This document shows, piece by piece, positions 1 through 51,479 of a stretch of 51,479 bases of DNA. Position 1 is the stretch's first letter. Every line of letters starts with the position of its first letter. Below the pieces are notes generated by a model. That model was not told where the DNA came from. It was given only the letters and a program-made list of their open reading frames with translations, and searched no databases. The position numbers and the translations under genes are program-made. The stretch is from Prosthecobacter debontii (lineage in GTDB: Bacteria; Verrucomicrobiota; Verrucomicrobiia; Chthoniobacterales; Chthoniobacteraceae), in assembly GCA_945905735.1 (NCBI GenBank), contig CAMDQC010000017.1:1-51479 (forward strand). The letters are read 5' to 3'.

Positions 1-93
1 GTTTTTGCTCCACCCATCGGGTTCGTTCGCGTGCCGCTCGTCTATGATCGCTGCAATTTCCGGTAGTCCAAGTTTGAGTTTCACTCCTGCCAT
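1..93 (-). CDS. Partial hypothetical protein, N-terminus only
   Basis: An open frame starts at ATG 93-91 and runs without a stop off the left edge of the window, giving 31 residues (MAGVKLKLGLPEIAAIIDER and on). The start follows an A/G-rich stretch but no strong Shine-Dalgarno. The upstream 94-204 gap is AT-rich, unlike the coding DNA around it, and holds a small perfect hairpin (TCATTT-CGC-AAATGA, 162-176), so it is a plausible promoter region for this gene and the downstream border of nth. I do not recognise the fragment, and a short open frame in GC-rich DNA can arise by chance. Confidence 0.4.
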   Translation of the reverse strand, partial: MAGVKLKLGLPEIAAIIDERHANEPDGWSKN

Positions 94-204
94 TTCGCTT
101 TCTTGCCTTTTTACTCTAAAATGTCACTTTAATTATGAAATTTAGTATTACGCACGATCGGTCATTTCGCAAATGAGCGGGCCATTTTTCCCGAAAAATT
201 TTCG

Positions 205-855
205 CTAAACCCCGATGCGCGGGCACAGCTCAGCGATTTCGCACCCTTCGCAGAGGGGCTTTCTGGCAGAGCAGCGGCGGCGTCCGTGCCAGATGATCCA
301 GTGGCTAAACAGCGCCCATTGCCCGCGGGGGATGAGCTTTATTAAGTCCTCCTCGATTTTCTCGGCGGTGGTTTCTTTCGTCAGCCCGAGCCGCGTGCTG
401 AGGCGGGTGACGTGTGTATCCACGACGACGCCTTCATTGATGCCGAAGACGTTGCCGAGCACGACGTTCGCCGTCTTTCGCCCGACTCCTGCCAGCGCGG
501 TGAGCGCGTCCATCTCTGGCGGGACTTCGCCGCCGTGCTGGGCGACGAGGCTCGTGCAACAGGCTTTGATGTTCTTTGCTTTGTTGCGGAAAAAGCCCGT
601 CGTCTTCACGAGGTCTTCGAGTTGCTCGATAGGCAGCGCGACGTAATCGGCGGCAGTCTTGCACACGCGGAAGAGGTCTTTCGTGACGATGTTCACGCGC
701 TTGTCGGTGCATTGTGCGCTGAGGATCGTGGCGACGAGCAGCTCCAGCGGCGTGGTGTAATCAAGCTCGCAATGCGCGTCGGGATACGTCGCGGCGAGGC
801 TCGTGCAGATGGCTTGCGTCCGCTTCGTGCGGTCGGCAGCGGATTCGCGGGGCAT
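205..855 (-). CDS. nth: Endonuclease III, base-excision DNA glycosylase/AP lyase
   Basis: This enzyme removes oxidised pyrimidines from DNA and nicks the abasic site. The 216 residues match the family length of about 210. The helix-hairpin-helix LAGVGRKTA lies at 121-129 with the expected catalytic Lys127, and the catalytic Asp is Asp146 in VVDTHV. The C-terminal [4Fe-4S] loop is intact as Cys195-x6-Cys202-x2-Cys205-x5-Cys211. The ATG at 855 lies 7 bp after the stop of a small lipoprotein gene, so it is probably the last gene of a minus-strand operon. Family assignment is secure and nothing appears to be missing. Confidence 0.96.
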   Translation of the reverse strand: MPRESAADRTKRTQAICTSLAATYPDAHCELDYTTPLELLVATILSAQCTDKRVNIVTKDLFRVCKTAADYVALPIEQLEDLVKTTGFFRNKAKNIKACCTSLVAQHGGEVPPEMDALTALAGVGRKTANVVLGNVFGINEGVVVDTHVTRLSTRLGLTKETTAEKIEEDLIKLIPRGQWALFSHWIIWHGRRRCSARKPLCEGCEIAELCPRIGV

Positions 856-862
856 CGCCCGG

Positions 863-1099
863 CTACTTCTTGGGGCGGCCTGCTTCTAGGGCCTTCGCCT
901 TCGCCAGAGCTTCCTGTGCCCGAGGATCGTCGGGGAATTTTTCGGCGAGCTGCTTGTAGGCTTTGATCGCGCTCTCTCGCTTAAACTGCCGGAGCTTCTC
1001 CCGCTCGAGTTCTTTCTTCTCGGCTTCGCTCTGCTCTTTGCAGCCTGTCGCGCAGAGAGCGATGGCGGCGGCTGTGAAAATGGCGGCGATTTTGAGCAT
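863..1099 (-). CDS. Small lipoprotein with one TPR-like helix pair
   Basis: This 78-aa protein has an N-terminal hydrophobic segment (residues 1-17) followed by the lipobox-like ATGC with Cys20, so it is probably a lipid-anchored envelope protein. The mature part begins with a highly charged Glu/Lys helix. It ends with AIKAYKQLAEKFPDDPRAQEAL, which has the A/Y/P spacing of a single tetratricopeptide unit. It sits between a large TPR protein (62 bp upstream) and nth (7 bp downstream). A role beside the large TPR protein is inference from position and shared repeat type only. Confidence 0.7.
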   Translation of the reverse strand: MLKIAAIFTAAAIALCATGCKEQSEAEKKELEREKLRQFKRESAIKAYKQLAEKFPDDPRAQEALAKAKALEAGRPKK

Positions 1100-1161
1100 T
1101 CAGAGTTTTTCGGGTGAGCGGAAAGGTCCGCTGTTTTCGTTATTCGGCAGCAGGTGCCAAG

Positions 1162-4100
1162 TTATTTCTTTGCGGTTTTGTCTTTGTCGTCCTTCGCGGG
1201 TTCTCCAGCGGCGTCTTTGGCCGCTTTGGGATCGGCAGGCTTTGCGTCTGTTGGCTTGGCGGGCTCGGGAGCTTTGGGCGCGGGTTTTTTCTTACCCGCG
1301 AGGAATTTTTCCCGCTCATCCTTGAGCATCACCGGGAGTTTTCCGGTCGCTTGCTGTTCGAGCAAGTTGGCCCCGCGCCAGAGCCCGTCTGCGCTTACGC
1401 CGGGGACGCTCTCGTAGCTATTGGCGATCTTCACGAAGTTATCCACCGCGCTGTCGTAGTCCTTCTCCATCTCTTTGATCCGGGCGACGAGGAACAGCGT
1501 CTTGGCGGGCAGATCAAACACCTTGTGGTTGATTTTGAAGACCTTTTGCAGCCGAGCGATGAAATCGTCTTCGAGCTTACCTTCATCCACTTTCGCGCGG
1601 ATGATGCCGTAGTCTGCCTCCAGCACTTTCTTGGACGTGCCAAACGCCGTTTGTAGCTCCTGAAACTTAGTGGCGGCATCCTTGATATTCCCCTGAGCTT
1701 CCAAAACCTTGCCTAGCCAAAACAGCGCAGTCGCCTGCGGGTCTTGCGCTTCTTTCGGGTAATCAGCGGCGAGCTTTGCCGCAACTTCGTTCACCTTGTC
1801 GTATTTCTTCTCCGCGAGCAGTCCCTCCATGTAACGGTCAAGGTCGTCGGCGGTAAATTTCACGTCGGCTTTGTAAGCGTCGTTCATCGCACGCATCGCT
1901 TGCGGGCGGGTCTTTTCCCACAGAGCTGCGCCGAGAGCAAAGAGGACGTTGCTCCTCACGGCGGGCTTGCTGTCGTACTTCGCGGCTAGGTCTTTGAAGT
2001 AGCCTTCGACTTTCGCGGCGTTCGCCGGGTCGGCTGCGGTCCGCGCTCTTTGGACGGTGACGAGCTTCTCCAACCCCTCGCCGACTCTGTTGAGCTCGGC
2101 GGGCTGGTCGGCGTATTTTTCGAGGATTTTCTCGACGGCTTTGGTGGCGTTATCCACGGCTTCCTGCCAGACGAGTTTCTCGTCGGCATTCATAATGACG
2201 AAGTTCTTCTGCGGGATCTGCGCCGTCCACTTCGCCGCGATTTTGACCAGCGATTGATCGCCGCGTTTTGCCTCTGGGTTCTTCTCCAGCTCGAAGTCCA
2301 CAAACTCCATGAGCTTCTTGGCTCCGTCGCGGGTATTTTGCAGAGCGTTGACGGATTTCCCGTCAGGCCCCGAGCGAGTGAAGAGGATTTCCGCCAGATT
2401 GTTAAAGGCGTAATAAATCTTGTCGTTGTCTGGATAGGCTTTGATCAGCCCCTCCATCAACTCCGCACATTTCGCGTAGTCTTTCCGCTCTTGGTAGATG
2501 TCAAAGCGACGGAAAAACGTATCGGCAGCACTCTCGGATTCAGGCCATTTCTCTACAAGTTTCGCAAACGCCGTGACGGCTTGGTCCTTCTGCTCCGTGA
2601 CGGCAAGGCTCTTGGCGAGGAGATACTGTGCGGTCGGCACATTCTTCGCCGTGTTCTCACTCTTCGGCGTCCCGGCGCTGTAAGTATCCACGTATTTCGA
2701 GAGCACCGGGATCGCGTCCTTCGGCGACTTCCCTGCCAATATCTGCGCGATGCCAAACTCGGCGTCTTCCTTGTAGGAATACGTCGCATACTTATCTATG
2801 ACGATCTGGTAGGCGGCAATCGCCGCGTCCGCCATTGCCGGGTCGCCCTTCTCGCGGGCCATGACTTCTTTGATGTTGCCCACCACAAACTGAAGGTTCG
2901 CTGCGACGTCTTCCTTTGGGTTCGTGGAAAGTGCCACCTCAATCGCCTTGAGCGCCTCTTCATACTTCCCGAGCTTGGTGAGCGCCGCTGCGAGCAGCGC
3001 GTTTGCCTCGCCGACCAAGCGCCACGGCTTGAAGTCCGCCATGCCGTCATTCACGACGGCGATCGCCTTATCCATGTTCTCGTTTTTCCCGCTATCAATG
3101 AGCAATTTTGCCAGCAAAACGGGCAGGTTATCCCCGTTCGTGTTGCCCTTAAACTTCGCGCGGAACTCCTCGTAAGCGACCTGCGTCTTTTCGAGGTTGT
3201 TCTGCTCTGCATAAGTCAGGCACAGCATCCCAGCGACGGCGGGGAGCGCGTCCTTGTCGCCTTTCAGCAGTTCCTCCTGCCCTTGCAGGTAGCGGATTAG
3301 CACGCGGGATTCGTCGCTCTTTTTCTGGAAAAGATAGATGCGAGCGAGGGCGAGCTTTGCCGAGAGGTATTGGTCCTGCCCGGTCTTGTAGCGGTCGAGT
3401 TTTTGCTCCTCGATGTCGATGAGGTTTTCGAGCCGCGCCATCTGTATCGGGTAGTTCGGCCCCGGCTGGATGAGCGGTATTTGGCGCTTCAAGTAATCAA
3501 TCTTCGCCTGCTGCGCCGCGAGCACTTCCTCTCGTGCTCGTACTGCACGGAACGCCTCATAGGAACCCGTGAGAAATTGTTGCTGGAGCGCCTTCTTTTT
3601 CTCCTCATCGGGTGCGCTGGCATTTTGGCTCCGGGTGAGCTGCATCTGCGCGATGTAGAAGGTTGCCTCGTTGCTCATGGCGAGGTCGCCACTGCCTTGA
3701 TAGACCTTCACCAAATGCGGCTGCGCCTGGTCGTAAATCTTCAGCGCCTTCTCCACAGCCTCCGGCGGCGCTTCTTTACCCGCCTTGGACTCCATCTGCT
3801 CTGCTGCGCTGGCAAAAAGGGCACGCCCCTCTGACAGCACTGCATCCCAGTAAAGCGGAGTCTTCTGTGGGCCGAGATTTTCCACTGCCCCGTAGCCCTT
3901 CACCGCCTCGTCGTATTTCCCCACCTGCATGAGCAGCGTCGCCCGGAGGAAGTGTGCGTTATCATACTCTCGCGATTGCGGGAACAGCCTCAGGAACGTC
4001 TCATACTCCCCGACTGCCAGCTCGAAAATCTTGTTCTGCGCCTGCTTCTGCGGTGGCGAATCGGACGGCATCTTGACGCCTTTGAGCGTGGCCGATTTCG

Positions 4101-4479
4101 CGATCAACATCTGCGCCGCTTCCTTCCCCGGAGCCTCGATCTTTGGGTTGGCGATAATCTCCTTCAAGTGCCGCAGCGGGGAATCGTAGTCGCCCTCTTG
4201 AATGTAGCAGACCGCCAGCTTGAACTTCGCGTCCAGCGACTTCGGGGAGAGCATCTTGTATTTCTCCAAGAACTTCTCGAAGCCCTTCATGGCTCCCTTG
4301 TAGTTCTTCTGGTCCATCAGCGCACTCGCGGCTTCGAACTCCTTCGCGTCGCTAGACGTGACGGCGGGCGGCGGCGTAGGCAACTGCGCGTGGAGCGGCG
4401 GCAGCAAAAAAGCCGCAGAGCCCGTTAGGATGGCGCTTGCGGTCAGTAAGGAGATGCGGGAGCGAATGATAGTTTTCAT
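1162..4479 (-). CDS. Large secreted TPR-repeat protein
   Basis: I place the start at ATG 4479 because it begins a clear signal peptide (MKTIIRSRISLLTASAILTG, cleavage near LHAQ). The frame is open further upstream to 4761, but that part is Arg/Ser-rich and overlaps the SUI1-like gene in another frame. The 1105-aa product consists of helical tetratricopeptide-type repeats along most of its length (for example VGKYDEAVKGYGAVENLGP, LGKYEEALKAIEVALSTNP, QGNIKDAATKFQELQTAFG). It ends in a Lys/Pro/Ala/Asp-rich low-complexity tail. It is probably a periplasmic scaffold, similar in architecture to YbgF/BamD-like TPR proteins. No catalytic domain is visible, and the exact partner is unknown. Confidence 0.85.
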   Translation of the reverse strand: MKTIIRSRISLLTASAILTGSAAFLLPPLHAQLPTPPPAVTSSDAKEFEAASALMDQKNYKGAMKGFEKFLEKYKMLSPKSLDAKFKLAVCYIQEGDYDSPLRHLKEIIANPKIEAPGKEAAQMLIAKSATLKGVKMPSDSPPQKQAQNKIFELAVGEYETFLRLFPQSREYDNAHFLRATLLMQVGKYDEAVKGYGAVENLGPQKTPLYWDAVLSEGRALFASAAEQMESKAGKEAPPEAVEKALKIYDQAQPHLVKVYQGSGDLAMSNEATFYIAQMQLTRSQNASAPDEEKKKALQQQFLTGSYEAFRAVRAREEVLAAQQAKIDYLKRQIPLIQPGPNYPIQMARLENLIDIEEQKLDRYKTGQDQYLSAKLALARIYLFQKKSDESRVLIRYLQGQEELLKGDKDALPAVAGMLCLTYAEQNNLEKTQVAYEEFRAKFKGNTNGDNLPVLLAKLLIDSGKNENMDKAIAVVNDGMADFKPWRLVGEANALLAAALTKLGKYEEALKAIEVALSTNPKEDVAANLQFVVGNIKEVMAREKGDPAMADAAIAAYQIVIDKYATYSYKEDAEFGIAQILAGKSPKDAIPVLSKYVDTYSAGTPKSENTAKNVPTAQYLLAKSLAVTEQKDQAVTAFAKLVEKWPESESAADTFFRRFDIYQERKDYAKCAELMEGLIKAYPDNDKIYYAFNNLAEILFTRSGPDGKSVNALQNTRDGAKKLMEFVDFELEKNPEAKRGDQSLVKIAAKWTAQIPQKNFVIMNADEKLVWQEAVDNATKAVEKILEKYADQPAELNRVGEGLEKLVTVQRARTAADPANAAKVEGYFKDLAAKYDSKPAVRSNVLFALGAALWEKTRPQAMRAMNDAYKADVKFTADDLDRYMEGLLAEKKYDKVNEVAAKLAADYPKEAQDPQATALFWLGKVLEAQGNIKDAATKFQELQTAFGTSKKVLEADYGIIRAKVDEGKLEDDFIARLQKVFKINHKVFDLPAKTLFLVARIKEMEKDYDSAVDNFVKIANSYESVPGVSADGLWRGANLLEQQATGKLPVMLKDEREKFLAGKKKPAPKAPEPAKPTDAKPADPKAAKDAAGEPAKDDKDKTAKK

Positions 4480-4576
4480 ACGGAGCTGGTGAACTTTTGG
4501 TGTAGCGTAGTGAAGCGCAGAATATTGCGCCAAGTAAATCCCTGTTAGAAAAAAGATCGTTTCAATCCCGTGACGC

Positions 4577-4963
4577 TCACACCCCGGCGACCTGCCAGCC
4601 GAGGCTTTCGAGAAAAACGCGCACCTTCCCAGACTGGTCGCCCTGCATCTCGATCGTCCGCTCCCGCACCGTCCCGCCCGTCCCGAGCGACTTGCGAAGC
4701 TGCTTGGCGAGGTCCTCCAGCGCATCCGCCGAAAACCCCGGCGGGAAATCGTGAACGACAATCACCGCCCTCCCCCCGCGATGCGCCGTCTCCTTTCGCA
4801 AAACCACGCGCCCCAGCCGCTTCGCCTTCGTCGGTGCGGCGGTTGGCTGCGCTGGCCCCTCGGGGAGTGGCCCGAGGTTCAGCCCGGCAAAGGCATTGCC
4901 CAAACCCGCTAGGCCAGACTGCTCGGGGCTCAACTCGACACGCTTGTTTTTTTCAGGACGCAT
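4577..4963 (-). CDS. SUI1/eIF1-like translation factor (YciH family)
   Basis: The 128-aa product has a variable N-terminus of about 45 residues followed by the SUI1 fold. Visible signatures are GRVVLRKETAHRGGRAVIVV (about 51-70), the Gly-rich turn KSLGTGGTVRE (about 91-101) and the closing segment IEMQGDQSGKVRVFLESLGW. In bacteria this family (YciH in E. coli) is an eIF1-like protein linked to discrimination of start codons and to stress-time translation; its physiological role remains limited. It lies between the caspase-like gene (57 bp upstream) and the large TPR gene (97 bp downstream), all on the same strand. No functional link with these neighbours is evident. Confidence 0.88.
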   Translation of the reverse strand: MRPEKNKRVELSPEQSGLAGLGNAFAGLNLGPLPEGPAQPTAAPTKAKRLGRVVLRKETAHRGGRAVIVVHDFPPGFSADALEDLAKQLRKSLGTGGTVRERTIEMQGDQSGKVRVFLESLGWQVAGV

Positions 4964-5020
4964 AAGAGCCCGTTAGCCCATCTCGCGGCGGGGCGGAAGC
5001 GGGAAAATCGAAGACACCCA

Positions 5021-6364
5021 TCACTTCATCGCCGCAAGTGCTGCGAGGGCGAGCTTCCTTGCGCCGGGTTGTTTGAGCTTTGAGTCGGCGGCTCGGGTGA
5101 AATCGGCTTTGGCTTCGTCCCTCCGCTCCAGCGCAAGAAAAGCGCGGCCTCGGTTATAGAGAATGTAGGCGTCGTCGGGCGTCAATCCGGCGGCGGCGTT
5201 GAAAGCAGCGAGCGCGTCTTCATTCTTCGCGAGTAAAAGGAGCGCGTCACCGCGTCGGCTGTGGGCTTTTGCAGAAAGTACGACTTCCCCAGTGGGGAGG
5301 CAATCGGCGATGGCGGCGAGGATGAGGTCGCAGGATTGCAGCGCGGCCTCGGCACGCGGTGCGGATGTCTTCGGGTCGCGGAGGCTTTCTTTGACTTGGT
5401 CGAGCAACGTCGCGAGCGGCGCAACAGGCTCTTTTCCGGGACCACGACTGCGGGTAAATCGGCGGATGGCTTCGACGCAGCGGGCTGTGTCGCCGGCGGC
5501 GGCGAGTTTGCCGAGGTCGGCGACGCTGGGCAGCGGGATGGGCTGTCCTTTTGGGATGGCTTCAGCCGAGGGTGTTTGTCCGGCGAGGTAGATGTCGTCG
5601 CCGATGAGCCGCGAGTATTCGGCGGGGACTTGTTTCCCCTCCGAACGCTCAATGACCCGAGCGCGAGTGCGCTTGAACACTTGCTCGATCGTGAGCCCGG
5701 GCGCGCGAAGTTGGGCGATGAGTTCCTCGGTGTAGAGGCCGTTCGCCCCATCACCGTCGGATGCGGCGTGCCCGGCGTCGGTGGCAAATGCGATGAGGGA
5801 ACCAGCGGGAGGGTTCATTTCCACAAGCCCGCCGCGCGCGGCATCGCGGTTCGCGGGGTTGCGGGCGACGGGCGTGGAGCGGCAGGCGTCGAGGATGACG
5901 AGGTTGCAGCGGACGCCGGAGCTGCTCATCTCGGCGACGACTTGTTCGGCGTTGAGCAGCTTGGTTTCCGCCAGCAAGCGCAGGCTTCCCCCGCTGGCGG
6001 CGTCCGGGCTGTAGCCGGACTTGGTGGGCAAAAGGTAGTTCGCACCCTCGACGGAAATCCCGTGTCCGGCGAAGTAGAATAGGCCGACTTCCGCACCGCT
6101 GAGTTTTGCGCGAAACTTGATGATCGCAGCGAGGAGTTCATCGCGGGTGTCATTGTGCTCTTCGATGACGAAGAAGCCGAGGGTGCGAAGGGTAGTCGCC
6201 ATCGCCTTTGCGTCGTTCACCGTGTTGCGCAACGGGCCGACTGCGGGCTCGTAGCGACTGTTGCCGATGACGAGCGCGATGCGCTTGGGCGCGTCGGCAG
6301 CTTGGGAATAAATAAGCGAGCAGAGCAGGGCGACGAAGAGACGGATGCAGATGTTGATTTGCAC
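5021..6364 (-). CDS. Secreted caspase-like (peptidase C14) protein with C-terminal TPR
   Basis: After a signal peptide (residues 1-22, ending IYSQAADA) comes a caspase-fold p20-like domain. KRIALVIGNSRYEP (27-40) is the classical first strand, FYFAGHG carries catalytic His101, and LVILDACRS carries catalytic Cys161. A loop resembling FATDAGHAASDGDGANGLYTEEL follows the dyad, as in metacaspase/orthocaspase relatives. Residues from about 355 to 447 form TPR-like helices (AHSRRGDALLLLAKNEDALAAF, YILYNRGRAFLALERRDEA). The dyad is intact, so peptidase activity is plausible; specificity in this family is often for Arg/Lys. It diverges, across 52 bp, from an NlpC/P60-type lipoprotein gene. Confidence 0.9.
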   Translation of the reverse strand: MQINICIRLFVALLCSLIYSQAADAPKRIALVIGNSRYEPAVGPLRNTVNDAKAMATTLRTLGFFVIEEHNDTRDELLAAIIKFRAKLSGAEVGLFYFAGHGISVEGANYLLPTKSGYSPDAASGGSLRLLAETKLLNAEQVVAEMSSSGVRCNLVILDACRSTPVARNPANRDAARGGLVEMNPPAGSLIAFATDAGHAASDGDGANGLYTEELIAQLRAPGLTIEQVFKRTRARVIERSEGKQVPAEYSRLIGDDIYLAGQTPSAEAIPKGQPIPLPSVADLGKLAAAGDTARCVEAIRRFTRSRGPGKEPVAPLATLLDQVKESLRDPKTSAPRAEAALQSCDLILAAIADCLPTGEVVLSAKAHSRRGDALLLLAKNEDALAAFNAAAGLTPDDAYILYNRGRAFLALERRDEAKADFTRAADSKLKQPGARKLALAALAAMK

Positions 6365-6416
6365 AGTAGCGAGAGCGGGTTAGAACGCCGCAAAGCGAAG
6401 CCCTTTGCAAGCCACC

Positions 6417-7238
6417 ATGATTTTCACGCGTATTCTCAGCCCACTCGTCGCAGCCATTCTCGCAGGATGCGCCTCGCCGCCGTCGGCCTCGCTCACGCCG
6501 GGCGATGCCTCTGCGCCCTCGCAGGTGACGCCGACGGAAGCGCTCGCCATCGCACAGAAGCTCGCCACTCACGCTTGGTGTCCGTTTTCCAAAAACATCC
6601 TGCATGGCCGCGATAAAAGCGGCGTGCTCGTGAACACTCCCGACGCCACTTTTCGCGAACAGCCCGAGCGCCCTGGCTGGTGGATGCCTGGCGAGGTGAA
6701 TGCGGGCGTGCCGTATAAATGGGGCGGCTTCGACGATACGGCGTCGTTCGATGCCGCCATCGCCAACGGACTCGCCGCTGGCGACGTTTCCTCTCCGGCC
6801 AAACGCCGCGCCGACAACACCGCCGTGAGCGCACAGGCGGCTGGCGTGGATTGCTCCGGCTTCGTTTCGCGCTGTCTCAAATTGCCATCGGTCCACGATA
6901 CCACGCAGCTCCCGTCGGTCTGCACCGTCCTGCCCGACGCTGCGGCCCTGCGGCCCGGCGACTTGCTAAACATCCCCCATCGCCACGTCCTGCTCTGCGC
7001 TGGCTGGGCGACGCCGGACCGCAAGTGGATCTATTTTTACGAAACTGGCGGCGCTCCTGAGCATTGGAAGCCGGGGCTGAAACAAGCACCTCTCGCCGCC
7101 CTGCTCGCGCTCGGCTATCAGCCTCTCCGCTATCGCGGGATGGCCACGGAGTCGCGCACCGACGGCAAGCAAATCCTCACCCGCGCCGCGCTCAGCACTG
7201 CGCCGGTCATCACACATCCGACCATCGGCGAGCCGTGA
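6417..7238 (+). CDS. NlpC/P60-like lipoprotein, probable cell-wall hydrolase
   Basis: The start is set at ATG 6417, which directly precedes a lipoprotein signal (hydrophobic run ending ILAGC, lipid Cys18); a TTG at 6405 in the same frame would add only four residues. The 273-aa product contains GVDCSGFVSRC with putative nucleophile Cys146 and PHRHVLLCAGW with putative His190. This is the Cys-His arrangement of NlpC/P60 peptidases, which cut peptide stems of peptidoglycan. The spacing and the long N-terminal half (VPYKWGGFDD, about 99-107) are typical of the family's lipoprotein members. It is a single gene, divergent from the caspase-like gene and convergent with the giant CotH protein gene. 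Confidence 0.8.
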   Translation: MIFTRILSPLVAAILAGCASPPSASLTPGDASAPSQVTPTEALAIAQKLATHAWCPFSKNILHGRDKSGVLVNTPDATFREQPERPGWWMPGEVNAGVPYKWGGFDDTASFDAAIANGLAAGDVSSPAKRRADNTAVSAQAAGVDCSGFVSRCLKLPSVHDTTQLPSVCTVLPDAAALRPGDLLNIPHRHVLLCAGWATPDRKWIYFYETGGAPEHWKPGLKQAPLAALLALGYQPLRYRGMATESRTDGKQILTRAALSTAPVITHPTIGEP

Positions 7239-10200
7239 TTACGGCGTCACTTTCAGCCGGATGAAACGCGTCTCGCCAGCGGGCGCGTTGTCGGTGGCGC
7301 GGATGGTTTGGGTGATGCCGTCGTCCGCGAGGACTGTCTCGGTGATGTCGCCGGGCAGCGGGTCGGCCCACGCGGCGAGGTTGCCGGTGACTTGCACCGT
7401 GTAGTTCACAAAGGGCGAGGATTTTTGCCGCGTGTAGGTGAGCGTGAGATGCCCGGCGTCGAGTGCGGTGAGTGTGCCATCGCCGCCCGTGCCGCTGAAT
7501 GGATTCAGCCCCAGCGCCCACTCGAACCAATTCGTGCGCCCGTCGCCATCCGGGTCGTCGTTGAGCGTGCCGAGGCCGGGGTTGCGCAGCAGCCACGCAC
7601 CGGGCGTGTCGCGCATCGTCACGCTCACGTCGTCTTGCACAGAAAGCGCCGTATCGCTCGCGGTGAGGCGCAGGGTGAAAGTGCCGGGCAACTCGAATGT
7701 GGCGGTCGTCGCAGGCGCAGCAGGCGCGGTGAATGTGACTGCGCCGGGGCCGTTCACTTTGCTCCACGCGGAGTTGAGAGCGGCGGGCAGTGTGTCGTCG
7801 TCCACGCTGCCCGCGAGCGGCGTGCTTGGGAGATACGCGGTGATGTCGGCACCGGCGCTGATGGTGGGCGCGAGGTTCGGCTCGTTCGCGCCGGGCGAGC
7901 CGCCGAGGGCTGCGGATGCGCGCCAATTCGAGGCGGTGCTGGATGGGCCTGTGGGGTTGTAAATCGCGAGCGTTCTGCCGCCGCCATCCGTCGTGGGATA
8001 CCACACGTCGTCATAGGTAAAGTCGGCAATGGTCGCGCCGCTGGCGTTTTTCAAAACGACGCGCTCGCCGCCACTATCGAGGTCGCCGACGAATGGACCG
8101 AGCACATTGGGCACGCCGGGATAGCGCGTGGAAAACGCCTGCGGATTCGCTGCGAGGACCGCAAATGCACCGGGTGCCAGCGTGATGCCTTGGGTGTTTG
8201 TGAGCGTGAAATCGGCAGCCAATTCGAGCTTGATTCCGCCGAGGTCCACGGATGTCGCGCCGATGTTTTTCACCTCGATGAACTCGAAGTCCGATGTGTC
8301 GAAAACCGGGTTCACCGCAAGCTCGGCGGCGGTTGGCGGAGTGGGGTGATAGTTGATCTCCGTGATAGCGAGATTGCCGCTGGCAGCCAGCGTGTTGTTG
8401 GAAAACCTCGCCTCTGTCGGTCCACTCCACGCGCTGCGTAGTGGAGGATTATTCGCGCCGATGAGCACCGCCGCATTGCTCAGCCACGCGGCATTGTAAG
8501 CACGCGCCTTCACCCGCGTCGTGGTGCTAATCGCCAGCGGAGCCGAATAGACAAACACGTTGCCGCCGCTCGGTGCAGCGCCGCCGCTCGGGCGCGGGTC
8601 CGTGCCATCGAGCGTGTAGTAGATCGTCGCGCCCGCTGGCCCGCTGATCGAGAGCGAGAGGCTGCTGATATTCTGGCTGCTGTGGCTGAACGTCACGGGC
8701 GCGACCCACTGTGAGTCGAAGAAGTTCGCCCGCTGCTGGAGATAGTCTTTGATACGCTGCACCTCGGCGGCTTGGGTCGCGGCATAGACGGTGCCGGTGA
8801 ACGGACTCGTCCACGCGCGCTTCGTCTGCGCCCAGCGCGCTAAGTCGCGCGTGACGGCCTCGGCGGTGAGTTCGGCGTTCAGCGTATCGAGTAACGTGTT
8901 CACGCTCGCGGCGGAGAATGCGCCGCGCCGCAGCTCCACCCAACGGTCTATGTAGCGTTGGTAAAAGTCGGCGTCGGTGAAGAGCCTCGCCCACCAAGTG
9001 TAATTGAAAAAGTCCGTGCCGAGGTCGCCCGTCTGCGAGCGCCAAGTCGCGGGATTCGCATCGCGCCCATCGGTGGAGGAAAGCCCGCGATCCACGTCCC
9101 AGACAGGGCCAAACGCGATTTTACCACCGCGCTCTTTGTGCAGGAACCCGCTGAGCCGGAGCCCGTCCACATTGAACGTCCATACATTCATCAGGTGATG
9201 ATCCACGGCCGCCCCGACATCGAGCCACGCAGCGTAACCGGTGATGGGGTTCGTGTAGCTTGCGCTGTCGAGCGCGGTCTTGAACGACGCGATGGTGCTC
9301 GTGAGATACTGCTCTTGCGGGTCGCGCTGCGGCGACTTCACCGCGTTCTCTTTCGGATAGTAGTAGGCCATCGTCTGTCCGCCCGCGCTGAAGCCGGTGT
9401 CGCCCGCATCGAGGCGATCTACTTTCCAAATAAACCCGCCAGTTTTCCCCACGGCGTCGTTGTCGTAAGTGTCGAGCTTGGTGACATCCACCCGTTCTTT
9501 CCCGCGCCGGATTTTCTCCATGACGTTGTAAGCGCCGTAGTAGTCGCCGCTCGCCGCGCCTGTGAAATTCAGCGATCCGCCGCTCGTCTCCACGAAGACC
9601 TCCGCCATCCGTGTGCGCATCGCGTCGCGTCCGATGCTGTTGCTCAGTGCGTAAAAGAACGGGTTGTGCAGGTCGGATCGGTCGTAGTTGAACGGCGCGT
9701 GGAAGACCCAATCGGAGCCATCGGGCATCCCGAGAAGCGGGATGTCGTTGTCGTCGTCGTCGCGTGCTTTACGGGCCTCGAAGTTGAAGTTCGTCTTTGC
9801 GTTCGTGAGCGTGGAGGAACCTCGGCGGTCCGCCGCGCCACGGCAAGCGAGGGTCGGCAGATTCGAGAGCCGGGCTCGCCCGTCGAGCGCCGACGGCTCC
9901 CACACCCACATGAAAACGGACTGGTCCACCGTATCGGGAAGCGTGCCGAGGCCGAAGTTCGACACGACGACGATCGGCGCGGCGGTGTTGAAGCCGGACG
10001 TTGTCCCATCGAGCAGCAGGTAGCCCGCAGTCTCTGTTTCGCCGGGCAATTTCCCCGGCTCGAAGACGCGCGCTCGCAGCAGCGATGTCGCGGAAACCGA
10101 CAGCGTCGTGCTGTAAGCGGACGATGTAGAAATGGGAGTGCTGCCATCGAGCGTGTAGCGGATCACGGCGCCCGGAGCGGGCACTTCCTCGGTGAGCGCG

Positions 10201-12698
10201 ACGCCCAGCGAGCCTGTAAATGCGCGGCTCGACAGCGAGATGAGCACTTTTCCCGAGACGCCCGTGCCGGAGTAACTATTCCCATCGCCAGGCGTCGGCG
10301 AGTCGTAGATGCCCGTCGCGGCGAGTTGCGCAAAGTCGCGCCCGTAGCTGACGTTTGCCGCCAGCGCGGGATACGTGAGCGTGCTATCCACCGCACCGCC
10401 GGCCTGCACCATACTGAGAGTGCCGCCCGCGGCGCTGAGCGTGAAATTCGTGTGCAACCACGAGGTCGCGACGGTGCGGTTTTTCGCCGAAGCGAAAATG
10501 ACCATGCGCTCGTCGGGCATGATTTCCACGGCAGGGAACGTCCACTGCGTCGCGCCGTGGATGAGCTTGTAGCCGCTAAGCGAGAACTTGTTCACGCGGT
10601 CGGGATTCCAAAGCTCGATCCACGGCTGCACGGTGCCGTCTTCGTCCTTTTTCCCCGTCGTGTTCACCGGCAGGGTTTCCGTGAGGTGAAAGGCGAGGAG
10701 CGTCGTGAAGGTCGCCGTCGCATCCGCCCAATCGCTGCCGACGGCGTTCTGTGCAAAGGCGCGGAAGTAATACTGCGTGAAGGGCAACAGCCCGCTGACA
10801 GTCGCCGAGCCCGTGGTCGTGAGCGCGCCGAGGTCGGTGAAGTTTTGCCACGATGCGGGGTTCGTGCCGCCGTCGGTGGTGCCGTAGTAGATCTTCACGT
10901 TGGGGCTCACGAGGCCGTTGGTGATGAGAGTGGCGTTCAGCGTCGCGGTGAGCGTGGTGACGGCGGTCGCCGCGAGGTTTTCTACAATCGGTGCTTCCGT
11001 CGCCGCCGCGTTGCTGGAGACGAGCAGCAGCCCTGTGCCGGTGATGAGCGCCGTCTTATTTGTCGCTGCGGAGGCCAGCGAGCCCCACGTCCCCGTCGCC
11101 TGTACGACGTTGTTTATTACGAGCTGATCTATCGTGTCCGTGCTCCCGTGGGCGAGGTCCAGCGTCGCGCCGGTGGTGAGCCAAATATCCGCCGTGTCCG
11201 CGATGGACGCCGCTGTGAGTGAAAGCGTGCCTTGGTTCACCGAGATGCGGCCCAGCGTGTTGCTGGAAGCGGTGAGCGCCAGCGTGCCGAGGCCCGTCTT
11301 CACAAGGATGCCGTTCGACACCGTGCCCGCCAGCGCCGCGTCGGTGGCTGCGCCGGAGACGCTGCTGCGGGCCACATCCACGGTGCGCGGACGGAAGTTT
11401 AAGTTGAGGGGATTTTGAAAAGTGACCGTCCCATTGGAGAACGAGTGCCCCAGCATCAGCGTGCCGCCGCTCACGAAATTACCAGTCGAGGCCCACGTCA
11501 TCGCCGCGCTGGCACCGCCGATATTCACGGCGAGATTGTTCGCCGCATTGCCCCACGTCGCGTTCAGCCCGTAGGCCGCGAAGCCGCCGCTCGCCGTGGC
11601 ATTTCCCGTCTCGTCGCGCGCGGCCCACTGGAACTGCGCGGAGCCCGTGCCCAGCGCACGGCTGAATGTCCCGTTCGTGGCGAACACCCCGCCATTCAGC
11701 TTCAGCTCCTCGGAGGCGTTCATCCCGCCGCCCACTCCGGCGACGGCCAGCATCCCGCTGTTGATCGCCATTCCCGCGCCAGCCACGGCGTCCGTCGTCC
11801 CGCGAACCACCAGCGCGCCCGTTCCCGCTTTCGTGAGGAATCTGTTCCCGTGGGTGAGGTTGCCGGTGATGGTCGTGACCGTGTTGCTCACCGTGAGCGT
11901 GCGTTGATTTAATGTTTCCAGCGTCAGCGCGCCAAACGTCAAATCTCCGCTCGCTCCAACCGTGAAGACGCCCGCGTCGCCTACGTTAGCGTTGCCGACT
12001 TGGAGCGTGTTCGTCGCCGTCCGCGCGGTGGCGTCGTTGTTCAAAACGGTGCCTCCATTTCCGATGGCCAGAGTGCCCGTACCCAGCCCCGCATTGGTCG
12101 CACCGCCGAGCCGTAGCGTGCCTGCGCTGGCCGTCGTCGTGCCCGTGTAGCTGTTGGTGCCCGTGTAGCTGTTGGTGCCCGTCAGCGTCAGCGCGCTTGC
12201 GCCGGCCTTTGTCAGCGCGAACGCCCCGCTGATATTGCCGCCGAGTGTCACCGCCGAAGTCGCCGTCACCGTCAGCGTGTTGGACAGTGTGAGCGCAGAG
12301 TTGATCGTCAGCGCGCTGTTGCCGGAGTTCGTCAGCGTGGTACCGAGTTGCAGCGTGCCGCCGCTGATGGTCGTCACCGTGCCGTTCGTCGTCTGCGTGA
12401 GGGTATTCGCGATGACGGTTCCGCTGATTGTCACGGTATTCGCACCCGCCGTTTGAAAGAACGCATCATTTCCATTCGCCCAAACCACCGGGGCCGTAGC
12501 GCCGGGTGTCGTCGTAGCCGCCCAAGCCGCTGTGGCACCGACATCCCAAGTCGCCGTCCCCGCCGTGAGATTCGACGCCGACGACGTATCAAAATACTGA
12601 TTCACCGCCCGAGCCGACGACACCGCAAGCCAAGCCGCCACAAAGGCAAGCAGGCGCGCAGCAACGATTCGCAAACGGCTGGTGGCTGGAGATAACAT
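7239..12698 (-). CDS. Giant surface protein: autotransporter-type repeats, Fn3, lamin-tail, CotH
   Basis: Start ATG 12698 precedes a signal peptide (RIVAARLLAFVAAWLAVSSA); ATG 12737 would add 13 residues. The 1819-aa product is a mosaic. Gly/Thr/Ser-rich autotransporter-associated strand repeats (such as ALTKAGASALTLTGTNSYTG) occupy about 30-560. They are followed by a fibronectin III-like unit (566-666), a lamin-tail-like unit (666-776), a chitobiase-C-like unit (YTLDGSTP, 816-896) and a CotH-kinase-like domain (about 905-1300) with GPVWDVDRGLSS near 1199. After that come a second chitobiase-C-like unit (YTLDGTDP), a second lamin-tail unit (about 1438-1606), a PKD-like unit and a C-terminal DPDGDGRTNWFEWALGLNP motif. 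CotH proteins are atypical protein kinases in spore coats; here kinase activity is only possible. It is probably exported and cell-surface or extracellular. An 18-bp tandem duplication near 12140-12175 encodes a repeated TNSYTG. Confidence 0.85.
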   Translation of the reverse strand: MLSPATSRLRIVAARLLAFVAAWLAVSSARAVNQYFDTSSASNLTAGTATWDVGATAAWAATTTPGATAPVVWANGNDAFFQTAGANTVTISGTVIANTLTQTTNGTVTTISGGTLQLGTTLTNSGNSALTINSALTLSNTLTVTATSAVTLGGNISGAFALTKAGASALTLTGTNSYTGTNSYTGTTTASAGTLRLGGATNAGLGTGTLAIGNGGTVLNNDATARTATNTLQVGNANVGDAGVFTVGASGDLTFGALTLETLNQRTLTVSNTVTTITGNLTHGNRFLTKAGTGALVVRGTTDAVAGAGMAINSGMLAVAGVGGGMNASEELKLNGGVFATNGTFSRALGTGSAQFQWAARDETGNATASGGFAAYGLNATWGNAANNLAVNIGGASAAMTWASTGNFVSGGTLMLGHSFSNGTVTFQNPLNLNFRPRTVDVARSSVSGAATDAALAGTVSNGILVKTGLGTLALTASSNTLGRISVNQGTLSLTAASIADTADIWLTTGATLDLAHGSTDTIDQLVINNVVQATGTWGSLASAATNKTALITGTGLLLVSSNAAATEAPIVENLAATAVTTLTATLNATLITNGLVSPNVKIYYGTTDGGTNPASWQNFTDLGALTTTGSATVSGLLPFTQYYFRAFAQNAVGSDWADATATFTTLLAFHLTETLPVNTTGKKDEDGTVQPWIELWNPDRVNKFSLSGYKLIHGATQWTFPAVEIMPDERMVIFASAKNRTVATSWLHTNFTLSAAGGTLSMVQAGGAVDSTLTYPALAANVSYGRDFAQLAATGIYDSPTPGDGNSYSGTGVSGKVLISLSSRAFTGSLGVALTEEVPAPGAVIRYTLDGSTPISTSSAYSTTLSVSATSLLRARVFEPGKLPGETETAGYLLLDGTTSGFNTAAPIVVVSNFGLGTLPDTVDQSVFMWVWEPSALDGRARLSNLPTLACRGAADRRGSSTLTNAKTNFNFEARKARDDDDNDIPLLGMPDGSDWVFHAPFNYDRSDLHNPFFYALSNSIGRDAMRTRMAEVFVETSGGSLNFTGAASGDYYGAYNVMEKIRRGKERVDVTKLDTYDNDAVGKTGGFIWKVDRLDAGDTGFSAGGQTMAYYYPKENAVKSPQRDPQEQYLTSTIASFKTALDSASYTNPITGYAAWLDVGAAVDHHLMNVWTFNVDGLRLSGFLHKERGGKIAFGPVWDVDRGLSSTDGRDANPATWRSQTGDLGTDFFNYTWWARLFTDADFYQRYIDRWVELRRGAFSAASVNTLLDTLNAELTAEAVTRDLARWAQTKRAWTSPFTGTVYAATQAAEVQRIKDYLQQRANFFDSQWVAPVTFSHSSQNISSLSLSISGPAGATIYYTLDGTDPRPSGGAAPSGGNVFVYSAPLAISTTTRVKARAYNAAWLSNAAVLIGANNPPLRSAWSGPTEARFSNNTLAASGNLAITEINYHPTPPTAAELAVNPVFDTSDFEFIEVKNIGATSVDLGGIKLELAADFTLTNTQGITLAPGAFAVLAANPQAFSTRYPGVPNVLGPFVGDLDSGGERVVLKNASGATIADFTYDDVWYPTTDGGGRTLAIYNPTGPSSTASNWRASAALGGSPGANEPNLAPTISAGADITAYLPSTPLAGSVDDDTLPAALNSAWSKVNGPGAVTFTAPAAPATTATFELPGTFTLRLTASDTALSVQDDVSVTMRDTPGAWLLRNPGLGTLNDDPDGDGRTNWFEWALGLNPFSGTGGDGTLTALDAGHLTLTYTRQKSSPFVNYTVQVTGNLAAWADPLPGDITETVLADDGITQTIRATDNAPAGETRFIRLKVTP

Positions 12699-12742
12699 GG
12701 AGCGGGAAAATACGCATCCGCCTGAAAAGGCGAACATCTATT

Positions 12743-13237
12743 TTAGCCAGCGGCGAGCGGTGACTCTTCCGGGCGACCTCCGCCGAAAACGCGGAAGGAA
12801 AGGACGAGCATCGCGATGCCGAACAGCGCGAGCATCGCCGAGCCGAGGTAGGCGTAATGGACGGATTTGCTGCCGGAGGGGCGTGTATAGTTGGAGCCCC
12901 AGCTTGTGCCTTGGTGGGATAATTTTCGCTTCGCTAGTGGCGCTCTCAAAGCCACTTCCACAAGATTTGTGACCTTGTTTGAATCATTCCAGCTTTCACC
13001 GGATGCGGTAATTACCAGTGTGTTCGAGCTGTTCGCCTGACCTCGCTCGATCCAATCTCGCCCTGCCGACATTTCCTCGAAAATCCCGTCAATGTCCGCC
13101 TTAGTTGCAGACGGAATCGTGAAGCTGATCGTCCAAGAAACCCGACGCTTGAACTGAGAGTTCTCCATCCCCTTCCACCCCAAGAAAATGATCGCCAACG
13201 CGACGAGCCGGATAAGGATGGAACGCCCGCTTCCCAT
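12743..13237 (-). CDS. Small membrane protein, unknown
   Basis: The ATG at 13237 follows directly on the TAA stop of the upstream gene (TAAATG), so translation is probably coupled. The 164-aa product has a short hydrophobic N-terminal helix (about 7-20), an extracytoplasmic-looking domain of about 100 residues, and a second helix near the C-terminus (YLGSAMLALFGIAMLVLSF, about 128-147). I do not recognise the family. It sits in a four-gene minus-strand cassette, 44 bp before the giant CotH protein gene. Confidence 0.75.
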   Translation of the reverse strand: MGSGRSILIRLVALAIIFLGWKGMENSQFKRRVSWTISFTIPSATKADIDGIFEEMSAGRDWIERGQANSSNTLVITASGESWNDSNKVTNLVEVALRAPLAKRKLSHQGTSWGSNYTRPSGSKSVHYAYLGSAMLALFGIAMLVLSFRVFGGGRPEESPLAAG

Positions 13238-14428
13238 TTACGCAGCAGCTTCTTCGAGGAATGTCCGCTGGCCGGAATCATCCGCGCCCCAGACGAGGCG
13301 GCGGGACTCTCCATCGGCGCGGGCAAACGTCAGCCGCACGGAGCCGAGCGTGTTCATAAATTGTAGGATGCCGTGGTCGTTCGTCATCTCGTGGAGGAAG
13401 TGATCGAAAATCGCGTCCTCCGAAGTCACGGGAGCGAAGCAGGTGATGGAGACTTCGCCGCAGCGCTTGCCGTGCTTGGTTTTCCAAATCGCCAGCCGGT
13501 CGAGAAAGCGGCGCACTTTTTCCGTCGGCAACTCGCCCTGCGCGAAGCCGAGGCGGGCGACGAGCTGTTGCTTGCCGGAGAAAAGTCCGCCTTCCGCAGC
13601 ATCCTCATGCACGTCGAACAGGCTGGCAGCATTGGCCACAGGCAAATGCGTGATCTTCGGCGATGACGGCGCGATGAACGGGATGGGCGGCGAGAGCGGC
13701 TCCTCGCCGGGGATGGGCGGCGGCAGCGTAGAATCCTCAATCGCGCCAAGCGTATGGGCGCGAAAGTTCGAGTATCGCGAAGCCCCGCTGTGGCCGGGCG
13801 CGACGATGCCGGACGCCTCCATGAGCGCCAGTCCGCGAGACTCGGCGTAGGCGATTGCGCGGTTCAGCGAGTCCTGCGCTTCGGGCGAGAAAAGTTCGTC
13901 GAGCAAGCCGGGTAGCGTGTCCTTTTTCAGCCCGAGCATCCGCGAGCGCTTCCTCGGCTGTTTGAGCCGTGCAAGCTCCCGCTTCAGCCCGGCGAGGTCG
14001 GTGATGATTCCGCTGCCGGATTCGCGGTCTGTGAGTTGCCCCTTGGAGCGATCAGGCACGGTATTGAGCCGTCCAGTGCCGCATTTTCCCAGCGGGTTAA
14101 AAAGGCGCGCGATGCTGTCTTCGTGCTTTGCTAGTGCGCTCAGGCTCGCGCCGTCTGCGTACCAATAAGGATGCCGAAAGCCAGCGATGATCGCCATCGT
14201 CCGCGAGTAAGTCCCGGCAAAAGTGACCTCGCCGAGGCCCTCGCGACGCGGCACTTCCGCGCGCCAGATGAGGAACTCTTTGTAGAGGTGCATCGCCTTG
14301 CTTTTCTCGTGTTCCGACGGCAACAAATCCATCGCCCGAGTGGCTGCCAGCGGGAGGTGGTCGGCTACGTCGAAGAGGAAGCGCTGCACATCGCTGGGCG
14401 CTACGGGATGGAAGGTCGTGCCCATCAT
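13238..14428 (-). CDS. Unrecognised 396-aa protein
   Basis: The start ATG overlaps the TGA of the upstream lipoprotein gene (ATGA at 14428-14425), a sign of translational coupling. The product has no signal peptide or membrane helix, so it is probably cytoplasmic. It has an N-terminal domain (about 1-105, with FLIWRAEVPRREGLGEV and GFRHPYWYADG), a basic stretch (about 145-160, LARLKQPRKRSRMLGLKKD), a Pro-rich linker (about 225-255) and a C-terminal domain (about 265-396). I know no family with these features. Its strict coupling to a lipoprotein and a membrane protein suggests a shared function, which is inference. Confidence 0.75.
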   Translation of the reverse strand: MMGTTFHPVAPSDVQRFLFDVADHLPLAATRAMDLLPSEHEKSKAMHLYKEFLIWRAEVPRREGLGEVTFAGTYSRTMAIIAGFRHPYWYADGASLSALAKHEDSIARLFNPLGKCGTGRLNTVPDRSKGQLTDRESGSGIITDLAGLKRELARLKQPRKRSRMLGLKKDTLPGLLDELFSPEAQDSLNRAIAYAESRGLALMEASGIVAPGHSGASRYSNFRAHTLGAIEDSTLPPPIPGEEPLSPPIPFIAPSSPKITHLPVANAASLFDVHEDAAEGGLFSGKQQLVARLGFAQGELPTEKVRRFLDRLAIWKTKHGKRCGEVSITCFAPVTSEDAIFDHFLHEMTNDHGILQFMNTLGSVRLTFARADGESRRLVWGADDSGQRTFLEEAAA

Positions 14429-15204
14429 CGTTTGGGGATCGTCAGGACGGTTTTCCCGCCGACTTCTTGCACCACGACTTGATCTGCGCGGAGGTCTATG
14501 ACTTTGAACTGCTTGCCGGGGTGGGCGGCGATGGTGAATGTCTCGTCGAAATGAATCTGCTGCTCCTTGCCATCTGCGCCCGCGATGACGGCGTGCGTCT
14601 GGCTGCTGCGCGCGGGCAGGTCGCGGACTAAAAAGACCGTCTCTTTAGTCTCCGGGTTCTCCAGAGTGACTTGCGACATGTCGGTGAAGACGCCGTGTTT
14701 ATCCTGCTTCATCGAGTATTTCACCGTCTTCACGCGGAACGCGGAACCCTTTGGCGTCGCGCCTTCCGAGAGCGTCTCCTCCTCGCCGCCGGTGTGCTGG
14801 ATGCGTGCCTTGCTGCCGTCCTTCGCTACGTCGCGGAGGATCATCGGCACGGGTACCTCGTTCATGGATTTCATCGCCACGCCTTCCATCACGCCGGGGA
14901 GCGAATTGGGGTCGCGGGGATTCGTATCGGCGAGGAACTCTTCGCGGTTCGAGTAGCCGTCGCCATCGGGGTCGGCGACGAGTTGGGCGGCGTCGTTCGG
15001 GTCGAGGTTGTATTTCTTCCACCACGCTTCGAGCTGCGTCGTGTCCTCGGGAGAAAGCGCGGGTTTTTCAGTGCCTCGCACAACCGCGGCGGGCGCTGCT
15101 GCGTCCGGAGCCTGCACCGGAGTCTCTATGACAGTCGCCTCCTGCTTTCCGCACGATGCGAGTGCGGCGGCGAGAGCCAGTGGCAGAAGTGATGAAATTT
15201 TCAT
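14425..15204 (-). CDS. Lipoprotein with calcium-binding-like DPDGDG motif
   Basis: The start at ATG 15204 fits a lipoprotein signal (MKISSLLPLALAAALASC, lipid Cys18); the open frame extends to 15240 without a better start. The 259-aa product carries DPDGDGYSNREEFLADTNP (about 76-94), a thrombospondin-3/EF-hand-like metal loop common in secreted Verrucomicrobia proteins. A beta-rich domain follows, ending in GKQFKVIDLRADQVVVQEVG. That combination is loosely reminiscent of Akkermansia Amuc_1099-type pilus-system proteins, but the resemblance is weak and uncertain. It heads the cassette with the 396-aa and 164-aa proteins and the giant CotH protein. Confidence 0.75.
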   Translation of the reverse strand: MKISSLLPLALAAALASCGKQEATVIETPVQAPDAAAPAAVVRGTEKPALSPEDTTQLEAWWKKYNLDPNDAAQLVADPDGDGYSNREEFLADTNPRDPNSLPGVMEGVAMKSMNEVPVPMILRDVAKDGSKARIQHTGGEEETLSEGATPKGSAFRVKTVKYSMKQDKHGVFTDMSQVTLENPETKETVFLVRDLPARSSQTHAVIAGADGKEQQIHFDETFTIAAHPGKQFKVIDLRADQVVVQEVGGKTVLTIPKR

Positions 15205-15410
15205 TGCAGGCAAAGTGGCGCAGGGTGTCGCTTGGTGCAACCTCTGGAAACGTGAATTATTTGCCGAGTTTCCATCAATTTAAGTCCTAGCCGCTCAGAG
15301 ACCGGTATCGTACGCAGCCCATTGAGCGGTTGTCCGATGCGCTAAAGCGATGGTTTCAAGGCAGATAAAATAACTTTGCCGCTGCCGCGACTTCGATCGG
15401 TTCAATTCCG

Positions 15411-16973
15411 CTACAGCAGTGCTTTACTGTTCGTCTCGCCGAGGGTTCGGAGAGGGAAGGGCTTGGTGAGGAGTCCGTGGAAGCCGAGCCGGGAGCATTG
15501 ATCGATGTCGAGGTCGCCAGTGTAGCCGCTGGTGAGGATGATTCGTGCGCTGGGGCGGATTTGGAGGAGTTTTTTCGCGAGTTCGAGGCCGCTCATGCCG
15601 GGCATACTGAGATCGGTGATGACGAGTGCAATGTCGTCTTGCCGCTCCTCGAAAACGGCCAGCCCTTGCTCAGGATGGGAGCAGCCTAGCGTGGTGTACC
15701 CGAGATTTTTGAGCATGGCTTCAGCGAGTGCGAGGACGGAGGATTCGTCGTCTATAAAGAGCACAAGCTCGCCTTTGCCGCGGGGGATTGGTGGGGCTGC
15801 GGGCTGGGGCGCTTGCGCGGGGCCAGACGCGACGATGGGGAAGTAGGTGCGGAAGACCGTGCCGGTGCCGGGATGGCTTTCGACGCTGATTGCGCCGTCG
15901 TGACTCTGGACAATGCCGTGGACGACGGCGAGTCCGAGGCCTGTGCCTTCGCCTGGGCCCTTGGTTGTGAAGAAGGGCTCGAACAGTCGCTCTAGCGTAC
16001 CCGCGTCCATGCCGCTGCCCGTGTCGCTGATGGTGAGGCACATGTGTGGCCCCGCGTGGAGCTGCGCAAATTGGCGCACAAGATCCGCCCCGACGGTGCA
16101 CTTCACTAGTCCGATTTCGAGTCGTCCGCCTCGGTCTTTCATCGCGTGGGCGGCGTTGGTGCCGAGGTTAATGAGCATTTGGTGAATCTGCGATGGATCG
16201 ACGAGCACGGGGGCGCCAGCCGGAGGAATGTGGACGGAAATCTCGATCGCGGCGGGGATGGTGGCGCGGAGAAGCTTGGTCGCTTCGTGGACGACGCTGT
16301 CGAGGAGGATTACTTTTTTTTCCGCAGGCCGCTGTCGGCTGAAGGCGAGGATTTGTTGTACGAGGTCGCGTGCGCGTGCGCTGGCTTTTAGCACCTGCTC
16401 GATGTTTCCTTTCGCGGGGCTATCGGCGAGGTGGAACGCTGCCATTTCCGCGTGGCCGAGGATGGCGGTGAGGATATTGTTAAAGTCATGCGCGATGCCC
16501 CCAGCGAGCCGTCCCATCGCTTCCATCTTCTGCGCCTGCCGCAGTTTCGTCTCCAGCTTTGAGCGTTCTTCTTCGGACTTACGGCGCTCGCGGCGCGCGG
16601 TTGCCTCGCCGAGTTCGCGTGTGACGGCGTGGTTCAGCCGCCGGAGGTTTTCTTTGAGGACGTAGTCGTTGGCCCCGGCGCGGATGCAATCGACCGCAGC
16701 ATCTTCGCCGATCGTGCCGGAGATGAGGATAAATGGGACCTCATAGCCCGTGCGTCGGACAAATTCGAGCGCTGCCATACCGCCGTAGCCGGGTAGGTTG
16801 AAGTCCGCGAGTACGATGTCCCAATTACCCTCGCGGACATGGCGGGTAAAGTCGTGCTCGTTGTCCACTTGCCGCATTTCGAGTGCCCAGCCGGCTTTTT
16901 GCAGTTCACGTTGGACGAGGAGGAAGTCATCGGTGTTATCCTCTAAATATAGGACGCGGAGTTTGGAAGACAT
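15411..16973 (-). CDS. Hybrid histidine kinase, receiver-kinase-receiver, no sensor domain
   Basis: The domain order in 520 aa is REC1 (5-118, phospho-acceptor Asp57, Lys107), a short coiled linker (125-150), and HisKA with H-box GGIAHDFNNIL (His162). It continues with HATPase (N-box LINLGTNAAHAM with Asn273, DTGSGM 317-322, GTGLGL 343-348) and REC2 (402-515, Asp454 in VITDLSMPG). All key residues are present. There is no membrane segment and no PAS/GAF, so input must arrive through REC1, perhaps by phosphotransfer from another kinase. It lies 21 bp downstream of a stand-alone receiver, its likely partner. No DNA-binding output is encoded next to it. Confidence 0.93.
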   Translation of the reverse strand: MSSKLRVLYLEDNTDDFLLVQRELQKAGWALEMRQVDNEHDFTRHVREGNWDIVLADFNLPGYGGMAALEFVRRTGYEVPFILISGTIGEDAAVDCIRAGANDYVLKENLRRLNHAVTRELGEATARRERRKSEEERSKLETKLRQAQKMEAMGRLAGGIAHDFNNILTAILGHAEMAAFHLADSPAKGNIEQVLKASARARDLVQQILAFSRQRPAEKKVILLDSVVHEATKLLRATIPAAIEISVHIPPAGAPVLVDPSQIHQMLINLGTNAAHAMKDRGGRLEIGLVKCTVGADLVRQFAQLHAGPHMCLTISDTGSGMDAGTLERLFEPFFTTKGPGEGTGLGLAVVHGIVQSHDGAISVESHPGTGTVFRTYFPIVASGPAQAPQPAAPPIPRGKGELVLFIDDESSVLALAEAMLKNLGYTTLGCSHPEQGLAVFEERQDDIALVITDLSMPGMSGLELAKKLLQIRPSARIILTSGYTGDLDIDQCSRLGFHGLLTKPFPLRTLGETNSKALL

Positions 16974-16994
16974 GTGGGCTGGAAAATTGGTGGC

Positions 16995-17438
16995 TTAATG
17001 GCCCGGTGGCGGCTCGTTGAGCAAGAGCCAGTATAGGCCAAGCTGAGTTGCGACCGTCAGGAATTGATCGAAATCCACGGGCTTGCGGATGTAACTGTTT
17101 GCAAAAAGCGAGTAGCTCTTGAAGACATCTTGCTCTTCTTTCGAGGACGTGAGGACGACGACCCGGATGAGCTTCGTGCGCTCGTCGGCGCGCACTTCTT
17201 TGAGCACTTGATGTCCGTCCACGCGCGGGAGTTTTAAGTCGAGCAGCATGAGCGCAGGCAACTCAGTCACATCGCGAGAGGCCCACTGGCCACGACAAAA
17301 AAGATAGTCGAGCGCTTCCACTCCATCTTTAGCGACGATGATCTCGTTTGCGATGTGCGCTTTGGAGAAAGCGCGTAGCGTAAGTAGCACATCGTCGGGA
17401 TTATCCTCGACGAGCAGAATGGGACGGGTATCGGCCAT
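16995..17438 (-). CDS. Stand-alone response regulator (Rcp1-like receiver)
   Basis: Start ATG 17438 (MADTRPILLVEDNPDD) gives a 147-aa single receiver. The same frame is open upstream to 17714, but that part is Arg/Pro-rich and overlaps the glycosyltransferase gene, so I reject it. Acidic pocket EDNPDD (11-16), phospho-acceptor Asp67 (LMLLDLKLPRVDG), switch Thr/Ser in VVVLTSSKEEQD and Lys in SYIRKPVDF are all present. The sequence is of the Rcp1/CheY-like type often paired with phytochrome or hybrid kinases. It precedes the hybrid kinase by 21 bp. Confidence 0.93.
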   Translation of the reverse strand: MADTRPILLVEDNPDDVLLTLRAFSKAHIANEIIVAKDGVEALDYLFCRGQWASRDVTELPALMLLDLKLPRVDGHQVLKEVRADERTKLIRVVVLTSSKEEQDVFKSYSLFANSYIRKPVDFDQFLTVATQLGLYWLLLNEPPPGH

Positions 17439-17485
17439 ATTTCGATTAGATGCCGCAAGTTCAGTGCCCCGCCGAGGGCAAATTC

Positions 17486-18175
17486 TCAGGGTTCTCTGCG
17501 CATGCGCACTTGGAGCTGGCGAGAGAGAAACCAGCGCACGGCGAACATGTCGCACGTCGCTTTGATCGCCCGGCTCCCAAAGCCGTATTTGCTCACGCCT
17601 GCCACACGCGGGCGGTGGTTTGTAGGCAGCTCGGTGATCTTGTAGCCGAGCCCTTTCACGAGCGCGGGGATGAAGCGGTGCATCCCTCGGAAGAGGAACA
17701 GCGATTCTCGGCACTGGGTGCGCATGACTTTGAGCGAGCAGCCCGTGTCGTGGATGCCGTCGCGGGTGAATCGGCTACGAACGAAATTCGCGATGCGGCT
17801 GCTGATTTTCTTGGACCAATTGTCCTGCCGTTTCACCCGCCAGCCGCAGACGAGGTCGTATCCCTCCTCCAGCTTGGCAAGCATGAGCGGGATGTCGTTC
17901 GGGTCGTTCTGACGGTCGCCGTCGAGCAGAACGATGATGTCCCCTTTGGCCTCATTGCAGCCGACATACATTGCGGCACTTTGGCCGGTGTTTTTCTCAA
18001 ACGCGATGACTCGGACGCCCGGCCCGCGCTGGATGCGCTCCAGCGTTTTGTCGGTCGAGCAATCGTCCACGAGGACGAGTTCGTATTCTCGCCCGGCGAG
18101 AGCTGTGGCGAGTTCCGCCTGGAGCGGCGCGATATTGTCCTCCTCATTAAAGAGCGGGATGACGACTGAAAGCAT
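17486..18175 (-). CDS. Family 2 glycosyltransferase, dolichol-phosphate-mannose-synthase-like
   Basis: The 229-aa protein begins MLSVVIPLFNEEDN, the standard GT2 entry strand. It carries VDDCSTD (Asp37/Asp38) and the nucleotide-metal motif LLDGDRQNDP (Asp85, Asp87). It resembles the DPM1/GtrB group that moves a sugar from a nucleotide donor onto a polyprenyl-phosphate carrier at the inner membrane. Unlike GtrB it has no C-terminal membrane helices; it ends in the basic segment RWFLSRQLQVRMRREP. It lies in a seven-gene minus-strand run, 46 bp after a small unknown gene and 47 bp before the receiver gene. Confidence 0.9.
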   Translation of the reverse strand: MLSVVIPLFNEEDNIAPLQAELATALAGREYELVLVDDCSTDKTLERIQRGPGVRVIAFEKNTGQSAAMYVGCNEAKGDIIVLLDGDRQNDPNDIPLMLAKLEEGYDLVCGWRVKRQDNWSKKISSRIANFVRSRFTRDGIHDTGCSLKVMRTQCRESLFLFRGMHRFIPALVKGLGYKITELPTNHRPRVAGVSKYGFGSRAIKATCDMFAVRWFLSRQLQVRMRREP

Positions 18176-18221
18176 GCCGCAGCTTTTATCGGAACGGGAG
18201 ACGGATTGGCGAGCGCTTATC

Positions 18222-18491
18222 CTAGCCCCTCTGAACTCCGGTGCGCAGCGTCAGCAGCACGGAGTGATCGCCGAGCGAGTAGGTGGCGGACCCAGCTTGT
18301 GCAGCTCCGCGATCCCAGCCCGTCTCGCGGAGCAAATGGTCGAGCGCGGCCCCATCCTCCGCGATGTCGAGGTGGATGAACTCCCGCTCCATCCGCGCAC
18401 CGATGGAGCGAAAGGCGGCATCCACGGGACAAATCGTAAGTTCTTCGAGAAGTGGCAGCAGGGTCTGGCGGAACCGGACTTTGGGGTTCAT
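18222..18491 (-). CDS. Small protein of 89 aa, unknown
   Basis: Start ATG 18491 (MNPKVRFRQTLLPLLEELTI) lies 11 bp after the stop of the preceding membrane-protein gene, which argues for a real gene. The same frame is open upstream into that gene, but only the downstream part has protein-like composition. It has no signal or membrane helix and contains two Cys-free amphipathic segments and the motif LLRETGWDRGAAQAG. I do not recognise it. Confidence 0.55.
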   Translation of the reverse strand: MNPKVRFRQTLLPLLEELTICPVDAAFRSIGARMEREFIHLDIAEDGAALDHLLRETGWDRGAAQAGSATYSLGDHSVLLTLRTGVQRG

Positions 18492-18502
18492 GGTGGGGGT
18501 GA

Positions 18503-18958
18503 TTAAGCGTTCGCTGAAGATTCTGGTTTGCCTGCGAGTTTCGAGAGCACCAGCGAGGGAGTAAGCGCCCAGACGGCGAAACAAATCGGGAACCATACCA
18601 GCGTGTGCGCCACCCCGAGTAGCCCGTCCTGCTTGCTGAAATAGGCATCCAACTTTCCCACCAACAGCGTCGCAGCACCGATGCAGAGCGCCGCAGCGAA
18701 GCTCGTGCAAAACCCAAAAGCGAACACCACAGCCTTCTTCAACTCGCCCCGGTTCACGCGGGCCTTGAGCCGGTCGAGCGTGATCGCCTTGAGGTGAAAA
18801 TAGCCCTTCAAGGGGAGCAGCGTAAGCACCAGCGGCCACAAGATGAGCGCGAAAAGCATGAACGTGAGCGGCTTTTCTCCCGTCTTCTGAAAGTGGAAAA
18901 GGAGCCCGGTGCAAAAGAGCCACGTGGCGGAAAAATGTCCTGTGCAAAACCATCTCAT
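18503..18958 (-). CDS. Integral membrane protein, three to four helices, unknown
   Basis: The 151-aa product has hydrophobic segments near residues 5-22, 33-50, 76-98 and 118-138, separated by basic loops (LKAITLDRLKARVNRGELKK). It is an inner-membrane protein with no motif I can assign. The ATG at 18958 is only about 10 bp downstream of a perfect TATAAT on the same strand, so part of its transcription may start almost at the start codon. It lies 36 bp after the TlpA-like gene and 11 bp before the 89-aa gene. Confidence 0.75.
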   Translation of the reverse strand: MRWFCTGHFSATWLFCTGLLFHFQKTGEKPLTFMLFALILWPLVLTLLPLKGYFHLKAITLDRLKARVNRGELKKAVVFAFGFCTSFAAALCIGAATLLVGKLDAYFSKQDGLLGVAHTLVWFPICFAVWALTPSLVLSKLAGKPESSANA

Positions 18959-18968
18959 AGTGCTGGAA

Positions 18969-18974
18969 ATTATA
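18969..18974 (-). promoter_or_regulatory. Possible -10 box (TATAAT) inside the seven-gene run
   Basis: TATAAT reads exactly on the minus strand in the 36-bp gap before the membrane-protein gene. A hexamer 17 bp upstream is TAGTCC, a poor -35. If used, transcription would start within a few bases of ATG 18958, giving a nearly leaderless message. This is seen in sequence only; function is inferred. Confidence 0.25.
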
Positions 18975-18994
18975 GCAGCTATGGTGCCAGCGGA

Positions 18995-20020
18995 CTATTC
19001 TTGGCCCAGCCGCGTGATTTGCTTCTCCGTCTCCTCCAGCCCGTCGAGAGAGCGGAGTAGCCCTTGTTTATCAAAAATCCAGACCGTGGGCAGCGTGTTG
19101 ATGCCCGTCGTTTGGATGAGCGGACTATCCCATATTTTGCCGTCCCAGCCTACGATGGGGCGCCTTTTGAGCTGGCGGAGGAAACCCTGCAGAGTCGCCT
19201 TGTCCTTATCGAGACTCACCCCGACAAAGACAGCGTCATCGTTCTTCGCCATAATATCTCTCAGCTCGGAAAACGCCGCCATCGAAGGCTCGGACCACGT
19301 CGCGAAAAAGAGAACGACTACGACTTTTCCACGCTGAGTCTTGATGTCGAAGTTCGCACCATCAATCCCCGTAAAACGGAGGCCGAGCGGCTTATCCAGA
19401 AGGTTCAGCCGCTTCCGATCATCGGCGAGCTGCGCCTTTAAGTTGGGATCCTGCGCGAGTTTTTCTGCATCGGAAATGAGCGCCGTCTTCGTCTTCGGGT
19501 CGTGTTCGAAAAGCGTCGCCACTTCCGCCAGCAGGGACGCGATGCGCCGGTCTGTCGGGTAGCCTTTTTGAAACTTCCGCGCCGACTCCAGCAACGCCGC
19601 ACGTTGACCCGGCGAAGGCCGACTGCCCTGCAAACGCCGCATCTCCCGCGACAGCCGTGCGAAGTCGAGTTCCGCCCGCTGCGGCCCCACGGCAACGGCG
19701 TCCAGCTCTGTAAGGATGCGCCCGATTTCCCCTGGTTCTGGCTCTCCGTTCAGCCGCGAGTGGATGCTTAGCGTCCGCGCAAGTCGCAGCTTTGCCTCGA
19801 AAAAGTTCGCGTCCTTCGGGTGCGCGGCGACGAATGCGCGGAGCGTTTTCTCCTGTAGCTCATTGTGGGCGATAGCAATCCGCTTGGCGTCACTCTCATT
19901 TTTCGGCACCGCCGTCGGCCCGGCATCGAGTTTCGTGATGCTCGCCCACTCCTCCGCCGTCGGCCCGGCGAAGAGTGTGGAAAGGGCGAAAGTAAGGAGA
20001 AAGCAGGCGGAGCGGAGCAT
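18995..20020 (-). CDS. TlpA/thioredoxin-like secreted protein lacking the CxxC pair
   Basis: Start ATG 20020 gives a signal peptide (MLRSACFLLTFALSTLFAGP) and 341 aa. The upstream open frame to 20263 overlaps the ThuA-like gene and is rejected. Residues about 25-215 are helical, with TPR-like spacing. Residues about 220-341 have the TlpA/AhpC-TSA fold: GKVVVVLFFATW, the conserved cis-Pro in TLPTVW (Pro311) and a C-terminal helix. The usual WCxxC is replaced by WSEPS (Ser243, Ser246), so classical disulfide reductase activity is not expected. It follows the ThuA-like gene by 23 bp. Confidence 0.85.
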   Translation of the reverse strand: MLRSACFLLTFALSTLFAGPTAEEWASITKLDAGPTAVPKNESDAKRIAIAHNELQEKTLRAFVAAHPKDANFFEAKLRLARTLSIHSRLNGEPEPGEIGRILTELDAVAVGPQRAELDFARLSREMRRLQGSRPSPGQRAALLESARKFQKGYPTDRRIASLLAEVATLFEHDPKTKTALISDAEKLAQDPNLKAQLADDRKRLNLLDKPLGLRFTGIDGANFDIKTQRGKVVVVLFFATWSEPSMAAFSELRDIMAKNDDAVFVGVSLDKDKATLQGFLRQLKRRPIVGWDGKIWDSPLIQTTGINTLPTVWIFDKQGLLRSLDGLEETEKQITRLGQE

Positions 20021-20043
20021 CTTGGAGAATAGGCAGAATCTAG

Positions 20044-20940
20044 TCACTTCGCAGGCGCAGGCAGAGGTTTCGCATCCAGATTGCGCGCAAGGTCCGTAGG
20101 CTGCATCGGCACGGGCGCGCCAGTCGCAGGAACGACGCGCCCGGCGGCCCAAAGGATGCCGTTCACGACGAAGCGACGTTGGCTCTCCACCTGCCAGTTT
20201 TTGTGCAAATCGCAGCCGGTAAATGCAAACGAACGCCCGCCGTCGGGTCGGTCGAAAGCCCAACCGATGACCTCCGCTCGGCCGAGATTCGCCTTCGCGT
20301 CTGCCGTCGTCCGCGACTTGTCTGGCACAGCGCCCGTGAGCAGTGGCGTGACGCCTTTTTCCGCGAAGTGCAGATTATAGAGCCAGCCATCGAGCGGCGC
20401 GGCAAACGGCTCGACGCCCTGCAAGCTGGCGTGCTTCACCGTCGGCGTGAACTCCATGTCCCAGTGCCCCCGGCAGCCGATGTCCTTCGTCCACGCCGCG
20501 CCTAGCCAGTCCTTGATTTCAGCCGCATTTGCCTCCGGCACATCCACGGCCTGATGGAGCATCACCAAGCCCGTGCCGCCCAGCATGAGCGCCCTCATGC
20601 TGGCCCAACGCTCCGGCGCGAGGAACGGCAATTTCACCCCGCCATCCGCATAAACCACCACCGCCTTCGCCCCCGCAAAAACCCGCTCATCGCGCGGCCA
20701 ACCATCCGCCACCAGTACCGGATGAACGTCCGGCGTCTTGCGCAGCCAATCCGCCAACATCGCGCACCCCGCGAAGTACTCGTGCTGCCCCGCCTTATTG
20801 CTCGGACTCCCCGCAAGGATGACGATTTTCGTCACCTTCGGGTCCGCGCTATCCTGTTCCAGCGGCACACGACGTTGCTCGTCCGTGAGTTCGGCGTGGG
20901 CAAATGTGGCAGTGGCAAAAAGAGCGAGGATGATGCGCAT
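20044..20940 (-). CDS. ThuA-like domain protein, secreted
   Basis: The 298-aa protein starts with a signal peptide (MRIILALFATATFAHA). It contains a ThuA/class-I-glutamine-amidotransferase-like fold: KIVILAGSPSNKAGQHEYFAGC, then VVVYADGG, GTGLVMLHQAVD and RGHWDMEFTPTVKHASLQG. It closes with RSFAFTGCDLHKNWQVESQRRFVVNGILWAAG, typical of the family. ThuA-like proteins are abundant in Verrucomicrobia and Planctomycetes and linked to sugar utilisation, but their reaction is largely undefined. It is the first gene of a seven-gene minus-strand run and diverges from the YncE/phosphoesterase gene across 120 bp. Confidence 0.88.
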   Translation of the reverse strand: MRIILALFATATFAHAELTDEQRRVPLEQDSADPKVTKIVILAGSPSNKAGQHEYFAGCAMLADWLRKTPDVHPVLVADGWPRDERVFAGAKAVVVYADGGVKLPFLAPERWASMRALMLGGTGLVMLHQAVDVPEANAAEIKDWLGAAWTKDIGCRGHWDMEFTPTVKHASLQGVEPFAAPLDGWLYNLHFAEKGVTPLLTGAVPDKSRTTADAKANLGRAEVIGWAFDRPDGGRSFAFTGCDLHKNWQVESQRRFVVNGILWAAGRVVPATGAPVPMQPTDLARNLDAKPLPAPAK

Positions 20941-21060
20941 GGGCCGTGGTTACTCCCGGCAACCGCGCACTGCAACCCTGCGCGCGAAAATCCGCCCCGC
21001 CTGCCGAGTCGTTCGGGACTGCTCCTTGCATCCCTCGTCGTGCGTCGATAGACGAGTCGA

Positions 21061-23604
21061 ATGTCGCGACTCATTACCGCCGTCCTAGCTCTCAGCACAC
21101 TCTCACTTTTCGCCGAAGAAAGGCCCGCGCCGGAGTTGCCCGGTGGGCAGAAGGATGGCGCGGTGCTGCTGCCGAACCAATGGTCGCTGCGGCCTGTGGG
21201 CAAGCAGATCGAAGTGGGTGATTTTCCCGTGAACATCGCGCTGCATCCCGAGGGGCAATTCGCGGCGGTGCTGCACTGCGGATACGGGCAGCACGAGGTG
21301 CAAATCCTCGATGTCGCGGCGGGCAAAATTGTCTCGCGGGCCCACGTGAACGAGTCTTTTTACGGCTGCACGTTTTCGCCGGATGGCACGAAGCTCGTCA
21401 TCAGCGGGTCGGGCGATGAAGTGCTGTGGATGTTCCCTTTCAAAGGCGGCTACCTCGCCGAGCCGACGAGCGTCCGCATCCGTGCGAAAGCAGAGCGCGG
21501 CATCCCCGGCGGCATCGCGATTTCTAAGGACGGCGGAACGATCTACGTGGCAAATGTGTGGGGCCAAAGTGTGAGCCGCATACGGCTGGAGCCGCTGGAA
21601 GTGACGGACTTCGCCTTCGCCGCGCCCGTCGCGAAACCTGCCGAGAAGACGGGAGAGAAAACGGACGACCCAAGCATCACGAAACGCGCCGAGCAGCTCC
21701 TCGATACGACGAGCAAAGACGCGCCGTTCCCTTACACCTGCGTGCTCGATGAAGCGCGCGGACGCCTTTACGTGAGCCTCTGGGCGCAGAAGCACGTCGC
21801 CGTTCTGGACTTGGCGACGTGGAAAGAAACCGCGCGCTGGGAAGTCGAAGAACACCCGAACGAAATGCTGCTCACGCCCAGCGGCAAACATCTCCTTGTG
21901 GCGAATGCGAACCGCAATTCTGTGAGCGTCGTGGATGTGGAAAGGGGCCGCGTCGCCGAGACCCTCATCGCCGAACTCACGCCCGACGCGCCTCCCGGCA
22001 ACACGCCGAACTCGCTCGCGCTCTCAGCGAACGGCGAGTTCCTTTTCGTCGCGAATGCGAACATCAACGCCGTCGCCGTGTTCGAGATGGAAGAGCCCGG
22101 CAAGTCGCGCTCGCTCGGCTTCATCCCGACGGGCTGGTATCCCACGAGCGTCCGAGTGGCAAGGGGCGGGAAGCTCATCGTCGCGAACGGCAAAGGCGTC
22201 GTCTCTCGCGCAAACCGCAACTACGCGCAGCCGGGTGTGAAGTCCCCGCCAGCGACCGTGAGCCAATATATCGCGGGCATTTTGCAAGGCACACTCAGCC
22301 TCATCCCGCTCCCGCCGGAGGAGACGGACCTCGAAGCGCAGATGAAAAAATGGAGCGCCATCGCCATGCTCGGGATGCCCACGACGGCGAAGAAAATCGA
22401 AGCCGCGCAGCTCGAAGGAAATCCCATCCCGCGCAAAGTCGGCGACGCTTCGCCCATCAAATACGTGATCTACATTGTGAAAGAAAATCGCACGTTTGAC
22501 CAAGTGCTCGGCGACCTCGGGCGCGGCAACGGCGACCCATCGCTCTGCATTTTCCCAGAAGCCGTATCGCCCAACCACCACGCCCTCGCTCGCGAGTTTG
22601 TGACGCTGGATAATTTCTACGTGGAGAGCGAAGTCAGCGCCGATGGCCACGAGTGGAGCATGGGTGCCTACGCGACGGATTGGGTGGAGAAAAACTGGCC
22701 GCTGAGTTACGGACACAGCAAAAAGTTTCCCTATCCCGCCGAGGGCGCATTCCCCGCCGCGACGCCTGCGGGCGGCTATCTGTGGGACCGCGCAAAAGCG
22801 GCAAATGTGACCTACCGGAGTTACGGCGAATTTACCACCAGCCCGAAAGCCGACGGCACGCCCGCCAAAGCAAAAGTGCCGGGGCTCGAAGGCCACATCG
22901 ACCCGGAGTATCACAGCTTCGCGATGGATTACCCCGACGTGAAACGCGCCGCGCGCTTCATCGCCGAGCTTCAGCGATTTGAAAAAGAAGGCGAGATGCC
23001 GCGCCTGCAAATCGTCCGCCTGCCGAACGACCACACCAGCGGCACGAGCCCCGGAAAGCCCACGCCCACCGCGCACGTCGCGGATAACGACCTCGCTTTC
23101 GGCCAACTCGTCGAGGCCGTGAGCAAATCGAAGTTCTGGGCGAAAACCGCGATCTTCGTCGTGGAGGACGACGCGCAAAACGGCCCCGATCACGTCGATG
23201 CTCACCGCACCATCGCCTACGTCATCTCCCCCTACGTCCGCCGCGCCAGCCTCGACAGCACACTCTACAGCACCGCCTCCATGCTCCGCACGATGGAGCT
23301 GATCCTCGGACTACAGCCCATGTCGCAGTTCGACGCGCTGGCCATGCCGATGTTCGCCTGCTTTCAAAAGGAGCCCGACCTCCGCCCCTACACCGCGCTC
23401 ATGCCCAAGACCGACCTCCAAGCGAAGACGCCCAAGCTCGCATGGGGCGCGGAGGAATCGCTCAAAATGGACTTCACCAAAGAAGACGCCGCCGATGACT
23501 TGCTGCTGAACGAAATCATCTGGCGCAGCATCCGAGGCGCGACCGCCGCCATGCCCGCGCCCATCCGTCGCGCGTGGGTGCTCTCGGATGCGGATGATGA
23601 TTAG
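21061..23604 (+). CDS. YncE-type beta-propeller fused to phosphoesterase domain
   Basis: After a signal peptide (residues 1-18) about 330 residues of seven-bladed propeller repeats follow, with recurring IYVANVWGQSVSRI, LLVANANRNSVSVVD and LFVANANINAVAVFE. From about 470 a phosphoesterase of the PC-PLC/acid-phosphatase AcpA type begins: KYVIYIVKENRTFDQVLGD, EFVTLDNFYVESEVSADGHEW, RLPNDHT and FVVEDDAQNGPDHVDAHRT. These supply the Asp/Glu/His metal ligands of the alkaline-phosphatase superfamily. The 847-aa product is a periplasmic or secreted phosphoesterase of unknown substrate. It stands alone on the plus strand, divergent from the ThuA-like gene. Confidence 0.9.
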   Translation: MSRLITAVLALSTLSLFAEERPAPELPGGQKDGAVLLPNQWSLRPVGKQIEVGDFPVNIALHPEGQFAAVLHCGYGQHEVQILDVAAGKIVSRAHVNESFYGCTFSPDGTKLVISGSGDEVLWMFPFKGGYLAEPTSVRIRAKAERGIPGGIAISKDGGTIYVANVWGQSVSRIRLEPLEVTDFAFAAPVAKPAEKTGEKTDDPSITKRAEQLLDTTSKDAPFPYTCVLDEARGRLYVSLWAQKHVAVLDLATWKETARWEVEEHPNEMLLTPSGKHLLVANANRNSVSVVDVERGRVAETLIAELTPDAPPGNTPNSLALSANGEFLFVANANINAVAVFEMEEPGKSRSLGFIPTGWYPTSVRVARGGKLIVANGKGVVSRANRNYAQPGVKSPPATVSQYIAGILQGTLSLIPLPPEETDLEAQMKKWSAIAMLGMPTTAKKIEAAQLEGNPIPRKVGDASPIKYVIYIVKENRTFDQVLGDLGRGNGDPSLCIFPEAVSPNHHALAREFVTLDNFYVESEVSADGHEWSMGAYATDWVEKNWPLSYGHSKKFPYPAEGAFPAATPAGGYLWDRAKAANVTYRSYGEFTTSPKADGTPAKAKVPGLEGHIDPEYHSFAMDYPDVKRAARFIAELQRFEKEGEMPRLQIVRLPNDHTSGTSPGKPTPTAHVADNDLAFGQLVEAVSKSKFWAKTAIFVVEDDAQNGPDHVDAHRTIAYVISPYVRRASLDSTLYSTASMLRTMELILGLQPMSQFDALAMPMFACFQKEPDLRPYTALMPKTDLQAKTPKLAWGAEESLKMDFTKEDAADDLLLNEIIWRSIRGATAAMPAPIRRAWVLSDADDD

Positions 23605-23620
23605 ATTCGAGCGCCACGGC

Positions 23621-23636
23621 AGCGGCTCACGCCGCT
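23621..23636 (+). terminator. Hairpin after phosphoesterase gene
   Basis: AGCGGC-TCAC-GCCGCT forms a perfect 6-bp stem with a 4-base loop 17 bp after the stop codon. The sequence after it is pyrimidine-rich (CTCTATTCTTCACC) rather than a run of T, so it is only a weak intrinsic-terminator candidate. Confidence 0.35.
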
Positions 23637-23923
23637 CTCTATTCTTCACCTTTCTCTCTTCCACTGCGGCGTTCGGGCTCGGTCTGAAGTCGTGCCGAGG
23701 CCGAAGGCCAATGTGGAAGCTGCCGCAAAGTTGAGTTTGTCGCCGGCGTCGGTGATGGTCACTCGCAAGCCGACGCGCTTCGCCGGGCAGTAAGAAAGAT
23801 CACGCGAATCGCGAATTTGAGGTCCTTCGGAAGGCCGACAGGTCGCTAGTCACACTTCATTCGGCCCTGCTGCTTGCTGCTTCGGGATGGTTTCAAAGCG
23901 TGATTCTGTTCGTTTTTCTCGCC

Positions 23924-23953
23924 TGACCCGCTTTCCCTTGACCCGCTTTCCCT
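23924..23953. repeat. 15-bp perfect tandem repeat, two copies
   Basis: TGACCCGCTTTCCCT occurs twice head-to-tail (23924-23938 and 23939-23953) in non-coding DNA before the DUF1295 gene. No function is evident; it looks like a recent slippage duplication. Confidence 0.8.
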
Positions 23954-24150
23954 GTATCCGAATCAGCGACGGGCAGCGGCGCGGGTTTGGGCAGGGGCGG
24001 ATGGGTGGGGGTATGAATGTGCGCAATTTGCTGCTGAGGAACAGCCAGTCGCCGGGGGTTGTGATGATGCTGACGGCGGCTGTTTCGACTCGCGATTTCA
24101 AGAATTGGCCGTTTCTCCAACGAGCCCGACGGCGTATCTATTAAACGAAC

Positions 24151-24924
24151 ATGCTCATCCAACTTCTCATCGGACTCGCCATTGCCGTCGTGTATTTCAC
24201 CGTCACGTGGGCGATTAGCGTTCGGGTAAAGAACTACGGCTTCCTTGATGTCGCGTGGTCCTATGGCGTCGCCATCCTCGCGCCATTTTACGCGCTGAAT
24301 AGTCCCGCGGTCACTGAGCGCAAATGGCCCATCGTCGCGGTGGGCGTGCTGTGGAGTCTGCGACTTGGGACTTACATTTTGCTGCGCGTTTTGAAGCACC
24401 ATCCGGTGGAGGACACCCGCTACGAAGCGCTGCGCGCACGCTGGCCGGGCACCGGGAAGTTTTACCTCTTTTTCCAAATGCAGGCGGTGCTCGTGACCAT
24501 CTTTTCCCTCCCATTTCTCATCATCGCGTGGAATCCCGCGCCGTCTCTCTCCGTGCTGGAAATCGCGGGGCTCGCGCTCGCCGTCGTGTCTCTCTGCGGA
24601 GAGGCCAGCGCCGACCGCCAGCTTGCGAACTTCAAAGCCGACCCCGCCAATCGGGGCCGAGTGTGCCAGACCGGGCTGTGGGGATACTCGCGCCACCCGA
24701 ACTACTTCTTCGAGAGCCTCATCTGGTGGGCGTTTTTCCTCACCGCACTCGGCTCGCCGTATGGCTGGGTGACGCTCATCTGCCCGCTGCTCATGCTCTA
24801 TTTCCTGTGGAAAGTGACGGGCATCCCGCTCACCGAGGAATATGCGGTGAAGAGCAAAGGCGACGCCTACCGCGAATACCAGCGCACCGTCAGCGCGTTC
24901 ATTCCGTGGCGGCGGCGGAAGTAG
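24151..24924 (+). CDS. DUF1295 membrane protein (steroid 5-alpha-reductase-like)
   Basis: The 257-aa protein has six to seven hydrophobic segments and the family signatures GFLDVAWSYG (about 30-39), GTYILLRVLKHHPVEDTRYEALR, and the C-terminal SRHPNYFFESLIWW with GIPLTEEYAVKSKGDAYREYQ. DUF1295 proteins share the C-terminal fold of steroid 5-alpha-reductases and isoprenylcysteine methyltransferases; their substrate is unknown, though a lipid is likely. It is followed after 108 bp by a cyclopropane-synthase-like methyltransferase, a pairing consistent with fatty-acyl-chain modification. Start ATG 24151 follows TAAACGAAC without an obvious Shine-Dalgarno. Confidence 0.9.
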   Translation: MLIQLLIGLAIAVVYFTVTWAISVRVKNYGFLDVAWSYGVAILAPFYALNSPAVTERKWPIVAVGVLWSLRLGTYILLRVLKHHPVEDTRYEALRARWPGTGKFYLFFQMQAVLVTIFSLPFLIIAWNPAPSLSVLEIAGLALAVVSLCGEASADRQLANFKADPANRGRVCQTGLWGYSRHPNYFFESLIWWAFFLTALGSPYGWVTLICPLLMLYFLWKVTGIPLTEEYAVKSKGDAYREYQRTVSAFIPWRRRK

Positions 24925-25032
24925 CTCCGGCTTTCCGCACTTCGTAGCATCCGCTAGAGGCGGGTGGGCGAACGTTCTATCAACTCGGATGTCGCCTGTG
25001 CGGTGGTGTCTGTTCACACTTTGGTTATTCTC

Positions 25033-26064
25033 ATGCTCAATCTCGACGCTTTGCTGGAAAAGAATTTGGTGCCCGACTCGCTCATCCGATTGGGTATCCG
25101 GCGCTTGCTGGCGGGGACACTGCGGGAGCACGCGCGGCCCGGCGTGGAGGCGCAACGGGCGGCGCTGCTTGCTTACGTGGCCGATTTGAAGACGCGCGGG
25201 ATCGCGGAGCAGACGCAGGATGCGAATGTGCAGCACTACGAAGTGCCGACGCGCTTTTACCAGCTCTGCCTCGGCAAGCGGCTGAAATACAGCTCTGGGC
25301 TCTGGCCCGAAGGCGTCGCCACGCTGGATGCGGCGGAAGAGCGGATGCTGGCGCTGACTTGCGAGCGGGCTGCGCTGGCAGATGGGCAGCGCATTTTAGA
25401 ACTCGGCTGCGGCTGGGGCTCGCTGTCGCTGTGGATGGCGGAGAAGTATCCGGGGGCGCAGATCACGGGCGTGTCGAACTCGCGCACGCAGAAGGCGCAC
25501 ATTGATGCAGAGGCGGCGCGGCGCGGCTTGGGGAATCTGACCATCATTACGGCGGATATGAACGTGTTCGAGGCTCCTGGGGAATACGACCGGTGCGTGA
25601 GTGTGGAGATGTTCGAGCACATGAAAAACTACCGCGCTCTGCTGGCGAAGGTGGCGCGCTGGCTGGTGCCGGGCGGGAAGCTGTTCGTCCACATTTTCAC
25701 CCACCGCGAATACGCCTACCACTACATCGACAAGGGGCCGAGCGATTGGATGACGCGCTACTTTTTTGCAGGCGGGCAGATGCCTTCGGATGACCTGCTG
25801 CTCTACTTCCAGGAGGATTTGCGCATTGAGGAGCATTGGTGCGTGAACGGGTCGCACTACGCGAAGACGGCGGAGGCGTGGCTGCAAAATATGGACGCCC
25901 ATCGCGCAGAGATTTGGCCGCTGTTCGAGGAGACCTACGGCGCGGAAAACACGCGCCGCTGGTGGGCGTATTGGCGGGTCTTTTACATGGCGTGCGCGGA
26001 ACTGTGGGGCTACGCGGGCGGCGATGAATGGCACGTCTCGCACTACCGCTTTTGCAAGCCGTGA
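25033..26064 (+). CDS. Cyclopropane-fatty-acyl-phospholipid synthase-like methyltransferase
   Basis: I take ATG 25033 ([19 protein letters not shown]) as start; a GTG at 24964 in frame adds 23 unlikely residues. The 343-aa enzyme has the S-adenosylmethionine motif [20 protein letters not shown] (121-140), the preceding [25 protein letters not shown] typical of CFA synthases, and [12 protein letters not shown]. It lacks the longer N-terminal lipid-binding domain of E. coli Cfa (382 aa). Its beginning resembles the shorter CFA-like group that includes plant benzylisoquinoline N-methyltransferases, so the true substrate is open. It ends 7 bp from the convergent MidA-like gene. Confidence 0.88.
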
Positions 26065-26071
26065 GCGACCA

Positions 26072-27187
26072 TTAAAGCGTGTAGCCCGTGCCTGCGTGCC
26101 GGGCGTAGCGAAAGCCCGCAAGGGGGCCGAGCGGGGCACGTTTTGCGAAGGCGGCGACCTTGAAGGCGAGGCCCATGAACTGCGGGTGCATGAGTGTCTG
26201 AAAGGCGCGGATGTCGGCGGCGTTTTGCCCATCGGTGAAGTGCGCCTCGCCCAGCCCGACCATGAAGTGATGCTGGTCCGTAAAGCCCGCCAGCTCTAGC
26301 CCCACAAGACGCGCAGCATCGGCGAGGGCGGAGAAATTTACATGTGCCGTGAGATCGATCTCGCCGGGCCGGGTGAGCGGGTTTTCCACGCGCTGATGGT
26401 TCGCATAGGCGCTGAGCGTGCCAGTGGTGCGGGTAGGGGAGTGATACTCTTCCCGCGGCCAGCCGTAATCCACGAGCAAGACGTAGCCGCGCTCCATCCG
26501 CGCCGCAGTCCCCGCAAGCCACTGCGCGGCGGCGAGGTTCACCTCGGTGACGGTGCCCGCAAGCGGCGTGGGGATCGCCGCACAAGCTGCGGCAAGCTCG
26601 GGAGAGGCGAGCGGATGGTCTAGGAAGTGAAAGCCTTCGCGACCCCATGCGACGTGTTTTTCCACCCACACGGAGCCGTCCCACATCACGACGTGGACGG
26701 GGAAGGCATCTACGAGTTCGTTGGAGAAATGGACGCCGGTCCAGCGCGGGAGCATCGCTTGCGATTCGCACCACTCGACGCGCTGCGCAAACTCCGCAAG
26801 CCGCCCGCGCTGCATCTCCCGGAGCGCCGCCGAGGGCTCGACGATGCGGTAGCGCGTGGCCTCGAAACACTCGGGCGCAAAGGAGCGCAGCCCCGCAAGC
26901 GCGTCCGCAGCAAAGTCGCCGCTATGCGCGCCCTGCTCGACGATGGTGAACTCCGCAGGCTGGCCGAGCATCTGCCAAAGCTCCGCGAACTGCCGCGCCA
27001 AGAGCCGCCCGAAGAGCGAGCCCACGCTGACATTGGTAAAGAAGTCGCCCTTTCTGCCGACCTGGACGCGGCCCGAGGTGTAATAGCCGTGCTGCGGGTG
27101 GTAGAGCGCGAGTTCCATAAAGCGCCGGAAGGGAATGGAGCCGGAGGCAGCCGTTTCGGCTCGGATGATGGCGGAGAGTGCGTCCAT
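26072..27187 (-). CDS. SAM-dependent methyltransferase, MidA/NDUFAF7 family
   Basis: The 371-aa product shows the family's opening FRRFMELALYHPQHGYYTSG (residues 21-40), then GDFFTNVSVGSLFGRLLARQ, the SAM-site segment IVEQGAHSGDFAADAL, FSNELVDAFPVHVV, and YVLLVDYGWPREEYHSPTR. In mitochondria the relative NDUFAF7 dimethylates an arginine in complex I; bacterial targets are unknown. ATG 27187 is preferred, and an in-frame GTG at 27193 would add two residues. The gene starts only 27 bp after the tRNA-Tyr 3' end on the same strand, so the two may share a transcript. Confidence 0.88.
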   Translation of the reverse strand: MDALSAIIRAETAASGSIPFRRFMELALYHPQHGYYTSGRVQVGRKGDFFTNVSVGSLFGRLLARQFAELWQMLGQPAEFTIVEQGAHSGDFAADALAGLRSFAPECFEATRYRIVEPSAALREMQRGRLAEFAQRVEWCESQAMLPRWTGVHFSNELVDAFPVHVVMWDGSVWVEKHVAWGREGFHFLDHPLASPELAAACAAIPTPLAGTVTEVNLAAAQWLAGTAARMERGYVLLVDYGWPREEYHSPTRTTGTLSAYANHQRVENPLTRPGEIDLTAHVNFSALADAARLVGLELAGFTDQHHFMVGLGEAHFTDGQNAADIRAFQTLMHPQFMGLAFKVAAFAKRAPLGPLAGFRYARHAGTGYTL

Positions 27188-27213
27188 AGGCACAACGATA
27201 ATTGTGGGGGGAG

Positions 27214-27296
27214 TGGGCAGAATTGGATTCGAACCAATGAAGGCGTAAGCCAGCGGATTTACAGTCCGCCCCGTTTGGCCACTTCGGTATCTACCC
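27214..27296 (-). tRNA. tRNA-Tyr (anticodon GTA)
   Basis: The minus strand folds into a class II tRNA of 83 nt. The acceptor stem GGGTAGA (27296-27290) pairs with TCTGCCC, followed by discriminator A (27214). The anticodon stem-loop is CGGACTGTAAATCCG with GTA, the variable arm is long as expected for tRNA-Tyr, and the T-arm is ATTGG-TTCGAATC-CAAT. The 3' CCA is not encoded. Confidence 0.96.
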
Positions 27297-27503
27297 GTTT
27301 TTTTGAAACGTGGGCGCGCTTTATACGGACCTCACTCTTGGCGCGCAAGGGTTTCGACAAACAATTTTCAACCCGCTGCGTTTGGAGTGAGCAAACGCTG
27401 GGAAAGCCCGATTTTACAGGGTGCCGAGCGGTTCCCGCTCGCAGATGCAACCCATCCATCGCAAGGGATGGAGAAAAGAAAAACAAAGCCGTTCACGGGC
27501 AAT

Positions 27504-27523
27504 TCGCCCGGAAAGGCGGGCGA
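27504..27523 (-). terminator. Hairpin directly after rpsT stop
   Basis: On the minus strand TCGCCCG (27523-27517) pairs with CGGGCGA (27510-27504) across a 6-base loop, starting right at the stop codon of S20. A T-rich stretch (GTTTTTC) begins about 20 bases later, so it is a probable but imperfect intrinsic terminator or a stabilising 3' hairpin. Confidence 0.4.
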
Positions 27524-27787
27524 CTATTTGAGAGCCGCGATCTTGCTGGCGAGGTCGCTCTTGTGGCGGTTCGCCTTGTTCTTGTGGATGCGGCCACTCT
27601 TCGCGGCTTTATCGAGAACGCTGCTGACCTCTGAGAGGAGCTTGGCGGCGTCTGCTTTCTTGCCGTCAGTGATTGCGGCACGGATGCCTTTGAGTTCGCC
27701 TTTGATGATGCCCTTCGCCTTGCGGTTGCGAACGGTGCGGCGGACGGTTTGGCGTGCGCGTTTTGCGGCTGATGCTGTGTTGGCCAT
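27524..27787 (-). CDS. rpsT: 30S ribosomal protein S20
   Basis: The 87-aa protein is Lys/Arg/Ala-rich with the family opening MANTASAAKRARQTVRRTVRN and the diagnostic C-terminus KSGRIHKNKANRHKSDLASKI. S20 binds 16S rRNA early in small-subunit assembly. Length and composition are normal. It stands upstream of tRNA-Tyr on the same strand, after the CWC protein gene. Confidence 0.96.
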   Translation of the reverse strand: MANTASAAKRARQTVRRTVRNRKAKGIIKGELKGIRAAITDGKKADAAKLLSEVSSVLDKAAKSGRIHKNKANRHKSDLASKIAALK

Positions 27788-27876
27788 ATATCGGTATTTT
27801 TAGAAAAAGGAGCGCGGAAGCTATGAATCGGGGGGGCATTGTCAACAGAACACTTCGTCCAATTACGGTTCAGCCC

Positions 27877-28137
27877 TCAGTCTCGTGCGTGGCGGCGTTT
27901 CAGTTCGCCCCACGAAACGTCGGGGTTAGCAGCGATGGCGGTGAGGCAGTCCGAGCAAAGACAGCGCCCCTCCGGCAGTGTATCCCGCATCCGCCGCGTC
28001 GCCGCCTCCGTGAGCTGCGGCCCCTCACACCAGCAGGGTCCCTTGAACGCCTCACCCGTTTCCATCCGACACGAGTTTGGCCGTGCGCAGATCGGGCAGC
28101 GTGCGTTTTGCAGGCAAAATAGAATATCATCCGACAT
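27877..28137 (-). CDS. Cysteine-rich CWC-type small protein
   Basis: Start ATG 28137 gives 86 aa; the frame is open further upstream but overlaps the SGNH/TPR gene. The Cys pattern is the reason for the call: CPIC (about 14-17), SC near 22, GPCWCEGP (with CWC about 34-36) and RCLCSDCL (about 60-66). This matches small cysteine-rich CWC proteins, thought to bind a metal such as zinc; their role is not established. It lies 59 bp after the SGNH/TPR gene. Confidence 0.75.
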   Translation of the reverse strand: MSDDILFCLQNARCPICARPNSCRMETGEAFKGPCWCEGPQLTEAATRRMRDTLPEGRCLCSDCLTAIAANPDVSWGELKRRHARD

Positions 28138-28196
28138 CGCCGCACCATGCACCGTCGCCACCTCGTCGGCAACCACACGCGACCGGCGCAAGAAAT

Positions 28197-30974
28197 TCAG
28201 AGCTTTGAGCGAAAAGGTTTCCCCGCCCGGTAAAGTGCGATGCGTTCGCGGATTTCCGCGGCGGTTGGGTCGCCCGCTTTTTCCGCGAGTTCCGCAGCAC
28301 GAGTCGCATGGACGACGGCTTCGTCGAAACGACCCGCATTTGCGTAGGCGGCACCTAACGCATCGAGCACGGCTGGAGCATCTGCTGCGGCTTGTCGCAG
28401 ACGCTCGGCGATTGCGATGGCCTCGTCGGCTCGGCGGACAGAATCGTCGGGAGCGGTGGCAAACAGCCATGCAAGTTCGCGGGCTGCGGGGAGAAATCCC
28501 GGTTGGCGCGAAAGAATCGCGCGCCAGCGAAGTTCGGCATCGAGCCAGTCGCCGCGTCGCGCGCTGACTTGCCCGAGGCTGAACTCGCCGCGGACGTTGC
28601 GTACGTCGAGTTCCATCACTTTGCGGAAGGCTGTCTCCGCTTCGGCGAGCTTGCCCACGGTGAGCAATGCGGCACCTAGATTCTGGTTCGCGCCGATATC
28701 GCGCGGCTCAAGTCTGGCCGCGCATTCGAAGTGCGGCAGTGCTTCCTCGGTGCGATGCTGGCGGACGAGCAAGTTTCCGAGATTTGCGTGAGCGGCTGCG
28801 TCGTCCCTTACTGCGAGCGCCGCGAGCCACAGTTTCTCCGCTTCCGCAAAATTCCCTTTTGATTGCGCGATGGCGGCGAGATTGATCTGTGCCGAAGGAT
28901 ACTCGGGCTGGATGGCGAGCGCGGCGCGCAACTGTTTTTCGGCAGCGTCGAGTTGGTTGTTTTCGAGAAAAACGTCCGCGATGGATTTTGTCAGCGCTGC
29001 GTTCCCGGGCATTTGTTTTTCCGCATTCTCCAACATCGTGCGCGACTCCGATTCCCTGCCGGATTTCCAAAGTATCCGAGCCAGTTCCACCTTGGCTGAT
29101 GCTGCCTCGGGGCGCAGTTCCACGACCCGGCGGCGGGCGGTGGCCTCGGCAACGGTATCGCCCGTTTGCGCAAGGAAGCTGGCGAAGTTCGACGCGACCC
29201 AGAAATCGTTCGGTCGCTCGCGCACCGCCTTTTCGTAAGTTGCTCGTGCCGCGCCAACGGCTTCGGGTCGGCGCATTTTTGCCTGCGCTTCGGTGAGCGT
29301 TTCTCTCGCTCTCTGTCTCAGATTTTCGTGCTGAGGGCCAAATGGCGGGCGCGCTAGTAAATCGACCACCACTTTCGCACCGGCAGCGGCGTCCCAAGGG
29401 GTAAAGGCGAGCGCCGCTGCGCAAGTTTCAGCGTCGGGAGCGCGACTCGCTGCGCCCGGCTCGATCGCATCGAGGATAATGAGCGCGGCGGCGTAATTTC
29501 CGGCAAAGTTCAAATGCACGTGTTCGAGGAAAAAGTCGTCTCCTGGCGCTCCGCCGGAGCGCTTCTCCAACCCCGCTGCGAGGTCGGCGAGCGCCAGCCC
29601 TGGACGGGCCTCCGCTTCCGCCACTTCGCGAGCGGCGGATACCAGCGCGGAGTCGGCCCGAAAGCGCACCGAATCCATATCCCGAGCGGCGGCAAAGTTC
29701 TCGCCGGCTTCCGCGACCTTCCCTGCATCCATCAACTCCCGCCCACGCGCATAGCGAGTTGCGGCTTCGGGCGAGCCAAACGGCGCGAGGTCACGGAGGT
29801 TCACCGGCACGGTGCATAGAATGACGCGCGCCCCGGCACTTCCGCCGCTGGCGCAGATACTCGCGAGGTTTGCCCGGTAGTTTTCGACCACACCCGCCAG
29901 CCGCGAATCGCCTGCGGAAATCGCGTTGCTCGCGAACATCTCCATCCCGCCCCAGCGCACCGGCGCGCTCCCGGACGTCAGCCGACTCATCCATTGACCT
30001 ACCCGCAGTGATGACATCGAGATCGCGGCGCGGATGAAAAAGCGGTTGCTCCGCGCGGCGCTCAGGACAGTGCCGGGGCCATACGGACCCACGACTTCGT
30101 TGTTCCCCGTGTACACGATGAACAGGTCTGGTTCGTAGTCTCGGCACTCGCGGGCAATTTCGGCCACGACGTGGGAATTGATCGCCGTCATCGCGGTATT
30201 GATGACCTCGATCCGCACTTCCGGATGCGCAGCCTGGAGCATCACCTCAAGCACTCGCCCCACGCCGAACGCCGGACTTGGGTAGCCCATCGCCGCCGAA
30301 CTCCCGAGCAGAAAGACACGCCGGGTTCCGGGCGGTTTGGGCACTGCGATCCGTTCCGGGGCTGGGGAACGCGCCAAGGCGCGCGGCATAAAGCGCCATG
30401 CAAATCGCTCGTTCGCACTGAGTTCTCCGTCCTTGGCGCGGACAAAAAAATGAGGGTCAAACCCATAGCTGGAAATCCGCAGCGCGGCTTCCGCCCCGAC
30501 GAGCAGTAACAACGGCGGCACCGACGCCAACGCGAAACGCAACACCCACATCCGGGCCGTTCGAGAAGTGCGGCACCGCGCAGCGGTGAGGAATACGACG
30601 GCGAGCAGCGTGCCTTGAAAAGCCCCCGCGACGGACGCTTTCATCGCGAGAGCCAGCGTCCACGGAAAAACGCCATGAGTAACGAGCGAACACGCCTGGC
30701 TCACCAGCCCCGCAGACAGACAAGTAATGGTGGCCCGTTTTACCGAGGTGGGTGAGGCGAAGCGAATGGACCAAATCACCGCAATAATGACCTGTCCGAG
30801 CACCCGCCATCCAAGACTTAGCACTGCCCCATCACCCGGCCCCCAAAGGTCTCCGGACGCAAAAGCCACCGGGGGCCTCCACACGCAGCGAACGAAAAAA
30901 TCGCCGATCCACAATATCGCAAACGCGATCGCGGTGGATGGAAACAGACGTTTCGCGTGGGTCGGAAGATTCAT
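28197..30974 (-). CDS. Membrane SGNH-hydrolase-like protein with C-terminal TPR array
   Basis: The 925-aa product starts with about five hydrophobic helices (12-28, 50-70, 84-100, 106-133, 143-165). An SGNH/GDSL-type domain follows: block I RVFLLGSSAAMGY (Ser225/226), a block III-like VYTGNNE (288-293) and a terminal FFLEHVHLNFAGN with His487. From about 560 to the end are ten or so TPR units (ANLGNLLVRQHRTEEALPHFE, NLGAALLTVGKLAEAETAF). SGNH enzymes cleave or transfer esters, often acetyl groups on surface polysaccharides; the substrate here is unknown. It is the first gene of the run to the CWC protein and S20. Confidence 0.82.
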   Translation of the reverse strand: MNLPTHAKRLFPSTAIAFAILWIGDFFVRCVWRPPVAFASGDLWGPGDGAVLSLGWRVLGQVIIAVIWSIRFASPTSVKRATITCLSAGLVSQACSLVTHGVFPWTLALAMKASVAGAFQGTLLAVVFLTAARCRTSRTARMWVLRFALASVPPLLLLVGAEAALRISSYGFDPHFFVRAKDGELSANERFAWRFMPRALARSPAPERIAVPKPPGTRRVFLLGSSAAMGYPSPAFGVGRVLEVMLQAAHPEVRIEVINTAMTAINSHVVAEIARECRDYEPDLFIVYTGNNEVVGPYGPGTVLSAARSNRFFIRAAISMSSLRVGQWMSRLTSGSAPVRWGGMEMFASNAISAGDSRLAGVVENYRANLASICASGGSAGARVILCTVPVNLRDLAPFGSPEAATRYARGRELMDAGKVAEAGENFAAARDMDSVRFRADSALVSAAREVAEAEARPGLALADLAAGLEKRSGGAPGDDFFLEHVHLNFAGNYAAALIILDAIEPGAASRAPDAETCAAALAFTPWDAAAGAKVVVDLLARPPFGPQHENLRQRARETLTEAQAKMRRPEAVGAARATYEKAVRERPNDFWVASNFASFLAQTGDTVAEATARRRVVELRPEAASAKVELARILWKSGRESESRTMLENAEKQMPGNAALTKSIADVFLENNQLDAAEKQLRAALAIQPEYPSAQINLAAIAQSKGNFAEAEKLWLAALAVRDDAAAHANLGNLLVRQHRTEEALPHFECAARLEPRDIGANQNLGAALLTVGKLAEAETAFRKVMELDVRNVRGEFSLGQVSARRGDWLDAELRWRAILSRQPGFLPAARELAWLFATAPDDSVRRADEAIAIAERLRQAAADAPAVLDALGAAYANAGRFDEAVVHATRAAELAEKAGDPTAAEIRERIALYRAGKPFRSKL

Positions 30975-31003
30975 GGAGCGAGTGCTGGGCTCTTAGTTGG
31001 ATT

Positions 31004-31019
31004 CACTCGCGAGTGTCAA
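31004..31019 (-). promoter_or_regulatory. Possible -35 box overlapping a perfect palindrome
   Basis: The palindrome CACTCGCGAGTG (31004-31015) overlaps a consensus TTGACA read on the minus strand (31019-31014), 30-45 bp upstream of the SGNH/TPR gene start. The hexamer 17 bp further on (CTAAGA) is a weak -10. A repressor binding the palindrome would block this promoter; that is inference. Confidence 0.35.
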
Positions 31020-31205
31020 CTTCTTGCCTCGGTCCACGGCGCTCCACGCGGAGGGACCCGTGACCTTCGGCGACGGCGTTCGTGTTTACGAATCCCTAAG
31101 TCTGCGATGCAAAAGTCTTGCCACGGAAATATGGTAATTATAGTTGTTGCTCCCTGTTGCGTCCCGGGAGTGCTTCGGTGACGCGCTAAATACCCATCTG
31201 CGATT

Positions 31206-34200
31206 ATGAAAAAACTCTTCAGTTCGTCTGTATTCGTTGCGCTTTTTGCGCTCCATGTGATGTCGGCTTTTGCCGTGATTTCGCTCCCTGCGGGGTTTAT
31301 CGAGCAGCCCATCGGGAGCGGCTGGGTCAATCCGGTGGGCGTTACTTTTGATACGAGTGGGCCGAATAACAGGCACTATGTCTGGGAGCGGGGAGGGAAG
31401 GTGTGGATCGTGGAGAATGGCGTGAAGCTGGCGACGCCGATGGTGGATATTAGTGAGGAGGTGATGGCGTGGCGGGATTTCGGGATGCTGGGCGTGGCGC
31501 TCGATCCGATGTTTCAGCAAAACGGCTACATTTACCTGCTGTATGTGGTGGACCGGCATCATCTGCTGCACTTCGGCACGCCGAGCTATAGCGCGACTGC
31601 GAATATCAATTCTGCGCCGTCCATCGGGCGCATCACGCGCTATACGGCGCGGGCGAGCGATGGCCTGCGCACGGTGGACCCTGCGAGCCGCCGGGTGCTG
31701 GTGGGCGAGGCGGTAAATACGGGGTTCCCGATCCTCCATGAGTCGCACGGCACGGGGGCGCTGGTGTTTGGAACGGATGGCACGCTACTCGCCGCATGTG
31801 GCGATGGGGCGAGCTATAGTACGACGGATAGTGGCGGTGCCGTGGGGGGGAGTTTCGCGGTGCAGGCTCGTGCGGAGGGTGTCATCACGGTGGCAGAAGA
31901 TGTGGGCGCTTTTCGCTCGCAGCTTTTGAGTTCGCTGAACGGAAAAATCATTCGCATCGACCCTGCGACGGGAGACGCGATCTCGAGCAATCCGTATTTC
32001 AATTCTTCCAACCCGCGCTCGGCCGCGTCGCGCGTCTGGGCGCTCGGGCTGCGCAATCCGTACCGAATGTCGCTCCGCCCCGACACGGGCTCGCACAATC
32101 GAAACGCGGCAAACCCCGGCACGATATACCTCGGCGATGTGGGGTATGGGACGCGCGAGGATGTGCATGTGGTGGATGGGCCAGGGCTGAACTGCGGGTG
32201 GCCGCTGTACGAAGGGCTGGATGGGAACGTCAACTATCAGGCGTCGTCCGCAGTGAATCTCGATGCGCCGAATCCGCTCGGTGGGTTCTTCAAGTTCCGA
32301 GACTTGCTCATCCAAGACACGCTCGGCACCCCGTCGTGGCCGAATCCCGCAAACCCCGCCCAGCAAGTCCCCGGCAACATCGCGAAGTGGGTCCACAGCC
32401 GCCCGATCCTCGATTACAGCCGTGCGGCGGGCGTGGCACCTCGGACTGGCATCTTCGTGGGGAACGCCGCTGCGACGAGTGCGATGGGCACGGCTGGGAG
32501 CCCGGTCGCTGGCCCGGTCTTTAATGGCAACACGTCCACCGGTGGCGTCTTCTTTCACTCCGAGGATTTCCCGGAGCAGTACCACGGCACGTATTTCCAT
32601 GCCGATGTCGGCGGGCAGTGGATCAAAAACATCGTCATCGGCGCGAATGATCGTCCCACCGAAGTGCGCCCGTTTGCATCGGGCGTGACATCGGTGGTCT
32701 TCGTCACGACGCACCCGACGACGGGCGGACTTTACTACGTGAACTTCGGCGGCGCGGTGCAGCGGATCGTTTATGCGCCGGGGGGGAATCAGCCGCCGGT
32801 CGTCGTGGGGACTTCCTCGCCGAACTATGGGCCGTCGCCGCTCACCGTGCAGTTTACCGGCACGGGTTCGTATGATGCCGACGGCGCGACGCTCGGCTAC
32901 TTGTGGACGTTCGACGACGGTACGACGAGTACCGCGGCGAACCCGATGAAGACCTTCACGGCGACGGGAACGCGGAAATTTAATGTGACCCTCCGCGTGA
33001 CCGATAGCGGAGGCGCGACGGCGACGGACAACATCCCGGTCTTTGTAAATCACGCGCCGCCCGTGGTGAATATCACGAGCCCCGTGGATGGCGCGAAGTA
33101 TCCCGTGGGAGTGACGACCACTTATCCTCTCAGCGCCACGATCACCCCGCAGCCGGGGCATCCCGCCAGCAGCACTTGGCAGACGATCCTCCACCACGAG
33201 CACCACACCCACGAAGACCCGCCGATTGCCGGGCCCAATGGCAGCGTTCGCGTCGGCGGCGATGGGGAGGGCTTCTATTACGCGAACATTCTCAGCGTCA
33301 CCGACGACCTCGGGCTCACCGTGAACTATACGGTGAACCTCTTCCCCAATCTCGGGAACATAGCGCCCGCCGTCGCTTGGACTATCGCCAGCAAGCAAGT
33401 AGCCACCGGCACCGCGACCGTGCTCTCGCCCAACGCGACGGCCAGTGATAGCGACAGCCCCGACTTCGGAAATGGTGAACTGCGTGTGGAAGTGATCGGC
33501 GGTGGGACGAATGAGTCCCTCTCGATTCGCAACGAAGGGAATGGAGCCGGACAAATCGGCCTCAGCGGGGCAAACGTAACGTTTGGCGGCGTCGTGATTG
33601 GCACTCTCTCCATCGCCAACAACCGCACGCCGCTCGTCATCAGCTTCAATACCAGCGCCACTCCCGCCGCCGCACAGGCGGCTCTGCGCAACGTGGCGTA
33701 TCTCTCGACGGCTTCGCAATCCACCGCGCGCACCATCCGCGCCACGCTCAAGGATGGCGACGGTGGGACGAGCACTGCGGCGAATCTCGCCGTCACCTCC
33801 ACGGGCGGCAATCTCGCGCCGACGGTAAGTATTACGAGCCCCTCGGTGGGCGCGCTTTTCACCGCCCCAGCGAATGTCGTGATCACTGCCGACGCTGCGG
33901 ATGCGGACGGGACTGTGACGAAGGTGGAGTTCTATCGTGGAAGCACGAAGATCGGCGAAGACACCACCGCGCCTTACGCGATCACTTGGGCCAATGCGCC
34001 CGCTGGGACGTTCAATTTGCGCGCCCGCGCGACGGACAATCGGGGGACGAAGGTCTGGTCCACCTATTTGCAAATCCGCGTCACCTCTACATCCACTTCG
34101 CTGCTGGTGGACGACTTCAACGACAACGCTCGGGATACTGTAAAATGGACGCTCGGGACGATCGCCGGGACCATTTACTCGGGAGCCTCAGCCATTGATC

Positions 34201-36131
34201 TCGCGGTCGGAATCGTGGAGCGCAACCAGCGTTTGGAAATCCCGTTGAGGGCTGGGCAAAGTGGAGATCGCTTCAACGGCTACGTCGCCGCCACAGCTCG
34301 CGACTTCACCGATGCCAGCGCCAGCGTGGAGGTCGTGCAAGTCGGCGCGGGCTTCTCGAATACGATGCTCGGCGTGAGCCTCGACAGGAACAACTTCCTC
34401 CTCATGGTCGTGGAAGCGGGCGAGCTGTATCTCGATCACACCGTCTTTGGCGGGCGCAATGCGACGGGCCTCGTGTTCAACCCCGTGGCGCATCGTTTCT
34501 GGCGCATCCGCCACGTCGCCGCCACGCGGATGTTCGTCTTTGAGGCCAGCCCGGACGGCGTAAATTGGCAGACGTTGCGCAGGGACAACGTGCAGTTTGC
34601 TGTCACCGCCCTCCGCCCGGAAATCAGCGCGGGCACATGGCTCAACGAAGCCGCGCCGGGGATGGCGGTATTCGACAATTTCAAAATGGAACGCGGCGGA
34701 GCCGAGCCACCCGCACCTGCGAATGAGGCGCCCATCGCCGATCCCGGCGGGCCTTACGCAGGCATCGTCGGCCAACCAGTGACGCTCGACGGCGGAGAGT
34801 CGCTCGATTTCGACGGCACCGTAGCGGGCTACTCGTGGACCTTTGGCGACGGCACGACCGGCTCTGGCGTGAGTGTGGCAAAAACATACGCCACAGCCGG
34901 AAATTACACCGTGCTCCTGCGAGCGACGGATGACCTTGGCGCGTTCAGCGAAGAGACGACGACGGTGGCGATCACGACTGGCACCGTGCCAAACCAGCCG
35001 CCTGTCGCGCGCCCCGGCGGGCCTTACAGCGGCATCGCAGGAACGACGGTCGCAATGAACGGCAACGCGTCCACGGATGCCGACGGGACCATCGCAACAT
35101 ACGCATGGACCTTCGGCGATGGCACTACCGGCACAGGCGCGACGGTTTCCAAAACGTATGCCGCCGCTGGCTCCTACACCGTCACGCTCACCGTGACGGA
35201 CAACCTCGGCGCGACGCACAGCGCCACGGCAACCGCGACGATCACCGCCCCCGTAAACCAACCGCCCGTCGCGCGCCCCGGCGGGCCTTACTCCGGCGTC
35301 GCAGGAACGGCAGTCGCCATAAACGGCAGCGCGTCCACGGATGCCGACGGGACCATCGCGACTTACGCATGGACCTGCGGCGACGGCACTACCGGCACTG
35401 GCGCGACGGTTTCCAAAACGTACGCCGCCGCTGGCTCCTACACCGTCACGCTCACCGTGACGGACAATCTCGGCGCGACCCACAGTGCGACGGCGACGGC
35501 GACGATCACCATCGCAGGCGGAGGCCCCACGACGCTGATTGCCGATGACTTCAACGACAACACTCGCGACGCCCTCAAATGGCGGCTCGGCGCAATCATG
35601 GGCACGATCTACGAGGGCGCAGGCGCGGCGGACCCACTCATCGGAGTCTTCGAGCGCAACGGACGGCTCGAAATCGTCCCACGCGTCAACACGCCCGGCG
35701 ACCGCTACTACGGCTACATGACAAACGCGCTCGACCTCACAGCCGCGAGCGCCCGCGTGCAATGCGTCCAAGTCCCCGGCGGCAGCGCCAATGCACTCCT
35801 CTCGCTCACCAAGGATAGCCAAAACTTCCTACTGATGGGCTACGAAAGCGGCTTCATGTTCTTCGACCAAACAATCGCCGGGCACCGCGACTACGCGCTC
35901 ATCAACTACAACGCCGCGCAGCATCGCCACTGGCGCATCCGTCACAACGCCGTGAACGACACCATCGTCTTTGAGACGAGCCCCGACGGCGCGACGTGGA
36001 CCGCGCAGCGCACCACTCCGCGCCGCCTGCCGATGAGCAGCATCACCGTCGAACTTAGCGGCGGCTCCTACCAGCCGGAATCGAACGTCGGCACCGTGGT
36101 GTTCGACAACTTCGCCGCCGAGCGCCCCTAG
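31206..36131 (+). CDS. Secreted PQQ-type sugar dehydrogenase with PKD and repeated lectin-like modules
   Basis: A signal peptide (residues 1-23) leads a glucose/sorbosone-dehydrogenase-type propeller (about 27-525): VNPVGVTFD, DFGMLGVALDPMFQQNGYIY, HGTGALVFGTDGTLLAACGDG, NGKIIRIDPATG, VWALGLRNPYRM. A PKD domain (528-617), an HHEHHTHEDPP segment, a cadherin-like and an Ig-like unit follow. Next come a beta-sandwich module (965-1164, DDFNDNARD), three PKD domains (about 1172-1440) and a second copy of the module (1443-1641, DDFNDNTRD). Two of the PKD units are near-identical. The protein is probably extracellular and carbohydrate-oxidising or -binding; cofactor use is inferred from the family. 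A candidate promoter (TTGCCA 31118, TATAGT 31139, 15-bp spacing) lies upstream. Confidence 0.85.
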   Translation: MKKLFSSSVFVALFALHVMSAFAVISLPAGFIEQPIGSGWVNPVGVTFDTSGPNNRHYVWERGGKVWIVENGVKLATPMVDISEEVMAWRDFGMLGVALDPMFQQNGYIYLLYVVDRHHLLHFGTPSYSATANINSAPSIGRITRYTARASDGLRTVDPASRRVLVGEAVNTGFPILHESHGTGALVFGTDGTLLAACGDGASYSTTDSGGAVGGSFAVQARAEGVITVAEDVGAFRSQLLSSLNGKIIRIDPATGDAISSNPYFNSSNPRSAASRVWALGLRNPYRMSLRPDTGSHNRNAANPGTIYLGDVGYGTREDVHVVDGPGLNCGWPLYEGLDGNVNYQASSAVNLDAPNPLGGFFKFRDLLIQDTLGTPSWPNPANPAQQVPGNIAKWVHSRPILDYSRAAGVAPRTGIFVGNAAATSAMGTAGSPVAGPVFNGNTSTGGVFFHSEDFPEQYHGTYFHADVGGQWIKNIVIGANDRPTEVRPFASGVTSVVFVTTHPTTGGLYYVNFGGAVQRIVYAPGGNQPPVVVGTSSPNYGPSPLTVQFTGTGSYDADGATLGYLWTFDDGTTSTAANPMKTFTATGTRKFNVTLRVTDSGGATATDNIPVFVNHAPPVVNITSPVDGAKYPVGVTTTYPLSATITPQPGHPASSTWQTILHHEHHTHEDPPIAGPNGSVRVGGDGEGFYYANILSVTDDLGLTVNYTVNLFPNLGNIAPAVAWTIASKQVATGTATVLSPNATASDSDSPDFGNGELRVEVIGGGTNESLSIRNEGNGAGQIGLSGANVTFGGVVIGTLSIANNRTPLVISFNTSATPAAAQAALRNVAYLSTASQSTARTIRATLKDGDGGTSTAANLAVTSTGGNLAPTVSITSPSVGALFTAPANVVITADAADADGTVTKVEFYRGSTKIGEDTTAPYAITWANAPAGTFNLRARATDNRGTKVWSTYLQIRVTSTSTSLLVDDFNDNARDTVKWTLGTIAGTIYSGASAIDLAVGIVERNQRLEIPLRAGQSGDRFNGYVAATARDFTDASASVEVVQVGAGFSNTMLGVSLDRNNFLLMVVEAGELYLDHTVFGGRNATGLVFNPVAHRFWRIRHVAATRMFVFEASPDGVNWQTLRRDNVQFAVTALRPEISAGTWLNEAAPGMAVFDNFKMERGGAEPPAPANEAPIADPGGPYAGIVGQPVTLDGGESLDFDGTVAGYSWTFGDGTTGSGVSVAKTYATAGNYTVLLRATDDLGAFSEETTTVAITTGTVPNQPPVARPGGPYSGIAGTTVAMNGNASTDADGTIATYAWTFGDGTTGTGATVSKTYAAAGSYTVTLTVTDNLGATHSATATATITAPVNQPPVARPGGPYSGVAGTAVAINGSASTDADGTIATYAWTCGDGTTGTGATVSKTYAAAGSYTVTLTVTDNLGATHSATATATITIAGGGPTTLIADDFNDNTRDALKWRLGAIMGTIYEGAGAADPLIGVFERNGRLEIVPRVNTPGDRYYGYMTNALDLTAASARVQCVQVPGGSANALLSLTKDSQNFLLMGYESGFMFFDQTIAGHRDYALINYNAAQHRHWRIRHNAVNDTIVFETSPDGATWTAQRTTPRRLPMSSITVELSGGSYQPESNVGTVVFDNFAAERP
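34992..35514 (+). repeat. 264-bp tandem repeat encoding PKD domains
   Basis: Two adjacent units of 264 bp (88 codons; 34992-35255 and 35256-35514) are nearly identical, both encoding VARPGGPYSG, STDADGTIATYAWT and GATVSKTYAAAGSYTVTLTV. A more diverged third unit precedes them (from about 34722). The second unit has Cys where the first has Phe in AWTFGDG. The high identity suggests recent duplication. Confidence 0.9.
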
Positions 36132-36240
36132 TTCCTCCGCAAGTCTTCCTTAAATCGAACCGGCTTGCCGTCCGTGATGGTGCCGCGTGTGAGGCTCGGG
36201 CAGTGGCCGAACGGCATACATATTGCGAGGGGCGGGAGGG

Positions 36241-37083
36241 ATGAAGACCACTCTTGCATTCCTGTTTGCCACATCCGCACTCGTCGGATCGGCTTCGGCG
36301 GACCTCGTCGTGACTCTCCGTGGGACGGAACCCGACGGCGCTGCGGTGAAACTCGCGCAGCCTGCAAAAGAGCCGCTCTCGGCGACGAGTGCGCGCTTCA
36401 AGGCCAGTAAAACCGTGCGCGACCGAGCGGGGGAAAGTGACCGCGACCTCGGGCAGACTTTCCTCACGGGCGACGAAGGGTTTTTCCTCGACCGCATCAC
36501 CTTCCTCCTCGGCGCGCAGCCCATCGCACCCAGCGTCTTCGGGGCGAAGGTTTCCGTGCAGCTCTTCGAGATTTCCGGCACCGCGACCGTGAACGATAAC
36601 GGCACGAAAACCGGCAATCTCGCGAGCTGGAGCGATGATCCGCGCGTCGATGACTTCATCGTGGGTGAGCGTTACACGACGCTCGCCACGGCGACGAAAG
36701 CACGGATGCCCGCCTTCCTGATGCCGGGGCAATTCGTGGTCCTCAACTTCCGCGAGGGCGACCGCATCTCGCTCAAGCCCAATACTCGCTACGGCTTCCT
36801 CTTCATGTTCGACGAAGCCGCGCCGGATCGCTCGCTGGCCTTCGCCACGAGCTACTGGGGCGAGCACGCCGACGGCCACGCCATCCGGCGCGAAGGCGCA
36901 GTGCTCGCCGATGTAAAGAAGCGCACCGCCACCCAGCCCACCACCAAGGCCGGCACAAAGTCAGACGTATTCTCCGACCTCGTCTTCTGGGTCGAAGGCT
37001 CCGACACAGCACCCGCTGACCAAGCCATCGCCACGGCGAATACCGCAGCGGACGAAGGCCCGCTCCCACTCCCCAAACGCTAG
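36241..37083 (+). CDS. Secreted hypothetical protein
   Basis: ATG 36241 follows a purine-rich ribosome site (GCGAGGGGCGGGAGGG) and begins a signal peptide (MKTTLAFLFATSALVGSASA); a start at 36223 would add six residues. The 280-aa product is predicted to be beta-rich, with DLGQTFLTGDEGFFLDRITFLL, FGAKVSVQLFEISG and LKPNTRYGFLFMFDEA. It looks like a jelly-roll/choice-of-anchor type domain without a known catalytic motif. It follows the sugar-dehydrogenase gene by about 110 bp and ends 3 bp from the convergent PIG-L gene. Confidence 0.8.
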   Translation: MKTTLAFLFATSALVGSASADLVVTLRGTEPDGAAVKLAQPAKEPLSATSARFKASKTVRDRAGESDRDLGQTFLTGDEGFFLDRITFLLGAQPIAPSVFGAKVSVQLFEISGTATVNDNGTKTGNLASWSDDPRVDDFIVGERYTTLATATKARMPAFLMPGQFVVLNFREGDRISLKPNTRYGFLFMFDEAAPDRSLAFATSYWGEHADGHAIRREGAVLADVKKRTATQPTTKAGTKSDVFSDLVFWVEGSDTAPADQAIATANTAADEGPLPLPKR

Positions 37084-37086
37084 TCC

Positions 37087-37941
37087 TTACACGCCGAGGC
37101 GCGCCCTCAGCCGCCCCGCCACATCTGCGCGGAAGCGGTCGATCGCCCCCGTCACATACTCCACGATGTCCAGCGACTCATCGTGTGCCAGCGGCGTCAG
37201 GTCCATTGCGAACGCCAGCGCATCGCTCGCATCCGTCGTGTGGCTGGAAAAGAACGTCGCATTCGCCCGGCGACGCCCCAGCACGGCGAGGTCGTAGCGT
37301 TTGCCACCGGCGATCTGGCTGTCAAAAATCCCATTCACCGCAGCAGCGAGATTATCGTAGCCGGTCAGATCATGGATCACTTTCTCCCCGTCGGGTAGCC
37401 AGTCCAGATCGCGCCAAACCTCGCAGCCATGCACCGCGGCGGGCCGCTCCTCGCGAGGCAAATCGCGGATCGCCTGGATGAGCGGCACGACCACCGCGAT
37501 GTGCGTCTCGTGCTTGTCGGCGGGGTTGTGCGTATAGACCACGCGCGGCTTCGACGCCTGCAAGATTGCCCGCAAATCCTCCCGCAGCCGCACATCCCCC
37601 GGAGCCTTCGCCACCGCGCTCGGGTAATCGAGTTGCACCATCGCACTATACCGCCCCACGATCGCCGCCTGCTTTTGCTCATCGCGCCGCACCGCCATCA
37701 TCTCCTCATCGGAAAACCGCGCGTAATTTCCCACCCGCGAACTCCCCGCCCCATTCGTGCACGTCACCCCGCCAAACCAATCCGTCGCGCTGTGGAAACA
37801 CTCAATGATTCCGCGAAACGCCATGAACTCCAAATCGTCCTGATGCGCCCCCACGGCGAGATGTGTCACGCGCCCCAGCGCATCGGCAATCGGGCGTCCA
37901 TCGGGGATGAAAATATCGGCGGTCGGAAAATGCAGCTTCAT
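37087..37941 (-). CDS. PIG-L/LmbE family deacetylase
   Basis: ATG 37941 gives 284 aa; the longer frame to 38169 runs into the mobile element and is rejected. The zinc site is visible as AVGAHQDDLEF (His33, Asp35, Asp36) and THNPADKHETHIAV (His138, Asp142, His144, His147). PIG-L enzymes remove N-acetyl groups from N-acetylglucosamine-containing conjugates. The protein has no signal peptide and is probably cytoplasmic. The mobile element lies 68 bp upstream of the start, in the likely promoter region, so it may influence expression. Confidence 0.87.
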   Translation of the reverse strand: MKLHFPTADIFIPDGRPIADALGRVTHLAVGAHQDDLEFMAFRGIIECFHSATDWFGGVTCTNGAGSSRVGNYARFSDEEMMAVRRDEQKQAAIVGRYSAMVQLDYPSAVAKAPGDVRLREDLRAILQASKPRVVYTHNPADKHETHIAVVVPLIQAIRDLPREERPAAVHGCEVWRDLDWLPDGEKVIHDLTGYDNLAAAVNGIFDSQIAGGKRYDLAVLGRRRANATFFSSHTTDASDALAFAMDLTPLAHDESLDIVEYVTGAIDRFRADVAGRLRARLGV

Positions 37942-38009
37942 AGCGAGGCAGGAAAAAGATGCGCTCCACGGCGAAGTGTCGAGCTTCCCGTTTAGACTCT
38001 GGGCGCTTT

Positions 38010-38240
38010 GGGTGTGATTAAAAGTGGAATGCTGCTGGTAGTAGGACAGGCATCCTGCCTGTCGGAGTGGGATGGGCTTCCAGCCCGTCCAGTGTGACGT
38101 GTAGGAGGCTTTGCGGTGGCCTTTGAGAAGGGACGAAGGGAAACTGGACAGGCTGGAAGCCCGTCCCACTCCGACAGCCTAGAAGGCTGTCCTACTACCG
38201 TCGCGCTTCGCGCGCTTCCATTCCACTTTTAATCACATCC
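38010..38240. mobile_element. MITE-like element with terminal inverted repeats and 9-bp target duplication
   Basis: This 231-bp non-coding element ends in 22-bp inverted repeats differing at one base (core TGATTAAAAGTGGAATG, left 38010-38031, right 38219-38240). It is flanked exactly by the 9-bp direct repeat GGGCGCTTT (38001-38009 and 38241-38249), as expected for a target-site duplication. Inside, a 57-bp inverted repeat (38037-38093 and 38143-38199) matches at 50 of 57 positions and itself contains small hairpins such as GACAGGCATCCTGCCTGTC. No transposase is encoded, so movement would need an enzyme acting in trans. It lies between the PIG-L and 234-aa genes. Confidence 0.85.
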
Positions 38241-38249
38241 GGGCGCTTT

Positions 38250-38954
38250 TTAACTGATGAGGAGGAGGCGGGGCGGGTCGCCGGGGCGGGTGTCGGGGGC
38301 GCGGTGGATGCAGGGGGGGACGGGGCTGCCGGGCCAGTCCACGGCGATGCGCCAGAGGTTGCCGAGGCCGAAGGAGAAGGGTTGGGCGTCGGGGGTTGGG
38401 GCGTAGTGGAGGTCGTAGCAGTGGTCGGTGAGGTATTCGAGGAAGTCGTGGTCTTCTTCACCGCCGTGGAGTTTGAGGAGTTGGGCGCGGGTTTCGGGGA
38501 TGTCGATGCGGCGTCGGGCTTGATCGTTGCGGAGGCCTTCGCTGGGGAAGCCGTGGTAGGTGCAGAGCCAGGTCTCGGCTTCTACGGGGGCGCTGTCGGC
38601 GTGGAAGGAGAAGACGTGGGTGGGGATGGGGTCTTCGTCGCGGGGGTAGCCGTCGATGCAGTTGAGGATGGGGTCGAGGCCGTGCTCGCGGAGGAGTCGC
38701 TGGTCTTCGATGAGGATGTCGATGGCGGTGCGGCCCGCTGGGCTGAGGGGGAGGCTGCGGAGGAGTGCGTCGTCGAGTGTGTTGATGCCTGGGCTGATGG
38801 TGAGGTGCTGGATGATTTCGCGGAAGTCGCCGGGGAGTGTGCGGGGCCAGCAGAGGGCGTTGATGCCGTCTGCAAAAGGCGTGGTGACGAGTTCGTGGAA
38901 GCTGCTCACCAGTTTAATGCGTGGGTAGTCGGGCGGTAGAGCGAGATGAGTCAT
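38250..38954 (-). CDS. Hypothetical protein, possibly DUF1826-like
   Basis: The 234-aa protein has no signal or membrane helix. Segments INALCWPRTLPGDF, ETWLCTYHGFPSEGL and CIHRAPDTRPGDPPRLLLI recall the DUF1826 family, where a TY-G motif and an HR-P motif are conserved; I am not certain. Its stop codon abuts the right target duplication of the mobile element, so the element inserted just downstream of this gene without disrupting it. It diverges from the penicillin-binding protein gene. Confidence 0.6.
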   Translation of the reverse strand: MTHLALPPDYPRIKLVSSFHELVTTPFADGINALCWPRTLPGDFREIIQHLTISPGINTLDDALLRSLPLSPAGRTAIDILIEDQRLLREHGLDPILNCIDGYPRDEDPIPTHVFSFHADSAPVEAETWLCTYHGFPSEGLRNDQARRRIDIPETRAQLLKLHGGEEDHDFLEYLTDHCYDLHYAPTPDAQPFSFGLGNLWRIAVDWPGSPVPPCIHRAPDTRPGDPPRLLLIS

Positions 38955-39075
38955 AGGCGATGCGAGCAGTGGTCGGGGGAGGGAGGTGCTTTATGGGATG
39001 CGGGGTGCGATGGCAAGGGGAGGTGGTGGATTCTATGTTGCGCAACTATCGGCTGCGGCCCACTATGCGCCGCTC

Positions 39076-41559
39076 ATGTGGGACACTCCACGACGTAAAA
39101 AACGCTGGTACCGCCGTTGGTGGTTTGCCATTCCATTTTGGACTTTGCTGATTCTCGGCACGGTGGGCGGTGTGCTGTTGATGAAGATGAAGGCGGAGTA
39201 TGAGTCGAAGGCGAGGCGGTTCGATTATACGCAACTGGAGGCGATGGAGTCGGCGAGTATGATCTTGGATCGGAGCGGGGCGATCATGGGGCGGATGTTT
39301 ACGCAGAATCGGGAGCAGGTGACGTTTGCGGAGTTTTCGCCTGCGTTGATTAAGGCGGTGATCGGTGCGGAGGATACGCGGTTCCGGGAGCATACGGGGG
39401 TGGACTATCGCGGAGTGGCGCGGGCGGTTTATGAGAACTGGCGCGCGGGTGCGAAGCGGCAGGGCGCGAGCACGCTCACGCAGCAGCTTGCGCGGAATAC
39501 GTTCCCCGAGCAGCTCCCGCCGAGCGACCGAACGCATGAGCGGAAGATGCTGGAGATGTTCGTGGCGCGGGAGATCGAGAACCGGTGCAGTAAGGATAAG
39601 ATTTTGGAGCTGTACTTGAACCGGGTGTATTTCGGCTCGGGCTTTTACGGGGCGGAGGCGGCGGCGAAGGGTTACTTTGGGAAGCCTTCGAAGGAGCTGA
39701 CGATCAGCGAAAGTTCGATGCTGGCGGCGGTGCTGCGCGCCCCGGATAAGCTGGCTCCGTGGCGGAACTATACGACGTGTATCTCGGAGAGGAATCGCGT
39801 TTTGAGCCGACTGCTGGAGGCGAAGTTGGTGACGCGTGAGGAGTATGAGACGGCCTTTAATGATGTGCCGCTGCTGAAGAACAAGCGTTCGGTGCATCAA
39901 GACAACTACGCGGCGGATATGATCTACCAGCAGGTGCTCAAGCTCGTGGGGAAGGACCGCGCGCTCGGCGATGGGCTGAAGATTTACACGACGGTGGACC
40001 GTGAGTTGCAAAAGAAGGCGGAGGAGTTGATTCGCGGGCAGCTTCTTTCTATTGAGCGCCACGAGGGCTACGAGCACCCGACGTATGCGGATTTCGATGC
40101 GCGGTTCAAGGCGTCGAAGGGCTTGCTGGTGAATGCGGACGGGAAGAGGATCGAGCCGGAGTATCTGCAAGGCGCAGTCGTCACGCTGGATAATAAGGAT
40201 GGCGGGATTCTGGCGCTCGTGGGCGGGCGGGATTTCCAGCACAGCCAGCTCAACCGCGCGACGCAGGTGGAGATGCCGCCGGGTACGGCGTTCAAGCCGC
40301 TGGTGTATGCGGCGGGCTTTGAGAAGGGGCTTTTCCCCGGTACGGCGGTGAACGATGCGGTGATGGATAATACGCGCGTGATGATCGGCGGGACGACGGG
40401 TTTTCTCGGCGAATGGGGGCCGGAAATCGGAGACAACCGCTACGAGGGAATTATCTCCGCGCGCACGGCGCTGGTGAAGTCGAAGAACGCGGCGACGGTG
40501 CATTTCGGGATGAAGACGGGCATCAAGGACGTGCTGGCGCTGGCGGACAAAGCAGGCATTTCGGATGAACTCGCGGCTTATCCGAAGACGTATCTCGGCG
40601 GGAGCGAAGTGTCGCCGATGGACCTCACGCTGTCCTACGTGATGTTTGCGGAAAACGGCGTGCGCCCGAGCGAGCCGTACATCATTAAGCGCATCGAAGA
40701 CAAAGACGGTGCGGTGCTCTTCCAAGAAAAGCCGGAGACGGAAAAAGCCATCGAGCCTACGACGGCCTACGAAGTACACACCTGCCTCGCCGACGTGCTG
40801 GAGCGCGGCACGGCGGAGCGCGCCAACAGCGAGATGGGCTTCAAAAAGTACCCGATGGGCGGCAAAACCGGGACGGCGTATAATTTCACCGACCTGTGGT
40901 TCGTCGGCTACAGCAGCGAGGTGACGACGGGGGTCTGGATTGGCTTCGACCAGCAGCGAGGGAAGTCCAAGCGGTCCATCTATCGCGGCGCATTTAGCAA
41001 AGACCTCGCGCTGCCGGTTTGGGCGGAGTTGATGAAAGAAACCGTCGTCAATTATCCCCCGCAGGCCATCCAGCAACCGCCGGGAGTCATCCGCGTAGAA
41101 ATCTGCACCCACAGCGGCGAACTCGCGACGGAGAAGTGCCTCGCCGACGGCATCCGCACGACTTACCACGAGATTTGCACAGAGAAACAGGCCCCGAAAA
41201 ATCCTTGCCCGGTCCACAGCGGATTCATCGCGACAGCCAGCAATCCATCGGCGGATCCGAACGCTCCGCTGAAGCCCACGAAGATTTTCATGGATACCGA
41301 GAACTTCAAAGTCATCGCCATGAAAGAGCCCACCGTCATCGGCGCAGACCCTTACAATTCCGCGGGCGCAGTGGAGCGGTTGAAATCGATTGGCACCGTC
41401 GGCAATGCGATCGCGCCGATGAGCACGCAGAACGAAGTCCCCGTGGGAGACCCGACGCTACCGCCAGTCGCGCCCCTTATCCCGCAGGCAAAAATCCTCG
41501 GTCCCTCGACGCGCACGGATACGAAGCTGGAGCAGCCGGAGCGGCTGAAGTTTCAGTGA
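39076..41559 (+). CDS. Class A penicillin-binding protein with TxxK in place of SxxK
   Basis: ATG 39076 (MWDTPRRKKRWYRRWW, membrane helix about 17-37) gives 827 aa; starts 30 or 22 codons upstream are less likely. The glycosyltransferase domain (GT51) is complete: GAEDTRFREHTGVD with Glu99, and QGASTLTQQLARN. The transpeptidase domain has the SxN motif (Ser469-Lys-Asn471) and KTG (597-599). The first motif reads PPGTAFKPL, so Thr404 stands at the nucleophile position and Lys407 follows. The polymerase activity is expected; acyl-transfer and beta-lactam binding may be altered. The C-terminal 110 residues contain four Cys (CTH, CLA, CTE, CPV) and a Pro-rich tail. Confidence 0.92.
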   Translation: MWDTPRRKKRWYRRWWFAIPFWTLLILGTVGGVLLMKMKAEYESKARRFDYTQLEAMESASMILDRSGAIMGRMFTQNREQVTFAEFSPALIKAVIGAEDTRFREHTGVDYRGVARAVYENWRAGAKRQGASTLTQQLARNTFPEQLPPSDRTHERKMLEMFVAREIENRCSKDKILELYLNRVYFGSGFYGAEAAAKGYFGKPSKELTISESSMLAAVLRAPDKLAPWRNYTTCISERNRVLSRLLEAKLVTREEYETAFNDVPLLKNKRSVHQDNYAADMIYQQVLKLVGKDRALGDGLKIYTTVDRELQKKAEELIRGQLLSIERHEGYEHPTYADFDARFKASKGLLVNADGKRIEPEYLQGAVVTLDNKDGGILALVGGRDFQHSQLNRATQVEMPPGTAFKPLVYAAGFEKGLFPGTAVNDAVMDNTRVMIGGTTGFLGEWGPEIGDNRYEGIISARTALVKSKNAATVHFGMKTGIKDVLALADKAGISDELAAYPKTYLGGSEVSPMDLTLSYVMFAENGVRPSEPYIIKRIEDKDGAVLFQEKPETEKAIEPTTAYEVHTCLADVLERGTAERANSEMGFKKYPMGGKTGTAYNFTDLWFVGYSSEVTTGVWIGFDQQRGKSKRSIYRGAFSKDLALPVWAELMKETVVNYPPQAIQQPPGVIRVEICTHSGELATEKCLADGIRTTYHEICTEKQAPKNPCPVHSGFIATASNPSADPNAPLKPTKIFMDTENFKVIAMKEPTVIGADPYNSAGAVERLKSIGTVGNAIAPMSTQNEVPVGDPTLPPVAPLIPQAKILGPSTRTDTKLEQPERLKFQ

Positions 41560-41635
41560 GGGCATAATTAACAGCGTTGTATTGTGCCGCGTCTAATGGC
41601 GGGCGCTCGTGGGTCGTGTGGGCATTTGAAACCAC

Positions 41636-43114
41636 ATGACTCCTATGCACACAACCACCGAACCACTCGTCGTCCGAATCCAAGAACGTCTCGCTCGCTC
41701 GCGATTCTTCACCTTATCGCTCCTGCTGCACACTGCGGCAGTCATCATCCTCGGCGGCATCGTCCTCGTGCAGCAGAAAGCGGCGGAGGAGGAGATGGCT
41801 TCGGGGCCGGCGTATGAATTGGAATCGCTCCTGCCGCCGGAAAAACCGGAAATATCCGAACGGAGCCCGCAGCCGGAAGAATCACGGCCCGAGAGCAAGC
41901 CAGCCGAAGTGCAGCAGCCACGCGTCGAGGTCACAGTGCTGCAAACCTCCCGCCCTTCCATCAACGTGGCACCCACCGTGCGCGTGAACCTTCCGCAGAC
42001 AGGAGTCACAGCGACCCTCGCGAGTCTGCCGACCGCACCGAGCGGCAACGCTCGCGAATGGTGCATGCGCTTTACGCCGGACAAAGTGAATGGCTGGGCG
42101 GGAGGGACGACTGGACCAAAGCCCACGAAGGAAACCGAGCAAGCCGTCATCCGCGCTCTGGTGTGGCTCCGCAAAACACAGAACCCCGACGGCTCTTGGG
42201 CGGAGCGCAATCGCGGCGCGATGACCGGGCTCGCTCTGCTGTGCTTCCTCGGCCACGGCGAATACGGGCAATCCACGGAGTTTGGCCTCACGGTGAATCG
42301 CGGCATCGAGTGGATGCTGCAAAACGGCACTGCGAACGGGAGCCGACTCTCCATGACGCGCGACGACTGGGGCAGCGGCAATGCGGGCGTGTATGAGCAC
42401 GGCATCGCCTCGTATGCGCTCGGCGAGTATTACACCATGACGACCATCGCCGGGAAACCCGACGAGCGCGTGGTGGAACTGTTCCGCGCAGCCATCGCCC
42501 ACATCGTCGAGGGGCAAGGGCCGGATGGCGGATGGATGTATCAGTTCGACAAAACCCAGAGCGACACCTCCGTCTCCGGCTGGCAAGTGCAGGCGCTCAA
42601 AGCCGCCCATTTATCCGGCTTGAAAATCCCCGGTGTGGAGAAGGCGCTCGACCGTGCGATGATCAACTTCCAGCGCGTGCAGACGGACAAAGGCGGCTAC
42701 GGCTACCGCAAGGCGGAGAACCGCTGGTCGCTCACCGGCGTCGGCATTCTCTGCGAGCTATTCTGGCACGGCACGCGTGACGGGCAGTGCAGGAAGGGCG
42801 TCGAGTTCATTATGGCCGGGCTCGATGAGTTCCCCGTGCGCTACCAGCACGAAAAGGCCGACCTTTACGCCTGGTACTACCACACGCAGGCGATGCTCAT
42901 GTTTGGCAGTTCCAGTTGGAAAAAATGGGAGGCGCTCTTCTCCCGCGAAGTCGTGAAATCCCAGTCGCCAGACGGGAGCTGGCCCGTGATGGCGAACGCC
43001 GCGCATGGGAATCTGCAAAAGGAAAGCAGCGCGACGGGCGCGACCTACCGGACAGCGCTCTGCGTGCTCATGCTGGAGTCTTACTACCGCTATTTACCCG
43101 CCAACCGCGAGTGA
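41636..43114 (+). CDS. Membrane-anchored alpha/alpha-barrel (prenyltransferase/squalene-oxidase repeat) protein
   Basis: The 492-aa product has an N-terminal membrane helix (about 26-46, LSLLLHTAAVIILGGIVLVQ), then a Pro/Glu-rich stretch (60-100) like that of TonB. From about 155 comes an alpha/alpha-barrel with terpene-cyclase-type repeats: WLRKTQNPDGSW, YEHGIASYALGEYY, EGQGPDGGWMYQF, TDKGGYGYRKAENRWSLTGVGI, SQSPDGSWPV. The cyclase DxDD acid is not apparent, so cyclase activity is not claimed; similar proteins are frequent in Planctomycetes and Verrucomicrobia with unknown role. It is encoded 76 bp after the PBP gene on the same strand. Confidence 0.8.
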   Translation: MTPMHTTTEPLVVRIQERLARSRFFTLSLLLHTAAVIILGGIVLVQQKAAEEEMASGPAYELESLLPPEKPEISERSPQPEESRPESKPAEVQQPRVEVTVLQTSRPSINVAPTVRVNLPQTGVTATLASLPTAPSGNAREWCMRFTPDKVNGWAGGTTGPKPTKETEQAVIRALVWLRKTQNPDGSWAERNRGAMTGLALLCFLGHGEYGQSTEFGLTVNRGIEWMLQNGTANGSRLSMTRDDWGSGNAGVYEHGIASYALGEYYTMTTIAGKPDERVVELFRAAIAHIVEGQGPDGGWMYQFDKTQSDTSVSGWQVQALKAAHLSGLKIPGVEKALDRAMINFQRVQTDKGGYGYRKAENRWSLTGVGILCELFWHGTRDGQCRKGVEFIMAGLDEFPVRYQHEKADLYAWYYHTQAMLMFGSSSWKKWEALFSREVVKSQSPDGSWPVMANAAHGNLQKESSATGATYRTALCVLMLESYYRYLPANRE

Positions 43115-43116
43115 CC

Positions 43117-43275
43117 TCACCGGCGCGAGCCATTGTAGGCCTTCGAGACGGCAGAGGCTCCATTGATATCCTCGTTCGCCTGCCAGACCATGTGGCGGTA
43201 AAACTGCATGAGCCCCGCTGCACAGCCTGCAAAGAAGAGGATGAGTATTATTTTTTGGCTTAAAGATTCGCGCAT
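43117..43275 (-). CDS. Short single-helix membrane protein, 52 aa
   Basis: ATG 43275, preceded by GGTGAG at suitable distance, opens a 52-codon frame ending at TGA 43117. It encodes MRESLSQK, a hydrophobic helix (IILILFFAGCAAGLMQFY) and a polar tail. The start is 32 bp after the CPBP protease stop on the same strand, so it may be co-transcribed. No family is recognised; the combination of start signal, helix and spacing is the only support. Confidence 0.5.
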   Translation of the reverse strand: MRESLSQKIILILFFAGCAAGLMQFYRHMVWQANEDINGASAVSKAYNGSRR

Positions 43276-43307
43276 TGCTCACCGTGAAAGCAGATTGTCC
43301 GCCACGC

Positions 43308-43994
43308 TCACCAGAAACCAAGCTGTCCAGTCCGTAGAATGTAGATGCCAAGGCCGAGATTCGTCACGGCGTGTGCGACCACACAGGCCGCGAGGCTCCG
43401 GGTGCGATAGGCGACGACGTTGTAAAGCACGCTGGTGAGGAGAGCGCCGCCCCAATCTGCCATCTGGTGTTCAAAGCAAAACGCCACGGATACGATTCCG
43501 AAAGACTTCCACGCGAAGGCCCCAAACGGAACGGACTGGAACTCATCCTTAATAAAAAACCGTAGCAGGAAGCCTCTCCAGAACAGTTCCTCGACGAGCG
43601 GCACCACGATGACCATTCGGAGCATCCGGGCGAGTACGTTCATCCAATAAGGCGCTCCATTTTCACCGAAGAATGCGGGGTCGAAGCCGTTCAGTCGGGG
43701 CTCCGCGCCGAGCCAGGCTTGCGGCGCGATCCAGATTACGAGGGATAAAGCGCCAGCCAGTGTCGCAATCGCCATCCCTCGCCATGGCCCGAGCGTAACG
43801 AGCCCGCGCCAGCGCCAAAGGACGACGAGACACACGACGCTTTGCACCGGGAAGACCCAGTATTTGGCCCCGGTGAACGCCCAGTGACCAGAAAACGCAC
43901 CCAGTTTTCCGACGAGTTCCGTGAATAGCAGAAAGGCAAGAAACAGGAAGAACGGCCCGATATAAGCTCTTTCGTGAGGCGTGGTACCGATCAT
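43308..43994 (-). CDS. CPBP intramembrane metalloprotease, exosortase-associated type
   Basis: The 228-aa protein has about six hydrophobic helices and the CPBP/CAAX motifs VPLVEELFWRGFLLR (Glu135, Glu136, Arg140), FCFEHQMADW (His176) and VVAHAVTNLGLG (His208, Asn212). The wording of these motifs resembles the CAAX-protease-related subfamily found beside exosortase genes, though no exosortase or PEP-CTERM protein is present in this window. It starts 18 bp from the divergent small protein that heads the pilus-like operon. Confidence 0.85.
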   Translation of the reverse strand: MIGTTPHERAYIGPFFLFLAFLLFTELVGKLGAFSGHWAFTGAKYWVFPVQSVVCLVVLWRWRGLVTLGPWRGMAIATLAGALSLVIWIAPQAWLGAEPRLNGFDPAFFGENGAPYWMNVLARMLRMVIVVPLVEELFWRGFLLRFFIKDEFQSVPFGAFAWKSFGIVSVAFCFEHQMADWGGALLTSVLYNVVAYRTRSLAACVVAHAVTNLGLGIYILRTGQLGFW

Positions 43995-44012
43995 TTCCGA
44001 GAATCAAAAATC

Positions 44013-44264
44013 ATGAATGCGAACGAAACCAAGACATCCGAGCCAACGCCAGAGCAACTTTTAAAAATGCTCGATCTTCAGATGAGCAAGATGAGGAGCA
44101 AACGTGCGAACACCGAAAGTAAAATGACCATACGCGTCGCGAGCATCCTGCTCGTGCTGACGGTAGCCGCCGGCGCGTTGTTTTTTCTCATGACGATGCT
44201 GGAAGACTTGCGCTCGCAACGAGCTTCGGGAGTCCAAAATACCGGCATCAACGCCGATTGGTAA
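44013..44264 (+). CDS. Small membrane protein, 83 aa, leading the pilus-like operon
   Basis: ATG 44013 (MNANETKTSEPTPEQLLKML) gives 83 aa with a polar, Lys/Met-rich N-terminal half and one membrane helix (about 42-62, ASILLVLTVAAGALFFLMTM). It is not a recognised family and has no prepilin cleavage motif. It is 55 bp upstream of the PilM-like gene, same strand, so it may belong to that complex; this is inference from position. Confidence 0.65.
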   Translation: MNANETKTSEPTPEQLLKMLDLQMSKMRSKRANTESKMTIRVASILLVLTVAAGALFFLMTMLEDLRSQRASGVQNTGINADW

Positions 44265-44319
44265 GTTTTATCCAGAGCCACCACAACTCGGCACGCGCAC
44301 TGCTACTCTCAACCGGAAA

Positions 44320-45357
44320 ATGGCCAAAACCCTAACAACTGTAATCGGACTCGACATCGGACGCTACGCGCTGAAGTCAGTAGTCATGCAAAAGAAGAGT
44401 GCCGACCGATTCATCGTCACCAATTTTGCATCGCATGTCATTGACGACACTGCGGAACAAACGCCGGGAGAGCTTGGGCGGAACATCAAAGCCCTTCTCA
44501 AGCAAATGGGCGGTCGCGCTAAGGCTTGTGTCGCCGCAGTGTCTCACCCAGACGCGTTGCTTCGGCTCATCGACCAGCCCGAAACTCCGACCGATGTGCT
44601 CCGCAATGCGTTGAAGCTGAATGGAATAACGCTGCTCAATCAGGACACCAAAAGCTATGTGCTCGACTGCGATCTCATCCATACCAACGCGCCGGTAGAA
44701 TCCAGCCAAGGGCCGCAAAAGCGTTACCTCGTCGCTGGGCTCCCGCGAACCCACATCCATGAAATCGGCACGGCATTCCACGAAGGAGGGGCTCCGCCTA
44801 TCGCCGCGCTGCAACTCGCACCCGTCGCCATCTTTAATGCGTTCGAATTTGCCCAAGAGGAAGTTTTCAATGAGCACCCGTTCTTCCTTTTAGATATCGG
44901 CCACAACAGCGCGACGGTGATGGTCGGGGCCAAGCGAGAACTGGTTCTCATCCGCAATGTGGAGTTCGGGGGGAAAGCGCTCATAGAGACACTTTGCGGT
45001 CTAAGCGGGGAAGGCCGTTATACCGTCATCCAGGCACTAGCTCATGAGGACGAGCTGATGGTGGAAAATGCCCGCATGGCGCTCGTGGCGCTCACACGCG
45101 AAATCGGGAGCTCGATTGGATTTTTCGAGGGCCGCCGAGAAGAGACCATCCGGCAAGTGTGGGTCTCCGGCGGGCTAGCCAAGAGCAAGACCATCCTTCG
45201 CGTTCTCAGCGAAGAGCTGCACATGCCATGTGTCGCATGGAATGCGACTGAACGTTGCGAAATTAACGTCCCCGTCGCGAAACGAACCCTGTTCACCGAA
45301 GAGATGCTTGATCTGAGCGTCGCCTGCGGAGCCGCCACCGAAGCATTCAAAGGCTAG
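44320..45357 (+). CDS. PilM-like actin-fold ATPase of a type IV pilus-like complex
   Basis: The 345-aa protein has the actin/FtsA-fold nucleotide motifs: GLDIGRYALKSV (about 10-21), FLLDIGHNSATVMVG (about 188-202) and VWVSGGLAKSKTI (about 280-292). PilM is the cytoplasmic ring component of the type IV pilus alignment complex and binds the PilN N-terminus. In Verrucomicrobia the corresponding family is typified by Amuc_1101 of Akkermansia. Three small membrane or secreted genes follow at 13 bp, 6 bp and -4 bp spacing, in the usual M-N-O-P order. Confidence 0.87.
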   Translation: MAKTLTTVIGLDIGRYALKSVVMQKKSADRFIVTNFASHVIDDTAEQTPGELGRNIKALLKQMGGRAKACVAAVSHPDALLRLIDQPETPTDVLRNALKLNGITLLNQDTKSYVLDCDLIHTNAPVESSQGPQKRYLVAGLPRTHIHEIGTAFHEGGAPPIAALQLAPVAIFNAFEFAQEEVFNEHPFFLLDIGHNSATVMVGAKRELVLIRNVEFGGKALIETLCGLSGEGRYTVIQALAHEDELMVENARMALVALTREIGSSIGFFEGRREETIRQVWVSGGLAKSKTILRVLSEELHMPCVAWNATERCEINVPVAKRTLFTEEMLDLSVACGAATEAFKG

Positions 45358-45370
45358 AATCCCGACCATT

Positions 45371-46021
45371 ATGGCACTACGAATCAACCTTTATCACGAA
45401 ATCCAGCTGGCTCGTAAACAACAGCGATACGACCCGCTTAAAATCTCCATGATCTGCCTAGGATTCGCAATCCTCTGCCTCGCCGGTTGGTATGTTGTGA
45501 GGTATGCCGAAACGAACACAGTCCGCGAACAGTATGCCGCGAATCAGGCCGAACTCGCAAAAATCACCCCTCAGTCCGAGAAGGCGAAGATAGACGAAGC
45601 GGAGCTGACAAAGACCATTCAATTGTCGAGCGCCTTGACCAAGCGGATCGAAGGCAGGTTCTACTGGGCTCCGGTTATGGAAATCATCGGACGAGTCATC
45701 CCGAGAAATGTGCAAGTCGCCAGACTCAGCGGTGACTTGGCTACGACTGAGACGTCCCGTCGTGTAGGCATGTCTATTGAAGGAGTCGCCGCCGGAGAGC
45801 ATCCCCGGAAGGTCGCGGAAGACATCCGACTCGCGCTCATTGATGCGTTCGGGCAAAAATTTACAGGCGTCACGGCCTCGTTTCGCTCGCTAGACGACGG
45901 AACCGACCGGGTAAAACTTGATGGCGTCGATGTCGGAACAGTCCTCTATTCCATCAGTCTAAGTTTCGCCATCACCGGCGCAGATGATGCTACAAACTCA
46001 CCCAAAACCGCGAAACAATAA
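45371..46021 (+). CDS. PilN-like inner-membrane protein
   Basis: The 216-aa protein begins MALRINLYHEIQLARKQQRY, a cytoplasmic stretch in which INL fits the conserved INLxP-type tag by which PilN engages PilM (here INLYH). One membrane helix (about 26-45) and a coiled/periplasmic domain follow, with FYWAPVMEIIGRVIPRNVQVARLSG typical of PilN/GspL-C folds. The start is 13 bp after the PilM-like stop. Sequence similarity is low in this family, so the call rests on topology, motif and position. Confidence 0.78.
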   Translation: MALRINLYHEIQLARKQQRYDPLKISMICLGFAILCLAGWYVVRYAETNTVREQYAANQAELAKITPQSEKAKIDEAELTKTIQLSSALTKRIEGRFYWAPVMEIIGRVIPRNVQVARLSGDLATTETSRRVGMSIEGVAAGEHPRKVAEDIRLALIDAFGQKFTGVTASFRSLDDGTDRVKLDGVDVGTVLYSISLSFAITGADDATNSPKTAKQ

Positions 46022-46027
46022 TTTCCC

Positions 46028-46579
46028 ATGACACTTAACAAGGTACACCAACAGAAGATCATGCTAGGGACGATGCTGATGTTCGGAATCATCTATGCGA
46101 CGAATGAGTTTCTCCTGTCCCCGCTCGCAAACGACCGTGCGTCACTCAAAGATGAGATGGTGAAGTCCGAGCCGTTGTTTCGTGAAATTCGGGGGCAAAT
46201 CGCCCGCACCCGTGGCCTCGAAATCGACGGCCCGCTCGCCAGTGCCACGATCGCACAGGTCAATGCTATGATCCCCGAAGGCGCAGCGATTGCGTGGGGT
46301 CCTCCGAAGATCGCGGAATTCTTCAAGAGCAACGGCGTCGATAAGGCCACCGCTCGGATGACGAACGAAATCCCAGAAAAGGAACTCGTCGGCTATCGTC
46401 GCCTCGTGTGGGTCATCGAAATCCCCAACGTCGATTTCGTCCCATTTGCGAACGCGCTCGCGAAATTCGAAAATACAGAACCCTTGTTTGAATGCACTGG
46501 CTTCGAGGTTCAGGCATCCCGTGAGCAAACAGGATCCCAGCGCGTCATTCTCAACGTTCAGAATCTTATCAAACTATGA
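46028..46579 (+). CDS. PilO-like inner-membrane protein
   Basis: The 183-aa product has a short cytoplasmic start (MTLNKVHQQK), one membrane helix (about 11-30) and a periplasmic part with a coiled-coil (LKDEMVKSEPLFREIRGQIA) followed by a ferredoxin-like domain, the PilO plan. Its gene begins 6 bp after the PilN-like stop, and its TGA overlaps the next ATG (ATGA, 46576-46579). PilN and PilO form heterodimers in type IV pilus systems. The assignment rests mainly on architecture and gene order. Confidence 0.75.
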   Translation: MTLNKVHQQKIMLGTMLMFGIIYATNEFLLSPLANDRASLKDEMVKSEPLFREIRGQIARTRGLEIDGPLASATIAQVNAMIPEGAAIAWGPPKIAEFFKSNGVDKATARMTNEIPEKELVGYRRLVWVIEIPNVDFVPFANALAKFENTEPLFECTGFEVQASREQTGSQRVILNVQNLIKL

Positions 46580-47079
46580 AACTTGCCAATATCCTGACAC
46601 TCGCAGTCGTTCTATCGGGCATCATTGCTCAAGCGGGGGAGACGCCCAAACAAGTGCCTTACGAACTTAAGGCCCGCTCTTCGTTTTCTCTGGCCACGGA
46701 AACGCGCTCGCCGTTCTGGCCTGTTGGCTGGAGGCCCGCTGGGGCGGCGGAACCGTCGGGAACCGACACAACTCCCGTCGTTGATACGGCACCCAAGTTT
46801 CAGCTTTCCAGCGAAAGCTTCATCGTCAGCAGCGTCCTCCTCGCCAACCCTGCGCTCGCCACTATCAATGGGCGCTCGTTCGGTGAAGGTGAATACCTTC
46901 CCGTCGTCTCGAATGAACAGCGACTCAAGGTCCAAGTTTATGCCATCCGCGAGCAGGGAGTCTGGCTCCGTCTCGATAATCAGAAGCCAATCCTCGTCCC
47001 GATGAGGCGCGGCGAGATTCGGCCCAAGACGACCCCGCAGTTCAACCAAGAGTGGGCCATCAAACTCACCAATAAATAA
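46576..47079 (+). CDS. Secreted PilP-like protein, last gene of the pilus-like operon
   Basis: The 167-aa product has a signal peptide (MKLANILTLAVVLSGIIAQA) and the segment LATETRSPFWPVGWRPAG, which recalls the RxPF motif of PilP. A beta-rich part follows (SSVLLANPALATINGRSFGEGEYL, EQGVWLRLDNQKPILVPMRRGEI) of the kind that binds a secretin in PilP/GspC. It lacks a lipobox, unlike Pseudomonas PilP. Translation is coupled to the PilO-like gene by the ATGA overlap. A strong terminator follows at 47147. Confidence 0.68.
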   Translation: MKLANILTLAVVLSGIIAQAGETPKQVPYELKARSSFSLATETRSPFWPVGWRPAGAAEPSGTDTTPVVDTAPKFQLSSESFIVSSVLLANPALATINGRSFGEGEYLPVVSNEQRLKVQVYAIREQGVWLRLDNQKPILVPMRRGEIRPKTTPQFNQEWAIKLTNK

Positions 47080-47146
47080 CCCTTTTCACCGCATAGGTGG
47101 GCGTCATCAATCGTTTCCAGAGAGGAGCGAATGTCGCTGAAGCGTT

Positions 47147-47180
47147 AAAGCCGCGTCTCCGGTGAGGGCCGCGGCTTTTT
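47147..47180. terminator. Intrinsic terminator, probably bidirectional
   Basis: AAAGCCGCG (47147-47155) pairs perfectly with CGCGGCTTT (47170-47178), and a T-run (47176-47180) follows. It lies 68 bp after the PilP-like stop and 4 bp from the dgkA stop, which arrives from the other side. On the minus strand the stem is also followed by TTTAA, so it can serve both convergent units. Confidence 0.8.
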
Positions 47181-47183
47181 CGT

Positions 47184-47570
47184 TTATGCCCCGAATATTC
47201 GCGGCCCGAACACAATTCCGCCCACCACTGCCGCCGCAATCGCAGCGAGCAGCACGGCTCCGGCAGCCACATCTTTTGCCCGCCGGATGAGCGCATCATC
47301 TTCCCGCGTAATGCAATCGGCGAGTGCTTCGACGGCCGTGTTTAACGCTTCTGCTATCCATACTGCCGCCATGGAAAGGACGAGCGCGGCCCACTCTCCG
47401 GCGGTCACTTTGAAAAAGAAGCCCGCTATGATGACTGCGATCGTCGCCGCGAGATGGACGAGCGCATTTCCCTGCGTGAGCACGAGCACTACGATCCCGC
47501 GGCCCGCATACCCGAAGCTCCGAATTCGCGCCCAGAGGAAACCGGGGCGTTGGTCGGAGTCTTCGCTCAT
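47184..47570 (-). CDS. dgkA: Diacylglycerol/undecaprenol kinase family protein
   Basis: The 128-aa membrane protein has an N-terminal amphipathic part and three hydrophobic helices (about 25-50, 59-75, 98-122). It carries the DgkA signature NTAVEALADCITREDDALIRRAKDVAAGAV with the catalytic Glu (NTAVEAL) and the Lys-Asp pair. This small trimeric kinase phosphorylates diacylglycerol, or undecaprenol in many bacteria, recycling lipid for the envelope. It is the last of three minus-strand genes, 15 bp after a small lipoprotein. Confidence 0.9.
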   Translation of the reverse strand: MSEDSDQRPGFLWARIRSFGYAGRGIVVLVLTQGNALVHLAATIAVIIAGFFFKVTAGEWAALVLSMAAVWIAEALNTAVEALADCITREDDALIRRAKDVAAGAVLLAAIAAAVVGGIVFGPRIFGA

Positions 47571-47585
47571 CGCAGACGCTAAACG

Positions 47586-47750
47586 CTAGTGCTTCGCGGG
47601 CTCTGGGGCGTGACCTTTGGCAGGGTGTGCGTCGCCGGCGTGGAGCTTGTGCTGATAGTGCTCCGGCAACTGGGTAGTCGGGAACTTCTCGCAGGCGCTG
47701 CTGAAGAGCGCGGCGATGGTGACGATGGAAAAAAGTGCGATCCGTTTCAT
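47586..47750 (-). CDS. Small histidine-rich lipoprotein
   Basis: The 54-aa product starts MKRIALFSIVTIAALFSSAC, a short lipoprotein-type signal with Cys20, though the lipobox SSAC lacks the usual Leu. The remaining 34 residues contain six His (YQHKLHAGDAHPAKGHAPEP, final His), which could bind a metal. Start ATG 47750 lies 20 bp after the mobA stop and its stop 15 bp before dgkA. The longer frame upstream overlaps mobA and is rejected. Function is unknown. Confidence 0.65.
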   Translation of the reverse strand: MKRIALFSIVTIAALFSSACEKFPTTQLPEHYQHKLHAGDAHPAKGHAPEPAKH

Positions 47751-47770
47751 GGCCGCGACCGTAGCGACCG

Positions 47771-48355
47771 CTAGGGATTTGCCAAGCCCAGTTTCGCCCA
47801 CTCTTCCGGCGTGTTGAAGTTCGCGAAAAGCGGGCGCTCGCTCTCGCTTACTTTCACGGCATCGAGCAGCCCAGCGTCGCGGGCGCTTTCGATGAAGGGC
47901 CGCATCGCGAAGTCCTTCCTCGCGAGTGCCAAACGCGCCAGCGGCAGCGATGATCGGGGATACACGGCGGCGAGCGGCTCCCAGCGTCCGCCGAGCTGCG
48001 GCACGGCCCCGCGCCCGGTGCGCATAGCATGGGCGACCAGCGTGGATAAATAGGCGGACGTCATCGCAGGCATGTCCACCGCGAGCACGAGCAGACACGG
48101 CGCGCTGCTGTGCGCGAGGACTGTGGCGATGCCGCCGAGCGGGCCGCAATCGGGCCATTCATCCGGCACGGTGTACGCGGCTCTCTCGGGGATTGAGGCG
48201 CATTTTCCCGCGACGAAAATCGCAGCAGGCCGCGTCGTCGTGAGCGTTTCGAGTTGGTGTTGCCAGAGCGGGCGATCATCCAGGACGAGCCCGGCTTTAT
48301 CCCGGCCCATACGGGTGGACTTCCCTCCGGCGATTAAGGCGGCGTTGTGCAGCAT
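47771..48355 (-). CDS. mobA: Molybdenum cofactor guanylyltransferase-like protein
   Basis: ATG 48355 (MLHNAALIAGGKSTRMGRDKA) gives 194 aa with the nucleotidyltransferase signature GGxSxRMGxDKA at 10-21. Further motifs are GPLGGIATVL, the metal-site VLAVDMPAMT and FANFNTPEEW near the C-terminus. MobA joins GMP to molybdopterin to make the bis-MGD cofactor. It is divergent from a MOSC-domain gene (45 bp), another protein class linked to the molybdenum cofactor, which supports the call. Other Moco genes are outside the window. Confidence 0.88.
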   Translation of the reverse strand: MLHNAALIAGGKSTRMGRDKAGLVLDDRPLWQHQLETLTTTRPAAIFVAGKCASIPERAAYTVPDEWPDCGPLGGIATVLAHSSAPCLLVLAVDMPAMTSAYLSTLVAHAMRTGRGAVPQLGGRWEPLAAVYPRSSLPLARLALARKDFAMRPFIESARDAGLLDAVKVSESERPLFANFNTPEEWAKLGLANP

Positions 48356-48400
48356 GATTTCGGTTTGAGCCCGGCACGTTCGCCGCGCAAGCTCTGGTTT

Positions 48401-48862
48401 ATGAGCACACGCATTCGGCATATTTTCATCAGCCCTGGTCACAACTACATCGGACGCCACGGCCAGGATGCCGGGGAGCATCCGCTCGTGGAAGTCGCCG
48501 AGGCGCGGTGTGTCGCGGGGCGAGGCATCGAGGGTGATCGGTTCTTCGATTTCAAGCCGGACTACAAAGGGCAGATCACGTTTTTTGAATGGGAGACCTA
48601 CGAGCGGCTGCGCGCGCAGTTTGGCGTGGAGGGAAAAGGGCCGGGCTCCTTCCGCAGGAACGTCGTCGTCGAGGGGCTGTCACTCGCGGCGCTTATCGGC
48701 TGTGAGTTCGAGCTGCAAGGCGTGCGCTTCTTCGGCACGCAGGAAGCCGCGCCGTGCGAGTGGATGGACCAAGCATTTTGCCCCGGTGCGCACGAGGCGT
48801 TGAAAGGCGCGGGCGGGCTGCGAGCGCGCATTTTGTCCGACGGCGTGCTGCGCGCGGGATAG
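48401..48862 (+). CDS. MOSC-domain protein
   Basis: ATG 48401 (MSTRIRHIFISPGHNYIGRH) gives 153 aa with the MOSC pattern: VEVAEARCVAGRGIEGDRFF (about 29-48), RRNVVVEGLSLAALIG and the conserved Cys in AAPCEWMDQ. MOSC domains, as in molybdenum cofactor sulfurase C-termini, YiiM and mARC, bind molybdopterin or handle sulfur through this Cys. The divergent neighbour is mobA. It is a single-domain, cytoplasmic protein with no partner reductase in view. Confidence 0.85.
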   Translation: MSTRIRHIFISPGHNYIGRHGQDAGEHPLVEVAEARCVAGRGIEGDRFFDFKPDYKGQITFFEWETYERLRAQFGVEGKGPGSFRRNVVVEGLSLAALIGCEFELQGVRFFGTQEAAPCEWMDQAFCPGAHEALKGAGGLRARILSDGVLRAG

Positions 48863-48972
48863 AGCCTTGGGCCGAGGCTGCCTTGATGGAGCGGTAGTTT
48901 CTCGGAAATAAGACTCGCCATTTCTCAGGGCTGCAAATAGCTCACTTCCGCGAAAGCAACCCAACCCAACCT

Positions 48973-50334
<1,362 letters not shown>

Positions 50335-50370
50335 AGGCCGCAAAGCCCGCTAAGTAAGGCACCGAGCGTC

Positions 50371-51111
50371 ATGCCGACTGCGGAATTCCTGCTGATCGAC
50401 AACAGCAACTCGTTCACAAAACTCGCCCTTTCCTCGCGCGACACCGTCGGCATCTCGCGCAAACTCCGCACCTCGGAACTCACCCCGGAAACCCTCCGCC
50501 GCGTCCTGCGTGGGTGGAAGTTCGCGCGCATCGTCCTTTGCTCCGTCGTCCCGGCAAAGCGCGACATCATCGCCGAATGCCTCGCCGGATTGTCGCTCCA
50601 CGAAGTCACCCATCGTAGCAACCTCGGCGTCGGCATTGATTACCCCAAGCCCGCCAGCATCGGCGCGGATCGCCTCGCCAACGCCGCCTACGCCGCCGCC
50701 GCCTACGGCGCACCTTGCGTCGTCGTGGACTTCGGCACCGCCGTCACCTTCGACATCATCTCGGCGGAGAAAAAATACATCGGCGGCGTTATCGCGCCCG
50801 GCCTCGAAGCCATGACCGACTACCTCCACACCCGCACCGCGCTCTTGCCGAAAATCTCCCTCATCGAACCGCCCGGCCCCGTGGGGAAATCCACCAAGCA
50901 CGCCATGCTCGCAGGCGCAGTGTATGGCTATCGCGGCCTCGTCCGCGAAATCCTCGCCGAGATTCAGCGCGACCTCGCAGCCCGCAAACTCCGCGTCGTC
51001 GCGACGGGCGGATACGCCGACCTCATCGCCGCTGGCGTAAAGGAAATCGCCGCCGTCCACCCCGGCCTCACCCTCGAAGGGCTACGCCTCATCGGGGCGC
51101 TGAACTTCTGA
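50371..51111 (+). CDS. coaX: Type III pantothenate kinase
   Basis: The 246-aa product shows the CoaX ASKHA-fold motifs: FLLIDNSNSFTKLAL (first phosphate loop, Asp10), GVGIDYPKPASIGADRLANA (about 87-107), VVVDFGTAVTFDII and GGVIAPGLEAM. It phosphorylates pantothenate, the first step of coenzyme A synthesis. The loop DNSNSFTK departs slightly from the usual D-GNT--K. It starts 13 bp after the restored stop of the sigma-54 activator gene and is probably co-transcribed with it. Confidence 0.92.
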   Translation: MPTAEFLLIDNSNSFTKLALSSRDTVGISRKLRTSELTPETLRRVLRGWKFARIVLCSVVPAKRDIIAECLAGLSLHEVTHRSNLGVGIDYPKPASIGADRLANAAYAAAAYGAPCVVVDFGTAVTFDIISAEKKYIGGVIAPGLEAMTDYLHTRTALLPKISLIEPPGPVGKSTKHAMLAGAVYGYRGLVREILAEIQRDLAARKLRVVATGGYADLIAAGVKEIAAVHPGLTLEGLRLIGALNF

Positions 51112-51137
51112 GCGTTAAACCCGAACGGCGCGATTGA

Positions 51138-51310
51138 GGGCTGAAAGCCCGACAATGTAATAGCCCAGGGTGAAGCCCTGGGTCACAGACAATAAGAGAC
51201 CTTAGCCCTGAAAGGGCGACCCAAGGCGTGCGCCACGGTTTTGTCCCGCCCTTTCAGGGCTCCATTCTGTTTGTGCAGCCAACCCAGGGCTTCACCCTGG
51301 GCTATTACAT
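51138..51310. repeat. Nested palindromic intergenic repeat
   Basis: After coaX lies a nested structure. The outer arms are a perfect 29-bp inverted repeat (51155-51183 and 51282-51310; core TAGCCCAGGGTGAAGCCCTG). The inner arms are a perfect 15-bp pair (51204-51218, 51247-51261; AGCCCTGAAAGGGCG). A small hairpin GGGCT-GAA-AGCCC precedes them at 51138-51150. It encodes nothing and I see no target duplication. Such sequences resemble multi-copy REP/MITE-like elements. Confidence 0.8.
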
Positions 51311-51479
51311 CTCGCACCTTCGGCGCTCAAAAGGGAAACGCTGAATAAAGCGAGTTGAGCAGAGAAGCGCGAGGCAGGGTGGTAGTGAGTGGGGTTCTGA
51401 GGCGGAAAGTCATCGAGAAATTGCTGTTTTTGCCCCGTTTTGGTGCGATGCGGGCACGGTCAAGCCGTGAGGGCGAGCA
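51311..51479. other. Right edge, no gene seen
   Basis: No frame of useful length with a start and ribosome site is apparent in this 169-bp end. A short minus-strand frame from about 51413 (MTFRLRTPL, roughly 28 codons) lacks a ribosome site and is not called. Confidence 0.4.

Follow-up and report, generated by a model that had tools for sequence, protein, structure and literature searches.

A 231-bp Miniature Element with ISKra4-Type Ends and a REP-Like Palindromic Core in a Prosthecobacter debontii Genome

Introduction

Insertion sequences of the ISKra4 family (p-MULT 4) belong to the prokaryotic part of the Mutator superfamily, for which a survey gives terminal repeats of 18–39 bp ending in C and target duplications of 8 or 9 bp (PMC3942029). 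The same survey mentions Pack-MULEs, non-autonomous elements of the superfamily that carry foreign interiors. Bacterial MITEs are described as short, intergenic elements with inverted ends, a target duplication, a hairpin and little coding capacity (PMC10969869), and are usually explained as shrunken insertion sequences. REPs are imperfect palindromes with a GTAG tag, occurring in inverted pairs (REPINs) and beside REP-type transposase genes (PMC3733652, PMC3116915); GTAG-tagged repeats are known from Verrucomicrobia (PMC3733652), and insertion sequences that land in REPs are well known (PMC1525189). Two further systems are similar in part, namely the Tn3-derived TIMEs, which are likewise miniature, have ends in common and form mosaic derivatives (PMC4133298, PMC13367494), and a group I intron of Thiomargarita that is nested together with a MITE (PMC4853749).

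Here, we describe a 231-bp element in the window, by which we mean the whole stretch of 51,479 nucleotides that was analysed (contig CAMDQC010000017.1 of assembly GCA_945905735.1). The element and its family show the 8–9 bp duplications and the repeats of 18–39 bp with a 3′ terminal C of ISKra4 insertion sequences, and share their ends with such insertion sequences of two related genomes; they differ from these in that the 231-bp element has no transposase and an interior without clear similarity. In contrast to the bacterial MITEs described, one set of ends here encloses twelve types of interior within two genomes, and the interiors are REP-like rather than recognisable deletion remnants. Unlike the REPs and REPINs, the core is enclosed by the ends of a DDE transposon with target duplications. 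The likeness to Pack-MULEs is an analogy and not a membership, since the present elements are bacterial and hold palindromic repeats instead of gene fragments. TIMEs have Tn3-family ends, whereas the ends here are of the ISKra4 type, and the Thiomargarita MITE lies in a group I intron, whereas here group II introns lie in the palindromes of the elements.

The initial annotation of the window, made from the letters alone, had supposed that a family with these ends may be undescribed. This agrees with our search of the openly accessible full-text literature by title and start of abstract, which gave no description of ISKra4-derived MITEs, of REP cores inside such transposon ends, or of such repeats in Chthoniobacteraceae. 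The family is new, its mechanism is ordinary, and its make-up is unusually modular.

Results and Discussion

Structure and Setting of the Element

The element is flanked by two copies of the target-site duplication GGGCGCTTT, at 38001–38009 and 38241–38249 (both plus strand), which were read directly and agree at 9 of 9 positions. Inside the left copy lies the left terminal inverted repeat of 22 nt, GGGTGTGATTAAAAGTGGAATG (38010–38031, plus strand; read directly and recovered by repeat analysis), and inside the right copy its counterpart at 38219–38240 (minus strand), which is complementary at 21 of 22 positions (95%). The length between the duplications is 231 bp. Repeat analysis further placed two core arms of 57 nt each, a left one of GTAG-tagged, REP-like palindromes (38037–38093, plus strand) and a right one ending in CTACTACC (38143–38199, plus strand), which is an imperfect reverse complement of the left arm (88%). 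The spacer, or loop, between the arms (38094–38142) appears by eye to vary most between the three copies of this type. When folded as single-stranded DNA, the stretch 38001–38249 reached −89.1 kcal/mol, as compared with a mean of −39.7 kcal/mol (sd 3.5) for 200 shuffles, none of which was as good (z −14.1). The initial annotation was therefore borne out in its description of 22-bp inverted repeats with one mismatch, an exact 9-bp flanking direct repeat and a self-complementary pair of 57-bp arms. The longest reading frame lying wholly within the element encodes 38 aa, and two longer frames enter it from outside. Being short, free of a transposase and bounded by inverted ends, the element is a MITE.

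A subterminal GC-rich hairpin with GCGCTTCGCGC (about 38200–38218, plus strand) is present on one side only, as judged by eye, and the element is thus asymmetric, as had been noticed before. The accompanying suggestion that this hairpin may be an older insertion in the window copy did not stand: by eye, it is found in all three copies (3/3) of the 231-bp subfamily, and hence dates to the ancestor of the subfamily. A similar hairpin adjoins one terminus in the 217-bp elements (by eye).

Directly next to the right duplication lies the stop codon (TTA on the plus strand, 38250–38252) of a minus-strand gene for 234 aa with a weak match to Pfam DUF1826 (24.7 bits, cut-off 22), so that the insertion lies just past this stop, as first proposed. 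The PIG-L gene that had been placed close by is also on the minus strand (match 1.7e-15); its predicted ATG lies about 70 bp beyond the left end of the element, and the longest PIG-L frame starts with a GTG inside the element. The two neighbouring genes share the minus strand, so that transcription continuing from one into the other would yield the element as a long hairpin. Insertion upstream of promoters is described for some ISKra4 elements (PMC3942029); we therefore looked for a sigma-70-like promoter at the insertion, and found none. A long hairpin abutting a stop codon could suggest a retained regulatory structure between two genes, either a terminator or an mRNA stabiliser, instead of a mobile element, and one terminator-like site was indeed found on the minus strand at 38166–38146, as compared with a shuffle mean of 0.4 (sd 0.9). 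However, the element belongs to a family with multiple copies, which lie at other sites and are flanked by different duplications, and this makes the regulatory reading very improbable. As a mobile element, it may possibly still exert a side effect on the flanking genes through its hairpin.

Copies, Termini and Target Duplications

That copies should exist elsewhere in the genome and its relatives had been set as a test beforehand, and such copies were found. The genome to which the window belongs (5.19 Mb in 258 contigs, 93.5% complete) contains two further copies of the 231-bp type, on contigs C4 (96% identity) and C58 (84%), each with a perfect 9-bp duplication of a different sequence. In addition, they belong to a wider family. 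At up to three mismatches the terminus gave 103 matches in this genome, as compared with 19 in the reversed control, and at up to one mismatch 57 matches against none; for the congener G002 the corresponding numbers at up to one mismatch were 83 and none. Within this last limit the terminus was present in 10 of the 57 genomes searched, including that of the window.

Under a fixed rule (facing termini no more than 360 bp apart), we obtained 46 paired elements, 25 from the genome of the window and 21 from G002, drawn from the fetched loci of these genomes and not from every terminus. Perfect duplications of 8 or 9 bp flanked 17 of the 46 elements, 6 had near duplications and 23 had neither. When the flanks of different elements were paired as a control, 2070 combinations gave a single perfect duplication and a single near one. 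Duplications around other copies, whose lack would have told against the initial annotation, are thus found repeatedly. Two 101-bp elements (C20:45240 and C170:6999 of the genome of the window) share the right flank GGCGCGAATGGG and differ in their left flanks, as expected after recombination between copies or misassembly.

Empty and Unoccupied Sites

The comparison with an empty site in a related strain, proposed in the initial annotation, gave no such site for the insertion in the window: G002, the one close relative, has no clean empty site there. Its counterpart of window positions 37992–38250 (locus L249 on contig C13) is an intergenic gap with 685 bp of other sequence, whose first 21 nt are a piece (95%, E 2.5e-4) of an element of the 101-bp type. 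This space between the genes appears to have received insertions on more than one occasion.

Two other cases do provide evidence of empty sites. At 39010–39018 (plus strand), the window has a single ATGGCAAGG in a region that is about 94–96% identical to G002, in which the counterpart flanks ends of family elements on two contigs: contig C13 reaches ATGGCAAGG and then the left terminus, and contig C128 resumes with the right terminus, followed by ATGGCAAGG. Since the contigs that hold the two halves in G002 also differ in what lies beyond them, there has been a rearrangement or a misassembly as well. This does not alter the finding that the window has the site unoccupied. The second case is the copy on C4. 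Removal of the element and one duplication from the sequence of this genome restores a GTAG...CTAC palindrome pair, which shows that a REP-like pair was the target of this insertion. G002 lacks both the C4 element and the surrounding REP-like pair, and hence offers no empty site for the element alone. In this copy (C4:62470-62701, locus L002), palindromes are thus nested in a transposon, and the transposon in palindromes.

Complete Insertion Sequences with the Same Ends

Two related genomes contain full-length elements that combine these ends with a transposase, for which the initial annotation had proposed to look. G024, of the same family, contains two 1441-bp elements, one with an exact 9-bp duplication AAATGCGGA and the other without a duplication, and G005, of the same genus, contains a 1480-bp element without a duplication, so that the duplication is intact in one of the three complete insertion sequences. 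The ends are common to the 231-bp element and these insertion sequences over about 18 bases. The ends and the target duplication of the element thus match those of complete ISKra4-type insertion sequences of related genomes.

The transposases matched the NCBIfam ISKra4 model with 5e-56 and 191 bits (L131, G024) and 2.6e-55 and 188 bits (L179, G005), as compared with a curated cut-off of 205 bits. Sister families of the same superfamily, ISLre2, IS256 and ISH6, are also given duplications of 8–9 bp in the superfamily survey (PMC3942029), and both transposases do match ISLre2; mobilisation by one of these families would account for the duplications as well. However, the matches to ISLre2 were far weaker (1.6e-19 for G024 and 4.2e-17 for G005), and we regard this alternative as highly unlikely, the proteins being far closer to ISKra4.

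Among the 57 genomes, the ISKra4 model gave matches at E ≤ 0.001 in eight, none of them above the curated cut-off, and it also matched 2 of 14 control genomes. The terminus (up to one mismatch) and a transposase match occurred together in four genomes, the terminus alone in six and the match alone in four. Of 16 fetched loci that hold such a match, seven have the terminus at up to four mismatches beside it; two of these seven are partial copies in G002, one of them with stop codons. In the genome of the window itself (assembly 93.5% complete, 258 contigs), the search for an ISKra4 transposase gave no match at E ≤ 10, which suggests that the family may now be immobile there. A partner in the same genome is needless for past mobilisation, and its lack is therefore compatible with membership of the ISKra4 type.

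A distant relative, annotated as a UPF0236 family transposase-like protein, lies on a Gloeothece plasmid within a 1896-bp element that has inverted ends beginning GGGTGCGCTCAAAA (28/30) and a perfect 9-bp duplication. Two other plasmid-borne ISKra4-like elements were set aside as candidates: the one from Tolypothrix resembles the present elements only in the layout of its ends (GGGTGAACGAAAAAAGGTGTG) and has no duplication, and in that of TAV5 the left end has five mismatches and the right end was not found.

The ends, the duplications, the other copies and the full-length relatives therefore support the reading as a transposon that is non-autonomous and cleanly flanked by a 9-bp duplication, and we consider it very probable that the 231-bp element belongs, as a non-autonomous member, to an ISKra4-type family of the prokaryotic Mutator superfamily. 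It was presumably mobilised in trans by an ISKra4-type transposase. A DDE transposase of such an insertion sequence, residing now or formerly in the lineage, would have bound to the ends of 22 bp and transposed the element, producing the 9-bp duplication in the process.

Modular Interiors with REP-Like Cores

The interiors of the 46 paired elements fall into 12 types, comprising eight clusters and four singletons, and three pairs of types have a short stretch in common. G002 has a 71-bp element resembling a 289-bp one from which the core is missing, and another, of 292 bp, that combines two types. The usual origin given for bacterial MITEs would make the 231-bp element an ISKra4-type insertion sequence that was shortened by internal deletion and has since changed so much that it is no longer recognisable as such. 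The parent of the subfamily may be unsampled, and inner matches to the five insertion-sequence copies at E ≤ 1, none of them strong, were somewhat more frequent than in the reversed control (111 vs. 43). However, the best inner match had an E value of 0.011, as compared with 0.003 in the reversed control, and the interiors are palindromic, with relatives outside the termini. We consider an origin by deletion rather unlikely. The interior of the window element is a REP-like palindrome pair and not a recognisable leftover of an insertion sequence.

The core in the window consists of GTAG-tagged imperfect palindromes in an inverted pair, 38037–38093 and 38143–38199. Relatives of this core without a terminus pair (up to six mismatches, within 1.1–1.3 kb) were found in G009, G033 and G031. 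In G003, of the same genus, a 24-nt match (96%) to the core lies beside a REP-type transposase gene, which scored 69 bits with the model of REP-associated tyrosine transposases (cut-off 80), and similar GTAG-tagged palindromes are present on both sides of its transposase domain. We found no free-standing copies of the window core in its own genome, where the 14 of 21 candidates scored gave the three enclosed copies only; since the core is found there only within a transposon, we call it REP-like and do not file it as a REPIN. The genome contains 11 PF01797 matches to HUH transposase genes, 10 of them over the cut-off, and the window core had no match at any of the 11 loci. The cores of the 289-bp and 352-bp elements, on the other hand, strongly match repeats that flank, on either side, an IS200-like HUH transposase gene of the same genome, and a 68-nt piece of the 352-bp element matches a second PF01797 locus (below the cut-off).

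A REP-like core with relatives that lack these termini, in a genome with HUH transposase genes, might be taken as a REPIN whose movement is due to a REP-associated (HUH) transposase, with the outer inverted repeats being incidental. However, 17 of the 46 elements have a duplication exactly outside the ends, and the same ends enclose other interiors as well as complete DDE insertion sequences. HUH transposition is not known to leave target duplications of this sort. We give this explanation hardly any credence, and favour the ISKra4-type origin of the ends. Shells of shared termini are likely to have acquired REP-like cores and then spread as units. The cores may have entered either by insertion of a REP into a shell, or by the forming of new termini around a REP pair.

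As explained above, MITEs are commonly thought of as reduced insertion sequences; in the present family, one set of ends is combined with about a dozen palindromic interiors. Some of these interiors have counterparts beside HUH transposase genes, which provides an instance, open to testing, in which one transposon system carries the repeats of another. An extended hypothesis is that these are bacterial counterparts of Pack-MULEs, in which ISKra4-type shells repeatedly package REP-like palindromes of a different (HUH) system, two unrelated systems spread each other, and group II introns in turn insert at the packaged hairpins. We put this forward tentatively, and judge its chances to be slightly short of even. 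Shells with palindromic cores may explain part of the palindromic repeats, of the contig breaks and of the positions of group II introns in these genomes.

Group II Introns at REP-Like Palindromes

The genome of the window contains 15 copies of the 5′ end of one group II intron, all located at contig ends (C217, C178, C152, C47, C210, C118, C71 and C52, and further C191, C11, C112, C80, C45, C184 and C157). By eye, each of the 15 directly follows a REP-like palindrome. Eight lie inside elements with the termini described here, in cores of the 101-bp type. The remaining seven lie in other repeats, which bear a GTAG or GTGG tag; in two of the seven the flanks are almost the same and the intron sequence comprises just 22 bases. 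A 3′ end of an intron, matching domain V (RF00029), was also found inside an element with these termini. A search for group II intron proteins gave one weak match that is not linked to the 15 introns, and we therefore assign an intron class only tentatively, from position. Class C introns are described as inserting at terminators and attC hairpins (PMC4424553), and in P. putida two of nine group II introns are reported to lie in REPs (PMC1525189).

Acido-Lenti-1 and Further Repeats

The Rfam family Acido-Lenti-1 (RF01687) matched the window at 51283–51327 with 40.6 bits (threshold 37). Sub-threshold matches of 24–34 bits were found in the repeats on both sides of the IS200-like HUH transposase gene (L284, contig C6) and in the cores of the 289-bp and 352-bp elements (L008 and L064, contigs C10 and C44). 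In the search of the MITE loci at Rfam gathering thresholds, no family was found; microRNA names among the matches by E value were taken as chance matches to hairpins. These data suggest that Acido-Lenti-1, a candidate RNA, may in this lineage be a palindromic repeat that is mobile, or part of one.

Three further observations were made. At 15376–15398, the window has a 23-bp match (22/23) to the core palindrome of the 217-bp elements, with no termini nearby in the window. In G003 (contig C622, L210:824-2554), a single frame of 576 aa joins a REP-type transposase (residues 117–202) to a full RecF match (235–557), with a REP-like palindrome lying between the two matches. At the ends of contigs C10 and C82 of the genome of the window (L091 and L068), we noticed another repeat, beginning GGCTCCCCGCTGTTTAGAGTGG, which in C10 sits inside an element of the 217-bp type and is perhaps another mobile element.
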